Part shown: positions 1 through 43,011 of the stretch, one piece after another
How the letters are laid out: each line of letters opens with the position of its first letter
How positions within the stretch are numbered: the first letter of the stretch is position 1
DNA from: Snowella sp.
GTDB taxonomy: Bacteria; Cyanobacteriota; Cyanobacteriia; Cyanobacteriales; Microcystaceae
Length of the DNA: 43,011 nucleotides
Direction: 5' to 3'
NCBI GenBank assembly: GCA_003249095.1
Contig: QBMS01000017.1
Location: forward strand, 2,975-45,985
Position numbers and translations under genes: made by a program
Notes under the pieces: model-generated
What the model was told of the DNA's origin: nothing
Seen by the model: only the letters and a program-made list of their open reading frames with translations
The model's database searches: none

Positions 1-133
1 CCTAGATTGAGCTAAAGAAGTATAGTGCGTCTTTTCATTAAAATCAGCACAGAAAAAATATTCGCAAATTTTATAGCCAATGCGATCGCCCAATAGCAGA
101 ATCAAATTCTGAAAAGTTCAACCAAAAATTTAT

Positions 134-159
134 GATGGGTGACACCGCGCCAACCCATC
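134..159. repeat. Short inverted repeat (hairpin) downstream of the AGCS symporter gene
   Basis: GATGGGT at 134-140 and ACCCATC at 153-159 are perfect 7-bp arms around a 12-nt loop. The hairpin lies just past the stop of the minus-strand symporter gene. There is no convincing U-tract, so it could be a weak terminator or a copy of a small intergenic repeat. The rest of 1-174 holds one HIP1 site and no gene that I can recognise. Confidence 0.4.
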
Positions 160-174
160 CGGTGATCGCATTTA

Positions 175-1671
175 CTAAACTTTATGAACTTTAAATTCTC
201 CTTTTTGGAGGCGACGCATATAACTTTTGAGGTCTAGCGCAACATCATCACAGAGAAAATAACAGCCTAAAACGTTGGGAATGGCTACCGAAATCAGCAT
301 TAAATCGCTTAAACGGATAAAAACCGTTGGATTTAACACGGCTCCTAAAAAAACAATCACTAAAAAGCTGAGTTTGAGAACTAAGGGATTTTTATCGCCA
401 AATAAATATTCCCAACAGAGTTCGCTGTAGTAACCCCAAGACATCACGGTTGAAAAGGCAAACAAAAAAATACAAACCGATAACAAATAGGGAAACCAGG
501 GAATCACTAAACCAAAAGCGGCTTGGGTTAGTTGCGCTCCATTGAGTCCTTGAAATTCTGGATTATTATAGGCTCCTGTTACCACCATCACCATTGCGGT
601 TAGATTACAGACAATGACTGTATCAATAAAGGGTTCCAAGACAGAAACTAATCCTTCTCGCACGGGTTCATCGGTTTTGGCCGCAGCATGGGCGATCGCG
701 GCAACTCCCTGCCCTGCGGTATTAGAATAGGCCGCTCGTCTGAAACCCTGGGCAATAACCCCGACTAATCCGCCCGTTACGGCTTGGGGAACAAAGGCAG
801 TGCTGATAATGGTACCGATTAATTGGGGAATGAGCATGAAATTGACCGCTAAAACCCAAATGGCGGCCAACATATAGATGCCACACATGATGGGGACGAT
901 CGCACCTGCCACCGTACCAATGCGTTTCATTCCGCCTAAAATGACGATTCCAACTAAAAAGCACATGACTAAGCCATAGAGCCAGGCTTTATCGCTCACC
1001 CAAGGAAATACCTGGGAAACCGCGAGATAGGATTGATTGGTTTGGAACATACTCGAACCCGCACCGCCTCCAATCATGGACAACACGCAAAATAAAATCG
1101 CTAAAATTTTTCCGAGTTTGGCATGACCTTTTTCTGCCAATCCTTTGGAAAGATAATACATCGGGCCGCCTGCAACGGAACCATCCGCCCGAACAATACG
1201 ATATTTTTGACCCAGGGTACATTCTACAAATTTCATGGTCATGGCGAATAAACCTGCGATCGTCATCCAAAAGGCCGCCCCTGGCCCACCAATGCTAATC
1301 GCGATCGCAACTCCTGCAATATTTCCCAGTCCAACCGTTCCTGCTAAAGCGGTGGCTAATGCTTGAAAATGGGAAACTTCCCCAGGCTCATGGGGATCAT
1401 CATAAATCCCTCTGGTGACATCGATCGCGTGTTTGAAGCCACGAAAATTGATGAAATTCATCCTTATCGTGAAGAAAATTGAGCCAATAATCAGCCAAAG
1501 CACAATTAAAGGCATTTCATCGATTTTAAATTCTAAAATAGAAAGTAAATCAACAATCGGTTGCAACAACTTGTCAAAAAAATTAGGTTCCTTCGTTGCG
1601 TCGGTCGCTGCCCAAACAGGATTTTGTATAAAAATTAGTAAGCATAAAAAATAGGAACAGAATCTTTTCAT
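175..1671 (-). CDS. Alanine/glycine:cation symporter (AGCS family)
   Basis: This 498-residue polytopic inner-membrane protein should import small neutral amino acids (alanine or glycine) with sodium. A hydrophobic signal-like stretch ending in VWA lies at residues 1-21, and about ten further hydrophobic segments follow. The AGCS signature is visible: the glycine-rich ATALAGTVGLGNIAGVA near residue 105, GGPMYYLSKGL near 167, and SNTAGQGVAAIAHAAAKTDEP near 315. The length is normal for the family. The ATG at 1671 is the only sensible start because it includes the leader. The gene stands alone on the minus strand. Family assignment is firm; the substrate is inferred. Confidence 0.93.
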   Translation of the reverse strand: MKRFCSYFLCLLIFIQNPVWAATDATKEPNFFDKLLQPIVDLLSILEFKIDEMPLIVLWLIIGSIFFTIRMNFINFRGFKHAIDVTRGIYDDPHEPGEVSHFQALATALAGTVGLGNIAGVAIAISIGGPGAAFWMTIAGLFAMTMKFVECTLGQKYRIVRADGSVAGGPMYYLSKGLAEKGHAKLGKILAILFCVLSMIGGGAGSSMFQTNQSYLAVSQVFPWVSDKAWLYGLVMCFLVGIVILGGMKRIGTVAGAIVPIMCGIYMLAAIWVLAVNFMLIPQLIGTIISTAFVPQAVTGGLVGVIAQGFRRAAYSNTAGQGVAAIAHAAAKTDEPVREGLVSVLEPFIDTVIVCNLTAMVMVVTGAYNNPEFQGLNGAQLTQAAFGLVIPWFPYLLSVCIFLFAFSTVMSWGYYSELCWEYLFGDKNPLVLKLSFLVIVFLGAVLNPTVFIRLSDLMLISVAIPNVLGCYFLCDDVALDLKSYMRRLQKGEFKVHKV

Positions 1672-1778
1672 GGTGTTCTCTTAGTTTTTCAGAATATTAA
1701 CGCCCTAGTTTAGGAAGAATTTCTGCATAAAACTGTTTCCAGAGAACCACACATTAATTTTCTCAGTCAAAAAAAGAA

Positions 1779-2081
1779 TTAGGACACCATACGGGAAGAT
1801 CTCCAGATCCACCAGCCCGCCAAACAGAGCGTACAGTTTCCCAAAACCGTTGTGGCGGCTTGCACAGTTACTAGCCAATCCAAACTGCTGGGATTATCAA
1901 AAAAATGCCAGGTACAAGCACACATGGCACTGATTAAGGAGGGTAGCATTCCCCAGGATAAAGCCCGCCAATAGTGATTCTGTGTTATTTCGCCATATTT
2001 CCAGACTAACGCGATCGCGACGATCCATTCGATCACACTTGAAACATGAATTATCCAGGTAGGAATTGACAGAGCATTCAT
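1779..2081 (-). CDS. Ycf49-like membrane protein (DUF2499)
   Basis: A 100-residue protein with about three hydrophobic helices (roughly residues 9-27, 41-60 and 69-93). It matches the Ycf49/DUF2499 family found in cyanobacteria and plastids: N-terminal LSIPTWIIHVSSVIEWIVA, a central MLPSLISAMCACTWHFF, and an aromatic C-terminal helix. Its function is not established. It lies 6 bp downstream of the DUF29 gene on the same strand, so the two are probably co-transcribed. The ATG at 2081 gives the full family length. Confidence 0.82.
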   Translation of the reverse strand: MNALSIPTWIIHVSSVIEWIVAIALVWKYGEITQNHYWRALSWGMLPSLISAMCACTWHFFDNPSSLDWLVTVQAATTVLGNCTLCLAGWWIWRSSRMVS

Positions 2082-2087
2082 GACAGG

Positions 2088-2531
2088 TTATTCCCAAATT
2101 TTTTGAGTTAGTAAGAGGTTTATTTTTTCGGAAAAAATATATTCATCGGGGAAAAAGGAATCGTACTCAATCCGAACATTTTCTAAGGCTTCTTGATAGC
2201 AGTTAGGAATGATCTCTAACAAATAGGAACGTAAACTAGGAGAATCCTCTAAAATATCCTGTAGCTTAGATTGGGTTCGTTTAATCGTCAATTCCCACCC
2301 TCGATAACACTCATTTAGGGGAACATAGCGACGTTTGAGGGCGTGTTCAAAAAGAGTAATCAGACGGTGTTTGATTTCACGGCGATCGCTACGAGTCAAG
2401 CCTTCTATTTCCTCAATGAGATGTTCCCAGTCTAAGTTTTCCGTGTTTTTTGCTTTTAGTTTTTCAACCGTATCTTTTACCCACAGCGAAAAATCCTGTT
2501 CGTAGAGAGTTTGAGTAATGCTATGGTTCAT
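2088..2531 (-). CDS. DUF29 family protein
   Basis: A small soluble protein with the DUF29 pattern common in cyanobacteria: an N-terminal LYEQDFSLWV, then LDWEHLIEEIEGLTRSDRR, then a helical part with FEHALKRRYVP. Function is unknown. I chose the ATG at 2531 (MNHSITQTLYEQDF) over one six codons upstream because DUF29 proteins usually begin only a few residues before the YxxDF motif. It precedes the ycf49-like gene by 6 bp. The window has a second, more divergent DUF29 gene at 22812-23300. Confidence 0.82.
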   Translation of the reverse strand: MNHSITQTLYEQDFSLWVKDTVEKLKAKNTENLDWEHLIEEIEGLTRSDRREIKHRLITLFEHALKRRYVPLNECYRGWELTIKRTQSKLQDILEDSPSLRSYLLEIIPNCYQEALENVRIEYDSFFPDEYIFSEKINLLLTQKIWE

Positions 2532-2776
2532 AGTCTTTATTCTATGCAAGAATAGGTTTTGAAGTTGAATCTTAAGAAATTATAAATCATTTGTCCATTC
2601 TCTGATTAATTACAATAAAAACGCGATCGCCGTTTAATTTCTTTCTTACAAAAAGCGATCTCTCTGAAATTTATACTTTTTGGGTAGGCTAGATTAAGAA
2701 GCACAACCAAATCAATTATTTATATCAGTATAAGTTGAGTTTTCTACGGTCAAACCAACCTACATTTGCTAACAAA

Positions 2777-2995
2777 TTAGGCGGCAACATTAACCGAAAT
2801 TTCCGCGATTAAAGGATTATCTTTTTGTAATTGACTCACACCTAAAATTGAAAAGCCTAATACATTTCCCTGAAGATCAACTCTGGTCATAATTGCGTCA
2901 TTTTCTGTTTCCTGCATATAACCTGGTTTATCGGAAAAAAGAACTTCTAAGAAATCACCTTCTTTGTCAAACCAAATTTTCAAGTTAGTGGCCAT
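2777..2995 (-). CDS. DUF2283 protein, probable antitoxin of a small TA pair
   Basis: A 72-residue protein with the DUF2283 pattern: an early IWFDKEGDFLEVLF strand pair, an acidic middle, and DLQGNVLGFSILGVSQL. DUF2283 genes commonly pair with a small DUF4258 or RelE/BECR-like partner, and the gene just upstream (2980-3294) fits that. The two reading frames overlap by 16 bp, which implies translational coupling. Antitoxin function is inferred from family and context; no DNA-binding domain is obvious. Confidence 0.75.
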   Translation of the reverse strand: MATNLKIWFDKEGDFLEVLFSDKPGYMQETENDAIMTRVDLQGNVLGFSILGVSQLQKDNPLIAEISVNVAA

Positions 2996-3294
2996 AGTAA
3001 TTCTCCTTGCTTAATTCTATCAGTCAAATAAGCTGTTAATAAAAAGGCATCGTTATCGAGATATTTGGTAACAACACATAGCCATTTATCTCCAACTAGA
3101 GTATTAAGATAATAACGATAATTCAGAATAACTTGACTATCGGTGTTAGATTTTCTAACTTGTTCGGGATGTTGAAGAGTTTCTTCTATCCTCTCCTGTA
3201 ACGTAGCCATTTCGGGATGACCTAGTATGTGTATTAATCTTTCTTCTGTGAGACGTACAGGAAAGCCTCGATAATCTGTTAGTCTTTTGGTCAT
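2980..3294 (-). CDS. Small BECR/DUF4258-like protein, probable toxin partner
   Basis: This 104-residue protein has the layout of BECR-fold (Barnase/EndoU/ColicinE5/RelE-like) nucleases. An N-terminal helix contains LTEERLIHILGHPEM. Then come LQERIEETLQHPEQVRKS and strands VILNYRYYLN, KWLCVVTKYL and AFLLTAYLTDRIKQGE. The His near residue 24, the Arg near 47 and the C-terminal TAYLTDRIK are typical of phage or DUF4258-like toxins that act on RNA. It is upstream of and overlaps the DUF2283 gene, so this is a toxin-first arrangement. Toxicity is inferred. Confidence 0.6.
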   Translation of the reverse strand: MTKRLTDYRGFPVRLTEERLIHILGHPEMATLQERIEETLQHPEQVRKSNTDSQVILNYRYYLNTLVGDKWLCVVTKYLDNDAFLLTAYLTDRIKQGELLWPLT

Positions 3295-3420
3295 CAGAAT
3301 TTTTAGAAGCTCACAAGATAATGCTCATTATATTAAAGTTTATATCGCGTCTTTTGAGATAAAAGCCAACTTTTTGTAGAGCTTTTACACAGTTTTTGCC
3401 TCAAATACTGGGAAGTTTAC

Positions 3421-3627
3421 TCATACAACAACCAGAAAAGTTTCAAACGTTTCTTCTGGGATAGGTAAACTGTCTTCTTGTAATGCTGCAATATAGCCCG
3501 AAATGGCTTCTTTAATATTAGCAAGTGCTATTTCCTTCGTTTTTCCCTGACTAATACATCCTTTTACGCTTGGACATTCAGCAATCCAGCAGCCATCTTC
3601 ATCTTTATAGGTAATGACTTGTCTCAT
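3421..3627 (-). CDS. HicB-like antitoxin without a visible HicA partner
   Basis: A 68-residue HicB-type protein with the partial RNase H fold typical of the family: VITYKDEDGCWIAECPSVKGCISQGKT, then EIALANIKEAISGYIAAL. HicB normally neutralises the HicA mRNA interferase, which is about 60 residues with a double-stranded RNA-binding fold. No HicA-like frame is visible in 3295-3420 or 3628-3750, so this is an orphan. I start it at the ATG at 3627 (MRQVITYKD) because the 21 residues upstream do not fit the family. A C-terminal DNA-binding tail is also absent. Confidence 0.78.
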   Translation of the reverse strand: MRQVITYKDEDGCWIAECPSVKGCISQGKTKEIALANIKEAISGYIAALQEDSLPIPEETFETFLVVV

Positions 3628-3750
3628 GGTTTTTGAGTGATTGAAAGTTAGCGTTCGATAGAAGTACTTTAACAAAAATAGCTGGCTCATCGCGATCGCC
3701 GTTCAACTCCCATAAATAAAATGCGATCGCCGTTTAATTTGTCTAAAAAC

Positions 3751-5460
3751 CTATCTTTCTTGAGTCATGAGAGCCGCTACACTAGGCAGAGAAAAATCTC
3801 GTACCGCATTCATCGCCACCGTAAATAACTGCTGGGGCTTAAATTCATCCTTAATTAAAACCCACAGGCGTTGGACTTCGGCAGTGTGTAAACGATCATC
3901 TTCTGTCAGAGCCAACAGCAATTGTCGTCTTAAATAACGACCCTCATCAGATAAAAGGTATTGAATGCCGAGTTGGGCCGTTGGCAATAGGTCAAACTGA
4001 TTATCGGATTGGGCGATCGCGATCATATTTTCCAGACGTTGCCACTGGAATTTACCATCTTTGAATAGCACATCTAACAATTGTCTGCGTAATTGGGGAG
4101 ATTCACCCGTCAGTAAGCGTTTAGCGACAAAGGGATAGGCGACTTCCACAATTTTAAAATTAGCATCTAAGCTGAGGGCTAATCCTTCCTGGGTAACGAG
4201 GGAACGAATAATTAGGGCAAATTTCGCGGGAACTCGGAAGGGATATTGGTACATCAATTCCGAAAAATCATCGGTGATGGTTTTGAAATTAAAGTCTTTA
4301 ACACTCTGCCCGATCGCATCTCCCAACACTTTTTCTAAGGCAGGAATGATCGGTTGAATATTGGTTTCAGGGGCAAGAAAACCGAGGCGCACAAAGTCAT
4401 CGGCTAGGGCATTGTAATCTTGATTAATCAGTTGAACAATGGAACTGGCAATAGTTTCTTTGGTAACGGTTTCCAGTTGATCCATCATGCCAAAGTCAAT
4501 ATAGGCCATGCGGCCATCGCGAGTGGCAAATAAATTTCCAGGATGGGGATCAGCGTGGAAAAATCCATGTTCCAACAGTTGTCGCAAGCCAGAAGTTACC
4601 CCAATCCGAACGATTTCATTGGGATCAATACCCGCCGCTCGAATACTCTCGGTATCAGTGAGTTTAAAACCGTTAATCCATTCGAGGGTCAACACATGGC
4701 GATCGCTGTATTGCCAATAGATAACAGGAACTTTGACTTCTGGATCATTATGAAAGTTTTCTGCAAATTTTTCGGCATTATGGCCTTCATGGATATAATC
4801 AATTTCTTCAAATAATTTAACGCCAAATTCATCAATAATCAGGGTTAAATCATGACCCAAATTCAAGGGTAACAAACGACCGAAATTTTGAGCGGCCCAT
4901 CGCATCAGATAGAGATCCAGACTCAGGACAGAGCGTAAGCCAGGACGTTGGACTTTCACGGCAACTACTTCCCCCGTATGGAGAACAGCGCGATAAACCT
5001 GTCCTAAACTTGCGGCGGCGACGGGATGGGGAGAAATTTCTCGATAGGCTTCATCGACTTTTAGGCCTAATTCTTTTTCAAGGATACTAAAGGCTAATTC
5101 GTTATCAAAGGGCGGTAGTTGGTCTTGGAGTTTAATTAATTCAACTAAAAAATCTTTACGAATCAGGTCGGGGCGCGTGGAGAGGGCTTGTCCGACTTTA
5201 ATAAAGGTGGGGCCTAGACGGGTCAGAATTTCTCGCAGTTCGGCGGCGCGTTTTAATTTATTTTTTTCAACCTGGTCTTGCCATTTATCCCACTGGAGAT
5301 GGAAGAAGAAGGTGATAAAAGACCAAAAAATATGAATTGTCCGCGAAATCACTTGCCAAGGACGATGACGGTAATAACTGGTGATCGCGTCTGGGTCGTA
5401 GTGAACAAAGCCTTGGACATCCAAACCTGATACAGAGGGACGGGGTTGTTGTTGTTTCAC
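3751..5460 (-). CDS. ABC1/AarF/UbiB family atypical kinase
   Basis: This 569-residue protein belongs to the UbiB/ABC1K kinase-like family. Members support prenyl-quinone synthesis or homeostasis and are numerous in cyanobacteria. Key features in order: the KxGQ motif (KVGQALSTRPDLI from about residue 88), the alanine-rich nucleotide loop AAASLGQVY (148-156), the lysine in VAVKVQRPG (about 169), the ExD region EIDYIHEGHNAEKF, the catalytic loop HGFFHADPHPGNLF, and YIDFG. The C-terminus has about 200 helical residues. The start codon is GTG with a weak ribosome site. It is monocistronic. Which quinone it serves cannot be read from sequence. Confidence 0.9.
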   Translation of the reverse strand: MKQQQPRPSVSGLDVQGFVHYDPDAITSYYRHRPWQVISRTIHIFWSFITFFFHLQWDKWQDQVEKNKLKRAAELREILTRLGPTFIKVGQALSTRPDLIRKDFLVELIKLQDQLPPFDNELAFSILEKELGLKVDEAYREISPHPVAAASLGQVYRAVLHTGEVVAVKVQRPGLRSVLSLDLYLMRWAAQNFGRLLPLNLGHDLTLIIDEFGVKLFEEIDYIHEGHNAEKFAENFHNDPEVKVPVIYWQYSDRHVLTLEWINGFKLTDTESIRAAGIDPNEIVRIGVTSGLRQLLEHGFFHADPHPGNLFATRDGRMAYIDFGMMDQLETVTKETIASSIVQLINQDYNALADDFVRLGFLAPETNIQPIIPALEKVLGDAIGQSVKDFNFKTITDDFSELMYQYPFRVPAKFALIIRSLVTQEGLALSLDANFKIVEVAYPFVAKRLLTGESPQLRRQLLDVLFKDGKFQWQRLENMIAIAQSDNQFDLLPTAQLGIQYLLSDEGRYLRRQLLLALTEDDRLHTAEVQRLWVLIKDEFKPQQLFTVAMNAVRDFSLPSVAALMTQER

Positions 5461-5759
5461 TGGTTATTTAAGTTCGTTTAAGCGGAAGGAATATTAAATT
5501 GGATATAAAAAACTATACTTTTCTTAACATGATAGCACGAAAAAAACACTGGTGAGTATAAATGCTGGGAGTTATGGGCGGTCAAGTTCTCCATAAATAT
5601 TTACAATGATTAACTTAACTTCTGCTCTGGAGTGCCATAGATTCTTTCTGTCTTGAAAATAAAGAAAGTCCATGTTGGTTATCAAAAATGTTAAGAAGCG
5701 ATCGCGACGGCGAGAATCACTTGATTTCATAAAAATAGACTTAACGAATCAAACAATCA
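5461..5759. other. Intergenic region between the UbiB-like and AmpG-like genes
   Basis: About 300 bp with no credible reading frame. It includes one HIP1-like site (near 5698-5705) and AT-rich patches that would suit the promoter of the minus-strand UbiB-like gene. I see no repeat, RNA gene or strong hairpin. Confidence 0.5.
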
Positions 5760-7046
5760 CTATTTCAGATCTTCATCATCTAAACCAGGTCGTTTCATTG
5801 TGACAGAATGCGAAACTTTTTCTCCATTCCAAGGGGCAAAAATGGGTAAAAGAGCCAGCCCAGGAAACGAAATTAGAAAACTTAGAAAAAAGAATAATGG
5901 CCAGCCCGTTTGTTTAGCAATTAAACCTGCGGGAGCGATTAAAATGTTTTGACTGAAGGCATATAAACTAGAGAGAAGGGCGTATTGGGTGGCTGAAAAT
6001 TGCTTGTTACAAAGACTCATAAAAAATGCGAGAAATGCCGCAGTTCCCAAACCTGCACAAAAATTTTCGATATTAATCGTCAAAATCATGAAGGGATAAT
6101 TTTTTCCCACGTTCGCCAATGCCAAATATGCTAAGTTGCTGATCGCCTGAAATCCTCCAAAAATCCAGAGGGAACGGTTAATTCCCAGTTTGCTCAGGAA
6201 AACCCCGCCCGCAAGGGTTCCAATAATGGTTGCAACCAGTCCCATTCCTCCTTTAATCGCTCCAATATCGGTTTGACTAAAGCCCGTTTGTAATAGAAAT
6301 GGGGTGGACATATTATTGGCGATCGCATCTCCCAATTTATAGAGGACGATGAAAACCAGGATCATCAAACCTGGTAAAAGTTGTTTTCGTTGGAAATAGT
6401 CGATAAAGGGATCAATGATTGCAGAACGCAGGGAAGTCGGCGGTGGATTTGTCAGGACTGGCTCTGGGGCAAGGGTCGAAGCGATAATTCCCACACCCAT
6501 TAACAATGCTAAAATCCCATAGACCTGGGGCCAGGCGAAGCGATCGGCCAAAATTAAGGCCAAAGCTCCTGTTGTTAATAAAGCCAAACGATAACCCAAG
6601 ACAAAAATTGCAACGCCTGCCCCCATTTCTGGAATCTCTAGCACATCCGTCCGATAGGCATCTGCCGCAATATCCTGAGTCGCACTAAAAAAGGCGATGA
6701 AAAGGGCATTAATTGCTAGCAAAACCAAAGCTGTTTTCGGATCTTGTAATCCCATGCCCGCGATCGCTAAAAATAATCCTAATTGAGTAATGACTAACCA
6801 ACCTCGTCTTCTCCCCAAAAAAGGTGGCACAAAGCGGTCTAGGATAGGAGCCCAGAGAAATTTTAAGGAATAGGGGATTCCCACCAAGCTAAATAAGCCA
6901 ATCGCCGCTAAGTCAATATTCTCCTTCGTCATCCAAGCTTGCAGGGTTTGACTGGTCAGATAAAGAGGTAGTCCAGACGAAAAACCCAGAAAAATCAAGG
7001 CCGACATTTTGCGACTTTGGAAGACTTTGAGGAGATCGGCAAACAT
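5760..7046 (-). CDS. AmpG-like MFS transporter (muropeptide permease family)
   Basis: A 428-residue major facilitator protein with about twelve hydrophobic segments. The N-terminus matches AmpG-type permeases: FLGFSSGLPLYLTSQTLQAW, then GLFSLVGIPYSLKFLWAPILDR, the cytoplasmic loop FLGRRRGWLV, and SATQDIAADAYRTD. AmpG carries GlcNAc-anhydroMurNAc peptides into the cytoplasm during cell-wall recycling. Cyanobacterial members are diverse, so the substrate is inferred. The ATG at 7046 gives the standard length. No partner gene for wall recycling lies beside it. Confidence 0.87.
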   Translation of the reverse strand: MFADLLKVFQSRKMSALIFLGFSSGLPLYLTSQTLQAWMTKENIDLAAIGLFSLVGIPYSLKFLWAPILDRFVPPFLGRRRGWLVITQLGLFLAIAGMGLQDPKTALVLLAINALFIAFFSATQDIAADAYRTDVLEIPEMGAGVAIFVLGYRLALLTTGALALILADRFAWPQVYGILALLMGVGIIASTLAPEPVLTNPPPTSLRSAIIDPFIDYFQRKQLLPGLMILVFIVLYKLGDAIANNMSTPFLLQTGFSQTDIGAIKGGMGLVATIIGTLAGGVFLSKLGINRSLWIFGGFQAISNLAYLALANVGKNYPFMILTINIENFCAGLGTAAFLAFFMSLCNKQFSATQYALLSSLYAFSQNILIAPAGLIAKQTGWPLFFFLSFLISFPGLALLPIFAPWNGEKVSHSVTMKRPGLDDEDLK

Positions 7047-7290
7047 GATTAAGATTTTTGTAAATGAGATTTTGCTATTTTATAGTGTTATGGCGGTTCT
7101 TTCTGAGAAAATCTGTTCAAACGCTTCTCTACCGAGCAATTGAGGATTTTTTAGCAATAAAGCCATCAAATTCATCAATATTCAATATCTGACCTCTTTT
7201 TCTAGATGCGATCGTCTCCTGTCTGCCTCAAAATTCATTAAATTTGATGATCATTAACCAAAATCTATCTTTAATGTCAAAAGAGGACTC
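7047..7290. other. Intergenic region upstream of the TnpB element
   Basis: Together with the element's left leader this makes about 360 bp without a gene. It should contain the promoter of the minus-strand AmpG-like gene. A short minus-strand open stretch around 7080-7190 has coding-like composition but matches nothing I know. A TGTCAA at 7275-7280 lies just left of the left-end hairpin. Confidence 0.4.
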
Positions 7291-7315
7291 CCGTTAGAGC
7301 TGATAGGCTTAACGG
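7291..7315 (+). repeat. Left-end hairpin of an IS200/IS605-type element
   Basis: CCGTTAGAGC at 7291-7300 pairs with GCTTAACGG at 7307-7315, leaving one bulged G and a six-base loop. The same stem beginning CCGTTA with a bulged G appears at the right end of the element (8655-8681). Subterminal imperfect hairpins of this kind are what IS200/IS605 transposases recognise. The exact cleavage point is not visible; I place it a short distance to the left. Confidence 0.6.
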
Positions 7316-7404
7316 CGAGATGAATTTTGAACAACAAAGAAACTGAGCGACAGCGAATCCCTACATGAGTAGTTATTTCGTGTAGGAAGTGCTAGACTTG
7401 TAAG

Positions 7405-8661
7405 ATGATAACACTAACTTACGAGTACAAGCTAATCCCAGATGACGCGCAGGTACAGGTGATTGAAGATACCTTGTCTGTCTGTCGTTCCGTCTGGAAT
7501 TTTGCTTTAAGAGAGCGCAAGGACTGGCTTTCTTCTCGTAAGTGTGATATCAATGCTTGCTCCCTTGAAAAGGAATATATTATTCCTGTCGATGCTCCTT
7601 ATCCCAATTACCATGTCCAAGCCAAGTATTTAACTGAGGCAAAGAAAACTAGCGAAAGATTAAGATCGGTCAATGCTCAGGTCTTGCAACAAGTCCTAAG
7701 AACTTTGGATAGAGCTTTTCTTGACATGAAATCAAAGAAGCTAGGTTTTCCACGTTTTAAAAATAAATACAGGATGCGCTCTTTTGTGTATCCTCAAATG
7801 CTTAAGGATTGTGTGAAAGGAAATTTGATCAAGTTGCCTCAACTGGGGTGGATGAAGTTCAGGAAGTCAAGGGATATTCCCGAAGGCTTTGAGATCAAGC
7901 AAGCAAGAATTATTAGAAGAGCATCGGGTTATTTTGTGATGCTCTCGCTTCAGTTAGATGTCAATGTTCCCGATGTACCCTTTCGTGGGCATCCATTAGG
8001 TATTGACTTAGGGCTGGATAAATTTCTGGCAACTTCTGATGGACAGCTTGTGAACAGACCCCGATTTTTAGATCGACTACAACGTGAGCTTAAATTGCTA
8101 CAACGTGGATTACGAAATAAAAAGAAAGGCTCTAATAATCGTCACAAGTTGAATCGAAGAATTGCTCGATTACACCAACGAATTTCTGATACCCGCAAAG
8201 ATTGGCACTTTAAGTTAGCCCATTCTCTTTGTGACCAAGCTCAATCAATATTTATCGAAGATATTAATTTTATATCTTGGGCAAAAGGGATGTTAGGAAA
8301 GCATACTTTGGATGCCGCTTTTGGACAGTTTGTTAATATCCTTAAATGGGTAGCATGGAAGCGAGATGTTTTTGTCGCAGAAGTTGACAAAAATTACACT
8401 TCTCAAATTTGCCCTAATTGTGAGTCTCATACAGGAAAGAAATTATTGTCTGAACGAGAACACAACTGTCCCGAATGTGGTTACAAAGCCCATCGAGATA
8501 TTGCGGCGGCACAAGTTATCAGAAATCGTGGTATTGAAAATGCGCTAGGGCATGGCGTATCTAAAAATGTCTGTGGAGACGGTCTAGCGGGGGCAGCAAT
8601 GTCTAGCAAAGAGTCTGCGAAACAGAAACTCTTAAGTGTGAGCTTAAGAATCCCCCGTTAG
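7405..8661 (+). CDS. tnpB: TnpB-type RNA-guided nuclease of an IS200/IS605 (IS1341-like) element
   Basis: This 418-residue OrfB/TnpB protein has an N-terminal helix-turn-helix region (YEYKLIPDDAQVQVIEDTL). The split RuvC core looks intact: Asp in GIDLGLDKF near residue 199, Glu in IEDINF near 284, and Asp in AHRDIAAAQVI near 363. A four-cysteine zinc finger lies between the last two (CPNC near 335, CPEC near 354). TnpB proteins are guided by an RNA from the right end of the element and cut at a target-adjacent motif. No tnpA lies beside it, so mobility would depend on a transposase in trans. The stop codon sits inside the right-end hairpin. Confidence 0.93.
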   Translation: MITLTYEYKLIPDDAQVQVIEDTLSVCRSVWNFALRERKDWLSSRKCDINACSLEKEYIIPVDAPYPNYHVQAKYLTEAKKTSERLRSVNAQVLQQVLRTLDRAFLDMKSKKLGFPRFKNKYRMRSFVYPQMLKDCVKGNLIKLPQLGWMKFRKSRDIPEGFEIKQARIIRRASGYFVMLSLQLDVNVPDVPFRGHPLGIDLGLDKFLATSDGQLVNRPRFLDRLQRELKLLQRGLRNKKKGSNNRHKLNRRIARLHQRISDTRKDWHFKLAHSLCDQAQSIFIEDINFISWAKGMLGKHTLDAAFGQFVNILKWVAWKRDVFVAEVDKNYTSQICPNCESHTGKKLLSEREHNCPECGYKAHRDIAAAQVIRNRGIENALGHGVSKNVCGDGLAGAAMSSKESAKQKLLSVSLRIPR

Positions 8662-8695
8662 ATTGCGTAAGCAATTAGCGGTGGGAGTATGTCAA
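8560..8695 (+). ncRNA. Candidate right-end RNA (reRNA/omega RNA) of the TnpB element
   Basis: In characterised TnpB systems the guide RNA scaffold spans the 3' end of tnpB and the right end, and the guide is the adjoining flank. Here the final roughly 100 nt of tnpB plus the hairpin at 8655-8681 would form the scaffold. A TCAA at 8692-8695 resembles the right cleavage site of IS608-type elements. The guide would then start at about 8696. The 5' limit is a guess; no transcript evidence is available. Confidence 0.4.
8655..8681 (+). repeat. Right-end hairpin of the IS200/IS605-type element
   Basis: CCGTTAGATTGC at 8655-8666, loop GTAA at 8667-8670, and GCAATTAGCGG at 8671-8681 form an 11-bp stem with one bulged G and one G-T pair. 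Flanking CCC/GGG can extend it. It mirrors the left-end hairpin in its first six bases and its bulge. The tnpB stop codon (8659-8661) lies within the stem. Confidence 0.65.
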
Positions 8696-8814
8696 TAATA
8701 TTAATCTGTTCTTTTGATCCATAAGTTGGCACTCATACTTGGGGGAATAACTTTTAGATTAAGAGGCGAAATTGCATAGGCTATTTGGCCATCTCAAAGT
8801 ATTAAAAATAAATT

Positions 8815-10602
8815 ATGACAAAGTGTGATTCCTTACCCATCCAGGAAAATTTTATTAAAAATAAAACAAAGCTAAACCATAAAAAAAACTTTATTTTACT
8901 ATCTCTTTGGATAATTCTTGGCGGATTGTTAAGGTTTCATCAACTAACTTCAAAATCTCCCTGGACAGATGAATTTGCCACCCTAGTTTTTAGTTTAGGA
9001 AATAACTTTACATCAATTCCCCTTAATCAAATTATTTCATCAGAAAATCTCCTACAGCCTCTACAAATTAATCCTAATGCAACCATTAGCGATGTCGTTA
9101 ATTTGTTGCTCAATGAAGATAATCATCCCCCTCTTTATTTTGTTTTATTACATCTTTGGTTACAGTTATTTTCTGCTTCAGGAGAGACGGTTAATCTCTG
9201 GGCAGGAAGAGCCTTGCCTGTTTTATTTGGAATTCTCGCTATTCCTGCTTTTTATTTTGTCACAAAAAGTATTTTTCGTTCTAGTTTAATGGCCCATTTC
9301 TCTGCTCTTTTGATAGCAGTTTCTCCTTACAGTATTTTTATTTCTCAGGAAGCTCGCCATTATACCTGTGCCGTCTTATTGGTTATTTTCTCTTTAAGTT
9401 GTTTTTTAAAATCCGCTCAATACTTAGCACTGAGAAAAAAGTTGTCCTGGTCATTAATTCTAGGTTGGATAATCTTGAATAGCATCGGATTATCTGTTCA
9501 TTTCTTTTTTGGACTCGCTTTTTTAGCGGAAGTAATGTCTTTAGGAATTCTCTATCTTTCTCAACTTAGGAAAGATAATAATAGTAATAAATCCCTTAAA
9601 CATTGGTATTCATTGCTATGGGTTATTCTTGGTACAGGAACGACGATTTTAACTTGGTTAATCATTATTTCCCAACGGGAATATGGTAATGGCATGACTC
9701 AATGGATTCAGCAGGATAACAGTAATATTATTAGATTTATTAGTCCTATTTTTCAATTGGTTGCTGCTTGGGTAACGATGCTTTGTCTATTGCCCATTGA
9801 ATCTCCCAATTTAGCGATCGCAATTTTATCAGGATTGGGTATGTTGATCTACCTAATTTGGTATATTTCTCTGATTAAATGGGGATTACTGCAAAGCTGG
9901 AAAATAGAGAAATTTTTCCTAGAAACTCGGATGCTCATTTATTGTTTTATAAGCTTAGTGATACTTTATTTGGGAATCACCTATTTTGGAGGAAAAGATA
10001 TTACTCGTGGCGCAAGATATAGCTTTGTTTATTTACCTGTGATCACATTTTTATTAACCATTATTTTGTCTGTTTGCTGGGAACGAAAAGAAGCAAAATT
10101 TAATACTGACTTTTCCCTAAAGAACATTTTATACATGGTTAAACATAATGGAAAAGTCATTGCTTGTGTAGTTGGTTTGATGGGCATTTTGAGTAGTCTT
10201 AGTATTGCCCATAATTTAGGTTATCGAAAATATTATAATCCGACCCAATTTTTGGATATTTTACAGGCAAATTCTAACGTTACCAGCCTAATTGCAACTA
10301 CCCAACAAAGTCTTGTTCAAACAGGGGAAATGATGGGTCTTGCCTGGGAATTGGAACAGAATAACGCGATCGCCAAAAGTTCAAAACCAGATTTTTTATT
10401 AATCCATCAAACCCAAGAAAATTCCCCAGAAACGACTGAAAAATTAAAAGCTATTATACAAGCACAGAAGCAAAATATAGATGTGTGGACAGTGAATTTT
10501 CACGCCAAAATTGATCTACCCCATTGTTCTATAGATCAACAATCATTCCCTGGGGTTAATGGTTATGATTATCAGTTATATCATTGTCAAGTTCTATTGT
10601 AA
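8815..10602 (+). CDS. Glycosyltransferase family 39 / ArnT-like membrane protein
   Basis: A 595-residue GT-C type membrane glycosyltransferase. After a basic N-terminus and a first helix (residues 25-37) comes the luminal LRFHQLTSKSPWTDEFATLVF, where the DE of TDEF is the expected catalytic and metal-binding acidic pair. A second loop, NEDNHPPLYFVLLHLWL, matches the PPLYF motif of this family. About ten more hydrophobic helices follow, with a soluble C-terminal domain from about residue 465. These enzymes move sugars from polyprenyl phosphate onto lipids or proteins outside the membrane. Donor and acceptor are unknown. It stands alone downstream of the TnpB element and is more AT-rich than its neighbours. 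Confidence 0.8.
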   Translation: MTKCDSLPIQENFIKNKTKLNHKKNFILLSLWIILGGLLRFHQLTSKSPWTDEFATLVFSLGNNFTSIPLNQIISSENLLQPLQINPNATISDVVNLLLNEDNHPPLYFVLLHLWLQLFSASGETVNLWAGRALPVLFGILAIPAFYFVTKSIFRSSLMAHFSALLIAVSPYSIFISQEARHYTCAVLLVIFSLSCFLKSAQYLALRKKLSWSLILGWIILNSIGLSVHFFFGLAFLAEVMSLGILYLSQLRKDNNSNKSLKHWYSLLWVILGTGTTILTWLIIISQREYGNGMTQWIQQDNSNIIRFISPIFQLVAAWVTMLCLLPIESPNLAIAILSGLGMLIYLIWYISLIKWGLLQSWKIEKFFLETRMLIYCFISLVILYLGITYFGGKDITRGARYSFVYLPVITFLLTIILSVCWERKEAKFNTDFSLKNILYMVKHNGKVIACVVGLMGILSSLSIAHNLGYRKYYNPTQFLDILQANSNVTSLIATTQQSLVQTGEMMGLAWELEQNNAIAKSSKPDFLLIHQTQENSPETTEKLKAIIQAQKQNIDVWTVNFHAKIDLPHCSIDQQSFPGVNGYDYQLYHCQVLL

Positions 10603-10622
10603 TAAAGTAATGATCAATATTT

Positions 10623-11992
10623 TTAGGTTTTGATAGAATCTGTCGGTAACTCTCCTTCTTGTTTATCACATAATCTTTTGAGTAAAACACTATAAAGCGG
10701 TTCTCCTCCTAAGAGATGAGCCACCATTGTCGCGACTAAACAAGTGATTAATAAAGGCAAAATGACTAGATAATTATTACTCATTTCAATGGTTAATAAA
10801 ATAGCCGTTAAGGGGGCCCTCACTGTCGCGGCAACTAAGGCTCCCATGCCCGCGATCGCCATCACGGAAGGCTCAGGTAGTTGTTCGGAAAAAAAGTAGT
10901 GGATTTCCCTCGCAAACCCCAAACTCGCGACCGTTGCGATCGCCAACATCGGTTGAAATATTCCCCCGATCGCGCCTGTCCCACAACAAAAGAGCGTTAA
11001 TCCAAAACGAGCAACAAAAACAAAAATCAAGAGATAAAGGGGAGAATCACTATTAAAAGCCCATAAAATCGCATTATCTCCTGTTCCTGTGATGGGAATC
11101 GGAGCTAAGGTTAAAAATCCGATAATAATGCCCACCCATAGCCCAATCCAGCGATTAGCAGGGCCGCGTAAACGAGCAAACCAATCTAGACATTGGAAAA
11201 ACAAGCGGTTGAATAAATAACCCATGACTCCAAAGAAAATTCCTAACAAAACGAAAAATCCCAAGGATTGTAACGGTACTGGCTCAAATTTGGTCAGGTT
11301 AATGGCGGCTCCCTGACCCCGTAAGAGACCTGCAACCATCGTGGCAAAAGTACTCGCAATCATCACGGAGCGATAGGCCAACGGCCAAACCGTAAAGGAA
11401 GGGTTCATTTCCTCAGAAACAAAGATAATTCCCGCTAAGGGGGCATTAAAAGCCGTTGTTAATCCCGCACCTGCTCCTGCGGCAACAAGGATACGCACCT
11501 GTTCTTGGTTTGCCCGAAACCATTGCCCGACCATCTGTCCGATGCTACCCCCAAGCTGAATGGTTGGCCCTTCAAATCCGCCGACCATTCCCGCACCGAG
11601 GGATAGGATTCCTCCGAAAAACTTGATTGGTAAAACCCGTTTCCAATTCAAAGGCAGTAGTCCATCACAATATCCTTCGATTTGGGAAATGCCTCCACCA
11701 CTGGTTTCAGGGGCAAATTTTCGCATTAACCAAAAACTCGCTGTCACCATTGCCGCCGTCAGCAAGCTGGGAATTGTCCAATAAAGCCAGGGATAAATCT
11801 GGAGAGATTGGGCCAAAAGTTCCCGTTGAAGGACGATTTGGTTAATCAAATATTGAAAAATGCCCCCAATTAAGCCAGTCAATATCCCCACCCAGGCAGA
11901 CCACCAGAGAACAGGAATATCTAGTTTTTCGATGGCATGACGAAATCTTTGCGAAACACCCAGTCGTCGTTGTTGAGCATCAGATTGATTCA

Positions 11993-11993
<1 letters not shown>
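10623..11993 (-). CDS. ClC family chloride channel/antiporter
   Basis: A 456-residue ClC protein without CBS domains. The anion-pathway motifs are present: TSGGGISQ (98-104, the GSGIP region), GGFEGP with the gating Glu141, SEEM with Glu194/195 at the position of the internal proton glutamate of exchangers, and GGIFQP (343-348). Having both glutamates suggests a chloride/proton antiporter rather than a channel (inference). Its ATG overlaps the fabG stop by one base (TAATG), so the two are translationally coupled, which is an unusual pairing. A short basic N-terminus precedes the first helix. Confidence 0.92.
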
Positions 11994-12754
<761 letters not shown>

Positions 12755-12883
12755 TTAGAATCAAGTAATCATTCTAAAACTCTGTGTTACTTTTCACGAG
12801 CGATCGCCGTTTTTAAAGATAAAAACCCCAATCAGGTTTAGGATAAAATAATCAGCTTGACAGGAAACTAGCAATTTATCGTT

Positions 12884-13975
12884 ATGGGAAACACCTTTGG
12901 CCATTTATTTCGGATTACAACCTTTGGAGAATCTCACGGTGGAGGTGTCGGGGTCATCATTGATGGCTGTCCGCCCCGTTTGGAAATTTCTGAAGCCGAA
13001 ATTCAGGTGGATTTAGACCGTCGCCGCCCTGGACAAAGCAAAATCACCACGCCACGCAAAGAAAGTGATACTTGCGAAATTTTATCGGGAGTTTTTGAAG
13101 GAAAAACCCTGGGGACTCCGATCGCGATTTTGGTCAGAAATCAGGATGCCCGTTCCCAGGATTACGATGAAATGGCGGTGAAATATCGTCCTTCTCATGC
13201 CGATGCAACCTACGATGCCAAGTACGGAATCCGCAATTGGAAAGGGGGCGGTCGTTCTTCAGCGAGGGAAACCATTGGTCGGGTCGCCGCAGGTGCGATC
13301 GCGAAAAAAATCCTTTATCAAGTGGCAGGAGTCGAAATTATTGGCTATGTCAAACGTATTCAGAATTTAGAAGGCATGGTTGACCCGAATACTGTCACCT
13401 TAGAACAGGTTGAAAGCAATATTGTGCGTTGTCCTGATGCCGATTGTGCCGAAAAAATGATTGATCTGATTGATCAAATCCGACGGAATAAAGACTCCAT
13501 TGGCGGTGTGGTGGAATGCGTCGCGAGAAATGTGCCAATGGGATTGGGAGAACCTGTTTTCGATAAGTTAGAGGCGGAATTAGCTAAGGCAGTGATGTCT
13601 CTCCCTGCGAGTAAAGGTTTTGAAATTGGCTCTGGTTTTGGGGGAACGTTATTAACAGGCAGTGAACACAATGATGAATTTTATTTAGATGAAACAGGTC
13701 AATTGCGGACTCGAACGAACCGTTCAGGCGGGGTTCAAGGGGGCATTAGTAATGGTGAAAATATTATTATTCGAGCGGCTTTTAAACCAACTGCAACTAT
13801 CGGAAAGGAACAAAATACGGTGAGTAATGCAGGAGAAGAAACCACCCTTGCGGCGAAAGGTCGTCATGATCCCTGTGTTCTACCCCGCGCGGTGCCAATG
13901 GTAGAGGCGATGGTGGCGATCGTTTTATGCGATCATCTCTTGCGTTTTCAAGCACAATGTAAGACCTTGGATTAA
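12884..13975 (+). CDS. aroC: Chorismate synthase
   Basis: AroC makes chorismate from 5-enolpyruvylshikimate-3-phosphate using reduced FMN, the last shikimate-pathway step. The 363-residue protein starts with the canonical [19 protein letters not shown]. It has the conserved [17 protein letters not shown], then [26 protein letters not shown], and [26 protein letters not shown]. The second histidine region ([18 protein letters not shown]) is intact. Length and start are standard. aroB lies 6 kb away in the same window, so shikimate genes are near one another but not in an operon. Confidence 0.97.
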
Positions 13976-14109
13976 AACATAATGAGAGATTTTATAGGAG
14001 AAAACAATCATTGAGTCTTTTTCAAAAAATTCAATTCTCTTAGAGTGACAGAAAAGGTTTGGTTAAGTTTTGCTTTATTATAGAAACATTTTGTCAGAGG
14101 TAAACAATT

Positions 14110-14331
14110 ATGCAAACTATGAGAGTGCGATCGCTAATTGGTAAAAATGGACTTTTACAAATTCAATTACCCGAAACAACAGAAGGAACAGAATTAGATA
14201 TTATTCTTGTGTATGAATCAGCGTCACCAGCAAAAATAACAACAAAATTGAGCGATTTTTATGGTTGTATTCAAGATGAAACATTTATCAGACACCCACA
14301 GCCAGAACAAGCAGAAAGAGAGCCATTTTGA
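14110..14331 (+). CDS. VapB-like antitoxin
   Basis: A 73-residue protein immediately upstream of a PIN toxin. Its N-terminal half (VRSLIGKNGLLQIQLPETTEGTELDIILV) resembles an AbrB-like DNA-binding swapped-hairpin module. The C-terminal half (KLSDFYGCIQDETFIRHPQPEQ) would thread into the toxin. The gene overlaps vapC in an ATGATGA junction, which supports coupling. The same N-terminal module recurs in the antitoxin at 14911 with an unrelated tail. VapB function is inferred. Confidence 0.72.
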   Translation: MQTMRVRSLIGKNGLLQIQLPETTEGTELDIILVYESASPAKITTKLSDFYGCIQDETFIRHPQPEQAEREPF

Positions 14332-14735
14332 TGATTTATCTACTAGATACTAATGTCTGTATTGTTTACCTCAAGGGCAAAAACTTTCATCTAAAACAAA
14401 AGCTGGATAATATCCCACTTTCAGAAATTGCTGTTTGTTCAGTTGTGAAGGGCGAATTATTTTACGGATCAATTCGTAGTGCTAATCCAGAGCGTAATCT
14501 GACGTTACAGCAAGGATTTTTGAGTCAATTTGTGTCTTTGCCTTTTGATGACCAGTCTGCTATAATTTTCGGAGAAATTCGCGCTCAACTTTCTGCGAAG
14601 GGAACACCTATTGGGGCTTACGATTTACAAATTGCGGCTATTGCTTTAGCGAATAATTTGATCTTAGTTACTCATAATACTAGAGAATTTTCACGCATTC
14701 CCCAACTACAATTGGAAGACTGGGAAATCGAGTAA
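14328..14735 (+). CDS. vapC: VapC-type PIN domain ribonuclease toxin
   Basis: A 135-residue PIN protein. It starts IYLLDTNVCIVYLKG with catalytic Asp near residue 7. VVKGELFYG supplies the conserved glutamate near 41. GAYDLQIAAIAL supplies the third acidic residue, and the C-terminal VTHNTREFSRIPQLQLEDW is the classic end of VapC/FitB-like toxins. These cleave tRNA or rRNA when free of antitoxin. Tandem ATGs lie at 14328 and 14331; either works, and both overlap the antitoxin stop. All acidic residues are present, so it should be active. Confidence 0.9.
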   Translation: MMIYLLDTNVCIVYLKGKNFHLKQKLDNIPLSEIAVCSVVKGELFYGSIRSANPERNLTLQQGFLSQFVSLPFDDQSAIIFGEIRAQLSAKGTPIGAYDLQIAAIALANNLILVTHNTREFSRIPQLQLEDWEIE

Positions 14736-14910
14736 TTTATCTCAAAAAATTAAACTTTAAAACTGCGATTATTTTGGCTTTTGAAAGTGCGATCGCTGTT
14801 ATTTGGTTGATTAATGTTTAAGAACGCGATCGCTTTTATTTTCATCGGTTTTAACTCATGCTGGTTTTGATATAATAGCCGTAACCGCTTCACATCTTAG
14901 GAGAAAAATC

Positions 14911-15165
14911 GTGATTAGAGCCATTAAACAGAAAGGAATTGTTGGTAGAGAAGGAAAAATAGAGCTTCATTCTACGGAACTAGAAGAAGGTACAGATGTA
15001 GATATTATTATTTTAGTATCTGATACTGAACCCGACACAACCGAATATCTTCTTTCAACAGAAGCCAATCAGCGCGAATTATCCGAAGCCATTGAAAGAA
15101 TAGAAAATAAAGAAAACTTAGTGACGATTACTGCAAAAGAATGGCATGAAAAATATAGTATTTGA
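14911..15165 (+). CDS. Antitoxin of a YoeB-type TA pair
   Basis: An 84-residue protein that begins at a GTG (14911) preceded by AGGAGA. The N-terminal part (GIVGREGKIELHSTELEEGTDVDIIILV) is an AbrB-like module akin to that of the antitoxin at 14110. The C-terminal part (YLLSTEANQRELSEAIERIENKE) looks like the toxin-binding segment of YefM/Axe antitoxins. The gene overlaps the toxin by 20 bp. It therefore looks like a YefM tail on a non-YefM DNA-binding head (inference). Confidence 0.75.
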   Translation: MIRAIKQKGIVGREGKIELHSTELEEGTDVDIIILVSDTEPDTTEYLLSTEANQRELSEAIERIENKENLVTITAKEWHEKYSI

Positions 15166-15406
15166 TCCGAAAGCCTTTAAACAATTCAATGAATGGGCTA
15201 TAGAAGATAAAAAACTCTATAAAAAAATAGTTAACTTAATTGACGATATATTACGCCATCCCTTCTCTGGAATCGGTAAACCCGAACCCTTAAAACATCA
15301 ACTTAAGGGTTATTGGTCAAGACGCATTAACGATGAACATCGCCTAGTTTATAAGATTACAGAAACAGAAATTATGATTATCAGTTGCAAATTTCATTAT
15401 AGCTAG
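15146..15406 (+). CDS. yoeB: YoeB/Txe family mRNA interferase toxin
   Basis: This 86-residue toxin matches YoeB closely: FDPKAFKQFNEWAIEDKKLYKKI, then HPFSGIGKPEPLKHQLKGYWSRRINDEHRLVYKI, and a C-terminal CKFHYS. The expected active-site residues are present: Glu47, Arg near 60, the EHR block at 64-66, and the terminal His84 and Tyr85. YoeB binds the ribosome and cleaves mRNA in the A site. The start overlaps the antitoxin frame by 20 bp. It appears intact. Confidence 0.93.
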   Translation: MKNIVFDPKAFKQFNEWAIEDKKLYKKIVNLIDDILRHPFSGIGKPEPLKHQLKGYWSRRINDEHRLVYKITETEIMIISCKFHYS

Positions 15407-15442
15407 GACAAATGTGATCTATATTACCTTCTTGACTAAACT

Positions 15443-16336
15443 TTAAAACCGCGATCGCAACACGAAAACCGACTTGACCGATCGCACCACAGGTTCGCCT
15501 TTTGCAGTTAGTTTACCCAAAAATATTTTGCCCTGATAATACATTCCCGAAGAACTTCCTCCATCCAAATTCAACGCTTCTTGAATTCCCTGCGATCGCA
15601 TAAAATCTGCTAACTCTGCTAAGGATAAACCCGAATTTTGCCCCAATTCCTTTTTTTGAGCCGCCATTACCCAGAGCAAATCCCCCGATGGCATAATCCC
15701 GATCGCAGTACGAGCATTTCGTTGTTTCAGAGTGATCGCATCCCTAATCACTTTTCCTTGATTTTCTGTCCAAAACCCTTCTTCCGTCGCCGTTATTGTT
15801 GGTAACAAACGAGGGCCGCCGCCTAACGCATCTTTCAACTCGCAATTTGGGGGAATGGGGGCATCATGGAGTGCGATCGCATAACGGTTAATAGTTCCGA
15901 ATTGATAACGACGAAACTCACTGCGATTAAAAATTTGAGATAAATAGGGCTTAAGTTTAGGATTTTGGGTTAATCGTTCATTCTCTTGGGGATTACCGAC
16001 TATTTGACTATTTTGAGTCAGATAAGCCGTTGTTTTTTCATTTTGAGCATCAAAAAAACCGCCATTGATAGCCGCGATCGCCTGATTTTTAGTAGCAAAT
16101 TCAGCAACCGTTCTTAAATTGGGAGAAACCGCAACCGTGACTTCAAAATTTCCCTGAACAGGAATTCGCAACGTATGAACCCTACTGTGGGGCAATTCAT
16201 AGACTCGATAAAGAGGCAAGGCTTTAGGGGAAGGTTTAACCGATGGAGAAGATGTTATCGGCGATCGCCCATCTCCACAACTGGCTAACCCTAACCCCAT
16301 CAACCCGATGCACAATAAACGTTGGACTATTGCCAT
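15443..16336 (-). CDS. Phosphodiester glycosidase family lipoprotein (NAGPA/DUF2233-like)
   Basis: About 297 residues. The chosen ATG at 16336 gives a clean lipoprotein signal (MAIVQRLLCIGLMGLGLASC, lipobox cysteine at 20); the upstream ATG at 16381 would bury it. The domain resembles the phosphodiester glycosidase family: VAVSPNLRTVAEFATKNQAIAAINGGFFD, RNARTAIGI, and NLDGGSSSGMYYQGK near the end. Family members remove GlcNAc or sugar phosphates from glycans. It follows the VWA gene by 4 bp on the same strand, so the two are probably co-transcribed. The substrate is unknown. Confidence 0.82.
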   Translation of the reverse strand: MAIVQRLLCIGLMGLGLASCGDGRSPITSSPSVKPSPKALPLYRVYELPHSRVHTLRIPVQGNFEVTVAVSPNLRTVAEFATKNQAIAAINGGFFDAQNEKTTAYLTQNSQIVGNPQENERLTQNPKLKPYLSQIFNRSEFRRYQFGTINRYAIALHDAPIPPNCELKDALGGGPRLLPTITATEEGFWTENQGKVIRDAITLKQRNARTAIGIMPSGDLLWVMAAQKKELGQNSGLSLAELADFMRSQGIQEALNLDGGSSSGMYYQGKIFLGKLTAKGEPVVRSVKSVFVLRSRF

Positions 16337-16340
16337 TGAA

Positions 16341-17000
16341 CTAGGTGGTAATTTGTCCCCAACCAACGGGAGGAAGCACAATCACATCACCGACTTTCCC
16401 ACTAGAAACCCGCTTCATGGAACCGCTCAACCAGATAAAGAGAGAACTAAAATCTAATCCATTAAGCATCACAGGAGGGCGATCGGGCGGAGTGATATAG
16501 CTGAGGGTATCCATATCAGCCCCTTCTACGGCGGCGGTAAAAAACAATAACTTATTAGCCTGTTCAGCCTCTTGTAACCGTTTGGAGGCGTTTTTCCACA
16601 TATCTGTCGGGGCCCCATCGGTAATCATAAAAACCCAAGGGCGGTAATATTGAATTCCATTACTTTTATAGGTTGTTTTCCTCTGTTCCAACAAATCTAG
16701 CGCGTAATTGATCGCCTGTCCCATCGGGGTTAAACCATCTGCTCGCAGATTAGGAGGAGAAAATTCATCAACAGTGACAAAATCCTGAACCAACTTGACC
16801 GTTTTACCGAATTGAATAATGGCAACTTCCACACTCAGAGAGGCCTGGGTATCCCGCAAAAGATCCTCTTTAAAGGCCATTAACCCCCGATTCAACTCCT
16901 CAATGGGGGGGCCAGACATTGAACGAGAAGTATCTAATAATAAAATAACAGGACAACGATTTTCTGGGTTTTCGATAAATTCAGGTAATCCTACTGGCAT
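16341..17000 (-). CDS. TerY-like von Willebrand factor A domain protein
   Basis: A 219-residue soluble VWA protein. The MIDAS metal site is complete: DTSRSMSG (Asp23, Ser25, Ser27), a threonine in GLTPMGQAINYA near residue 96, and an aspartate in MITDGAPTD near 131. The sequence fits the TerY group (LPEFIENPENRCPVILLLDTSRSM), often linked to tellurite-resistance or phosphorylation-based modules. No TerC, TerD or kinase gene is nearby. It lies 4 bp before the phosphodiester glycosidase lipoprotein. Its role is unknown. Confidence 0.85.
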   Translation of the reverse strand: MPVGLPEFIENPENRCPVILLLDTSRSMSGPPIEELNRGLMAFKEDLLRDTQASLSVEVAIIQFGKTVKLVQDFVTVDEFSPPNLRADGLTPMGQAINYALDLLEQRKTTYKSNGIQYYRPWVFMITDGAPTDMWKNASKRLQEAEQANKLLFFTAAVEGADMDTLSYITPPDRPPVMLNGLDFSSLFIWLSGSMKRVSSGKVGDVIVLPPVGWGQITT

Positions 17001-17123
17001 TAATCTCTCCTTATCTTTTGTTTAAGTAAACAGGGCATTAAAAAATTGGCTTATGTAAATTATCATCCTCTTATCTAGGATATCCAAAATTTTCAAGTTG
17101 TCGATTTTAGGCGATCGCCGCCT

Positions 17124-17918
17124 CTACATAATGGCCGCCTTTAAGTCTCGACAGAATAGCTCAATCGATTTTAAGCCTTCTTCAGGGGTTCCTTCCGCAA
17201 GACGTTTGACAAAAGCACTACCTACAATGACGGCATCGGCTCCCCATTGTTTCATTTGTAAAGCTTGTTCGGGTTGAGAAATGCCAAAACCAACGCCAAC
17301 GGGCTTATCCGTGACTTCATGAATTTTAGCGATTAATTCTTCGACCCTAGTGGCCACTTGACTGCGGATTCCTGTCACCCCTGTCACACTGACCAAATAG
17401 ATAAAGCCCTGGGATTGTTTGGCGATCGCCTGAATACGTTCAATGGGACTCGTTGGCGCAATCAGGAGAGTTAAATCAATTCCTAAAGCGGCGGCGGGTT
17501 TAAGCAAATTTTCCGACTCTTCAAGGGGCAAATCAGGCACAACCAATCCTTTCACGCCCGCTTCCACAATTTGTTTGAGAAAGGATTCCACACCGCGATA
17601 AAAAATCGGATTGTAATAGGTAAAAAGAATAATAGGAGCCTTAATATCCGTTTGAGCGTCTTTAACAATTTCTAAAACATCTTCTAACTTCACCCCATGA
17701 CCCAAGGCACGAGTGGCGGCGGCTTGGATAACAGGCCCATCAGCTAAGGGATCGGAGTAAGGAACCCCTAATTCAATGAGATCGGCTCCAGCTTGGTCTA
17801 AAATTCGTAGAGCTTTGGCAGTGGTGGCAAGATCGGGGTCTCCTGCGGTGAGGAAGGGAATCAGGGCGCATTGGTGAGAATTACGGAGGGATTGAAAACA
17901 ATCAGAAACCGAAGTCAT
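17124..17918 (-). CDS. trpA: Tryptophan synthase alpha chain
   Basis: TrpA cleaves indole-3-glycerol phosphate to indole and glyceraldehyde-3-phosphate and channels indole to TrpB. The 264-residue barrel shows PFLTAGDPD, then the catalytic Glu49 and Asp60 in [17 protein letters not shown], then [34 protein letters not shown] and PVGVGFGIS. All family features are intact. No other trp gene is adjacent, as is common in cyanobacteria. It is transcribed away from the riboswitch region at 18.05 kb. Confidence 0.96.
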
Positions 17919-18044
17919 GGGCAGTGGATTAATAAATCAGCGTGTTTAGTTAATGTCTCTTTAACATTTTGCCACGTTGCAACCCCATTCAAAAATCAGG
18001 GCAAGGATTTATCACTAACCAAAGAATTTCAGTAGGAGAGAATC

Positions 18045-18190
18045 GAGGTGATATACTGATGGGATTCGGTTCTGATGGGAAACAGTCATCAGAGGTAACG
18101 GGGAAAGATTGGTGCAAATCCAACGCTGTCCCGCAACTGTAATTCAATAATTTTTGAGGATTGAATAGCCAGGATGCCCGCCGAGTTTGC
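18045..18190 (+). promoter_or_regulatory. Cobalamin (adenosylcobalamin) riboswitch
   Basis: Conserved riboswitch blocks appear in order: GGTTCTGATGGGAAAC (18068 onward), the core GGTGCAAATCC at 18111-18121, GCTGTCCCGCAACTGTAA (18125 onward), and the B12-box-like AGCCAGGATGCCCG at 18167-18180. The aptamer ends about 40 nt before the cbtB-like ATG (18229) and its GAGG. With no strong terminator hairpin between, translational control is likely. Cobalamin binding should switch off the cobalt-related genes downstream. Boundaries are approximate. Confidence 0.93.
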
Positions 18191-18228
18191 TCAACAGTTC
18201 TCTTTATTTTTCATCTGCGAGGTACAAG

Positions 18229-18420
18229 ATGACAACTCAAGCTTTTTCTAATTTATCTGATCGGGCTGTTCGTTGGACGCTTTCAACTCCCGTACAGTCT
18301 GCCCTTTATTTGTCTCTCTGTGGATTAACGCTCTGGACGGTTTATTTCACGACCTATCCTGCCATGCACAATCAAGTTCATTCTTTGCGTCACCATACTT
18401 TAACGGTTTCTTGTCATTAG
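18229..18420 (+). CDS. CbtB-like cobalt transporter subunit
   Basis: A 63-residue protein with one hydrophobic helix (about residues 17-40). Its C-terminus is rich in histidine and ends in cysteine-histidine (MHNQVHSLRHHTLTVSCH), like the metal-binding end of CbtB. CbtB works with the membrane protein CbtA in cobalt uptake in B12-making bacteria. The start at ATG 18229 has a GAGG eight bases upstream. It sits directly under a cobalamin riboswitch, which strongly supports a cobalt role. No CbtA-like frame lies in this window; the next gene may fill that place. Confidence 0.8.
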   Translation: MTTQAFSNLSDRAVRWTLSTPVQSALYLSLCGLTLWTVYFTTYPAMHNQVHSLRHHTLTVSCH

Positions 18421-18457
18421 TTTGTCTGAGCATTAAGCCGCATCTACAGTAAAAAAC

Positions 18458-18520
18458 AATACTGCTTTGCCCCGTAAATACCCCAATGCTGGGGGACGTG
18501 CTGTCGTTAAGGTGAGTATT
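18458..18520 (+). other. Possible structured leader between cbtB-like and the His-bearing gene
   Basis: An inner hairpin CCCCA (18481-18485), loop ATGC, TGGGG (18490-18494) sits inside outer complementary hexamers AATACT (18458-18463) and AGTATT (18515-18520). No U-run follows, so it is unlikely to be a terminator. It could set the relative expression of the two genes or protect an mRNA end. This rests on base pairing by eye only. Confidence 0.3.
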
Positions 18521-18559
18521 TTATTCACAATTTATCATCTTTTTTTAGTTTAATTAACA

Positions 18560-19702
18560 ATGAAATATTTTAAACTTGCTTTGCTCGTCGGCGTTATTTG
18601 TCTGATGAGCCATTTTTATAGTGGCGATCGCGTTTTTTCCCAATCCTCTCAGTCGTCTGTGCAACTATTGACCGAACCTGCCCTAGAAAAAATTCGTCCT
18701 TTAGCCGAAAAACCTGTCAAATTTACCTTTAAAATCCTAGATAAAACAGGTAAAGCTTTAAATAATGCTAATATTCACTTGACTTTATTAACTCCCCCGC
18801 GATCGCCCTGGTTTTCCACAGATTTTCCCTGGGTAGAAGGAACAACACTGTTAGACATCACCCAACCGAGCAAAACAGGAGAATTACAATTTCAACAAAT
18901 CCTGCCCATTCGGGGAAATTACACGTTTAAATTAGAAGTTAATCCCCTGATCGTCGATAGCTTTCAACCATTTCAACAAACCCTATCTTTGTCTGTTTCT
19001 GAAAATGAAATTAAATATCGTAATTATGTAATTTTATTAGTCTTATTACTATTCATAGGTTTCGGTGGGGGGTGGATTATTGGGGCAGGAGAAAGTTTAC
19101 AAGCAGGAGAAGTTGTCCCTCAACGAGTCCGCTTATTGTTGAGTAGCGCAATCATTGTGACGATCGCCACCTTATTATTTATTTGTATTACAGCCGAAGT
19201 CGGATCTTCCCATTCAGAGCATGAACATCACCAATCGGAAATGACTCATTCTCTTGGGGATCAAGGACAGATTTTAGGAGCGACTATTCAACTTTTAGGG
19301 CAAGAAAATGCAACAGTCGGACAGTTAAATGATTTTCAAATAAAAGCGATTAATCCTCAAACTCAAAAACCGATTAGTAATTTACCACTAACCATTAAGG
19401 CTAATCAATTAGAAAGTAATCTAGTGATTTTTGCCACTCAAGCTGAAACAGACAGTCAAGGCCAATTTCGTTGGCAACAACAATTTTTTGATGGTTCTCC
19501 CCATGAACTGACTGTCACTGTTTCGCCCAATATTTCGAGCAAAAGTCAACCTTTACAAATCGGAAAAGCGATTGAAGTCGAGGCAATTCATCCGCCCCTA
19601 GTTACTCGTTTAATTAGTCTGAGTTACATGATCTTTACTTTAGCGATCGCATTTGGTTTGGGTTTTTGGTTGCATCGTTTGCGACCACTTTTAAACACTT
19701 AA
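18560..19702 (+). CDS. Unrecognised His-bearing membrane protein under the cobalamin riboswitch
   Basis: I do not recognise this 380-residue protein. It shows a signal peptide (1-27), then a beta-rich Ig-like extracytoplasmic domain (about 35-148). A helical hairpin follows (about 155-176 and 192-213). Right after it is a histidine patch (SSHSEHEHHQSEMTH, 216-230), then a second beta-rich domain (about 240-335) and a last helix (350-371). The histidine patch on the outer face next to a helical pair suggests metal capture. Its place 140 bp behind the cbtB-like gene on one transcript points to cobalt uptake. It is not similar to CbtA by eye. Function is inferred from context only. Confidence 0.7.
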   Translation: MKYFKLALLVGVICLMSHFYSGDRVFSQSSQSSVQLLTEPALEKIRPLAEKPVKFTFKILDKTGKALNNANIHLTLLTPPRSPWFSTDFPWVEGTTLLDITQPSKTGELQFQQILPIRGNYTFKLEVNPLIVDSFQPFQQTLSLSVSENEIKYRNYVILLVLLLFIGFGGGWIIGAGESLQAGEVVPQRVRLLLSSAIIVTIATLLFICITAEVGSSHSEHEHHQSEMTHSLGDQGQILGATIQLLGQENATVGQLNDFQIKAINPQTQKPISNLPLTIKANQLESNLVIFATQAETDSQGQFRWQQQFFDGSPHELTVTVSPNISSKSQPLQIGKAIEVEAIHPPLVTRLISLSYMIFTLAIAFGLGFWLHRLRPLLNT

Positions 19703-19809
19703 CAATTCGTCATTTAAGCCATTAAACAGATTACTTTATAAGAAAGCGATCACCCACTTCCTGATTGCTCGGTTAAGCATAGCGATCGCCCTTCGTTTAA
19801 CTTTAACGA

Positions 19810-19908
19810 TTAGATAATTTTTGCGGCACGTAAACCGTACATTAAACCGAGGGTAATTCCCGTAAAAACGATCAAATAGGCGAAAAAAGCACCAACACCA
19901 GCAGCCAT
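19810..19908 (-). CDS. petL: Cytochrome b6f complex subunit VI (PetL)
   Basis: A 32-residue single-helix protein: MAAGVGAFFAYLIVFTGITL followed by GLMYGLRAAKII. The C-terminal GLRxxKxx end matches cyanobacterial and chloroplast PetL, a small subunit that stabilises the b6f complex in the thylakoid. The ATG at 19908 has AGAGG at a suitable distance upstream. The frame is closed by TAA at 19810-19812. A longer open frame in another phase covers this gene and can mislead automatic callers. It stands alone, divergent from aroB. Confidence 0.8.
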   Translation of the reverse strand: MAAGVGAFFAYLIVFTGITLGLMYGLRAAKII

Positions 19909-19985
19909 AAACGTAAACCTCTTTTAACAAAAATCAATTCTTTGCTATTGTACTTTCTATCTTACTTGAAGCGATCGCCTAATTT

Positions 19986-21077
19986 ATGACTTCTGTTATT
20001 TCTGTTCCACTGCCCCAAAGTCCTTACGAGATTATCACTAATCCTGGAAATTTGTCTAAATTAGGCAATTATTTAGCGACATTAAAACTGGGCAAGAAAA
20101 TTCTCCTCCTTTCTAACGCTGAGATTTTTGAGCATTATGGAGAGATTGCCCTCAATTCCCTCCAACAATCCGAATTTGAAGTCTCGGTTCATCTCATTCC
20201 TGCGGGAGAAACCCATAAAACCCTAGACGCGATCGCCAAAATTTACGATACAGCCCTAGAAAAACGCCTAGAACGCTCTTCGACGATGGTTGCCTTGGGT
20301 GGTGGGGTCGTGGGGGATATGACGGGATTTGCCGCGTCCTCTTGGCTACGGGGCATCAATTTTGTCCAGGTTCCCACGACTCTGTTGGCGATGGTAGATG
20401 CGTCTATTGGAGGAAAAACAGGAGTTAATCATCCCCAAGGTAAAAATCTGATCGGCGCATTTTATCAACCGCGTTTGGTATTCATTGATCCGTTGGTCTT
20501 GAAAACCTTACCAGAAAGGGAATTTCGGGCAGGAATAGCCGAAGTGATTAAATATGGCATTATTTGGGATGCGGATTTATTTGAACAATTGGAACAGGCA
20601 AAAAGTCTGGAAAATTTAACGGATTTACCCGACTCTTTGCTAGAAATGATTATTACTCGTTCCTGTCAAGCCAAGGTGGATGTGGTGAGTCAGGATGAAA
20701 AAGAATCAGGTATTCGGGCAATTTTGAACTACGGTCACACCCTTGGTCATGCGGTGGAAAGTTTGACGGGTTATAGCCAGGTGAATCACGGAGAAGCGGT
20801 GGCAATCGGCATGGTGGCGGCGGGAAAAATTGCGGTAAAAATGGGGTTATGGAATGAAAAAGATGCCCAGCGACAAAGGGCTTTAATTGAAAAAACAGGT
20901 TTACCGACGCAAATTCCCAGTCATTTAGACCCCAACACTATTATTGATATTTTACAAACTGATAAAAAAGTGAAGGCGGGTAAGGTGCGCTTTATTTTGC
21001 CCACAGCGATCGGCAAAGTGATTATTACCGATGAAGTAACGACGGAAATTTTGCAAAATATTTTGCAAGAAAGCTAA
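19986..21077 (+). CDS. aroB: 3-dehydroquinate synthase
   Basis: AroB turns DAHP into 3-dehydroquinate, step two of the shikimate pathway, using NAD and a divalent metal (usually zinc). The 363-residue protein shows [29 protein letters not shown], the signature [19 protein letters not shown], and the metal ligands in [17 protein letters not shown] and [10 protein letters not shown]. The ATG at 19986 is the natural start. It converges with pyrB and their ends overlap by 4 bp. Confidence 0.97.
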
Positions 21078-22066
21078 GGATCTTCAGAAGTTCCAATTAA
21101 ATACAACAAAGCCATACGAATCGCGACACCGCTCGTCACCTGTTGCTGAATGAGACTGAATTGGGGGTCGTCCATTAAATCTGAACTGATTTCTACCCCT
21201 CGGTTAACGGGACCTGGATGTAAAACCTTGACTTCAGCTTTGCAAGATTTGAGGCGATCGCGGGTGATGCCATAGCGTTGATGATACTCCCGCAAACTGG
21301 GTAACAAATGGGCCGTCATCCGTTCTTTTTGTAAGCGTAGGGCCATCACAAAATCCGCATTGACTAACGCAGGTTCCAATTCCCAATGAAGCGTTAAACT
21401 TCCCGTTTGATTTGCGCCCTTCATCCCCGAAAATAAAGTAGGTAAGAGCGTCGGTGGCCCCGCTAAATGCACATCGGCTCCTGCGGCGGTCAAACTCCAA
21501 ATATTAGAACGGGCCACACGGGAATGGAGAATATCCCCCACAATGGCAATTTTTTTCCCTTTTAAATGTTCTACACAGGGTTTTTCGTAATCTAATAAGG
21601 TGGCGATGGTATATAAATCTAATAACGCTTGGGAAGGGTGTTCATGCTGCCCATCTCCTGCGTTTAACACCTTAACGCCCACATCCAACCGATCCATTTC
21701 GGAAGCGATAAATTGGGGAACGCCCGCCTGTTGATGACGAATCACCATGATATCGGCTCCCATCGCCAGATAGGTCTTGGCTGTGTCTAAAATCGTCTCG
21801 CCTTTGGTCAAAGAAGAACTGCCAGGGGCGAAATTCATCACATCCGCCGACAAACGTTTGGCCGCCAACTCGAAGCTACTACGGGTACGGGTCGAGGGTT
21901 CAAAAAAAAGATTGGTGACGACCTGTCCCTGAAGGGCGGGAACTTTTTTGGTGCGTCCTGCTAATACGTCTCGAAAACTACAGGCGGTTTGTAATACAAT
22001 ATCGTATTCAGCCGCAGTCCAGTCGGCTAAATCTAAAATGTGCGATCGCGTCCAAGTAACATCCAT
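21074..22066 (-). CDS. pyrB: Aspartate carbamoyltransferase catalytic chain
   Basis: PyrB joins carbamoyl phosphate and aspartate, the committed step of pyrimidine synthesis. The 330-residue protein has the carbamoyl-phosphate motif [40 protein letters not shown], and [12 protein letters not shown] near the end. The sequence is complete. It overlaps the end of aroB by 4 bp in convergent orientation. No PyrI regulatory chain is nearby. Confidence 0.97.
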
Positions 22067-22180
22067 GACTCTAGTTAATCAGAAAAGGTCTATCGCTCAC
22101 AATATTTTTGTAATTTTTTTATATCGATCAGACTTTACTCTACAATCACGGTAGTTCTCGTTACTCGTTATCCAATTACA

Positions 22181-22720
22181 ATGACTTCTCAAACGATAAA
22201 CCTAACAATTCTCAAAAAATATTTTAAAGATTGTTCTAAACAAGATTTAGAAAAAGATATTACTGAGATCTTTCGGAAATATCCAGCGATAAAAGAATAT
22301 TATCAAACCAAACTTTTACCGCAAGCTAATGAAGAAATAATTGCCAAGTACAAAAAAATTATTGAAAATGAGTTTTTCCCGACTCGTGGTTATGGGAATG
22401 CAAAGCTTTCTGTTGCCAAAAAAGCCATTGCTGATTATAAAAAGACTTGCCAATTTCCTGAAAAGCTGATCGATATTATGCTTTTTTATGTAGAACAAGG
22501 GGTAAAATTTACCAATGCCTATGGCGATATCAATGAGGCATTCTATAATAGTATGGAAAATATGTTCGACAAGGCAGTTGAATTAATATGCAAGGAGGAT
22601 TTAAAAGATTCATTTGACGAACGTTGCCAGAAAATTGTGGGTGATACTTGCGACATTGGATGGGGTTTTTATGATACCCTATCTGAAATTTATAATGACG
22701 CATTTGAAATACTTATTTAG
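22181..22720 (+). CDS. DUF6155-like protein of unknown function
   Basis: A 179-residue soluble, mostly helical and charged protein. The opening LTILKKYFKDCSKQDLEKDITEIFRKYPAIKEYY and the block KYKKIIENEFFPTRG resemble the DUF6155 family, in which a helical bundle of unknown role is preserved. The rest is acidic and aromatic (DIGWGFYDTLSEIYNDAF). There are no membrane segments or catalytic motifs. It is isolated, 115 bp from pyrB in divergent orientation. Confidence 0.6.
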   Translation: MTSQTINLTILKKYFKDCSKQDLEKDITEIFRKYPAIKEYYQTKLLPQANEEIIAKYKKIIENEFFPTRGYGNAKLSVAKKAIADYKKTCQFPEKLIDIMLFYVEQGVKFTNAYGDINEAFYNSMENMFDKAVELICKEDLKDSFDERCQKIVGDTCDIGWGFYDTLSEIYNDAFEILI

Positions 22721-22811
22721 AATTTTAGTACAGATGATCAAATCCTTTCTCTCAGCTTCGTCGCAGTCTCAATTAACAATTTGAATGCTTAACAGCTTAA
22801 TGTCGGGTAGA

Positions 22812-23300
22812 TCATACCAAATCCTGTTTACTGTTTACAGGATACCAATCTTCATCTAAGAGATAATCGAACCATCCATCAGGTAATTGAGTTGGGTAGT
22901 CTGATTCTTTACGCTTAATTACTTTTCTTCCATCTGCTCGTTTTCCTTCTTTAATAGCCAGTCGTCTTGCTTTAGGATAAACTCTTTCAACTGCATCAGG
23001 TAAATAATGACATAATGACCCTGATTTTTCTAAAGCACTTTGTATTCTTAAACGATGTTCGTCAATCGAATCATACCAGCTTTTATTCATCCAGTCAGGT
23101 GCATCACTTTGTACGTAAAGCTTTAGTAAATGTGCAATTAGGATTAATAAATCACTCTCTAAAGTATTTTTCGGATCACCCATTTCTAGATTTTCAATCA
23201 AATGTTCAACGTCAACGGCTTCCCAATTATTTTTTTTTAAAGCAGCTTTTTGGGAAGATAACCATTCTGCAAAGTCTTTTTCGTATAAATTAATTGTCAT
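22812..23300 (-). CDS. DUF29 family protein (second copy)
   Basis: A 162-residue DUF29 protein from the ATG at 23300 (MTINLYEKDFAEWLSSQ). It keeps the family order: YEKDFAEWL, VDVEHLIENLEMGDP, then LLILIAHLLKLYVQSDAPDWMNKSW, plus a longer C-terminal tail (LPDGWFDYLLDEDWYP). It is clearly diverged from the copy at 2088. The ATG 17 codons upstream (23351) adds residues that do not fit the family. The start borders a stretch of gene fragments (23320-23595). Confidence 0.82.
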   Translation of the reverse strand: MTINLYEKDFAEWLSSQKAALKKNNWEAVDVEHLIENLEMGDPKNTLESDLLILIAHLLKLYVQSDAPDWMNKSWYDSIDEHRLRIQSALEKSGSLCHYLPDAVERVYPKARRLAIKEGKRADGRKVIKRKESDYPTQLPDGWFDYLLDEDWYPVNSKQDLV

Positions 23301-23319
23301 AAAGTTGATCGCCTTGTAT

Positions 23320-23421
23320 TTATAACTGCTTATTAAGATCAGGTAAGTCAAATTGTAAAACCATTAAAGTCATGGCTAACATAAAGATGCCATCCGCTAG
23401 TCTTTGTAAGCGAGTTAACAT
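23320..23421 (-). pseudogene. Remnant of a TMEM175/DUF1211-type channel (first helix only)
   Basis: A 33-codon minus-strand frame reads MLTRLQRLADGIFMLAMTLM followed by VLQFDLPDLNKQL. The pattern RLxRLxDGxFxxAMTLxVL is the hallmark first helix of TMEM175 (DUF1211) potassium channels, which are normally about 200 residues long. Eight in-frame codons upstream continue plausibly up to a stop. The rest of the channel is missing. I read it as a decayed fragment; a real micro-ORF is less likely. Confidence 0.55.
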
Positions 23422-23551
23422 ACGACTTTGCTTTGTTGGCGCAATTCCTCAAAACCTTTCGATGTTTTAGCAATGACTTTAATACTGGTTAAAAAGTTTT
23501 ATATTCAATAATAGCAAACCATAAGCTACTGATCAATAGATGGCAATAGGA

Positions 23552-23595
23552 GCGAGCGATAAACCTTCCATTAAAGCGGCATTGACAATTTTAAT
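23552..23595 (-). pseudogene. 44-bp fragment resembling argD
   Basis: The 44 bases match 38960-39003 inside argD at 40 positions with no gaps. Read on the minus strand they encode IKIVNAALMEGLSLA against IEIVNAALTEGLLLA in ArgD. Nothing argD-like flanks the piece. It overlaps the last codons of znuB (stop at 23591-23593). It is a leftover of a duplicated or transferred aminotransferase gene. Confidence 0.7.
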
Positions 23596-24418
23596 AAAAA
23601 CGGCTCCAACCCAAAGCCGCTAAAAAAATCATTAACTGAGTTGTGACAATACTGGGGCCAGAGGGCAAATTTAAAGAGGCGGAAAGAACCATTCCCAGTA
23701 CAGCACTTAATCCTCCTAATCCAGAGGAAATTAAAACATAGCTGCTAAAATTTCGGCTTAACAAACGGGCTGCACAAGCGGGAATGACAACAAAGGCACT
23801 GACCAAGAGAACGCCGATCGCCTTAATAGAAACTCCGACGACTAAGGACAAAAGGACAATAAACGTGGTGCGATGGAGAGAAACGGAAACCCCACGGGCG
23901 ATCGCTAAAGGTTCATTGAGCGTTAATAACATCTGAGTTCGTAGCGTTAAGCCAATAAACAAGGTGCAAATAATTAACAATACTCCGCTAAATCCTAAAT
24001 CTAAGGCTTGTACCGCTAAAATATCCCCAAATAAGAGATTATTGATTCCTCCTTTATATTGTCCGACAAAACTCAGAGCAATGATTGCGATCGCTAAAGA
24101 GGAAGAATAAATAATATTCAGTAAGGCATCCGTCCATAATTGGGTGCGTTCCAATAAATAAGTGACACCAAGGGCAAAAAAGACCGCAAAGGGTAAAAGA
24201 ACAACCGAGGGATTGAGTCCTAACAATAGCCCGATACTAATGCCCAATAATGCCGAATGACCCAACGCATCACTAAAAAAAGATAATTGGCGTAAAATCG
24301 TAAAACTCCCCAACATTCCGCCCATTAATCCCGTTAGTACCCCACCGATCACGGCTCGTTGCATAAAGGGAAATTGAAATAGTTCAACCAGGCGAAGGAG
24401 TTCTGTTTGTATAGCCAT
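23591..24418 (-). CDS. znuB: Zinc ABC transporter permease
   Basis: ZnuB forms the inner-membrane channel of the high-affinity zinc importer. The 275-residue protein has about eight to nine helices and the family markers RAVIGGVLTGLMGGMLGSF, ALGHSALLGISIGLLLG (with the conserved His), and the coupling segment EPLAIARGVSV. ZnuC lies 12 bp upstream on the same strand. The stop lies inside a 44-bp argD-like remnant, but length and end look normal. Zinc rather than manganese is inferred from the upstream Zur-type box and His-rich ZnuA. Confidence 0.93.
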   Translation of the reverse strand: MAIQTELLRLVELFQFPFMQRAVIGGVLTGLMGGMLGSFTILRQLSFFSDALGHSALLGISIGLLLGLNPSVVLLPFAVFFALGVTYLLERTQLWTDALLNIIYSSSLAIAIIALSFVGQYKGGINNLLFGDILAVQALDLGFSGVLLIICTLFIGLTLRTQMLLTLNEPLAIARGVSVSLHRTTFIVLLSLVVGVSIKAIGVLLVSAFVVIPACAARLLSRNFSSYVLISSGLGGLSAVLGMVLSASLNLPSGPSIVTTQLMIFLAALGWSRFY

Positions 24419-24430
24419 GATCCGATGGGA

Positions 24431-25213
24431 TTACCAAGAGTTGTGAGGGGAATGGGAATGTCGGTAACGGACAAACTCCGCACCGTAGGCTTCTGCTAAA
24501 TTATGGGAGGAAAGGGCAACTTCTGGGACTCCCTGACAACGCAAGGTGCGATTCAAACACAAAACGCGGTCGCATTGTCGTCGTACCATCTCTAAGTCAT
24601 GGGAAATTTGTAAGATAGACCAATTTTGTTCCCGTTTTAGTTTTTCCAACAGTTGATAAAAATCTGATTCGCCCAGTCCATCCAAGCCAGCAGGAGCCTC
24701 ATCTAAAATCAACAAACGGCGGGGACGAACTAAACAATAGGCCAATAACACCCGTTTGGTTTCTCCTCCCGAAAGTCCACTAATCAATTGTTTTTTCAAA
24801 TGGACACTATCTACCTGGGCTAACGCTTGATATACCGCTAAACGACGCGCTTTGTAGCCCGACCAGGGTAACTGCCATCCTAAACGCTCCCAACCTAAGC
24901 CGACTAATTCTTCGACGGTAATGGGAATATGGCGATCAAACCAAAAATTTTGGGGTAAATAGGCGATCGCGTCCCGTACAGGAGCAGGGAAATGTCCTTT
25001 CTGATTCAAAGCATGACCTAAAATATGAATACTGCCCGTTTTTCGGGGTAAAATCCCTAGAATTGCTTGAATCAATGTACTTTTTCCCGCACCATTGGGG
25101 CCAATAATTGCCATATCCGTCCCTGCTTCCAAAGAAAAAGAGACATCTTGCACTGCCGCCCGATTTTCGCGATAAACCGTTAAGCCTTCAACCCCTAAGA
25201 TAATTTTTGACAA
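24431..25213 (-). CDS. znuC: Zinc ABC transporter ATP-binding protein
   Basis: The ATPase of the zinc importer, 260 residues. Walker A is GPNGAGKST (38-46), the Q-loop is YLPQNFWFDR, the signature is SGLSGGETKRVLLA, and Walker B is RLLILDEAPAGLDG, followed by ISHDLEMVRRQCDRVLCLN. The start appears to be TTG at 25213 with AGGGGG about seven bases upstream; the nearby ATG is out of frame. It lies 10 bp after znuA. Confidence 0.94.
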   Translation of the reverse strand: MSKIILGVEGLTVYRENRAAVQDVSFSLEAGTDMAIIGPNGAGKSTLIQAILGILPRKTGSIHILGHALNQKGHFPAPVRDAIAYLPQNFWFDRHIPITVEELVGLGWERLGWQLPWSGYKARRLAVYQALAQVDSVHLKKQLISGLSGGETKRVLLAYCLVRPRRLLILDEAPAGLDGLGESDFYQLLEKLKREQNWSILQISHDLEMVRRQCDRVLCLNRTLRCQGVPEVALSSHNLAEAYGAEFVRYRHSHSPHNSW

Positions 25214-25223
25214 GCCATACCCC

Positions 25224-26294
25224 CTAAAAACTAAGCAGTAAAGATTGGGGTTGTATCATCAAAAATGTTCTCGGAGAAATGATTGGCAACAACGACTGTT
25301 GGGTTTGACCCGAAAAAGCGGATTCTAGATTTTGAAGATTCTGACGCATGGTAGTTAAGTAATAATCGGGCTTTAATGCCTCCCCATTACTGGTTTCTAA
25401 CGGATCGAAAGTACTCACTTTTACCTTTAAATCCTTCGCCAAAGCCGCAAAAGGACTACCGACCGCTTGGGGTTCGGTGAGCAGCGTTTTAAGATTAGAT
25501 TGTTGGGTCGCATTAATCACTCGTTTAACATCCTCTGGGGAAGCATTTTCTTCGGGAATATCCACCAAAAATTCTGCCTTGAGATTATAGCTTTGGGCAA
25601 AATAAGGAGCGAAGTCATGGTAGGTAACAAAGGTTTTTCCCGCAAAGGGTTGCAGTTGTTGAGCAATTTCACTATCTAGTTGTTTGAGTTTTTCAATATA
25701 AGCGGTGGCATTGGTGTTATAGATGGTTTTTCCCTCTGGATCAGCCGCAATTAGTCCATCTCGAATATTTTCTACCTGTTTGATGGCTCGTTTGGGGTCT
25801 AGATAAATATGGGGGTTAAAGGCTCCATGATCGTGTTTTGCTTCCGAAGTTTTTTCATGGTCATGATCATGATGTTCGTGCTTTTCTTCATTAGCGATGG
25901 GTTGAATGTCCTTGCTAGAGTCAATCACTTTCAGATTAGCATTCCCTGCATTTTTAAGTAAATCTCCTAAAAATTCTTCCATGCCCAGACCGTTTTTGAC
26001 TAAGACATTTCCCCTAGCCAGCTTTTGAACGTCTTCTGGTTTTGCCTGATAATCGTGGGGGCCGACATTGGTGGGCAACAGTTGGGTTACTTCAGCGCGA
26101 TCGCCAACGACCGCCTTGGTAAAGTTGGTCACAGGAATAAACGTGGTAATCACTCGTAAGCGTTGGGTTTCTTCGGTAGGAGAAGCAGAAATAGTGGGAG
26201 AACCCGTTCCACACCCTCCTAGACCCATGGCCGTCAAGGAGACGAGCAGTAAAAAACAGTGACGAAGATAAGGGCCAGTTTTGAAGACAGCCAT
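25224..26294 (-). CDS. znuA: Zinc ABC transporter substrate-binding lipoprotein
   Basis: ZnuA captures zinc in the periplasm. The 356-residue precursor has a lipoprotein signal with the lipobox LGGC (cysteine 28). Metal ligands of the cluster-9 family are present: His80 in VGPHDYQ, His162 in FNPHIYLDP, His in VTYHDFAPYF near 226, and the C-terminal aspartate in VSTFDPLE. A charged His-rich loop (HEHHDHDHEKTSEAKHDH, 139-156) is typical of zinc ZnuA. It starts the znuABC operon, 36 bp from the Zur-type palindrome at 26331-26347. Confidence 0.95.
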   Translation of the reverse strand: MAVFKTGPYLRHCFLLLVSLTAMGLGGCGTGSPTISASPTEETQRLRVITTFIPVTNFTKAVVGDRAEVTQLLPTNVGPHDYQAKPEDVQKLARGNVLVKNGLGMEEFLGDLLKNAGNANLKVIDSSKDIQPIANEEKHEHHDHDHEKTSEAKHDHGAFNPHIYLDPKRAIKQVENIRDGLIAADPEGKTIYNTNATAYIEKLKQLDSEIAQQLQPFAGKTFVTYHDFAPYFAQSYNLKAEFLVDIPEENASPEDVKRVINATQQSNLKTLLTEPQAVGSPFAALAKDLKVKVSTFDPLETSNGEALKPDYYLTTMRQNLQNLESAFSGQTQQSLLPIISPRTFLMIQPQSLLLSF

Positions 26295-26330
26295 ATTTTA
26301 AGCTCGGATAATTTATGATAGAACAAAATG

Positions 26331-26347
26331 AGAATGATTATCATTCT
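26331..26347. promoter_or_regulatory. Zur-type operator between znuA and the monooxygenase-like gene
   Basis: AGAATGATTATCATTCT is a palindrome with 8-bp arms around one centre base. It is a Fur-superfamily operator. Position upstream of znuABC points to Zur rather than Fur. It lies 36 bp from the znuA start and 69 bp from the divergent ATG at 26417, so one dimer site could serve both genes. The same 17-mer occurs at 36526-36542 and, reverse-complemented, at 38749-38765. Confidence 0.85.
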
Positions 26348-26416
26348 AATTATCTTACAACGAATCGCCATCCTTGATTATTTTGTCGAACTACTGTTTT
26401 GTTCCCTTTTTTTACT

Positions 26417-27622
26417 ATGTCTGATTTCCCTTTAGATCTGCCAAAATTCATTGATTTAGCGGTTATTGGTGCTGGGCCGCAAGCTTTGACTTTAGTAACT
26501 CACTTACTCCAAAAGAAAAAATCCCTCCATCGAAAAATTTTGGTTTTTGATGCCAGTGGTGCCTGGATGAGTCGTTGGCATCATCAGTTTGCTGCTTTAG
26601 AAATTCCCCATTTGCGATCGCCCGCCGTACATCATCCTGATCCCGATGCCTATGCTCTGCGTCGTTTTGCTGAATTGCGTCCCCAGGAACTATATCCTCC
26701 CTACTCGCTCCCAGGAACGGCTTTGTTCAAGGAATTTTGTCAGGATGTGGTGAAACGTTGGCAACTCCAGTCTCGACTTGTCCCCTTAAATGTAGAAAAA
26801 TTAGAACCGATTATTGACCATTCTCGCCAATGTTTTCTGCTGAGTTTAAAAGATGGGCGATCGCTGTTGGCTCAGCGTGTTGTTTTGGCCGCAGGGAGTC
26901 ATCAGCCTAATATTCCTGAGTGGGTAAAAGAAATTCCTGCTAATTTTCCGAAAAACCGTCTTTGTCATGCTAATCAGATTGATTTACGGACTTTATCGCT
27001 TAAAAATGAACGAATATTGATTGTGGGCGGTGGTTTGACCAGTGGACATCTGGCATTGGGAGCTTTAGCGCGGGGAGCAAAAGTCGTATTAACCCATCGC
27101 CGTCAATTCCGAGAAAAATTGTTTGATTCTGATCCAGGTTGGTTGGGCCCAAAATATCTTAAAGCGTTTTGGAATGAACCCCATTGGGGTGATCGCTGGG
27201 AAATGATTCAACAAGCGCGGGATGGCGGCTCTCTGACGATGGCTGTGATGACTCAATTACGACGGGCAAATCATCGTCAACAATTACGCTTTCAAGAATG
27301 TTGTCGAGTGGTACAGGCTCAATGGCAAGAAAACTACTGGCAGGTAGAGTGTGATAATGGTACAACCCAGGAATTTGATCGCATTTGGTTAGCGACTGGC
27401 ACTCGTTTAAATGCCGAGACAGAACCCCTATTATCTTCTATGAACAAAGTCTTTCCTATTCCTCTGGTTAATGGCTTACCCGTCCTAGAACAAGATTTAC
27501 GGTGGGGAAAAAGCAACTTATTTCTCATGGGAGGATTAACCGCGTTAAGGGTGGGGCCAGCCGCTCGTAATTTGTCGGGGGGAAGAATGGCTAGTCGCTG
27601 TATTGTGCCTGCTTTAACCTGA
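26417..27622 (+). CDS. FAD/NAD(P)-dependent monooxygenase-like oxidoreductase
   Basis: About 401 residues from the ATG at 26417 (MSDFPLDLPKFIDLAVIG). Two Rossmann motifs are clear: the FAD site VIGAGPQALTLVTHLL and the second nucleotide site LIVGGGLTSGHLALGALARGA. The ATG/aromatic pattern LATGTRLN also fits. It resembles L-lysine or L-ornithine N-monooxygenase-type flavoproteins and related FAD-dependent SidA-like enzymes. Being divergent from znuA across a Zur-type box suggests zinc-responsive expression, perhaps for a metallophore or a thiol step. No NRPS or siderophore gene is adjacent, so that role is speculative. Confidence 0.8.
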   Translation: MSDFPLDLPKFIDLAVIGAGPQALTLVTHLLQKKKSLHRKILVFDASGAWMSRWHHQFAALEIPHLRSPAVHHPDPDAYALRRFAELRPQELYPPYSLPGTALFKEFCQDVVKRWQLQSRLVPLNVEKLEPIIDHSRQCFLLSLKDGRSLLAQRVVLAAGSHQPNIPEWVKEIPANFPKNRLCHANQIDLRTLSLKNERILIVGGGLTSGHLALGALARGAKVVLTHRRQFREKLFDSDPGWLGPKYLKAFWNEPHWGDRWEMIQQARDGGSLTMAVMTQLRRANHRQQLRFQECCRVVQAQWQENYWQVECDNGTTQEFDRIWLATGTRLNAETEPLLSSMNKVFPIPLVNGLPVLEQDLRWGKSNLFLMGGLTALRVGPAARNLSGGRMASRCIVPALT

Positions 27623-27626
27623 ACTG

Positions 27627-27664
27627 GCGATCGCTTTAAAAACTGTCCAAGGGAACGAGATCAG
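27627..27664. repeat. Copy 1 of a dispersed 37-38 bp repeat
   Basis: It begins with a HIP1 octamer and runs to GAGATCAG. The copy at 31177-31213 matches except for one deleted A and one A/G change. Here the + strand behind it stays open to 27748 (ending in RLSEAWIG), so copy 1 may be part of a decayed gene. The gap 27623-27823 has no other recognisable feature. Confidence 0.7.
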
Positions 27665-27823
27665 TTATTTGCAATTTTGTTGTCGGGTTCTGCTCGTGAT
27701 ACGTTTCATGTTCAGGTTCAACGATTATCTGAGGCTTGGATAGGATAAATCGTTGTTATTGAGAGGAGATAAAGGCATAATGTTCTGAATCTAGGCTTTT
27801 GTACGAGTTAACGGAGAGATCAT

Positions 27824-28237
27824 TCAAGAACGCAATAAAGCGATAAATCCAGCTTGCTCAAAATGTTTGTCGTATGCCAATGCTTCTAGGATATTTTGTT
27901 GTTGCATGATGCAGAATGAGGAGCAGTCGGTGTGGCTCCATGCTTGATCGGGGCGTTGCTTGTAGAGAATGAGTGCTTGTTGAAAAATACTATCGGTTTG
28001 AGATGCGATCGTAATTGCGGGATTCTCTTGTAGGCTTTCAATGAAGTTTGCAGCGGCGTATCTCAGGAAGTTGCCACGTTTAGAAAAATGATTCAGGATT
28101 TCTGTAAGTACCATTTCACTGGTGACAATTTGCACTTGAGTTAATGTAATGCTTACATTTATCGCTTTGGAGTGAAGTGTATCTTGTGGATCGAGTAGAG
28201 CGATCCAGTAGCCAGTGTCAGCAAAAACTGTTTTCAT
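27824..28237 (-). CDS. PIN domain ribonuclease (VapC-like toxin)
   Basis: A 137-residue PIN protein. The first acidic motif is FADTGYWIALLD (Asp near 7), a glutamate lies in MVLTEILNHF near 46, HTDCSSFCIM supplies an aspartate near 102, and AYDKHFEQAGF ends the domain. This is the PIN subtype usually paired with a small DUF2281-like antitoxin. The gene overlaps its upstream partner in an ATGA junction. It should be an RNase held inactive by that partner. Confidence 0.88.
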   Translation of the reverse strand: MKTVFADTGYWIALLDPQDTLHSKAINVSITLTQVQIVTSEMVLTEILNHFSKRGNFLRYAAANFIESLQENPAITIASQTDSIFQQALILYKQRPDQAWSHTDCSSFCIMQQQNILEALAYDKHFEQAGFIALLRS

Positions 28238-28509
28238 CCTTCAATTTTTGGAGAATCATAGAGATAATGATCGTGGTTGATTGAGCCATCATGGGGAAGT
28301 TTGTCCCATTCTTCGGTGGGAACTTGGGCTTGAATTTCTTTGACGCGCTCTAATAGGTCAAGAATTCCGTTGGTTTTTGTTTCAGTTGCTTGATTATTTA
28401 CTTTGGCTTGCTGGCGTTGTTTGATAAATAGGCAAAAGTCAAGGATTTCTTCTACTAATGAGTCGGGGGCTTGTTCGAGTTCTTTGCTAAGTTGTTCTCT
28501 AACTGTCAT
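28234..28509 (-). CDS. DUF2281-like antitoxin for the PIN toxin
   Basis: A 91-residue protein. The opening VREQLSKELEQAPDSLVEEILDFCLFIKQR matches the helical start of DUF2281-type proteins, which occur beside PIN toxins. The acidic, proline-bearing C-terminus (VPTEEWDKLPHDGSINHDHYLYDSPK) would bind the toxin. It is first in a two-gene unit with a 4-bp overlap. Confidence 0.75.
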   Translation of the reverse strand: MTVREQLSKELEQAPDSLVEEILDFCLFIKQRQQAKVNNQATETKTNGILDLLERVKEIQAQVPTEEWDKLPHDGSINHDHYLYDSPKIEG

Positions 28510-28566
28510 GTGGCTACCCTCATGTTATCACGCTCAATAATCTCTAGCTTACCTTACTAAAATACA

Positions 28567-28746
28567 ATGACTAGCGGCGCGGCGGTTTTAATGGCAGAGA
28601 GAATGGAGGAAAATGTGGCGAAACAGCAAGCTGAAAAAGCGGTTATTTTGGTGCAGGGTTCTTTGATTTTGTCTCAGGGGTTAAATGATGTTAAGATTTT
28701 TAAACGGATTATTGGCGATCTTCCCACAGAATTACTTTTGAGTTAA
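28567..28746 (+). pseudogene. C-terminal remnant of a TetR/AcrR regulator
   Basis: A 59-codon plus-strand frame reads AAVLMAERMEENVAKQQAEK, then AVILVQGSLILSQGLNDVKIF, then IIGDLPTELLLS. The block VxLxQGSLxLSxxLxDxxxFxRxIxxLPxxLL is typical of the ligand-binding end of cyanobacterial TetR-type regulators, which are about 190 residues long. The helix-turn-helix half is missing. The region 28510-28566 upstream is short AT-rich filler. Confidence 0.65.
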
Positions 28747-28912
28747 AATTCTGATTCTCTATTATCAACAATAAGGCGGTCATCCTTTTCTGAATGATAT
28801 TACTCACTTCTTCAAGAAGCTTTTTGGGAGGTTTTTCCATCGGACGATATTCAGAATTTTTCTGGATAGTGTGACTATCTGGTATGTTATCCAGAAAGTT
28901 TCTATCTATCAC
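28709..28912 (-). pseudogene. Possible N-terminal fragment of a tyrosine recombinase
   Basis: The minus-strand frame contains RPMEKPPKKLLEEVSNIIQK. This is very like the first residues of cyanobacterial integron-integrase-like tyrosine recombinases (MEKxPKKLLxxVxxxIRxKHYSxRT). The catalytic parts are absent, and the sequence after IIQKR no longer fits. The frame overlaps the end of the TetR remnant by 38 bp. It may be a scrap of an integrase or a chance ORF. Confidence 0.4.
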
Positions 28913-28964
28913 TGGAGGATGTAGGAGATTTTTCTCTATAGGGTGAATATACGGAAACTTTCTG
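28892..28964. repeat. 11-bp inverted repeat beside the recombinase fragment
   Basis: CAGAAAGTTTC at 28892-28902 and GAAACTTTCTG at 28954-28964 are perfect complements separated by 51 bp. CGGAAA also recurs at 28952 and 28984. They lie just outside the integrase-like fragment, where recombination sites would be expected. I see no known att or attC form. Confidence 0.45.
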
Positions 28965-29066
28965 CTTTTTGTCTTCTAGGGGTTGACTAGACGGAAAATG
29001 TCGGTAGTTAGACCGCAAGCATTCAACAGTCAATTAGGTTTATCTGTTCCATAAAAACGTGTTCTT

Positions 29067-29936
29067 ATGTCAATACAGAAAAGATTTTTTGTTGTTTCAG
29101 TGAGCTTGGTATGCGTGGGTAACATCGTTGCGTCATCATACGCTCAACCTTCTTTGTCACAAACTAAACCAGCACCAGTTCCGGCACCAGTTGAACTAAC
29201 CACGACATCATCCCAATCGAGGGATCAGTTATCCGTGATATTTGCCACTATAGTGGCTGCATCGTCGGTATTGCTTTTACCTCTCTCTAGAGCTTTTAGT
29301 AAACGTATTGAGGAAGGTGTCTCTGATCTAGAAACGGAAAAGATTAATAAAATTGCAGGACTTGTTAAAGCTGAGTCTGAGAGAGAAAAAGCTTCAATTT
29401 TTAGAGCTATGACTGAAAGATCTTTCCCTCAAGCAAAGTTGAAAGGGATTGAGCTTGAAGCGTCAGATGTAAATAAGCCGATAAAATCGGCAATAGAGGG
29501 TTTAGTTAAGAGTTATCACTCTCAAGCTTTAAGGCAATCTGGGATTCAGTTTTACTTTAGTGTGGCAGCAGCGACCGTCGGTTTTGGGCTTATTATCTAT
29601 GCGGGTATGAGCGCAGTAAATACGGACAATCCAAAGAAATTGCTGAACACGTTCCCTGGTGCTGTAATTAGTGGTGTGTCAGCCCTGTTTTTTAAGCAGG
29701 CTGAGGATACCAGAAAGAGAGCAACAGATCTTTATGATCGCTTACGCTCCGATGAAAGGCAATCACAGGCAATTACTCTTGCTAATGGAATAGAAAGCCA
29801 AGAATTTCGTTCTCTTGTACAAGCACAATTGGTTCTGCATCTTGCAGATGTGAAGGATACTAAGCCAATAGATCTTGGTTCTCAAGTATCTAAACTAATT
29901 GTTTTGAAAGACCCCTCTCCTGATGAAACAACTTAG
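29067..29936 (+). CDS. TRADD-N-associated membrane domain protein
   Basis: A 289-residue protein with a signal peptide (1-26), a Pro/Thr-rich linker, and a helix at about 54-77. A charged coiled-coil-like segment follows (78-115). Then come the block SYHSQALRQSGIQFYFSVAA (149-168) with a helix to about 184, and PGAVISGVSALFFKQAEDTRKRATDLYDRLRSDE. This last arrangement is that of the CyanoTRADD-N-associated transmembrane domain, linked in the literature to counter-invader and cell-death-like systems. The TRADD-N domain itself is not evident. The only small neighbour is the coiled-coil protein at 30265. Family recognition is from memory. Confidence 0.6.
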   Translation: MSIQKRFFVVSVSLVCVGNIVASSYAQPSLSQTKPAPVPAPVELTTTSSQSRDQLSVIFATIVAASSVLLLPLSRAFSKRIEEGVSDLETEKINKIAGLVKAESEREKASIFRAMTERSFPQAKLKGIELEASDVNKPIKSAIEGLVKSYHSQALRQSGIQFYFSVAAATVGFGLIIYAGMSAVNTDNPKKLLNTFPGAVISGVSALFFKQAEDTRKRATDLYDRLRSDERQSQAITLANGIESQEFRSLVQAQLVLHLADVKDTKPIDLGSQVSKLIVLKDPSPDETT

Positions 29937-30264
29937 AATAGCTAACAAAAGCTTATGGTTATGTAGTGAGATCGCCGCTTCGTAGGCTAGATTGACAACA
30001 GAAAACCCAGAATTACTTTTCTCTGGTAGTACTAACCAGAAACCAGATTGCACTTTAAGCTGTAACTGTGGATGCAAGGCTAAAATGAGAGAGCGATCAG
30101 AGTATAGGTTTTGAGTTAGAGGCGATCCTGTTTGGGATTCAGAATGTAGATTCAAGAGGCGATCGCAGCCCCCCCTTATCCGTTACCCTAGAAAATAGAA
30201 AAGGAAAAGGAAAAGCGGCCAACTTCTCCCTCTCAATTAAAAATCTCCAGAGGAATAATAATCT
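29937..30264. other. 328-bp gap with no convincing gene
   Basis: An 86-codon minus-strand frame (30155 down to 29895) partly overlaps the preceding gene. It has no motif I know, and I do not call it. It could be decayed coding DNA. A HIP1 site lies near 30159-30166. AGAGG at 30249-30253 is the ribosome site of the GTG-start gene at 30265. Confidence 0.4.
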
Positions 30265-30564
30265 GTGCCTAACCCCACTGTAGAAATTAAATTAGAGGAT
30301 GTTTTAGTCAGCATCCAACAAGACCTTAAGGAGATTCGAGAGGACATCCAGAAAGACCTGAAAGAAATTCGAGACGATTTAACCGATCTCAAAGTCTCCC
30401 AAGCAGAAATTCGAGGCGATATAAAAGTCCTTGATGAAAAGGTTACAGGCATTGGGAAGCGTCTTGAAAATCAGGAATTTGTGAGCAAGGGTATTTTAGG
30501 CGGATTACTTCTTATTGTTTTGGGTGGGGCCGCTAAATATTTTGGGTTTGTGCCTAAACCCTAA
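30265..30564 (+). CDS. Small coiled-coil protein with a C-terminal membrane helix
   Basis: A 99-residue protein starting at GTG. A heptad-rich coiled coil covers about residues 8-70 (LEDVLVSIQQDLKEIREDIQ, then two similar 11-residue units). One hydrophobic helix follows (about 77-92: LGGLLLIVLGGAAKYFGF). Proteins of this build are common in cyanobacteria, but their function is unknown. It is 328 bp downstream of the TRADD-N-associated membrane gene in the same direction. A link between them is possible but unproved. Confidence 0.65.
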   Translation: MPNPTVEIKLEDVLVSIQQDLKEIREDIQKDLKEIRDDLTDLKVSQAEIRGDIKVLDEKVTGIGKRLENQEFVSKGILGGLLLIVLGGAAKYFGFVPKP

Positions 30565-30633
30565 GAAGTTTGAGCGCGATCGCTGATAAACTATCTATAG
30601 AAACAAAAATATAAAAATTTTAAGGAGATAAAT

Positions 30634-30840
30634 ATGACCTTTAGTGAAGTTGTAGAAGCGATTAAAATCCTATCATTGGGTGAAAAGGAAGAAATACAAT
30701 CTCTTTTGGAACAGTTTTTAAGAGAAGAGCAACGTGACGAAATTTATCAAAACTATTTATTAGCCAAAAAGAACGAGAAAGAAGGAAAACTAAAATTTTC
30801 CTCAGATATTGATCAACTAATGCAGTTTTTAGAAGAATAA
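30634..30840 (+). CDS. Antitoxin-like small protein
   Basis: A 68-residue helical protein (FSEVVEAIKILSLGEKEEIQSLLEQFLREEQ, then an acidic tail). It resembles antitoxins next to RelE/YafQ-like toxins in cyanobacteria. TAAGGAG precedes the ATG. Its stop and the next ATG overlap as TAATG, so it was once coupled to the toxin, which is now truncated. Confidence 0.65.
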   Translation: MTFSEVVEAIKILSLGEKEEIQSLLEQFLREEQRDEIYQNYLLAKKNEKEGKLKFSSDIDQLMQFLEE

Positions 30841-30970
30841 TGATAGAAATTAGTTTTGATGATTCTTTTAAGCGAGCCTTCAAAAAACGTTTTCAAGGCA
30901 ACCATGAGTTAGAAAGAAAATTTCGGACAAAGCTAGAAAAATTTAAAGAAAATGCGTTTGATCCATTCGT
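30840..30970 (+). pseudogene. Truncated RelE/YafQ-like toxin (5' part)
   Basis: The frame starts MIEISFDDSFKRAFKKRFQG and continues through RKFRTKLEKFKENAFDP. That is the N-terminal half of a roughly 90-residue RelE/YafQ-like toxin. After DP the family expects a Leu/Lys-rich strand (such as SLxTHKLxG) and the catalytic end. Instead the DNA changes at about 30962-30971 to the tail of another TA gene in a different frame. The open frame ends at 31031 after unrelated residues. The toxin should be inactive. Confidence 0.65.
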
Positions 30971-31150
30971 GATGGAATTTCTATCGATCAATTTATCTCC
31001 ACTGCGATCGCAGAAAAACGCTCTGCCTTAATGACTGAAAATTACCTTAAAGAAAGAGCTAAAAGAGGTAGTCAATTAAAATATGAAACAATTTTAGCAA
31101 AAGTTCCTGATGTAGATCCAGAAGCGTATAACAGGCTTCCAAATGTCTAA
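30971..31150 (+). pseudogene. 3' part of a HicB/RHH-like antitoxin gene, fused to the toxin remnant
   Basis: This frame reads DGISIDQFISTAIAEKRSAL, then YLKERAKRGSQ, then ILAKVPDVDPEAYNRLPNV and a TAA at 31148-31150. The pattern GxSxxQFIxxAIAEKxSAL is a ribbon-helix-helix antitoxin of the kind that often ends EAILAKVPDVEPEAxDRL. The first strand is missing. The junction with the RelE-like piece is about 30962-30971. Confidence 0.65.
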
Positions 31151-31176
31151 TACTGCGTCAGAACCGACTAATGAAT

Positions 31177-31213
31177 GCGATCGCTTTAAAACTGTCCAAA
31201 GGAACGAGATCAG
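31177..31213. repeat. Copy 2 of the dispersed 37-38 bp repeat
   Basis: It matches 27627-27664 apart from a single-base indel and one substitution. Both copies begin at a HIP1 octamer and end at GAGATCAG. This copy sits between the TA chimera and the end of the six-gene zinc operon. The flanks of the two copies differ. Confidence 0.7.
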
Positions 31214-31255
31214 CAGAGCGAATAAACTTTGTAGTGATCCTATCGATTTTCTTGG

Positions 31256-31966
31256 TCAATAGCAAACTGTCTTGAACTTAACTGTATCTGTGGCAGGATT
31301 GTACAAAACATAATTGCCCTGACCCTTTGTCCGTCCCACATTACCCACTCCCACAATACGTCGGGGAGATTTTCCTTGCTCTTGGAAAGTTTGGGGGCCG
31401 TCCAGGGTAATGATTTGGGACTGTAATTGTTTCGGCTCCACCCAACATTCAAAGGCTAACCCCGATCGCCCGCAGAAGAGGTTATTGGCATCGGCCCGAA
31501 TTAGGCGATCGCATAGTTGAATGGCGGGGGTATCCAAGGTCAGTTCATCGGCATAGCTAACCGTACTACCGTGGATGAGTAGGCAATCCAACTCATGGAA
31601 ACCAAAATGGAGTGTTCTCAACCATTGTACTAATTCCCAGTCAATACTTTCCCAAAGCAATTTAGCCCCATCAGTACCTACTTTAGCGATCAATTCTGGC
31701 GCATCTGGGGAACCCCGCAAGCCATGAAGATTCAAACATTGTTCTTCCCACCAACCCAGACAAATTTGGGGAGTTAATTCGCCAACCTTGGGAGACTGGA
31801 TACGCTCAATGATGGCCCGATTATTACCTTGCAGACCCAGAAAATCCCCCAGAATATAAAAATCACTAATGGCATTATTCTGGTGTTTAATGGCGGCTAA
31901 CACCGCTTCATAGGCCGCCAAATTGCCTTCAATACCACTACAAATAGCCCAATAACTGTTAACCAT
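31256..31966 (-). CDS. Degenerate metallophosphoesterase paralog (likely non-catalytic)
   Basis: A 236-residue member of the calcineurin-like metallophosphoesterase fold, last in the zinc operon. The standard ligand motifs are eroded: the first (DxH) reads SGIEGN (residues 10-15), GNH[D/E] reads GWWEEQ (71-76), and GHxH reads GRSG. GD (40-41) and HG in LLIHGS remain. It resembles the upstream paralog in layout (C-x-G-x-W-[D/E]-E). A role as binding partner or regulator of that paralog is inferred. It starts 53 bp behind it. Loss of function rather than a new role is possible, but the frame is intact. Confidence 0.72.
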   Translation of the reverse strand: MVNSYWAICSGIEGNLAAYEAVLAAIKHQNNAISDFYILGDFLGLQGNNRAIIERIQSPKVGELTPQICLGWWEEQCLNLHGLRGSPDAPELIAKVGTDGAKLLWESIDWELVQWLRTLHFGFHELDCLLIHGSTVSYADELTLDTPAIQLCDRLIRADANNLFCGRSGLAFECWVEPKQLQSQIITLDGPQTFQEQGKSPRRIVGVGNVGRTKGQGNYVLYNPATDTVKFKTVCY

Positions 31967-32019
31967 TATTTTTCTTTAAAATTTGCCGCAAAGCTTCTGT
32001 TTTTAACGATAACTATTTG

Positions 32020-32832
32020 CTAACGCTGGCAGACGTGGCTAGGATCATCGGCCCGTTCCGCAAATTCCAATCCCTGGGCCAATCGCCAAGCAAAAATAGG
32101 CGGTAAACCTTTTTCGATAATGGCGGCGCAGGTGCGTTGGTAGTCATAGGGGACTTCCCGCAAGATTACCTGGGTTGTGTCCGTATCGTATAAAACATAG
32201 GTGGCATTGGGGCGACCATGACGAGGTTCTCCCACTGATCCCGCATTAACAATCCGTTTCAGGGGGATGGTGAATTGTTGATCCGTTTTACCCTCTCCCC
32301 CTTGCGCCACCCGTACAGAAATGGTTCCTCCCTTCAAATCCCGCACATAGGGGACGTGGGTATGACCACAAAATAAAACATCGGCTTCGGTGGATAAAAC
32401 CCTTTCTAAGGCGGCAAAACCATCCATGCTGGGCAGTAGATATTCGTGCTGACTGTTGGGGCTACCATGAACAAAACACAGGTTGCTTTCCTGTATTGTT
32501 AGGGGCAAGGTGGACAGGTATTCCCTTACTTCAGGGTGAATAGCCGCATTTGTCCATTCATGGGCCGCTCGACCTCGGTTTTCCGCCAGTATAGAAGGAT
32601 AACTACATTCGCAGGCATTCAGACCCTCTACAATGTCTTCGTCCCAACACCCTTGGCAGGTAGGAATATCGAGGGAGCGAATCATTTCTACCACAGCGTT
32701 GGGGTGGGGGCCATAGCCCACTAAATCACCCAGGCAATAAATTTGATCTGCTTTGTGCTGATCAATGTCCGACAAAACGGCATTAAGGGCTTCAAAATTA
32801 CCATGAATACAGGAAATAATGGCAAGTTTCAT
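32020..32832 (-). CDS. Metallophosphoesterase with altered metal-ligand residues
   Basis: A 270-residue YfcE-like phosphoesterase. The fold is clear: SCIHGNFEALNAVL (7-20), CLGDLVGYGPHPNAVVEMI (33-51), FVHGSP (120-125), CGHTHVP (155-161) and NAGSVGEPRHGRPNATYVLY. Three core residues differ from the family: Cys8 where motif DxH has Asp, Cys62 where GNHD has Asn, and Trp63 where it has His. Extra cysteines give CxxC (59-62) and CxC (74-76). This suggests a different metal or a zinc-sensing site (inference). It overlaps the upstream P-loop gene in an ATGA junction. The substrate is unknown. Confidence 0.8.
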   Translation of the reverse strand: MKLAIISCIHGNFEALNAVLSDIDQHKADQIYCLGDLVGYGPHPNAVVEMIRSLDIPTCQGCWDEDIVEGLNACECSYPSILAENRGRAAHEWTNAAIHPEVREYLSTLPLTIQESNLCFVHGSPNSQHEYLLPSMDGFAALERVLSTEADVLFCGHTHVPYVRDLKGGTISVRVAQGGEGKTDQQFTIPLKRIVNAGSVGEPRHGRPNATYVLYDTDTTQVILREVPYDYQRTCAAIIEKGLPPIFAWRLAQGLEFAERADDPSHVCQR

Positions 32833-33608
32833 CCAGTGATCGCCTCCTCTAGGGGATTCAAATTTTTGTACTGTTGTTGGTAATGGGTCAGGATTTCATT
32901 GGATAGGCAACCTTCCATGAGGGTATCGGCAATCAATTTTTGATTGAGGTTCCAACCAGCCAGTTCAATGCCGCTGAAACGCTGGGGACGGCCTTCCAAC
33001 CAAGGGTCAAGGGGTAATTCGGTATATTCAATCCCCGTCAGTCCCTGCACAAAATCAATGTAAAAAGCCCGACCGTCTGGCATTTCAAAAATTCCCTTTA
33101 ATCGTTGCAATTCCCCGTAGGCTCCCCCGGTTAATTCCGCGAGAATCATCTCTAAACTAGGGGGATCAAAGACCATTCCCGTTAACGGCGATCGCCATAA
33201 ATTGTTGGGTAAAGACTCGGCATTTTCTGGGAAGAAATCATTGCCAGGGATAATTTCGTCGGCCCAACGATGCCATTCCGAATCCGTTAAGCAGGGGGGT
33301 AAGACCGCCAAGCGACGACAGGGCCAAGGGTCAAACAGGGCTGAATTTAGATCAATATGGACACCCAGTTCACAGTAAACCAACGCATTCCGAGGCAAAT
33401 TCGTCAACCACGATTTTTCTTGGTCTCCACCAATGACCTGCACTGCGGGACAGGTATAGTTAACGTGGGCCAAGTCAACGGTGATAAGCCCCAGTCCTGG
33501 GGAAAAATAAAAAGTTGGATGGGTTGAATGCTTAAGTTGTTGGATAATCCATGTTGTTTTACCCCCACCGGATGGCCCAGCGACAACAATTAAGGAAGGT
33601 GATGACAT
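32829..33608 (-). CDS. Divergent COG0523-like P-loop protein lacking CxCC
   Basis: A 259-residue protein. Walker A is GPSGGGKTT (11-19). The middle VYCELGVHIDLN (78-88) sits where COG0523 proteins have ETTGLADP. The C-terminal LKGIFEMPDGRAFYIDFVQGL (170-190), then RFSGIELAGWNLNQKLIADTLMEGCL (210-235), resembles the CobW C-terminal domain. The CxCC zinc motif and the NKxD guanine motif of true COG0523 GTPases are missing. It may be a metal-handling NTPase that evolved from them. It sits between folE and the phosphoesterases, overlapping the latter by 4 bp. Confidence 0.62.
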   Translation of the reverse strand: MSSPSLIVVAGPSGGGKTTWIIQQLKHSTHPTFYFSPGLGLITVDLAHVNYTCPAVQVIGGDQEKSWLTNLPRNALVYCELGVHIDLNSALFDPWPCRRLAVLPPCLTDSEWHRWADEIIPGNDFFPENAESLPNNLWRSPLTGMVFDPPSLEMILAELTGGAYGELQRLKGIFEMPDGRAFYIDFVQGLTGIEYTELPLDPWLEGRPQRFSGIELAGWNLNQKLIADTLMEGCLSNEILTHYQQQYKNLNPLEEAITG

Positions 33609-33678
33609 AGAGTACAGTGTTCAAGAAAAGACAAAGGGGAGAAAGCGAAACCTAAATGTTACTCCCTTGAGAAAAAAT

Positions 33679-34329
33679 CTAGTAAAAAGAAGGACTATGG
33701 CGAATTAAATTCATAAACTCATCGCGGGTTTTGGCATCATCAGCAAAAATACCCTGCATTGAACTTGTCACAGTCCAGGAGCCAGGTTTTTGGACTCCTC
33801 TCATTACCATACACATATGGGTTGCCTCCACCATGACGGCCACCCCCTGGGGTTGGAGTAATCCCTGTAAAGCATCAGCTATTTGGGCCGTTAAGCGTTC
33901 CTGTACTTGGAGTCGCCGACCATACATTTCGCAAATACGAGCAATTTTGGATAGCCCAATCACCTTACCATTGGGAATGTAAGCCACATGGGCCCGACCA
34001 ATAATCGGTAAAATATGGTGTTCACAGGAACTAAAAAGGTCAATATCTCGAATTAGTACCATTTCATTAGCATTTTCACTAAAAATAGCCCCATTCAACA
34101 GTTCATCTAAGGATTGTTGATAGCCAGAAGTCAAAAACTTTAGGGCCTTAACGACCCGTTTGGGAGTATCCCTGAGACCCTCGCGATCAGGATCTTCCCC
34201 CATCCCCAACAATAATGTTCTAACAGCAGCTTGCATTTCTGCTTCGGAAACGGGGGGAGCAGCTTGGGTAGGAAGGGCAGCGATTGCTTGGTCGACGGTA
34301 AGTTTTTGGGAAGAAATTAAAGAAGTCAT
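33679..34329 (-). CDS. folE: GTP cyclohydrolase I, type IA
   Basis: FolE opens the GTP ring to dihydroneopterin triphosphate for folate and pterins. The 216-residue protein is the zinc-dependent form: [20 protein letters not shown] gives one Cys and His ligands, HMCMVMRGV the second Cys, and [12 protein letters not shown] the substrate loop. It is not FolE2, which replaces FolE under zinc shortage elsewhere. It sits in the operon behind a COG0523 GTPase and a Zur-type box, so extra copies or zinc delivery to it under limitation are likely. Confidence 0.95.
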
Positions 34330-34403
34330 TTGTTTAAAAAATAGGGTTAGAGTAACAAAAAGGCGAGAAATTTAAGAAATTGAGTTAGCTTTGCCAAACC
34401 AGT

Positions 34404-35426
34404 TTAACTGGGATAGCAAAGAGCCAACTGTTGATAAATATCAGCCCGGCTGATATTCCTCCCAATAAAAACGATTTGATTGTTGGGAGAAGAGCCAGAC
34501 CAGCCTTCAATTTCTAGGGTGCAACGCTTACCACTCAGTTGAAAGATATACTTTTGGGGACTCTGCGTAAACCAAAGCAACCCCTTGGCTCGAAAGACAT
34601 TACTAGAAAGAGTTGCTAGGAAATCTTGAAATGCTTCTAACACAAACGGATGATCGCTTTGATAGGAAATAGAGACAAAACCATCATTATCTAAATGGGA
34701 AGAATGATGGTGGTGGTGTTCATGGTCGTGGTGGTGATCATCCTGTTGGGTTTGTTCAATTTCTTCCTCAATTAAAGCGCGATAGTCCTCTGGGTGGTTA
34801 TGCCCCGTATCCAAAACTAATGGCAGGGGAACATTCGCCTTTTGACAACGAATAATCCGTGCATTTTCCTTGATTTCATTAATTTGAAATTCTAATTTAA
34901 AAAGCTTATCAGGATTGACTAAATCGGCTTTATTGAGAAGAATAATATCACTATAAATCAATTGTTTTAAAAGGGATTCGCTATCAAAAAGATTTGGCTT
35001 AAATTCCGACGCATCTACTAGGGTAATAACGGAATCTAAGTGGATAAAGTCCCTTAATTCTGTTCCTAAAAAGGTTAACATAATTGGCAAGGGATCTGCG
35101 ATACCAGTGGTTTCAATTACTAGATAATCAATGCGTTCTGTTTTTTCTAGCACATTATAAACTGCTTCCACCAAGCCGTCATTAATGGTGCAACAAATAC
35201 AGCCGTTGCTGAGTTGAACCATGTCCTGATCAACAGATGACAATAACTGGCTATCAATGTCAATGTCGCCAAATTCATTGACTAAAACCGCAATTTTAAG
35301 ATTTTGACGGTTGTTTAAAATATGATTGAGCAACGTCGTTTTACCACTCCCTAAAAAACCAGTGATGATCGTGACTGGTAAACCTCTTTTGGGAATTACT
35401 AAATCTGATGGTGAGGGATTGCTCAT
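34404..35426 (-). CDS. COG0523 zinc-metallochaperone-type GTPase with His-rich loop
   Basis: A 340-residue CobW/COG0523 GTPase. Walker A is GFLGSGKTT (23-31). The CxCC metal site is GCICC (75-79). VIETTGIADP and the guanine motif NKAD follow. A His/Asp-rich stretch near 228-243 (DDHHHDHEHHHHHSSH) separates the GTPase from the CobW C-terminal domain (FRAKGLLWFTQSPQKYIFQL). These proteins bind zinc and load client enzymes when zinc is scarce. HemB upstream and folE downstream are candidate clients. It follows hemB by 34 bp. Confidence 0.93.
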   Translation of the reverse strand: MSNPSPSDLVIPKRGLPVTIITGFLGSGKTTLLNHILNNRQNLKIAVLVNEFGDIDIDSQLLSSVDQDMVQLSNGCICCTINDGLVEAVYNVLEKTERIDYLVIETTGIADPLPIMLTFLGTELRDFIHLDSVITLVDASEFKPNLFDSESLLKQLIYSDIILLNKADLVNPDKLFKLEFQINEIKENARIIRCQKANVPLPLVLDTGHNHPEDYRALIEEEIEQTQQDDHHHDHEHHHHHSSHLDNDGFVSISYQSDHPFVLEAFQDFLATLSSNVFRAKGLLWFTQSPQKYIFQLSGKRCTLEIEGWSGSSPNNQIVFIGRNISRADIYQQLALCYPS

Positions 35427-35460
35427 AGTCTAAATATCAATAAATCAGTACAAAAATTAT

Positions 35461-36555
<1,095 letters not shown>

Positions 36556-36695
36556 TTATTTCCGAAAGGGAAGTTGAAGGATAAACAAAAAACCGCAACC
36601 TTGCTTTTGAGCTGGGTTCCCTTCTAAGGAATGAGCAATGATATTGATTTGTCAGAAGAATACCGATCTTTTTTCTGCTTTTGTGGCTGACTTCG

Positions 36696-37766
36696 TTAAG
36701 GAGTGTGATTGAAACCTTGACCGCGTTTTGTCTGTGACCAAATTAGAATTTCTCCATTTTCGCCCCCTGCGATGAGTTGCTCTCCCCTTGGATGCCAACT
36801 GAGACAGGAAAAGCCCTGAGATACGCCCTTTAACGATTGGATTAATTGTTTACCCCGATGCCAGAGATAAACCCGACCATCCTGACCCGCAGAGGCTAAT
36901 AGGGTTTTTTGGGGTTGAAACGCGATCGCGGTAACTTTTTCGCTATGTCCTGTAGTCTGGCTTGACCAACCCACAAAATCATTTTGCTCCCGTTGCCAAA
37001 TAACAATCTCTTCCCCACTGCTTACGGCCAGAAGGGGATAACCTTGGGAGGGGACTTGACACCAGGCGAGTTGCTGTACTTTACCCAGAAATCCCTGCAT
37101 TAACCAGGGACTAGGATTGCCCCATTCATAGAGAGTTAGGGTGCTGTCTAAGTTGCCACTGGCGAGATACTTTCCGTCAAAAGACCAGGCGATCGCGACG
37201 CTTGCTGAAGGAATCTCTAAAACAGTGGGTTCCGCCTCCCAATTCAATGCGTCCCATACTTGCACACCTTGATAACCTGCGATCGCCAAATAACGACCAT
37301 CTCTACGCCAATCCAAGGCTAAGACAGAAGATGCTTCAAAATTACGGCTAATCACTATTTTTTGTGACGTGGCATCCCAAACATGAACCCTTTTCCCCAG
37401 ACTATAGGCCAACTGATTTTGGCTCGGATTCCAAACCAGGCGATCAATCCAAATCTTTGGATACTCCAAGGTTGTCATTAATTCGGGCAAACCGTTATTG
37501 ATTTTCCAAATTTGTAGTTGCCCATTTTGACCCGCTATGGCTAAGAAGTTGCCATCCTGGGAAAAAGCTAAACAATCCACTGACTGTCCTGTGCTTCCTT
37601 GATGAATAATTTCTTCAAAGGTTGTCGCAGAAAATAAGCTGACCTCTCCACCTCCCGAAGCGGCAGCCCAAAGTTTGCCATCAGGGGAATGGGCGATCGC
37701 CGTTACATAATCCGATAACTGCCCCTGCCACCGTAATTGAAAATCGATAGAGATTTTTGTTTTCAT
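36696..37766 (-). CDS. WD40-repeat protein coupled to the second COG0523 gene
   Basis: A 356-residue protein with seven or so WD40 repeats forming a beta-propeller. Units include [99 protein letters not shown] and [19 protein letters not shown]. The ATG at 37766 makes an ATGA overlap with the COG0523 stop; an ATG three codons earlier is less neat. No catalytic domain is visible, so it probably scaffolds. A link to zinc is inferred from the operon. Confidence 0.85.
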
Positions 37767-38734
37767 ACCAAACAATCCCGAAATCCTTCTTTTAATTGCA
37801 TTTCGTCTAAATTACGACCAATAAAAACCAGTTCATTTTTGCGGGTTTCTTGGGGATACCAAGGGCGATCGGCTTTACCATCAAACAGCATATGAACCCC
37901 TTGAAAAACAAAGCGGTTCTTTTCTCCCTGAATACTGAGAATGCCCTTCATCCGAAAAATATCTGGCCCCTGATTGCGTAGGAGTTCACTAATCCAGCTA
38001 TTGAGCTTTTTAGCGTTTAAATCACCCGATTCAACAATGGTGACAGAAATCACGGTTTCATCATGTTGGTGGGCATCTTCACCTAAAATTTCGGGGTCAA
38101 TTTCTAGGGCATGATCCAAGCTAAAGGCTTCTATGCCCAGAATTTGATCAATCTCAATATTGGCATCGTAGGTCGGATAAAGTTTAGCCATCACGTTCAT
38201 AGACTGAATCTTCTGTTTCAGATTTTCCAAGGCTTGAGTTGACACAAGATCGGTTTTGTTGAGCAAGATGACATCGGCAAAGGCGATTTGTTCTTGGACT
38301 TCTTCGGAGTCCCAATGTTGATCGATATGTTTGGAATCGACAACGGTAACGACCGAATCTAACAAAGTCTGCGATCGCACATCTTCATCCATAAAAAAGG
38401 TCTGAATCACAGGAGCAGGATCGGCCAGTCCAGTAGTTTCGATGACTAAATGATCAAATTTATCCCGTCGTTTCATCAGATTCCCAATGATGCGAATCAA
38501 ATCACCCCTGACAGTACAACAGATACAGCCGTTGTTCATTTCAAAAATTTCTTCTTCAACATCAATCACTAACTGATTGTCAATGCCCACTTCTCCAAAT
38601 TCGTTAATAATAACGGCAACTTTTTTGCCATGCTCATGGGTCAGGATGCGATTGAGTAGGGTCGTTTTACCTGCTCCCAAGTAGCCTGTTAGAACGGTCA
38701 CGGGAATGGGGGCTTGGCGATCGCTTAAAGTCAT
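37763..38734 (-). CDS. Second COG0523 GTPase, Zur-box controlled
   Basis: A 323-residue COG0523 GTPase. Walker A is GYLGAGKTT (17-25), the metal motif is GCICC (69-73), then [10 protein letters not shown], and NKTD. It lacks the long His run of the 34404 gene; only DAHQHDE remains before the C-terminal domain. The C-terminus ([33 protein letters not shown]) is typical. The Zur-type box sits 15 bp upstream. It is translationally coupled to a WD40 protein. Confidence 0.92.
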
Positions 38735-38748
38735 AGAGTCCTCTTTTA

Positions 38749-38765
38749 AGAATGATAATCATTCT
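38749..38765. promoter_or_regulatory. Zur-type operator upstream of the second COG0523 gene
   Basis: AGAATGATAATCATTCT is the reverse complement of the other two boxes and differs only in the centre base. It lies 15 bp upstream of the ATG at 38734. The 38735-38847 gap also carries the end of argD and nothing else that I can name. Confidence 0.85.
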
Positions 38766-38847
38766 CAAATTATAGACAAAAAATACCGCCGTCAAATACT
38801 TTTTGTTATTGTGAGCCTTTGACTAAGCGGTTCTTGAAGTTTTGGTT

Positions 38848-40128
38848 TTAGCCTTTCACTTTGGCGATCGCCTTATCCAGAAGAATCATGGCTTTTTCGA
38901 CTTCAGATTCCGAGACAATCAAGGGCGGCACAAAGCGTAGAACCTTGGGGCCAGCAGGGGCGAGTAATAAACCTTCCGTTAAAGCGGCATTGACAATTTC
39001 AATGGAAGTGATATCACTATCGGCACTAATTTCCATCCCATTGATCAATCCCCAACCCCGAACATCGGTAAATAAAGGACTATATTTGGTCGCCAATTCC
39101 TTGAGACGCGATCGCAATTGTTCACCCCGTTCGCAGACATTTTCTAGGAGGTGATCCTGCTCAATGGTTTTTAATACCGTTAACCCTGCCGCACAGACCA
39201 GGGGATTTCCGCCAAAGGTACTGGCATGGTTTCCAGGTTCAAACACATCACAGAATTTCTTGCACATCATCGCCCCAATGGGAACGCCGCCCGCTAACCC
39301 CTTGGCACTGGTGAAAATATCGGGTTCAACACCCAGATTTTCGTAGCCCCAGAGTTTGCCCGTGCGACCCACTCCCACTTGCACTTCATCAAAGACCAGT
39401 AAAATATCATTCTGATCGCAGATTTGACGTAGCTGTTGGAAATATTCGACTTCTCCTGGACGAACGCCGCCTTCTCCCTGTAGAGGTTCTAGCATAATTG
39501 CCGCAACACGACGATTACCCTCATCGAGATCGGTCACAGCATTTTGGATTGCCCCAATGTCGTTATAGGGAACGTAAGCAAACCCTGGCATCAGAGGATC
39601 AAAGTGCTTTTGATACTTGGGTTGTCCCGTTGCAGTGAGCGTTGCTAATGTCCGACCATGAAAACTAGCGTGGGCAGTTAAGATAACAGGTTGTTCTAAA
39701 AAATCTAGGACAGTATGAGCATATTTACGAACTAATTTAATAGCGGCTTCGTTGGCTTCGGCTCCTGAATTGCAGAAAAAGACGCGATCGGCACAGGAAT
39801 GCTCGACAATCCACTTCGCCAGTTCTCCCTGTTCAGGAACGTAATAGAGATTAGAAACGTGATGTAATTGATGAATTTGTTCTGCAATCGTTTTGGCTAG
39901 GGCGGGATGGCCATGACCCAGGGTACAGGTTGCAATCCCCGCCACAAAATCTAGATACTCTTTCCCTGTGGTATCCCAAAGACGACAACCTTCTCCTTTG
40001 GCGATCGCAATGGGAAATCGTCCATAGGTATTCATGACATAGGTATTGAAATCCTCTTGATTAAAAGAACGAGAAGCGGTAGATTCAGGGGAAACCCCAG
40101 GATGATCAAGTAGCGTTGTTGGACTCAC
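38848..40128 (-). CDS. argD: Acetylornithine aminotransferase
   Basis: ArgD moves the amino group from N-acetylornithine to 2-oxoglutarate in arginine synthesis (class III PLP enzyme). The 426-residue protein shows GAEANEAAIKLVRKYA, HASFHGRTLATLTATGQ, LLVFDEVQVGVGRTG, and the PLP lysine in TSAKGLAGGVPIGAM. The start is GTG at 40128. A 44-bp segment near the C-terminal end (38960-39003) has a diverged copy at 23552-23595. It is followed by the Zur-box COG0523 gene but not linked to it. Confidence 0.95.
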   Translation of the reverse strand: MSPTTLLDHPGVSPESTASRSFNQEDFNTYVMNTYGRFPIAIAKGEGCRLWDTTGKEYLDFVAGIATCTLGHGHPALAKTIAEQIHQLHHVSNLYYVPEQGELAKWIVEHSCADRVFFCNSGAEANEAAIKLVRKYAHTVLDFLEQPVILTAHASFHGRTLATLTATGQPKYQKHFDPLMPGFAYVPYNDIGAIQNAVTDLDEGNRRVAAIMLEPLQGEGGVRPGEVEYFQQLRQICDQNDILLVFDEVQVGVGRTGKLWGYENLGVEPDIFTSAKGLAGGVPIGAMMCKKFCDVFEPGNHASTFGGNPLVCAAGLTVLKTIEQDHLLENVCERGEQLRSRLKELATKYSPLFTDVRGWGLINGMEISADSDITSIEIVNAALTEGLLLAPAGPKVLRFVPPLIVSESEVEKAMILLDKAIAKVKG

Positions 40129-40286
40129 AATTAACTCCTGATTGAAGTTGCGGTATGGATTTTGGAAAATTGTAGCCAGAATTTAGGCAAAAAGTTGTTC
40201 ATTTCGATCTAAAAACTATACCCTGATCTTAAAGCGAGTCATACCCTTTCGGGACGAATTTTCATGAGACCCAGACATTAATACCG

Positions 40287-41369
40287 ATGCTAAATACCAG
40301 AGACCAGCAAATCCGTCGTTTTCATCAAGAGTTTTTGGCAGGAATTGTTGCCTTTGTGGGGGTATTTATTCTCGGAACCTTCTGGTTTCGCTTTGTAGAA
40401 AAGTGGACTTGGGTAGATTCGGCTTACATGACAACCAGTACCTTGGCAACGGTCGGTTTTGGGGAAATTCATCCCCTAGATGCTAGAGCGCGTCTATTTA
40501 CCATTGTCTTAATTTTTATGGGGGTAGTGACGATTGGTTATATGGTCAATCGCTTTACAGAAGCGTTTATTCAGGGATATTTTCAAGAGAGTATTCAACA
40601 AAGGCAGGATCAGCGAGTGTTAGAAAAATTAACCAATCACTATATTCTCTGCGGTTTTGGGCGGACGGGATGCCAAATTGCGGCGGAATTTCAAACAGAA
40701 AGCATTAATTTTGTGATTATTGATTCCGATGCGGCCCAGGTAGAAAGGGCAAAAAATCTAGGCTATCAAGTGATTGTGGGAGATGCGACTCTGGACGAAT
40801 CTCTCTTAACAGCGAAAATTGATCAGGCGGTTTGTATTGTGGCGGCTCTGACTTCCGATGCGGAAAATCTCTATACAGTGCTGTCGGCTAAAACCCTTAA
40901 TCCTGACATTCGAGCGATCGCCAGAGCCAGTACGGAAGAAGCGGTCAAAAAATTGCAACGAGCAGGGGCCGATGAAGTAGTTTCTCCCTATATTACGGGG
41001 GGAAAACGATTAGCTGCCGCCGCCCTAAGACCCCAGGTAGTGGATTTCGTGGATGGTATTTTAACGGGAGCCGATCGCTCTTTTTATATGGAAGAATTCC
41101 GCATCGAAGCCGAAACCTGCAATCATATTGGTCAAACCCTGAGTGAAGCGAGATTGCGATCGCAGTCAGGGGCGTTGGTTTTGGCCATTCGCAGGGCAGA
41201 CCGAAACTTAATTGTCGGGCCGATGGGAGATACGCTTTTATTGGACGGTGATTCTTTGATTTGTTTGGGAACCGTTGAGCAATTACGGGCCTTAAATCAA
41301 ATTTTATCCCCTAGAAATACGCCTGATTTGCGTTTACCCAATCAGAAAAAGAATAGTAATCTCAAATAA
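40287..41369 (+). CDS. Two-helix potassium channel with RCK/TrkA domains
   Basis: A 360-residue MthK-like channel. Helix one is about residues 15-35. The pore carries the potassium filter TVGFGE (55-60). Helix two is about 70-88. The RCK nucleotide domain begins at ILCGFGRTGCQIAAEF (120-135, with GxGxxG) and is followed by a TrkA-C-like domain (about 260-345). It probably gates in response to NAD(H), ATP or calcium (unknown which). It is a likely operon partner of the lipoprotein 15 bp downstream. Confidence 0.92.
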   Translation: MLNTRDQQIRRFHQEFLAGIVAFVGVFILGTFWFRFVEKWTWVDSAYMTTSTLATVGFGEIHPLDARARLFTIVLIFMGVVTIGYMVNRFTEAFIQGYFQESIQQRQDQRVLEKLTNHYILCGFGRTGCQIAAEFQTESINFVIIDSDAAQVERAKNLGYQVIVGDATLDESLLTAKIDQAVCIVAALTSDAENLYTVLSAKTLNPDIRAIARASTEEAVKKLQRAGADEVVSPYITGGKRLAAAALRPQVVDFVDGILTGADRSFYMEEFRIEAETCNHIGQTLSEARLRSQSGALVLAIRRADRNLIVGPMGDTLLLDGDSLICLGTVEQLRALNQILSPRNTPDLRLPNQKKNSNLK

Positions 41370-41384
41370 AAATTTATCAGTAGT

Positions 41385-41819
41385 ATGAATAGTCAACACA
41401 AACGATACATCTCTTTCTTCTGTCTTATTCCTGCGATCGCGGTTTTATTAGGGAGTTGTGCTGAAACAAAAACGGCTCAGTGTCAAAAGATCTTTTTGAT
41501 CACAAAAAAAATGGCTGAAGAAAGTGCCAAAAATCGAGAAACCAAAGATATTAAAACGGTATTAGAAGTAGCCGATGCCTTTGAACAAGCCTCGGAACAA
41601 CTAAAAAAAATGGAGCTAAAAGATCCTAAATTAACGGAATATCAGCAAGGTCTAGCAGAGATTTATCAAGGTAATGCAGAAACAACTCGTAGTTTTGTTA
41701 AAGCATTAGAAACAAAAGATATTCCGACAGCTAAATTAGCGCAGGATCAAGTGCAACAAATCGGTAAAAAAGAACAGAATATTATTACTCAGACGAATCA
41801 ATATTGTCAGGAAAATTAG
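41385..41819 (+). CDS. Small helical lipoprotein of unknown function
   Basis: A 144-residue protein with a signal peptide and lipobox LGSC (cysteine about 25). The mature part is helical, charged and rich in Lys, Glu and Gln. Cysteines near positions 33 and 141 could pair. I do not recognise a family. It follows the potassium channel by 15 bp, so co-expression is likely. Confidence 0.75.
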   Translation: MNSQHKRYISFFCLIPAIAVLLGSCAETKTAQCQKIFLITKKMAEESAKNRETKDIKTVLEVADAFEQASEQLKKMELKDPKLTEYQQGLAEIYQGNAETTRSFVKALETKDIPTAKLAQDQVQQIGKKEQNIITQTNQYCQEN

Positions 41820-41968
41820 AAAAATTACAGATTAACAATTTGAAACGCGATTTTGCTGGGCATTGATTGCTGGATTTTGATTTGTCATTCTTTGCTAAAT
41901 TAGCTCAGACAATTGCCTTTTTACTCAGTAGCGTGATACTATGTTATTTCCTCTCATACTGACACATC

Positions 41969-42697
41969 ATGACTAATTCCCCCTTAAAGCGAGCGTGGTT
42001 AAATCTTTCACCTACCGCAGATGAGCCAGCGATCGCCTTACATCTAATTATTCCAGAAGTTTTAAAAATTTTGGGATTCATTTTTGACAACGGCGAAGTT
42101 GTACAAGAGTATAGAACTGGATTAGGTAGTAATAAAGTTGACATAGCGGCGAGGAAAAATACTACTAGCGAAAAATTTTCACACACTCCAATTGATGCGT
42201 CTCTAATTATTGAATTAAAAAATAGAACTATAAGCTTAGACTCTGACAGCAAAAGCTATAAATCAGCAGTTAAGCAGTTAAAAGGCTATCTCAACAAGAC
42301 AGAAACTAATTGTCTCAAAACAGCGTGGGGAATTGTAACTAACGCAAACCACATACAACTTTTTCGTCGTCATGGTAGAGTTATCTATGCTTGTACAACA
42401 AATATTCAATTAACAGCAGATAATATTGACGAAAAAATTGCTCTCATTAAACATTACATCGACAATGAGCATAAAGCTCTGACTATTGCGCTTTATAACA
42501 ATAAAGGTGGAGTAGGAAAAACAACTACCGCAATTAATCTTGCTGGTATATTATCTTTGCCATCACCAGAAGGCTTTGCCAAAAAAGTTTTGGTACTTGA
42601 TTTTGATCCCAATCAAAAAGATTTAACCAATCTATTAAATATAGGGCAATGGTTCAGCCTGATTAAAGGCAGAAAGGATTACTGGGCAAAGGATTAG
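41969..42697 (+). pseudogene. Nuclease-ParA fusion protein, truncated
   Basis: The frame reads an N-terminal PD-(D/E)xK nuclease-like domain (about 20-150). It shows EYRTGLGSNKVDIAARK (48-63, Asp58), IIELKNR (80-86, Glu82 and Lys84), and QLKGY (103-107), like the N-terminus of type I restriction HsdR. Then comes a ParA/MinD ATPase with KGGVGKTT (179-186) and VLVLDFDPNQKDL (208-219). After LLNI (residue 225) the sequence no longer resembles ParA and stops 17 codons later. A full ParA needs about 150 more residues. The break coincides with the probable left end of an insertion sequence. Confidence 0.65.
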
Positions 42698-43011
42698 AGA
42701 AACAAAGAAGCAAATATAAGCTTGGAAGTAATGGTTATAACTTTACAGGGGTGTTAAGGGTAATAATACTATAAATAAATCGGTAAAAAAAGGAGAGAGA
42801 GTATGTCAATCCAAAAGATAAAGCCAATCCAAGAGTTTAATGATTCTATATTTTGCAATGGGAAAGAAAAAGAATTATTTAAACGAGACTGTCCTCATTG
42901 TCACAGCGAGGAAGTGAAAATTCATTCTCATTACAAAACGAAAAATAATGGAGAGAGAAAAATATTTATCTGTCAAAAATGTGAGTCACTATATTCAGAA
43001 ACGTATAATAC
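42640..43011 (+). mobile_element. Probable insertion sequence interrupting the nuclease-ParA gene (left part)
   Basis: ParA similarity ends near 42643. A transposase-like gene starts at 42803 and runs off the window. The stretch between has no ParA coding sense. GGGCAA occurs at about 42645 and 42680, which might be terminal-repeat sequence. The right end and target duplication lie outside the window, so the boundary is an estimate. Confidence 0.45.
42803..43011 (+). CDS. Transposase N-terminus with zinc ribbon (cut by window end)
   Basis: The ATG at 42803 follows AGGAGAGAG. The first 69 residues include CPHCHSEEVKIHSHYKT and FICQKCESLYSETYN, a CxxC-CxxC zinc ribbon and the start of a helix-turn-helix region as in IS1-type transposases. 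The catalytic domain is beyond the window. I cannot name the IS family with certainty. Confidence 0.55.
   Translation, partial: MSIQKIKPIQEFNDSIFCNGKEKELFKRDCPHCHSEEVKIHSHYKTKNNGERKIFICQKCESLYSETYN

Follow-up and report, generated by a model that had tools for sequence, protein, structure and literature searches.

A phosphoesterase-fold protein with cysteines at two metal-ligand positions in a putative Zur-controlled cassette of cyanobacteria

We describe a protein of the calcineurin-like metallophosphoesterase fold, denoted MPP1, in which cysteines occupy two metal-ligand positions throughout a cyanobacterial subclade, and which is encoded, together with two partner genes, PLOOP and MPP2, in a cassette found across many cyanobacteria. 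The explanation that fits best, and that we would put somewhat short of an even chance, is that MPP1 is the core of a Zur-controlled zinc-starvation cassette, namely, a zinc- or thiol-handling protein that works with its two neighbors. The window, that is, the whole stretch of DNA that was analyzed, spans 43,011 nucleotides of a Snowella sp. contig (QBMS01000017.1) and contains the following features of MPP1 and its partners.

32020..32832, minus strand: MPP1 (270 aa), of the calcineurin-like metallophosphoesterase fold, two metal-ligand positions being occupied by Cys
32809..32811, minus strand: Cys8 codon (Asp in canonical relatives), Cys in 123/123 frames
32644..32649, minus strand: Cys62-Trp63 codons (Asn-His in canonical enzymes), Cys-Trp in 123/123 frames
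32605..32613, minus strand: Cys74-Glu75-Cys76 codons (CxC, common to Car1-like ars-operon relatives), both Cys in 123/123 frames
32029..32067, minus strand: codons 256-268, C-terminal tail with invariant E256, D263, H266, and C268 (from alignment rows)
32829..33608, minus strand: PLOOP, Walker A NTPase-like protein with a CobW_C-like C-terminal domain, upstream of MPP1 with a 4-nt overlap
31256..31966, minus strand: MPP2, second, decayed MPP-fold protein (SGIEGN, LGD, GWWEE, HGS, GRSG), downstream of MPP1

The fold, the altered pocket, and its conservation

The frame of MPP1 runs on the minus strand from an ATG start at 32832 to 32020; the plus strand of 32020-32832 has stops all along. An earlier note on this DNA gave the coordinates and the changes in the motifs correctly; it overlooked both partner genes as well as the invariant tail. 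By fold and profile, MPP1 belongs to the calcineurin-like metallophosphoesterase superfamily: it matches Pfam Metallophos_2 (PF12850) with 84 bits, against a cut-off of 27, and stays below the NCBIfam cut-offs for the YfcE and PRK09453 phosphodiesterase families (50.9 vs 117 and 29.3 vs 56.25 bits, respectively). The full ligand set of metallophosphoesterases is DxH - GD - GNH[DE] - H - GHxH. In MPP1, with the motifs SCIHGN (C8), LGD (D36), QGCWDED (C62, W63), VHGS (H122), and CGHTH (H157, H159), this set is incomplete, C8, C62, and W63 being present in all 123 distinct frames that were compared and GD, HG, and GHTH being retained; two cysteine pairs are added, CxxC at 59-62 and CxC at 74-76. 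Following the standard metallophosphoesterase scheme, we take Cys8-His10-Asp36-His159 to be one predicted metal site and Asp36-Cys62-His122-His157 to be the other.

The AlphaFold2 model of MPP1 has a mean pLDDT of 84.9 and a pTM of 0.84, with the lowest confidence at 72-76 and 258-270, two stretches that both contain invariant Cys or His. The top match of the model in a PDB fold search is a Sphaerobacter metallophosphoesterase, 3rqz (Z 28.1, rmsd 3.2, 219 aligned), which is also the best solved sequence (E 7.6e-38) but has the normal Asp and Asn-His, is without the CxC, and ends short of the tail. Further matches are 2gju and 1nnw (both Z 27.6) and 3qfm (Z 26.4, 228 aligned), titled "Streptococcal asymmetric Ap4A hydrolase and phosphodiesterase Spr1479/SapH", which shares with MPP1 the fold and Trp at the His63 column (it has Asn-Trp at columns 62-63) but retains the Asp and Asn ligands and lacks the CxC and a matching tail in the aligned part. 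For MPP1 and PLOOP alike, the PDB fold searches gave a clue to function no sharper than that from sequence.

The homologs of MPP1 comprise 154 frames above 150 bits in 206 loci, with 123 distinct frames, a few of which are possibly one gene cut differently at locus ends. Identical in 123/123 are Cys8, His10, Cys33, Asp36, Gly61, Cys62, Trp63, Asp64, Asp66, Cys74, Cys76, His122, Cys155, His157, His159, His205, Asp263, His266, and Cys268; Glu65 and Cys235 follow with 122/123, Gln60 with 112/123, and Cys59 with 110/123. The core residues are found in 112/112 rows of a separate, smaller alignment, and E256, A258, E259, D263, H266, and C268 of the tail in 92/92 rows (proteins containing X and near-duplicates were excluded from the alignments). 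Part of the set came from a contig scan with six peptide words, one of them containing GCWDED, of which the best 80 of 185 places were kept; word-free protein searches of whole genomes gave no exception to the fixed residues among the loci listed. The earlier note had allowed that homologs might carry the normal Asp, Asn, and His, which would mark the changes as a mutation of one strain; instead, Cys8, Cys62, and Trp63 are fixed in the subclade. Its picture of four paired cysteines holds for the CxC and only in part for the CxxC, which is not fully fixed because position 59 is Cys in only 110 frames.

The taxonomic span of the homologs extends from relatives of Synechocystis to Prochlorococcus; among the best 80 of 185 places, the closest named relative is that of Synechocystis salina LEGE 00031 (92% identical). 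All are cyanobacterial by title or class except those on three marine MAG contigs (61% identity), titled Blastopirellula (L106, L109) and Spirochaeta (L107), which look like mislabelled picocyanobacterial contigs. An origin from phages or viruses was considered and rejected: one distant match (26.8% identity) was obtained among 50,697 phage records, and none was confirmed in viral contigs.

The distinctive features of MPP1 emerge from a comparison with 31 outside relatives, a small, hand-picked sample of 17 plasmid proteins and 14 other cyanobacterial phosphoesterases. Position 8 is Asp in 28/31 and Gly in 3/31, and position 62 is Asn in 31/31, so that Cys at both is special to MPP1 within this sample. 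Loss of His63 is common, given that His is retained in only 16/31 (the rest are 10 Tyr, 2 Thr, 2 Glu, and 1 Trp). The change to Trp, listed in the earlier note, is thus unremarkable on its own, and we discarded Trp63 as proof of lost catalysis, with His63 missing in 15/31 relatives and Trp present in SapH. Nor is the CxC a zinc invention of MPP1, as had been supposed: it occurs in 10/31 relatives, seven of which lie within or close to ars operons, always 12 residues past position 62, the same spacing as in MPP1, and is accompanied by Tyr63 in 10/10 cases, against 0/21 of the relatives without CxC. In the columns of the tail, Cys at 268 is found in 0/31 and His at 266 in 1/31. As far as aligned residues can tell, then, Asp8-to-Cys, Asn62-to-Cys, and the invariant tail with His266 and Cys268 are what is specific to MPP1. 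The tail might bind a partner or, alternatively, C74, C76, H266, and C268 might form a third metal site.

Three other cyanobacterial genomes (L180, L181, L182) encode a phosphoesterase-fold protein of another kind, with a CxC (CGCGY), GNYD, and Gly, Tyr, and Gly at the positions of Asp8, His10, and His159. The gene beside it is about 80% identical in all three genomes (neighbors in L199-L201) and, by eye, transporter-like, with no Pfam match; in one genome, ergothioneine-type genes lie near the protein, again by eye.

The partner proteins and the cassette

PLOOP resembles the COG0523/CobW zinc chaperone GTPases in combining a Walker A motif, in which G14, G16, K17, and T18 are invariant, with a CobW_C-like domain, and in residing in zinc islands with true CobW genes. 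The copy in the window has no Pfam match at 0.001, CobW_C falling below the Pfam cut-off (17.1 vs 22). Across the family, CobW_C is matched in 64/65 members at E up to 0.1 (best 5.9e-9), hhalign to CobW yields a probability of 90.8 over the C-terminal domain, and the best PDB sequence match is the GTPase YjiA (E 0.002). The model of PLOOP (pLDDT 91.4) retrieves in its top rows mostly generic P-loop NTPases (Z 8 to 10), the YjiA row having Z 8.4 and rmsd 15.5. PLOOP differs from the COG0523 proteins in being shorter, in having no NKxD in its consensus, and in lacking their CxCC metal motif, given that the alignment contains no invariant or nearly invariant Cys, which weakens the case for a role of PLOOP itself in metal transfer. 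MPP2 has no Pfam match and aligns with MPP1 at an hhalign probability of 99.9; most of its members have SG for SD, GWW for GNH, and GRSG for GHTH.

The cassette, across many cyanobacteria, is well supported. The order PLOOP-MPP1-MPP2 is found in 96/111 loci, which are partly redundant because the whole-genome and contig searches can include the same species; among the 15/111 exceptions, 12 have PLOOP-MPP1 without MPP2 directly behind, two of these 12 with MPP2 in front, and some reflect cuts at contig ends. In 388 genomes of the cyanobacterial class, a strong MPP1 is present in 144, PLOOP in 151, a strong MPP2 in 151, and all three in 135 (counts that ignore shared ancestry); MPP1 occurs without PLOOP in 5 genomes, PLOOP without MPP1 in 12, MPP1 without MPP2 in 4, and MPP2 without MPP1 in 11. 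For these counts, 20 genomes with an MPP1 match weaker than ~1e-21 and 10 with an MPP2 match weaker than ~1e-19 were scored as lacking the respective gene; for PLOOP, a match of up to 1e-5 sufficed, so that remnants count as present. The best MPP1 match is partial in each of the five genomes (G188, G206, G217, G247, G291) that have MPP1 and lack PLOOP.

A fusion of PLOOP and MPP1 in one 529-codon frame (L088 7230-8816, the same as in genome G329) looks like a frameshift, the normal ending of PLOOP being replaced at the join, and was therefore set aside as evidence. Two PLOOP-MPP1 pairs stand in tandem in one locus (L050), and two MPP2-matching frames, perhaps one broken gene, in two others (L056 and L031).

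Zinc genes and Zur-box-like sites around the cassette

Upstream of PLOOP, and elsewhere in the window, zinc-type genes and Zur-box-like sites are found.

33679..34329, minus strand: folE, GTP cyclohydrolase I (PF01227, TIGR00063)
34404..35426, minus strand: CobW/COG0523 GTPase with CxCC and a His-rich stretch (Pfam)
35461..36513, minus strand: hemB (PF00490), first gene of an inferred six-gene transcription unit
36524..36538, no strand assigned: Zur-box-like near-perfect palindrome TGAGAATGATTATCA in front of hemB (motif scan)
26329..26343, no strand assigned: Zur-box-like palindrome, the hemB box again, between znuA (minus) and an FAD/NAD(P)-binding gene (plus) (motif scan)
38753..38767, no strand assigned: Zur-box-like palindrome, the hemB box on the other strand, in front of a second cobW (37763-38734, minus) (motif scan)
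23591..26294, minus strand: znuB, znuC, znuA type zinc-uptake genes (ABC-3, ABC_tran, and ZnuA Pfam matches over cut-off)

From hemB onward, the gaps to cobW, folE, PLOOP, MPP1, and MPP2 are 34, 74, 70, -4, and 53 nt, respectively. With up to 3 mismatches, the window contains 11 Zur-box-like matches, against a shuffle mean of 4.45 and with 11 reached in 1/100 shuffles. In the best 80 of 185 places, after exclusion of the loci with less than 1 kb upstream (5/80), a Zur-box-like site lies within 6 kb upstream in 50/75 named loci, where 1.5 are expected; after exclusion of those with less than 200 nt upstream (3/80), again from the best 80 of 185, 28/77 other loci have a site no more than 200 nt from the gene that opens the cassette, where 0.06 are expected, compared with 48/3395 control slices of the same zinc-gene-rich loci. 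The cassettes of L106 and L109 are identical and were both counted in the two scans. No such site was found within 6 kb in 25/75 loci, 15 of which fall within L092-L111, a set of 20 loci whose titles are mostly picocyanobacterial. The source genome has three FUR-family genes. As judged by these motif scans, Zur-type sites at the cassette are well supported, and Zur probably binds there; "Zur-controlled", which had been a guess in the earlier note, gains support, as regards a setting of the Zur type, from the Zur-box-like sites.

Several other genes in this neighborhood deserve mention. The FAD/NAD(P)-binding protein gene at 26399-27622 has its Zur-box-like site in common with znuA, and in PCC 7117, a gene with the same annotation adjoins the cassette divergently. 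The window also encodes a TnpB-like protein (7405-8661, OrfB_IS605 and Cas12f1-like TNB domains) and two proteins with a PIN domain (14328-14735 and 27824-28237, the second just under the Pfam cut-off).

Published data touch on the cassette at several points. The cassette is intact in Picosynechococcus PCC 7117 and Trichormus variabilis ATCC 29413. In Picosynechococcus PCC 7002, it is broken on plasmid pAQ7 (L115 23717-25488): what remains of PLOOP is its first 147 residues (99% identity to PCC 7117), behind which come a non-cassette gene and then the C-terminal part of MPP2, and no intact MPP1 was found in this stretch. The pAQ7 genes hemB-II, folE-II, G0131, and G0132 are reported to be up in a zur mutant and with TPEN, and G0129 ("phosphoesterase") and G0130 to show no rise in the zur mutant (PMC4628125). 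By gene order, the truncated PLOOP, the inserted gene, and the MPP2 end probably correspond to G0131, G0130, and G0129, respectively, although the sequence record has different locus tags; so read, the rise of G0131 supports Zur control of the cassette indirectly, and the broken cassette would offer an explanation for the uneven response in that study. In two further papers, the adjacent Nodularia genes nsp29340 and nsp29350 are listed as metallophosphoesterases under phosphate acquisition (PMC3610870), and synw0968, synw0972, and synw0973 of Synechococcus WH8102 as uncharacterized Zur-repressed genes (PMC9337993). The Nodularia pair may be MPP1 and MPP2, and the WH8102 genes are a possible mention of the cassette in print that went unrecognized.

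Zinc handling, thiol chemistry, or hydrolysis

In the scenario that we prefer, the two-metal phosphoesterase pocket would have been rebuilt, with Cys replacing one Asp and one Asn ligand at the two predicted sites. When zinc falls, Zur would leave its site, and PLOOP, MPP1, and MPP2 would be made; MPP1 would hold zinc on thiolate and imidazole ligands, PLOOP would drive the loading or hand-over of this zinc at the expense of NTP, with its missing CxCC supplied by MPP1, and MPP2 would serve as a non-catalytic partner. The known Zur-controlled replacement proteins usually lose zinc-binding Cys or other ligands; a Zur-controlled protein that gained zinc ligands is more readily seen as a zinc handler than as a substitute that spares zinc. 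Furthermore, two thiolates in the pocket would favor zinc, and the CobW-like partner suggests NTP-driven hand-over. On this reading, MPP1 would bind zinc, would have lost ordinary hydrolysis, and would form a complex with its partners and take part in NTP-driven transfer. A more elaborate version of this scenario makes the phosphoesterase fold a carrier or insertase for zinc: MPP1 would store or pass on zinc through a Cys/His site, the CobW-like NTPase, having lost its own metal motif because MPP1 supplies the metal site, would provide the power, and MPP2 would be a scaffold. This version strikes us as doubtful.

The main rival takes MPP1 for a Car1-like thiol redox enzyme, in which the pocket would bind an oxyanion or a phosphorylated substrate, Cys74 and Cys76, perhaps with Cys8 and Cys62, would perform two-electron chemistry, and control by Zur would reflect a need for the reaction when zinc-dependent enzymes fail. 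Car1 is a reported arsenate reductase of Rufibacter tibetensis that requires Cys74 and Cys76, and a Paraclostridium ars-operon protein, about 40% identical to it, is reported to have both of these essential cysteines (PMC12124457); by context and residue numbers, the latter is probably the plasmid protein with Cys74 and Cys76 in our sample. MPP1 has in common with Car1 and its ars-operon relatives the fold family, the CxC at 74/76, and the loss of the catalytic His; moreover, seven of the ten outside relatives with the equally spaced CxC are plasmid genes, six of which directly adjoin ars genes and the seventh, from Hymenobacter, has an ArsR-type regulator gene cluster as its neighbor and arsB two genes beyond. 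In a Mucilaginibacter ars relative, a second phosphoesterase stands directly behind the first, as in the MPP1 locus. The occurrence of the CxC in arsenate reductase-like relatives implies that the thiols of MPP1 may be redox-active rather than zinc ligands, and for the CxC, we regard thiol redox chemistry as being as open as zinc binding. However, the seven ars-linked plasmid relatives have GNYD with normal Asp8 and Asn62, whereas MPP1 has GCWD and Cys8, and MPP1 differs further from the Car1 type, as described in print, in its Trp instead of Tyr, its His/Cys tail, its CobW-like partner, and its Zur-box-like sites. In the three intact MPP1 loci on plasmids that were inspected, the annotation shows no neighboring ars gene, and zinc-type genes are near many other MPP1 loci. 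In a tree built without the trait columns (position 8, positions 62-63, and columns 70-79), a branch (97/97) separates MPP1 and MPP2 from the other relatives; a common clade of MPP1 and the CxC group is neither recovered nor rejected (p-AU 0.395 with MPP2 and 0.212 without). On balance, the Car1-like explanation seems unlikely, although it is the strongest competitor of zinc handling. As an aside, Bacteroidota plasmids carry tandem phosphoesterases (L174 1501-2993; L138 1-1038), a parallel to the MPP1-MPP2 pair; in L174, a CxC/GNYD protein is followed by a GNHD one, behind arsB.

Ranked after it, and in our view rather improbable, is an ordinary hydrolase, a phosphodiesterase or nucleotide polyphosphate hydrolase, that is tuned to bind zinc more tightly when zinc is low. 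Asp-Cys-His zinc sites are known in hydrolases, e.g., in B1 metallo-beta-lactamases, and such tuning would be compatible with the pocket of MPP1: the seven predicted ligand positions are all metal-capable, such that hydrolysis might persist, GD, HG, and GHTH remain in place, the closest folds are MPP proteins, with 3rqz and SapH among them, and Trp63 recurs in SapH, a protein titled hydrolase. Against this stand the replacement of two classic ligands and the general acid in every member, the loss of even more of the motif in the neighboring MPP2, and a genomic context that gives no hint of a substrate. Random loss of the active site in a strain-specific or decaying gene can be dismissed for practical purposes: most of the phosphoesterase motif is gone from MPP2, and some genomes contain remnants of the cassette, but the changed positions of MPP1 are identical in 123/123 frames, and among the three proteins, MPP1 shows the highest conservation, with a mean column identity of 74% vs 44% and 51% for the partners (the choice of rows differing).

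The fold, the Zur islands, the CobW-like proteins, and one reported phosphoesterase that evolved a redox function are already known. A cassette with Cys at two metal-ligand positions is not described in the open-licence literature that we searched; subscription papers may contain such a description. How cells share scarce zinc is poorly known, and a widespread, apparently Zur-controlled cassette bears on this question. If the zinc carrier or insertase version of the preferred scenario is true, cyanobacteria, from Prochlorococcus to filamentous forms, would possess a three-part machine for the allocation of zinc. With the MPP1 cassette, it can be tested directly whether an ancient phosphoesterase fold is able to become a device for handling metals or electrons.
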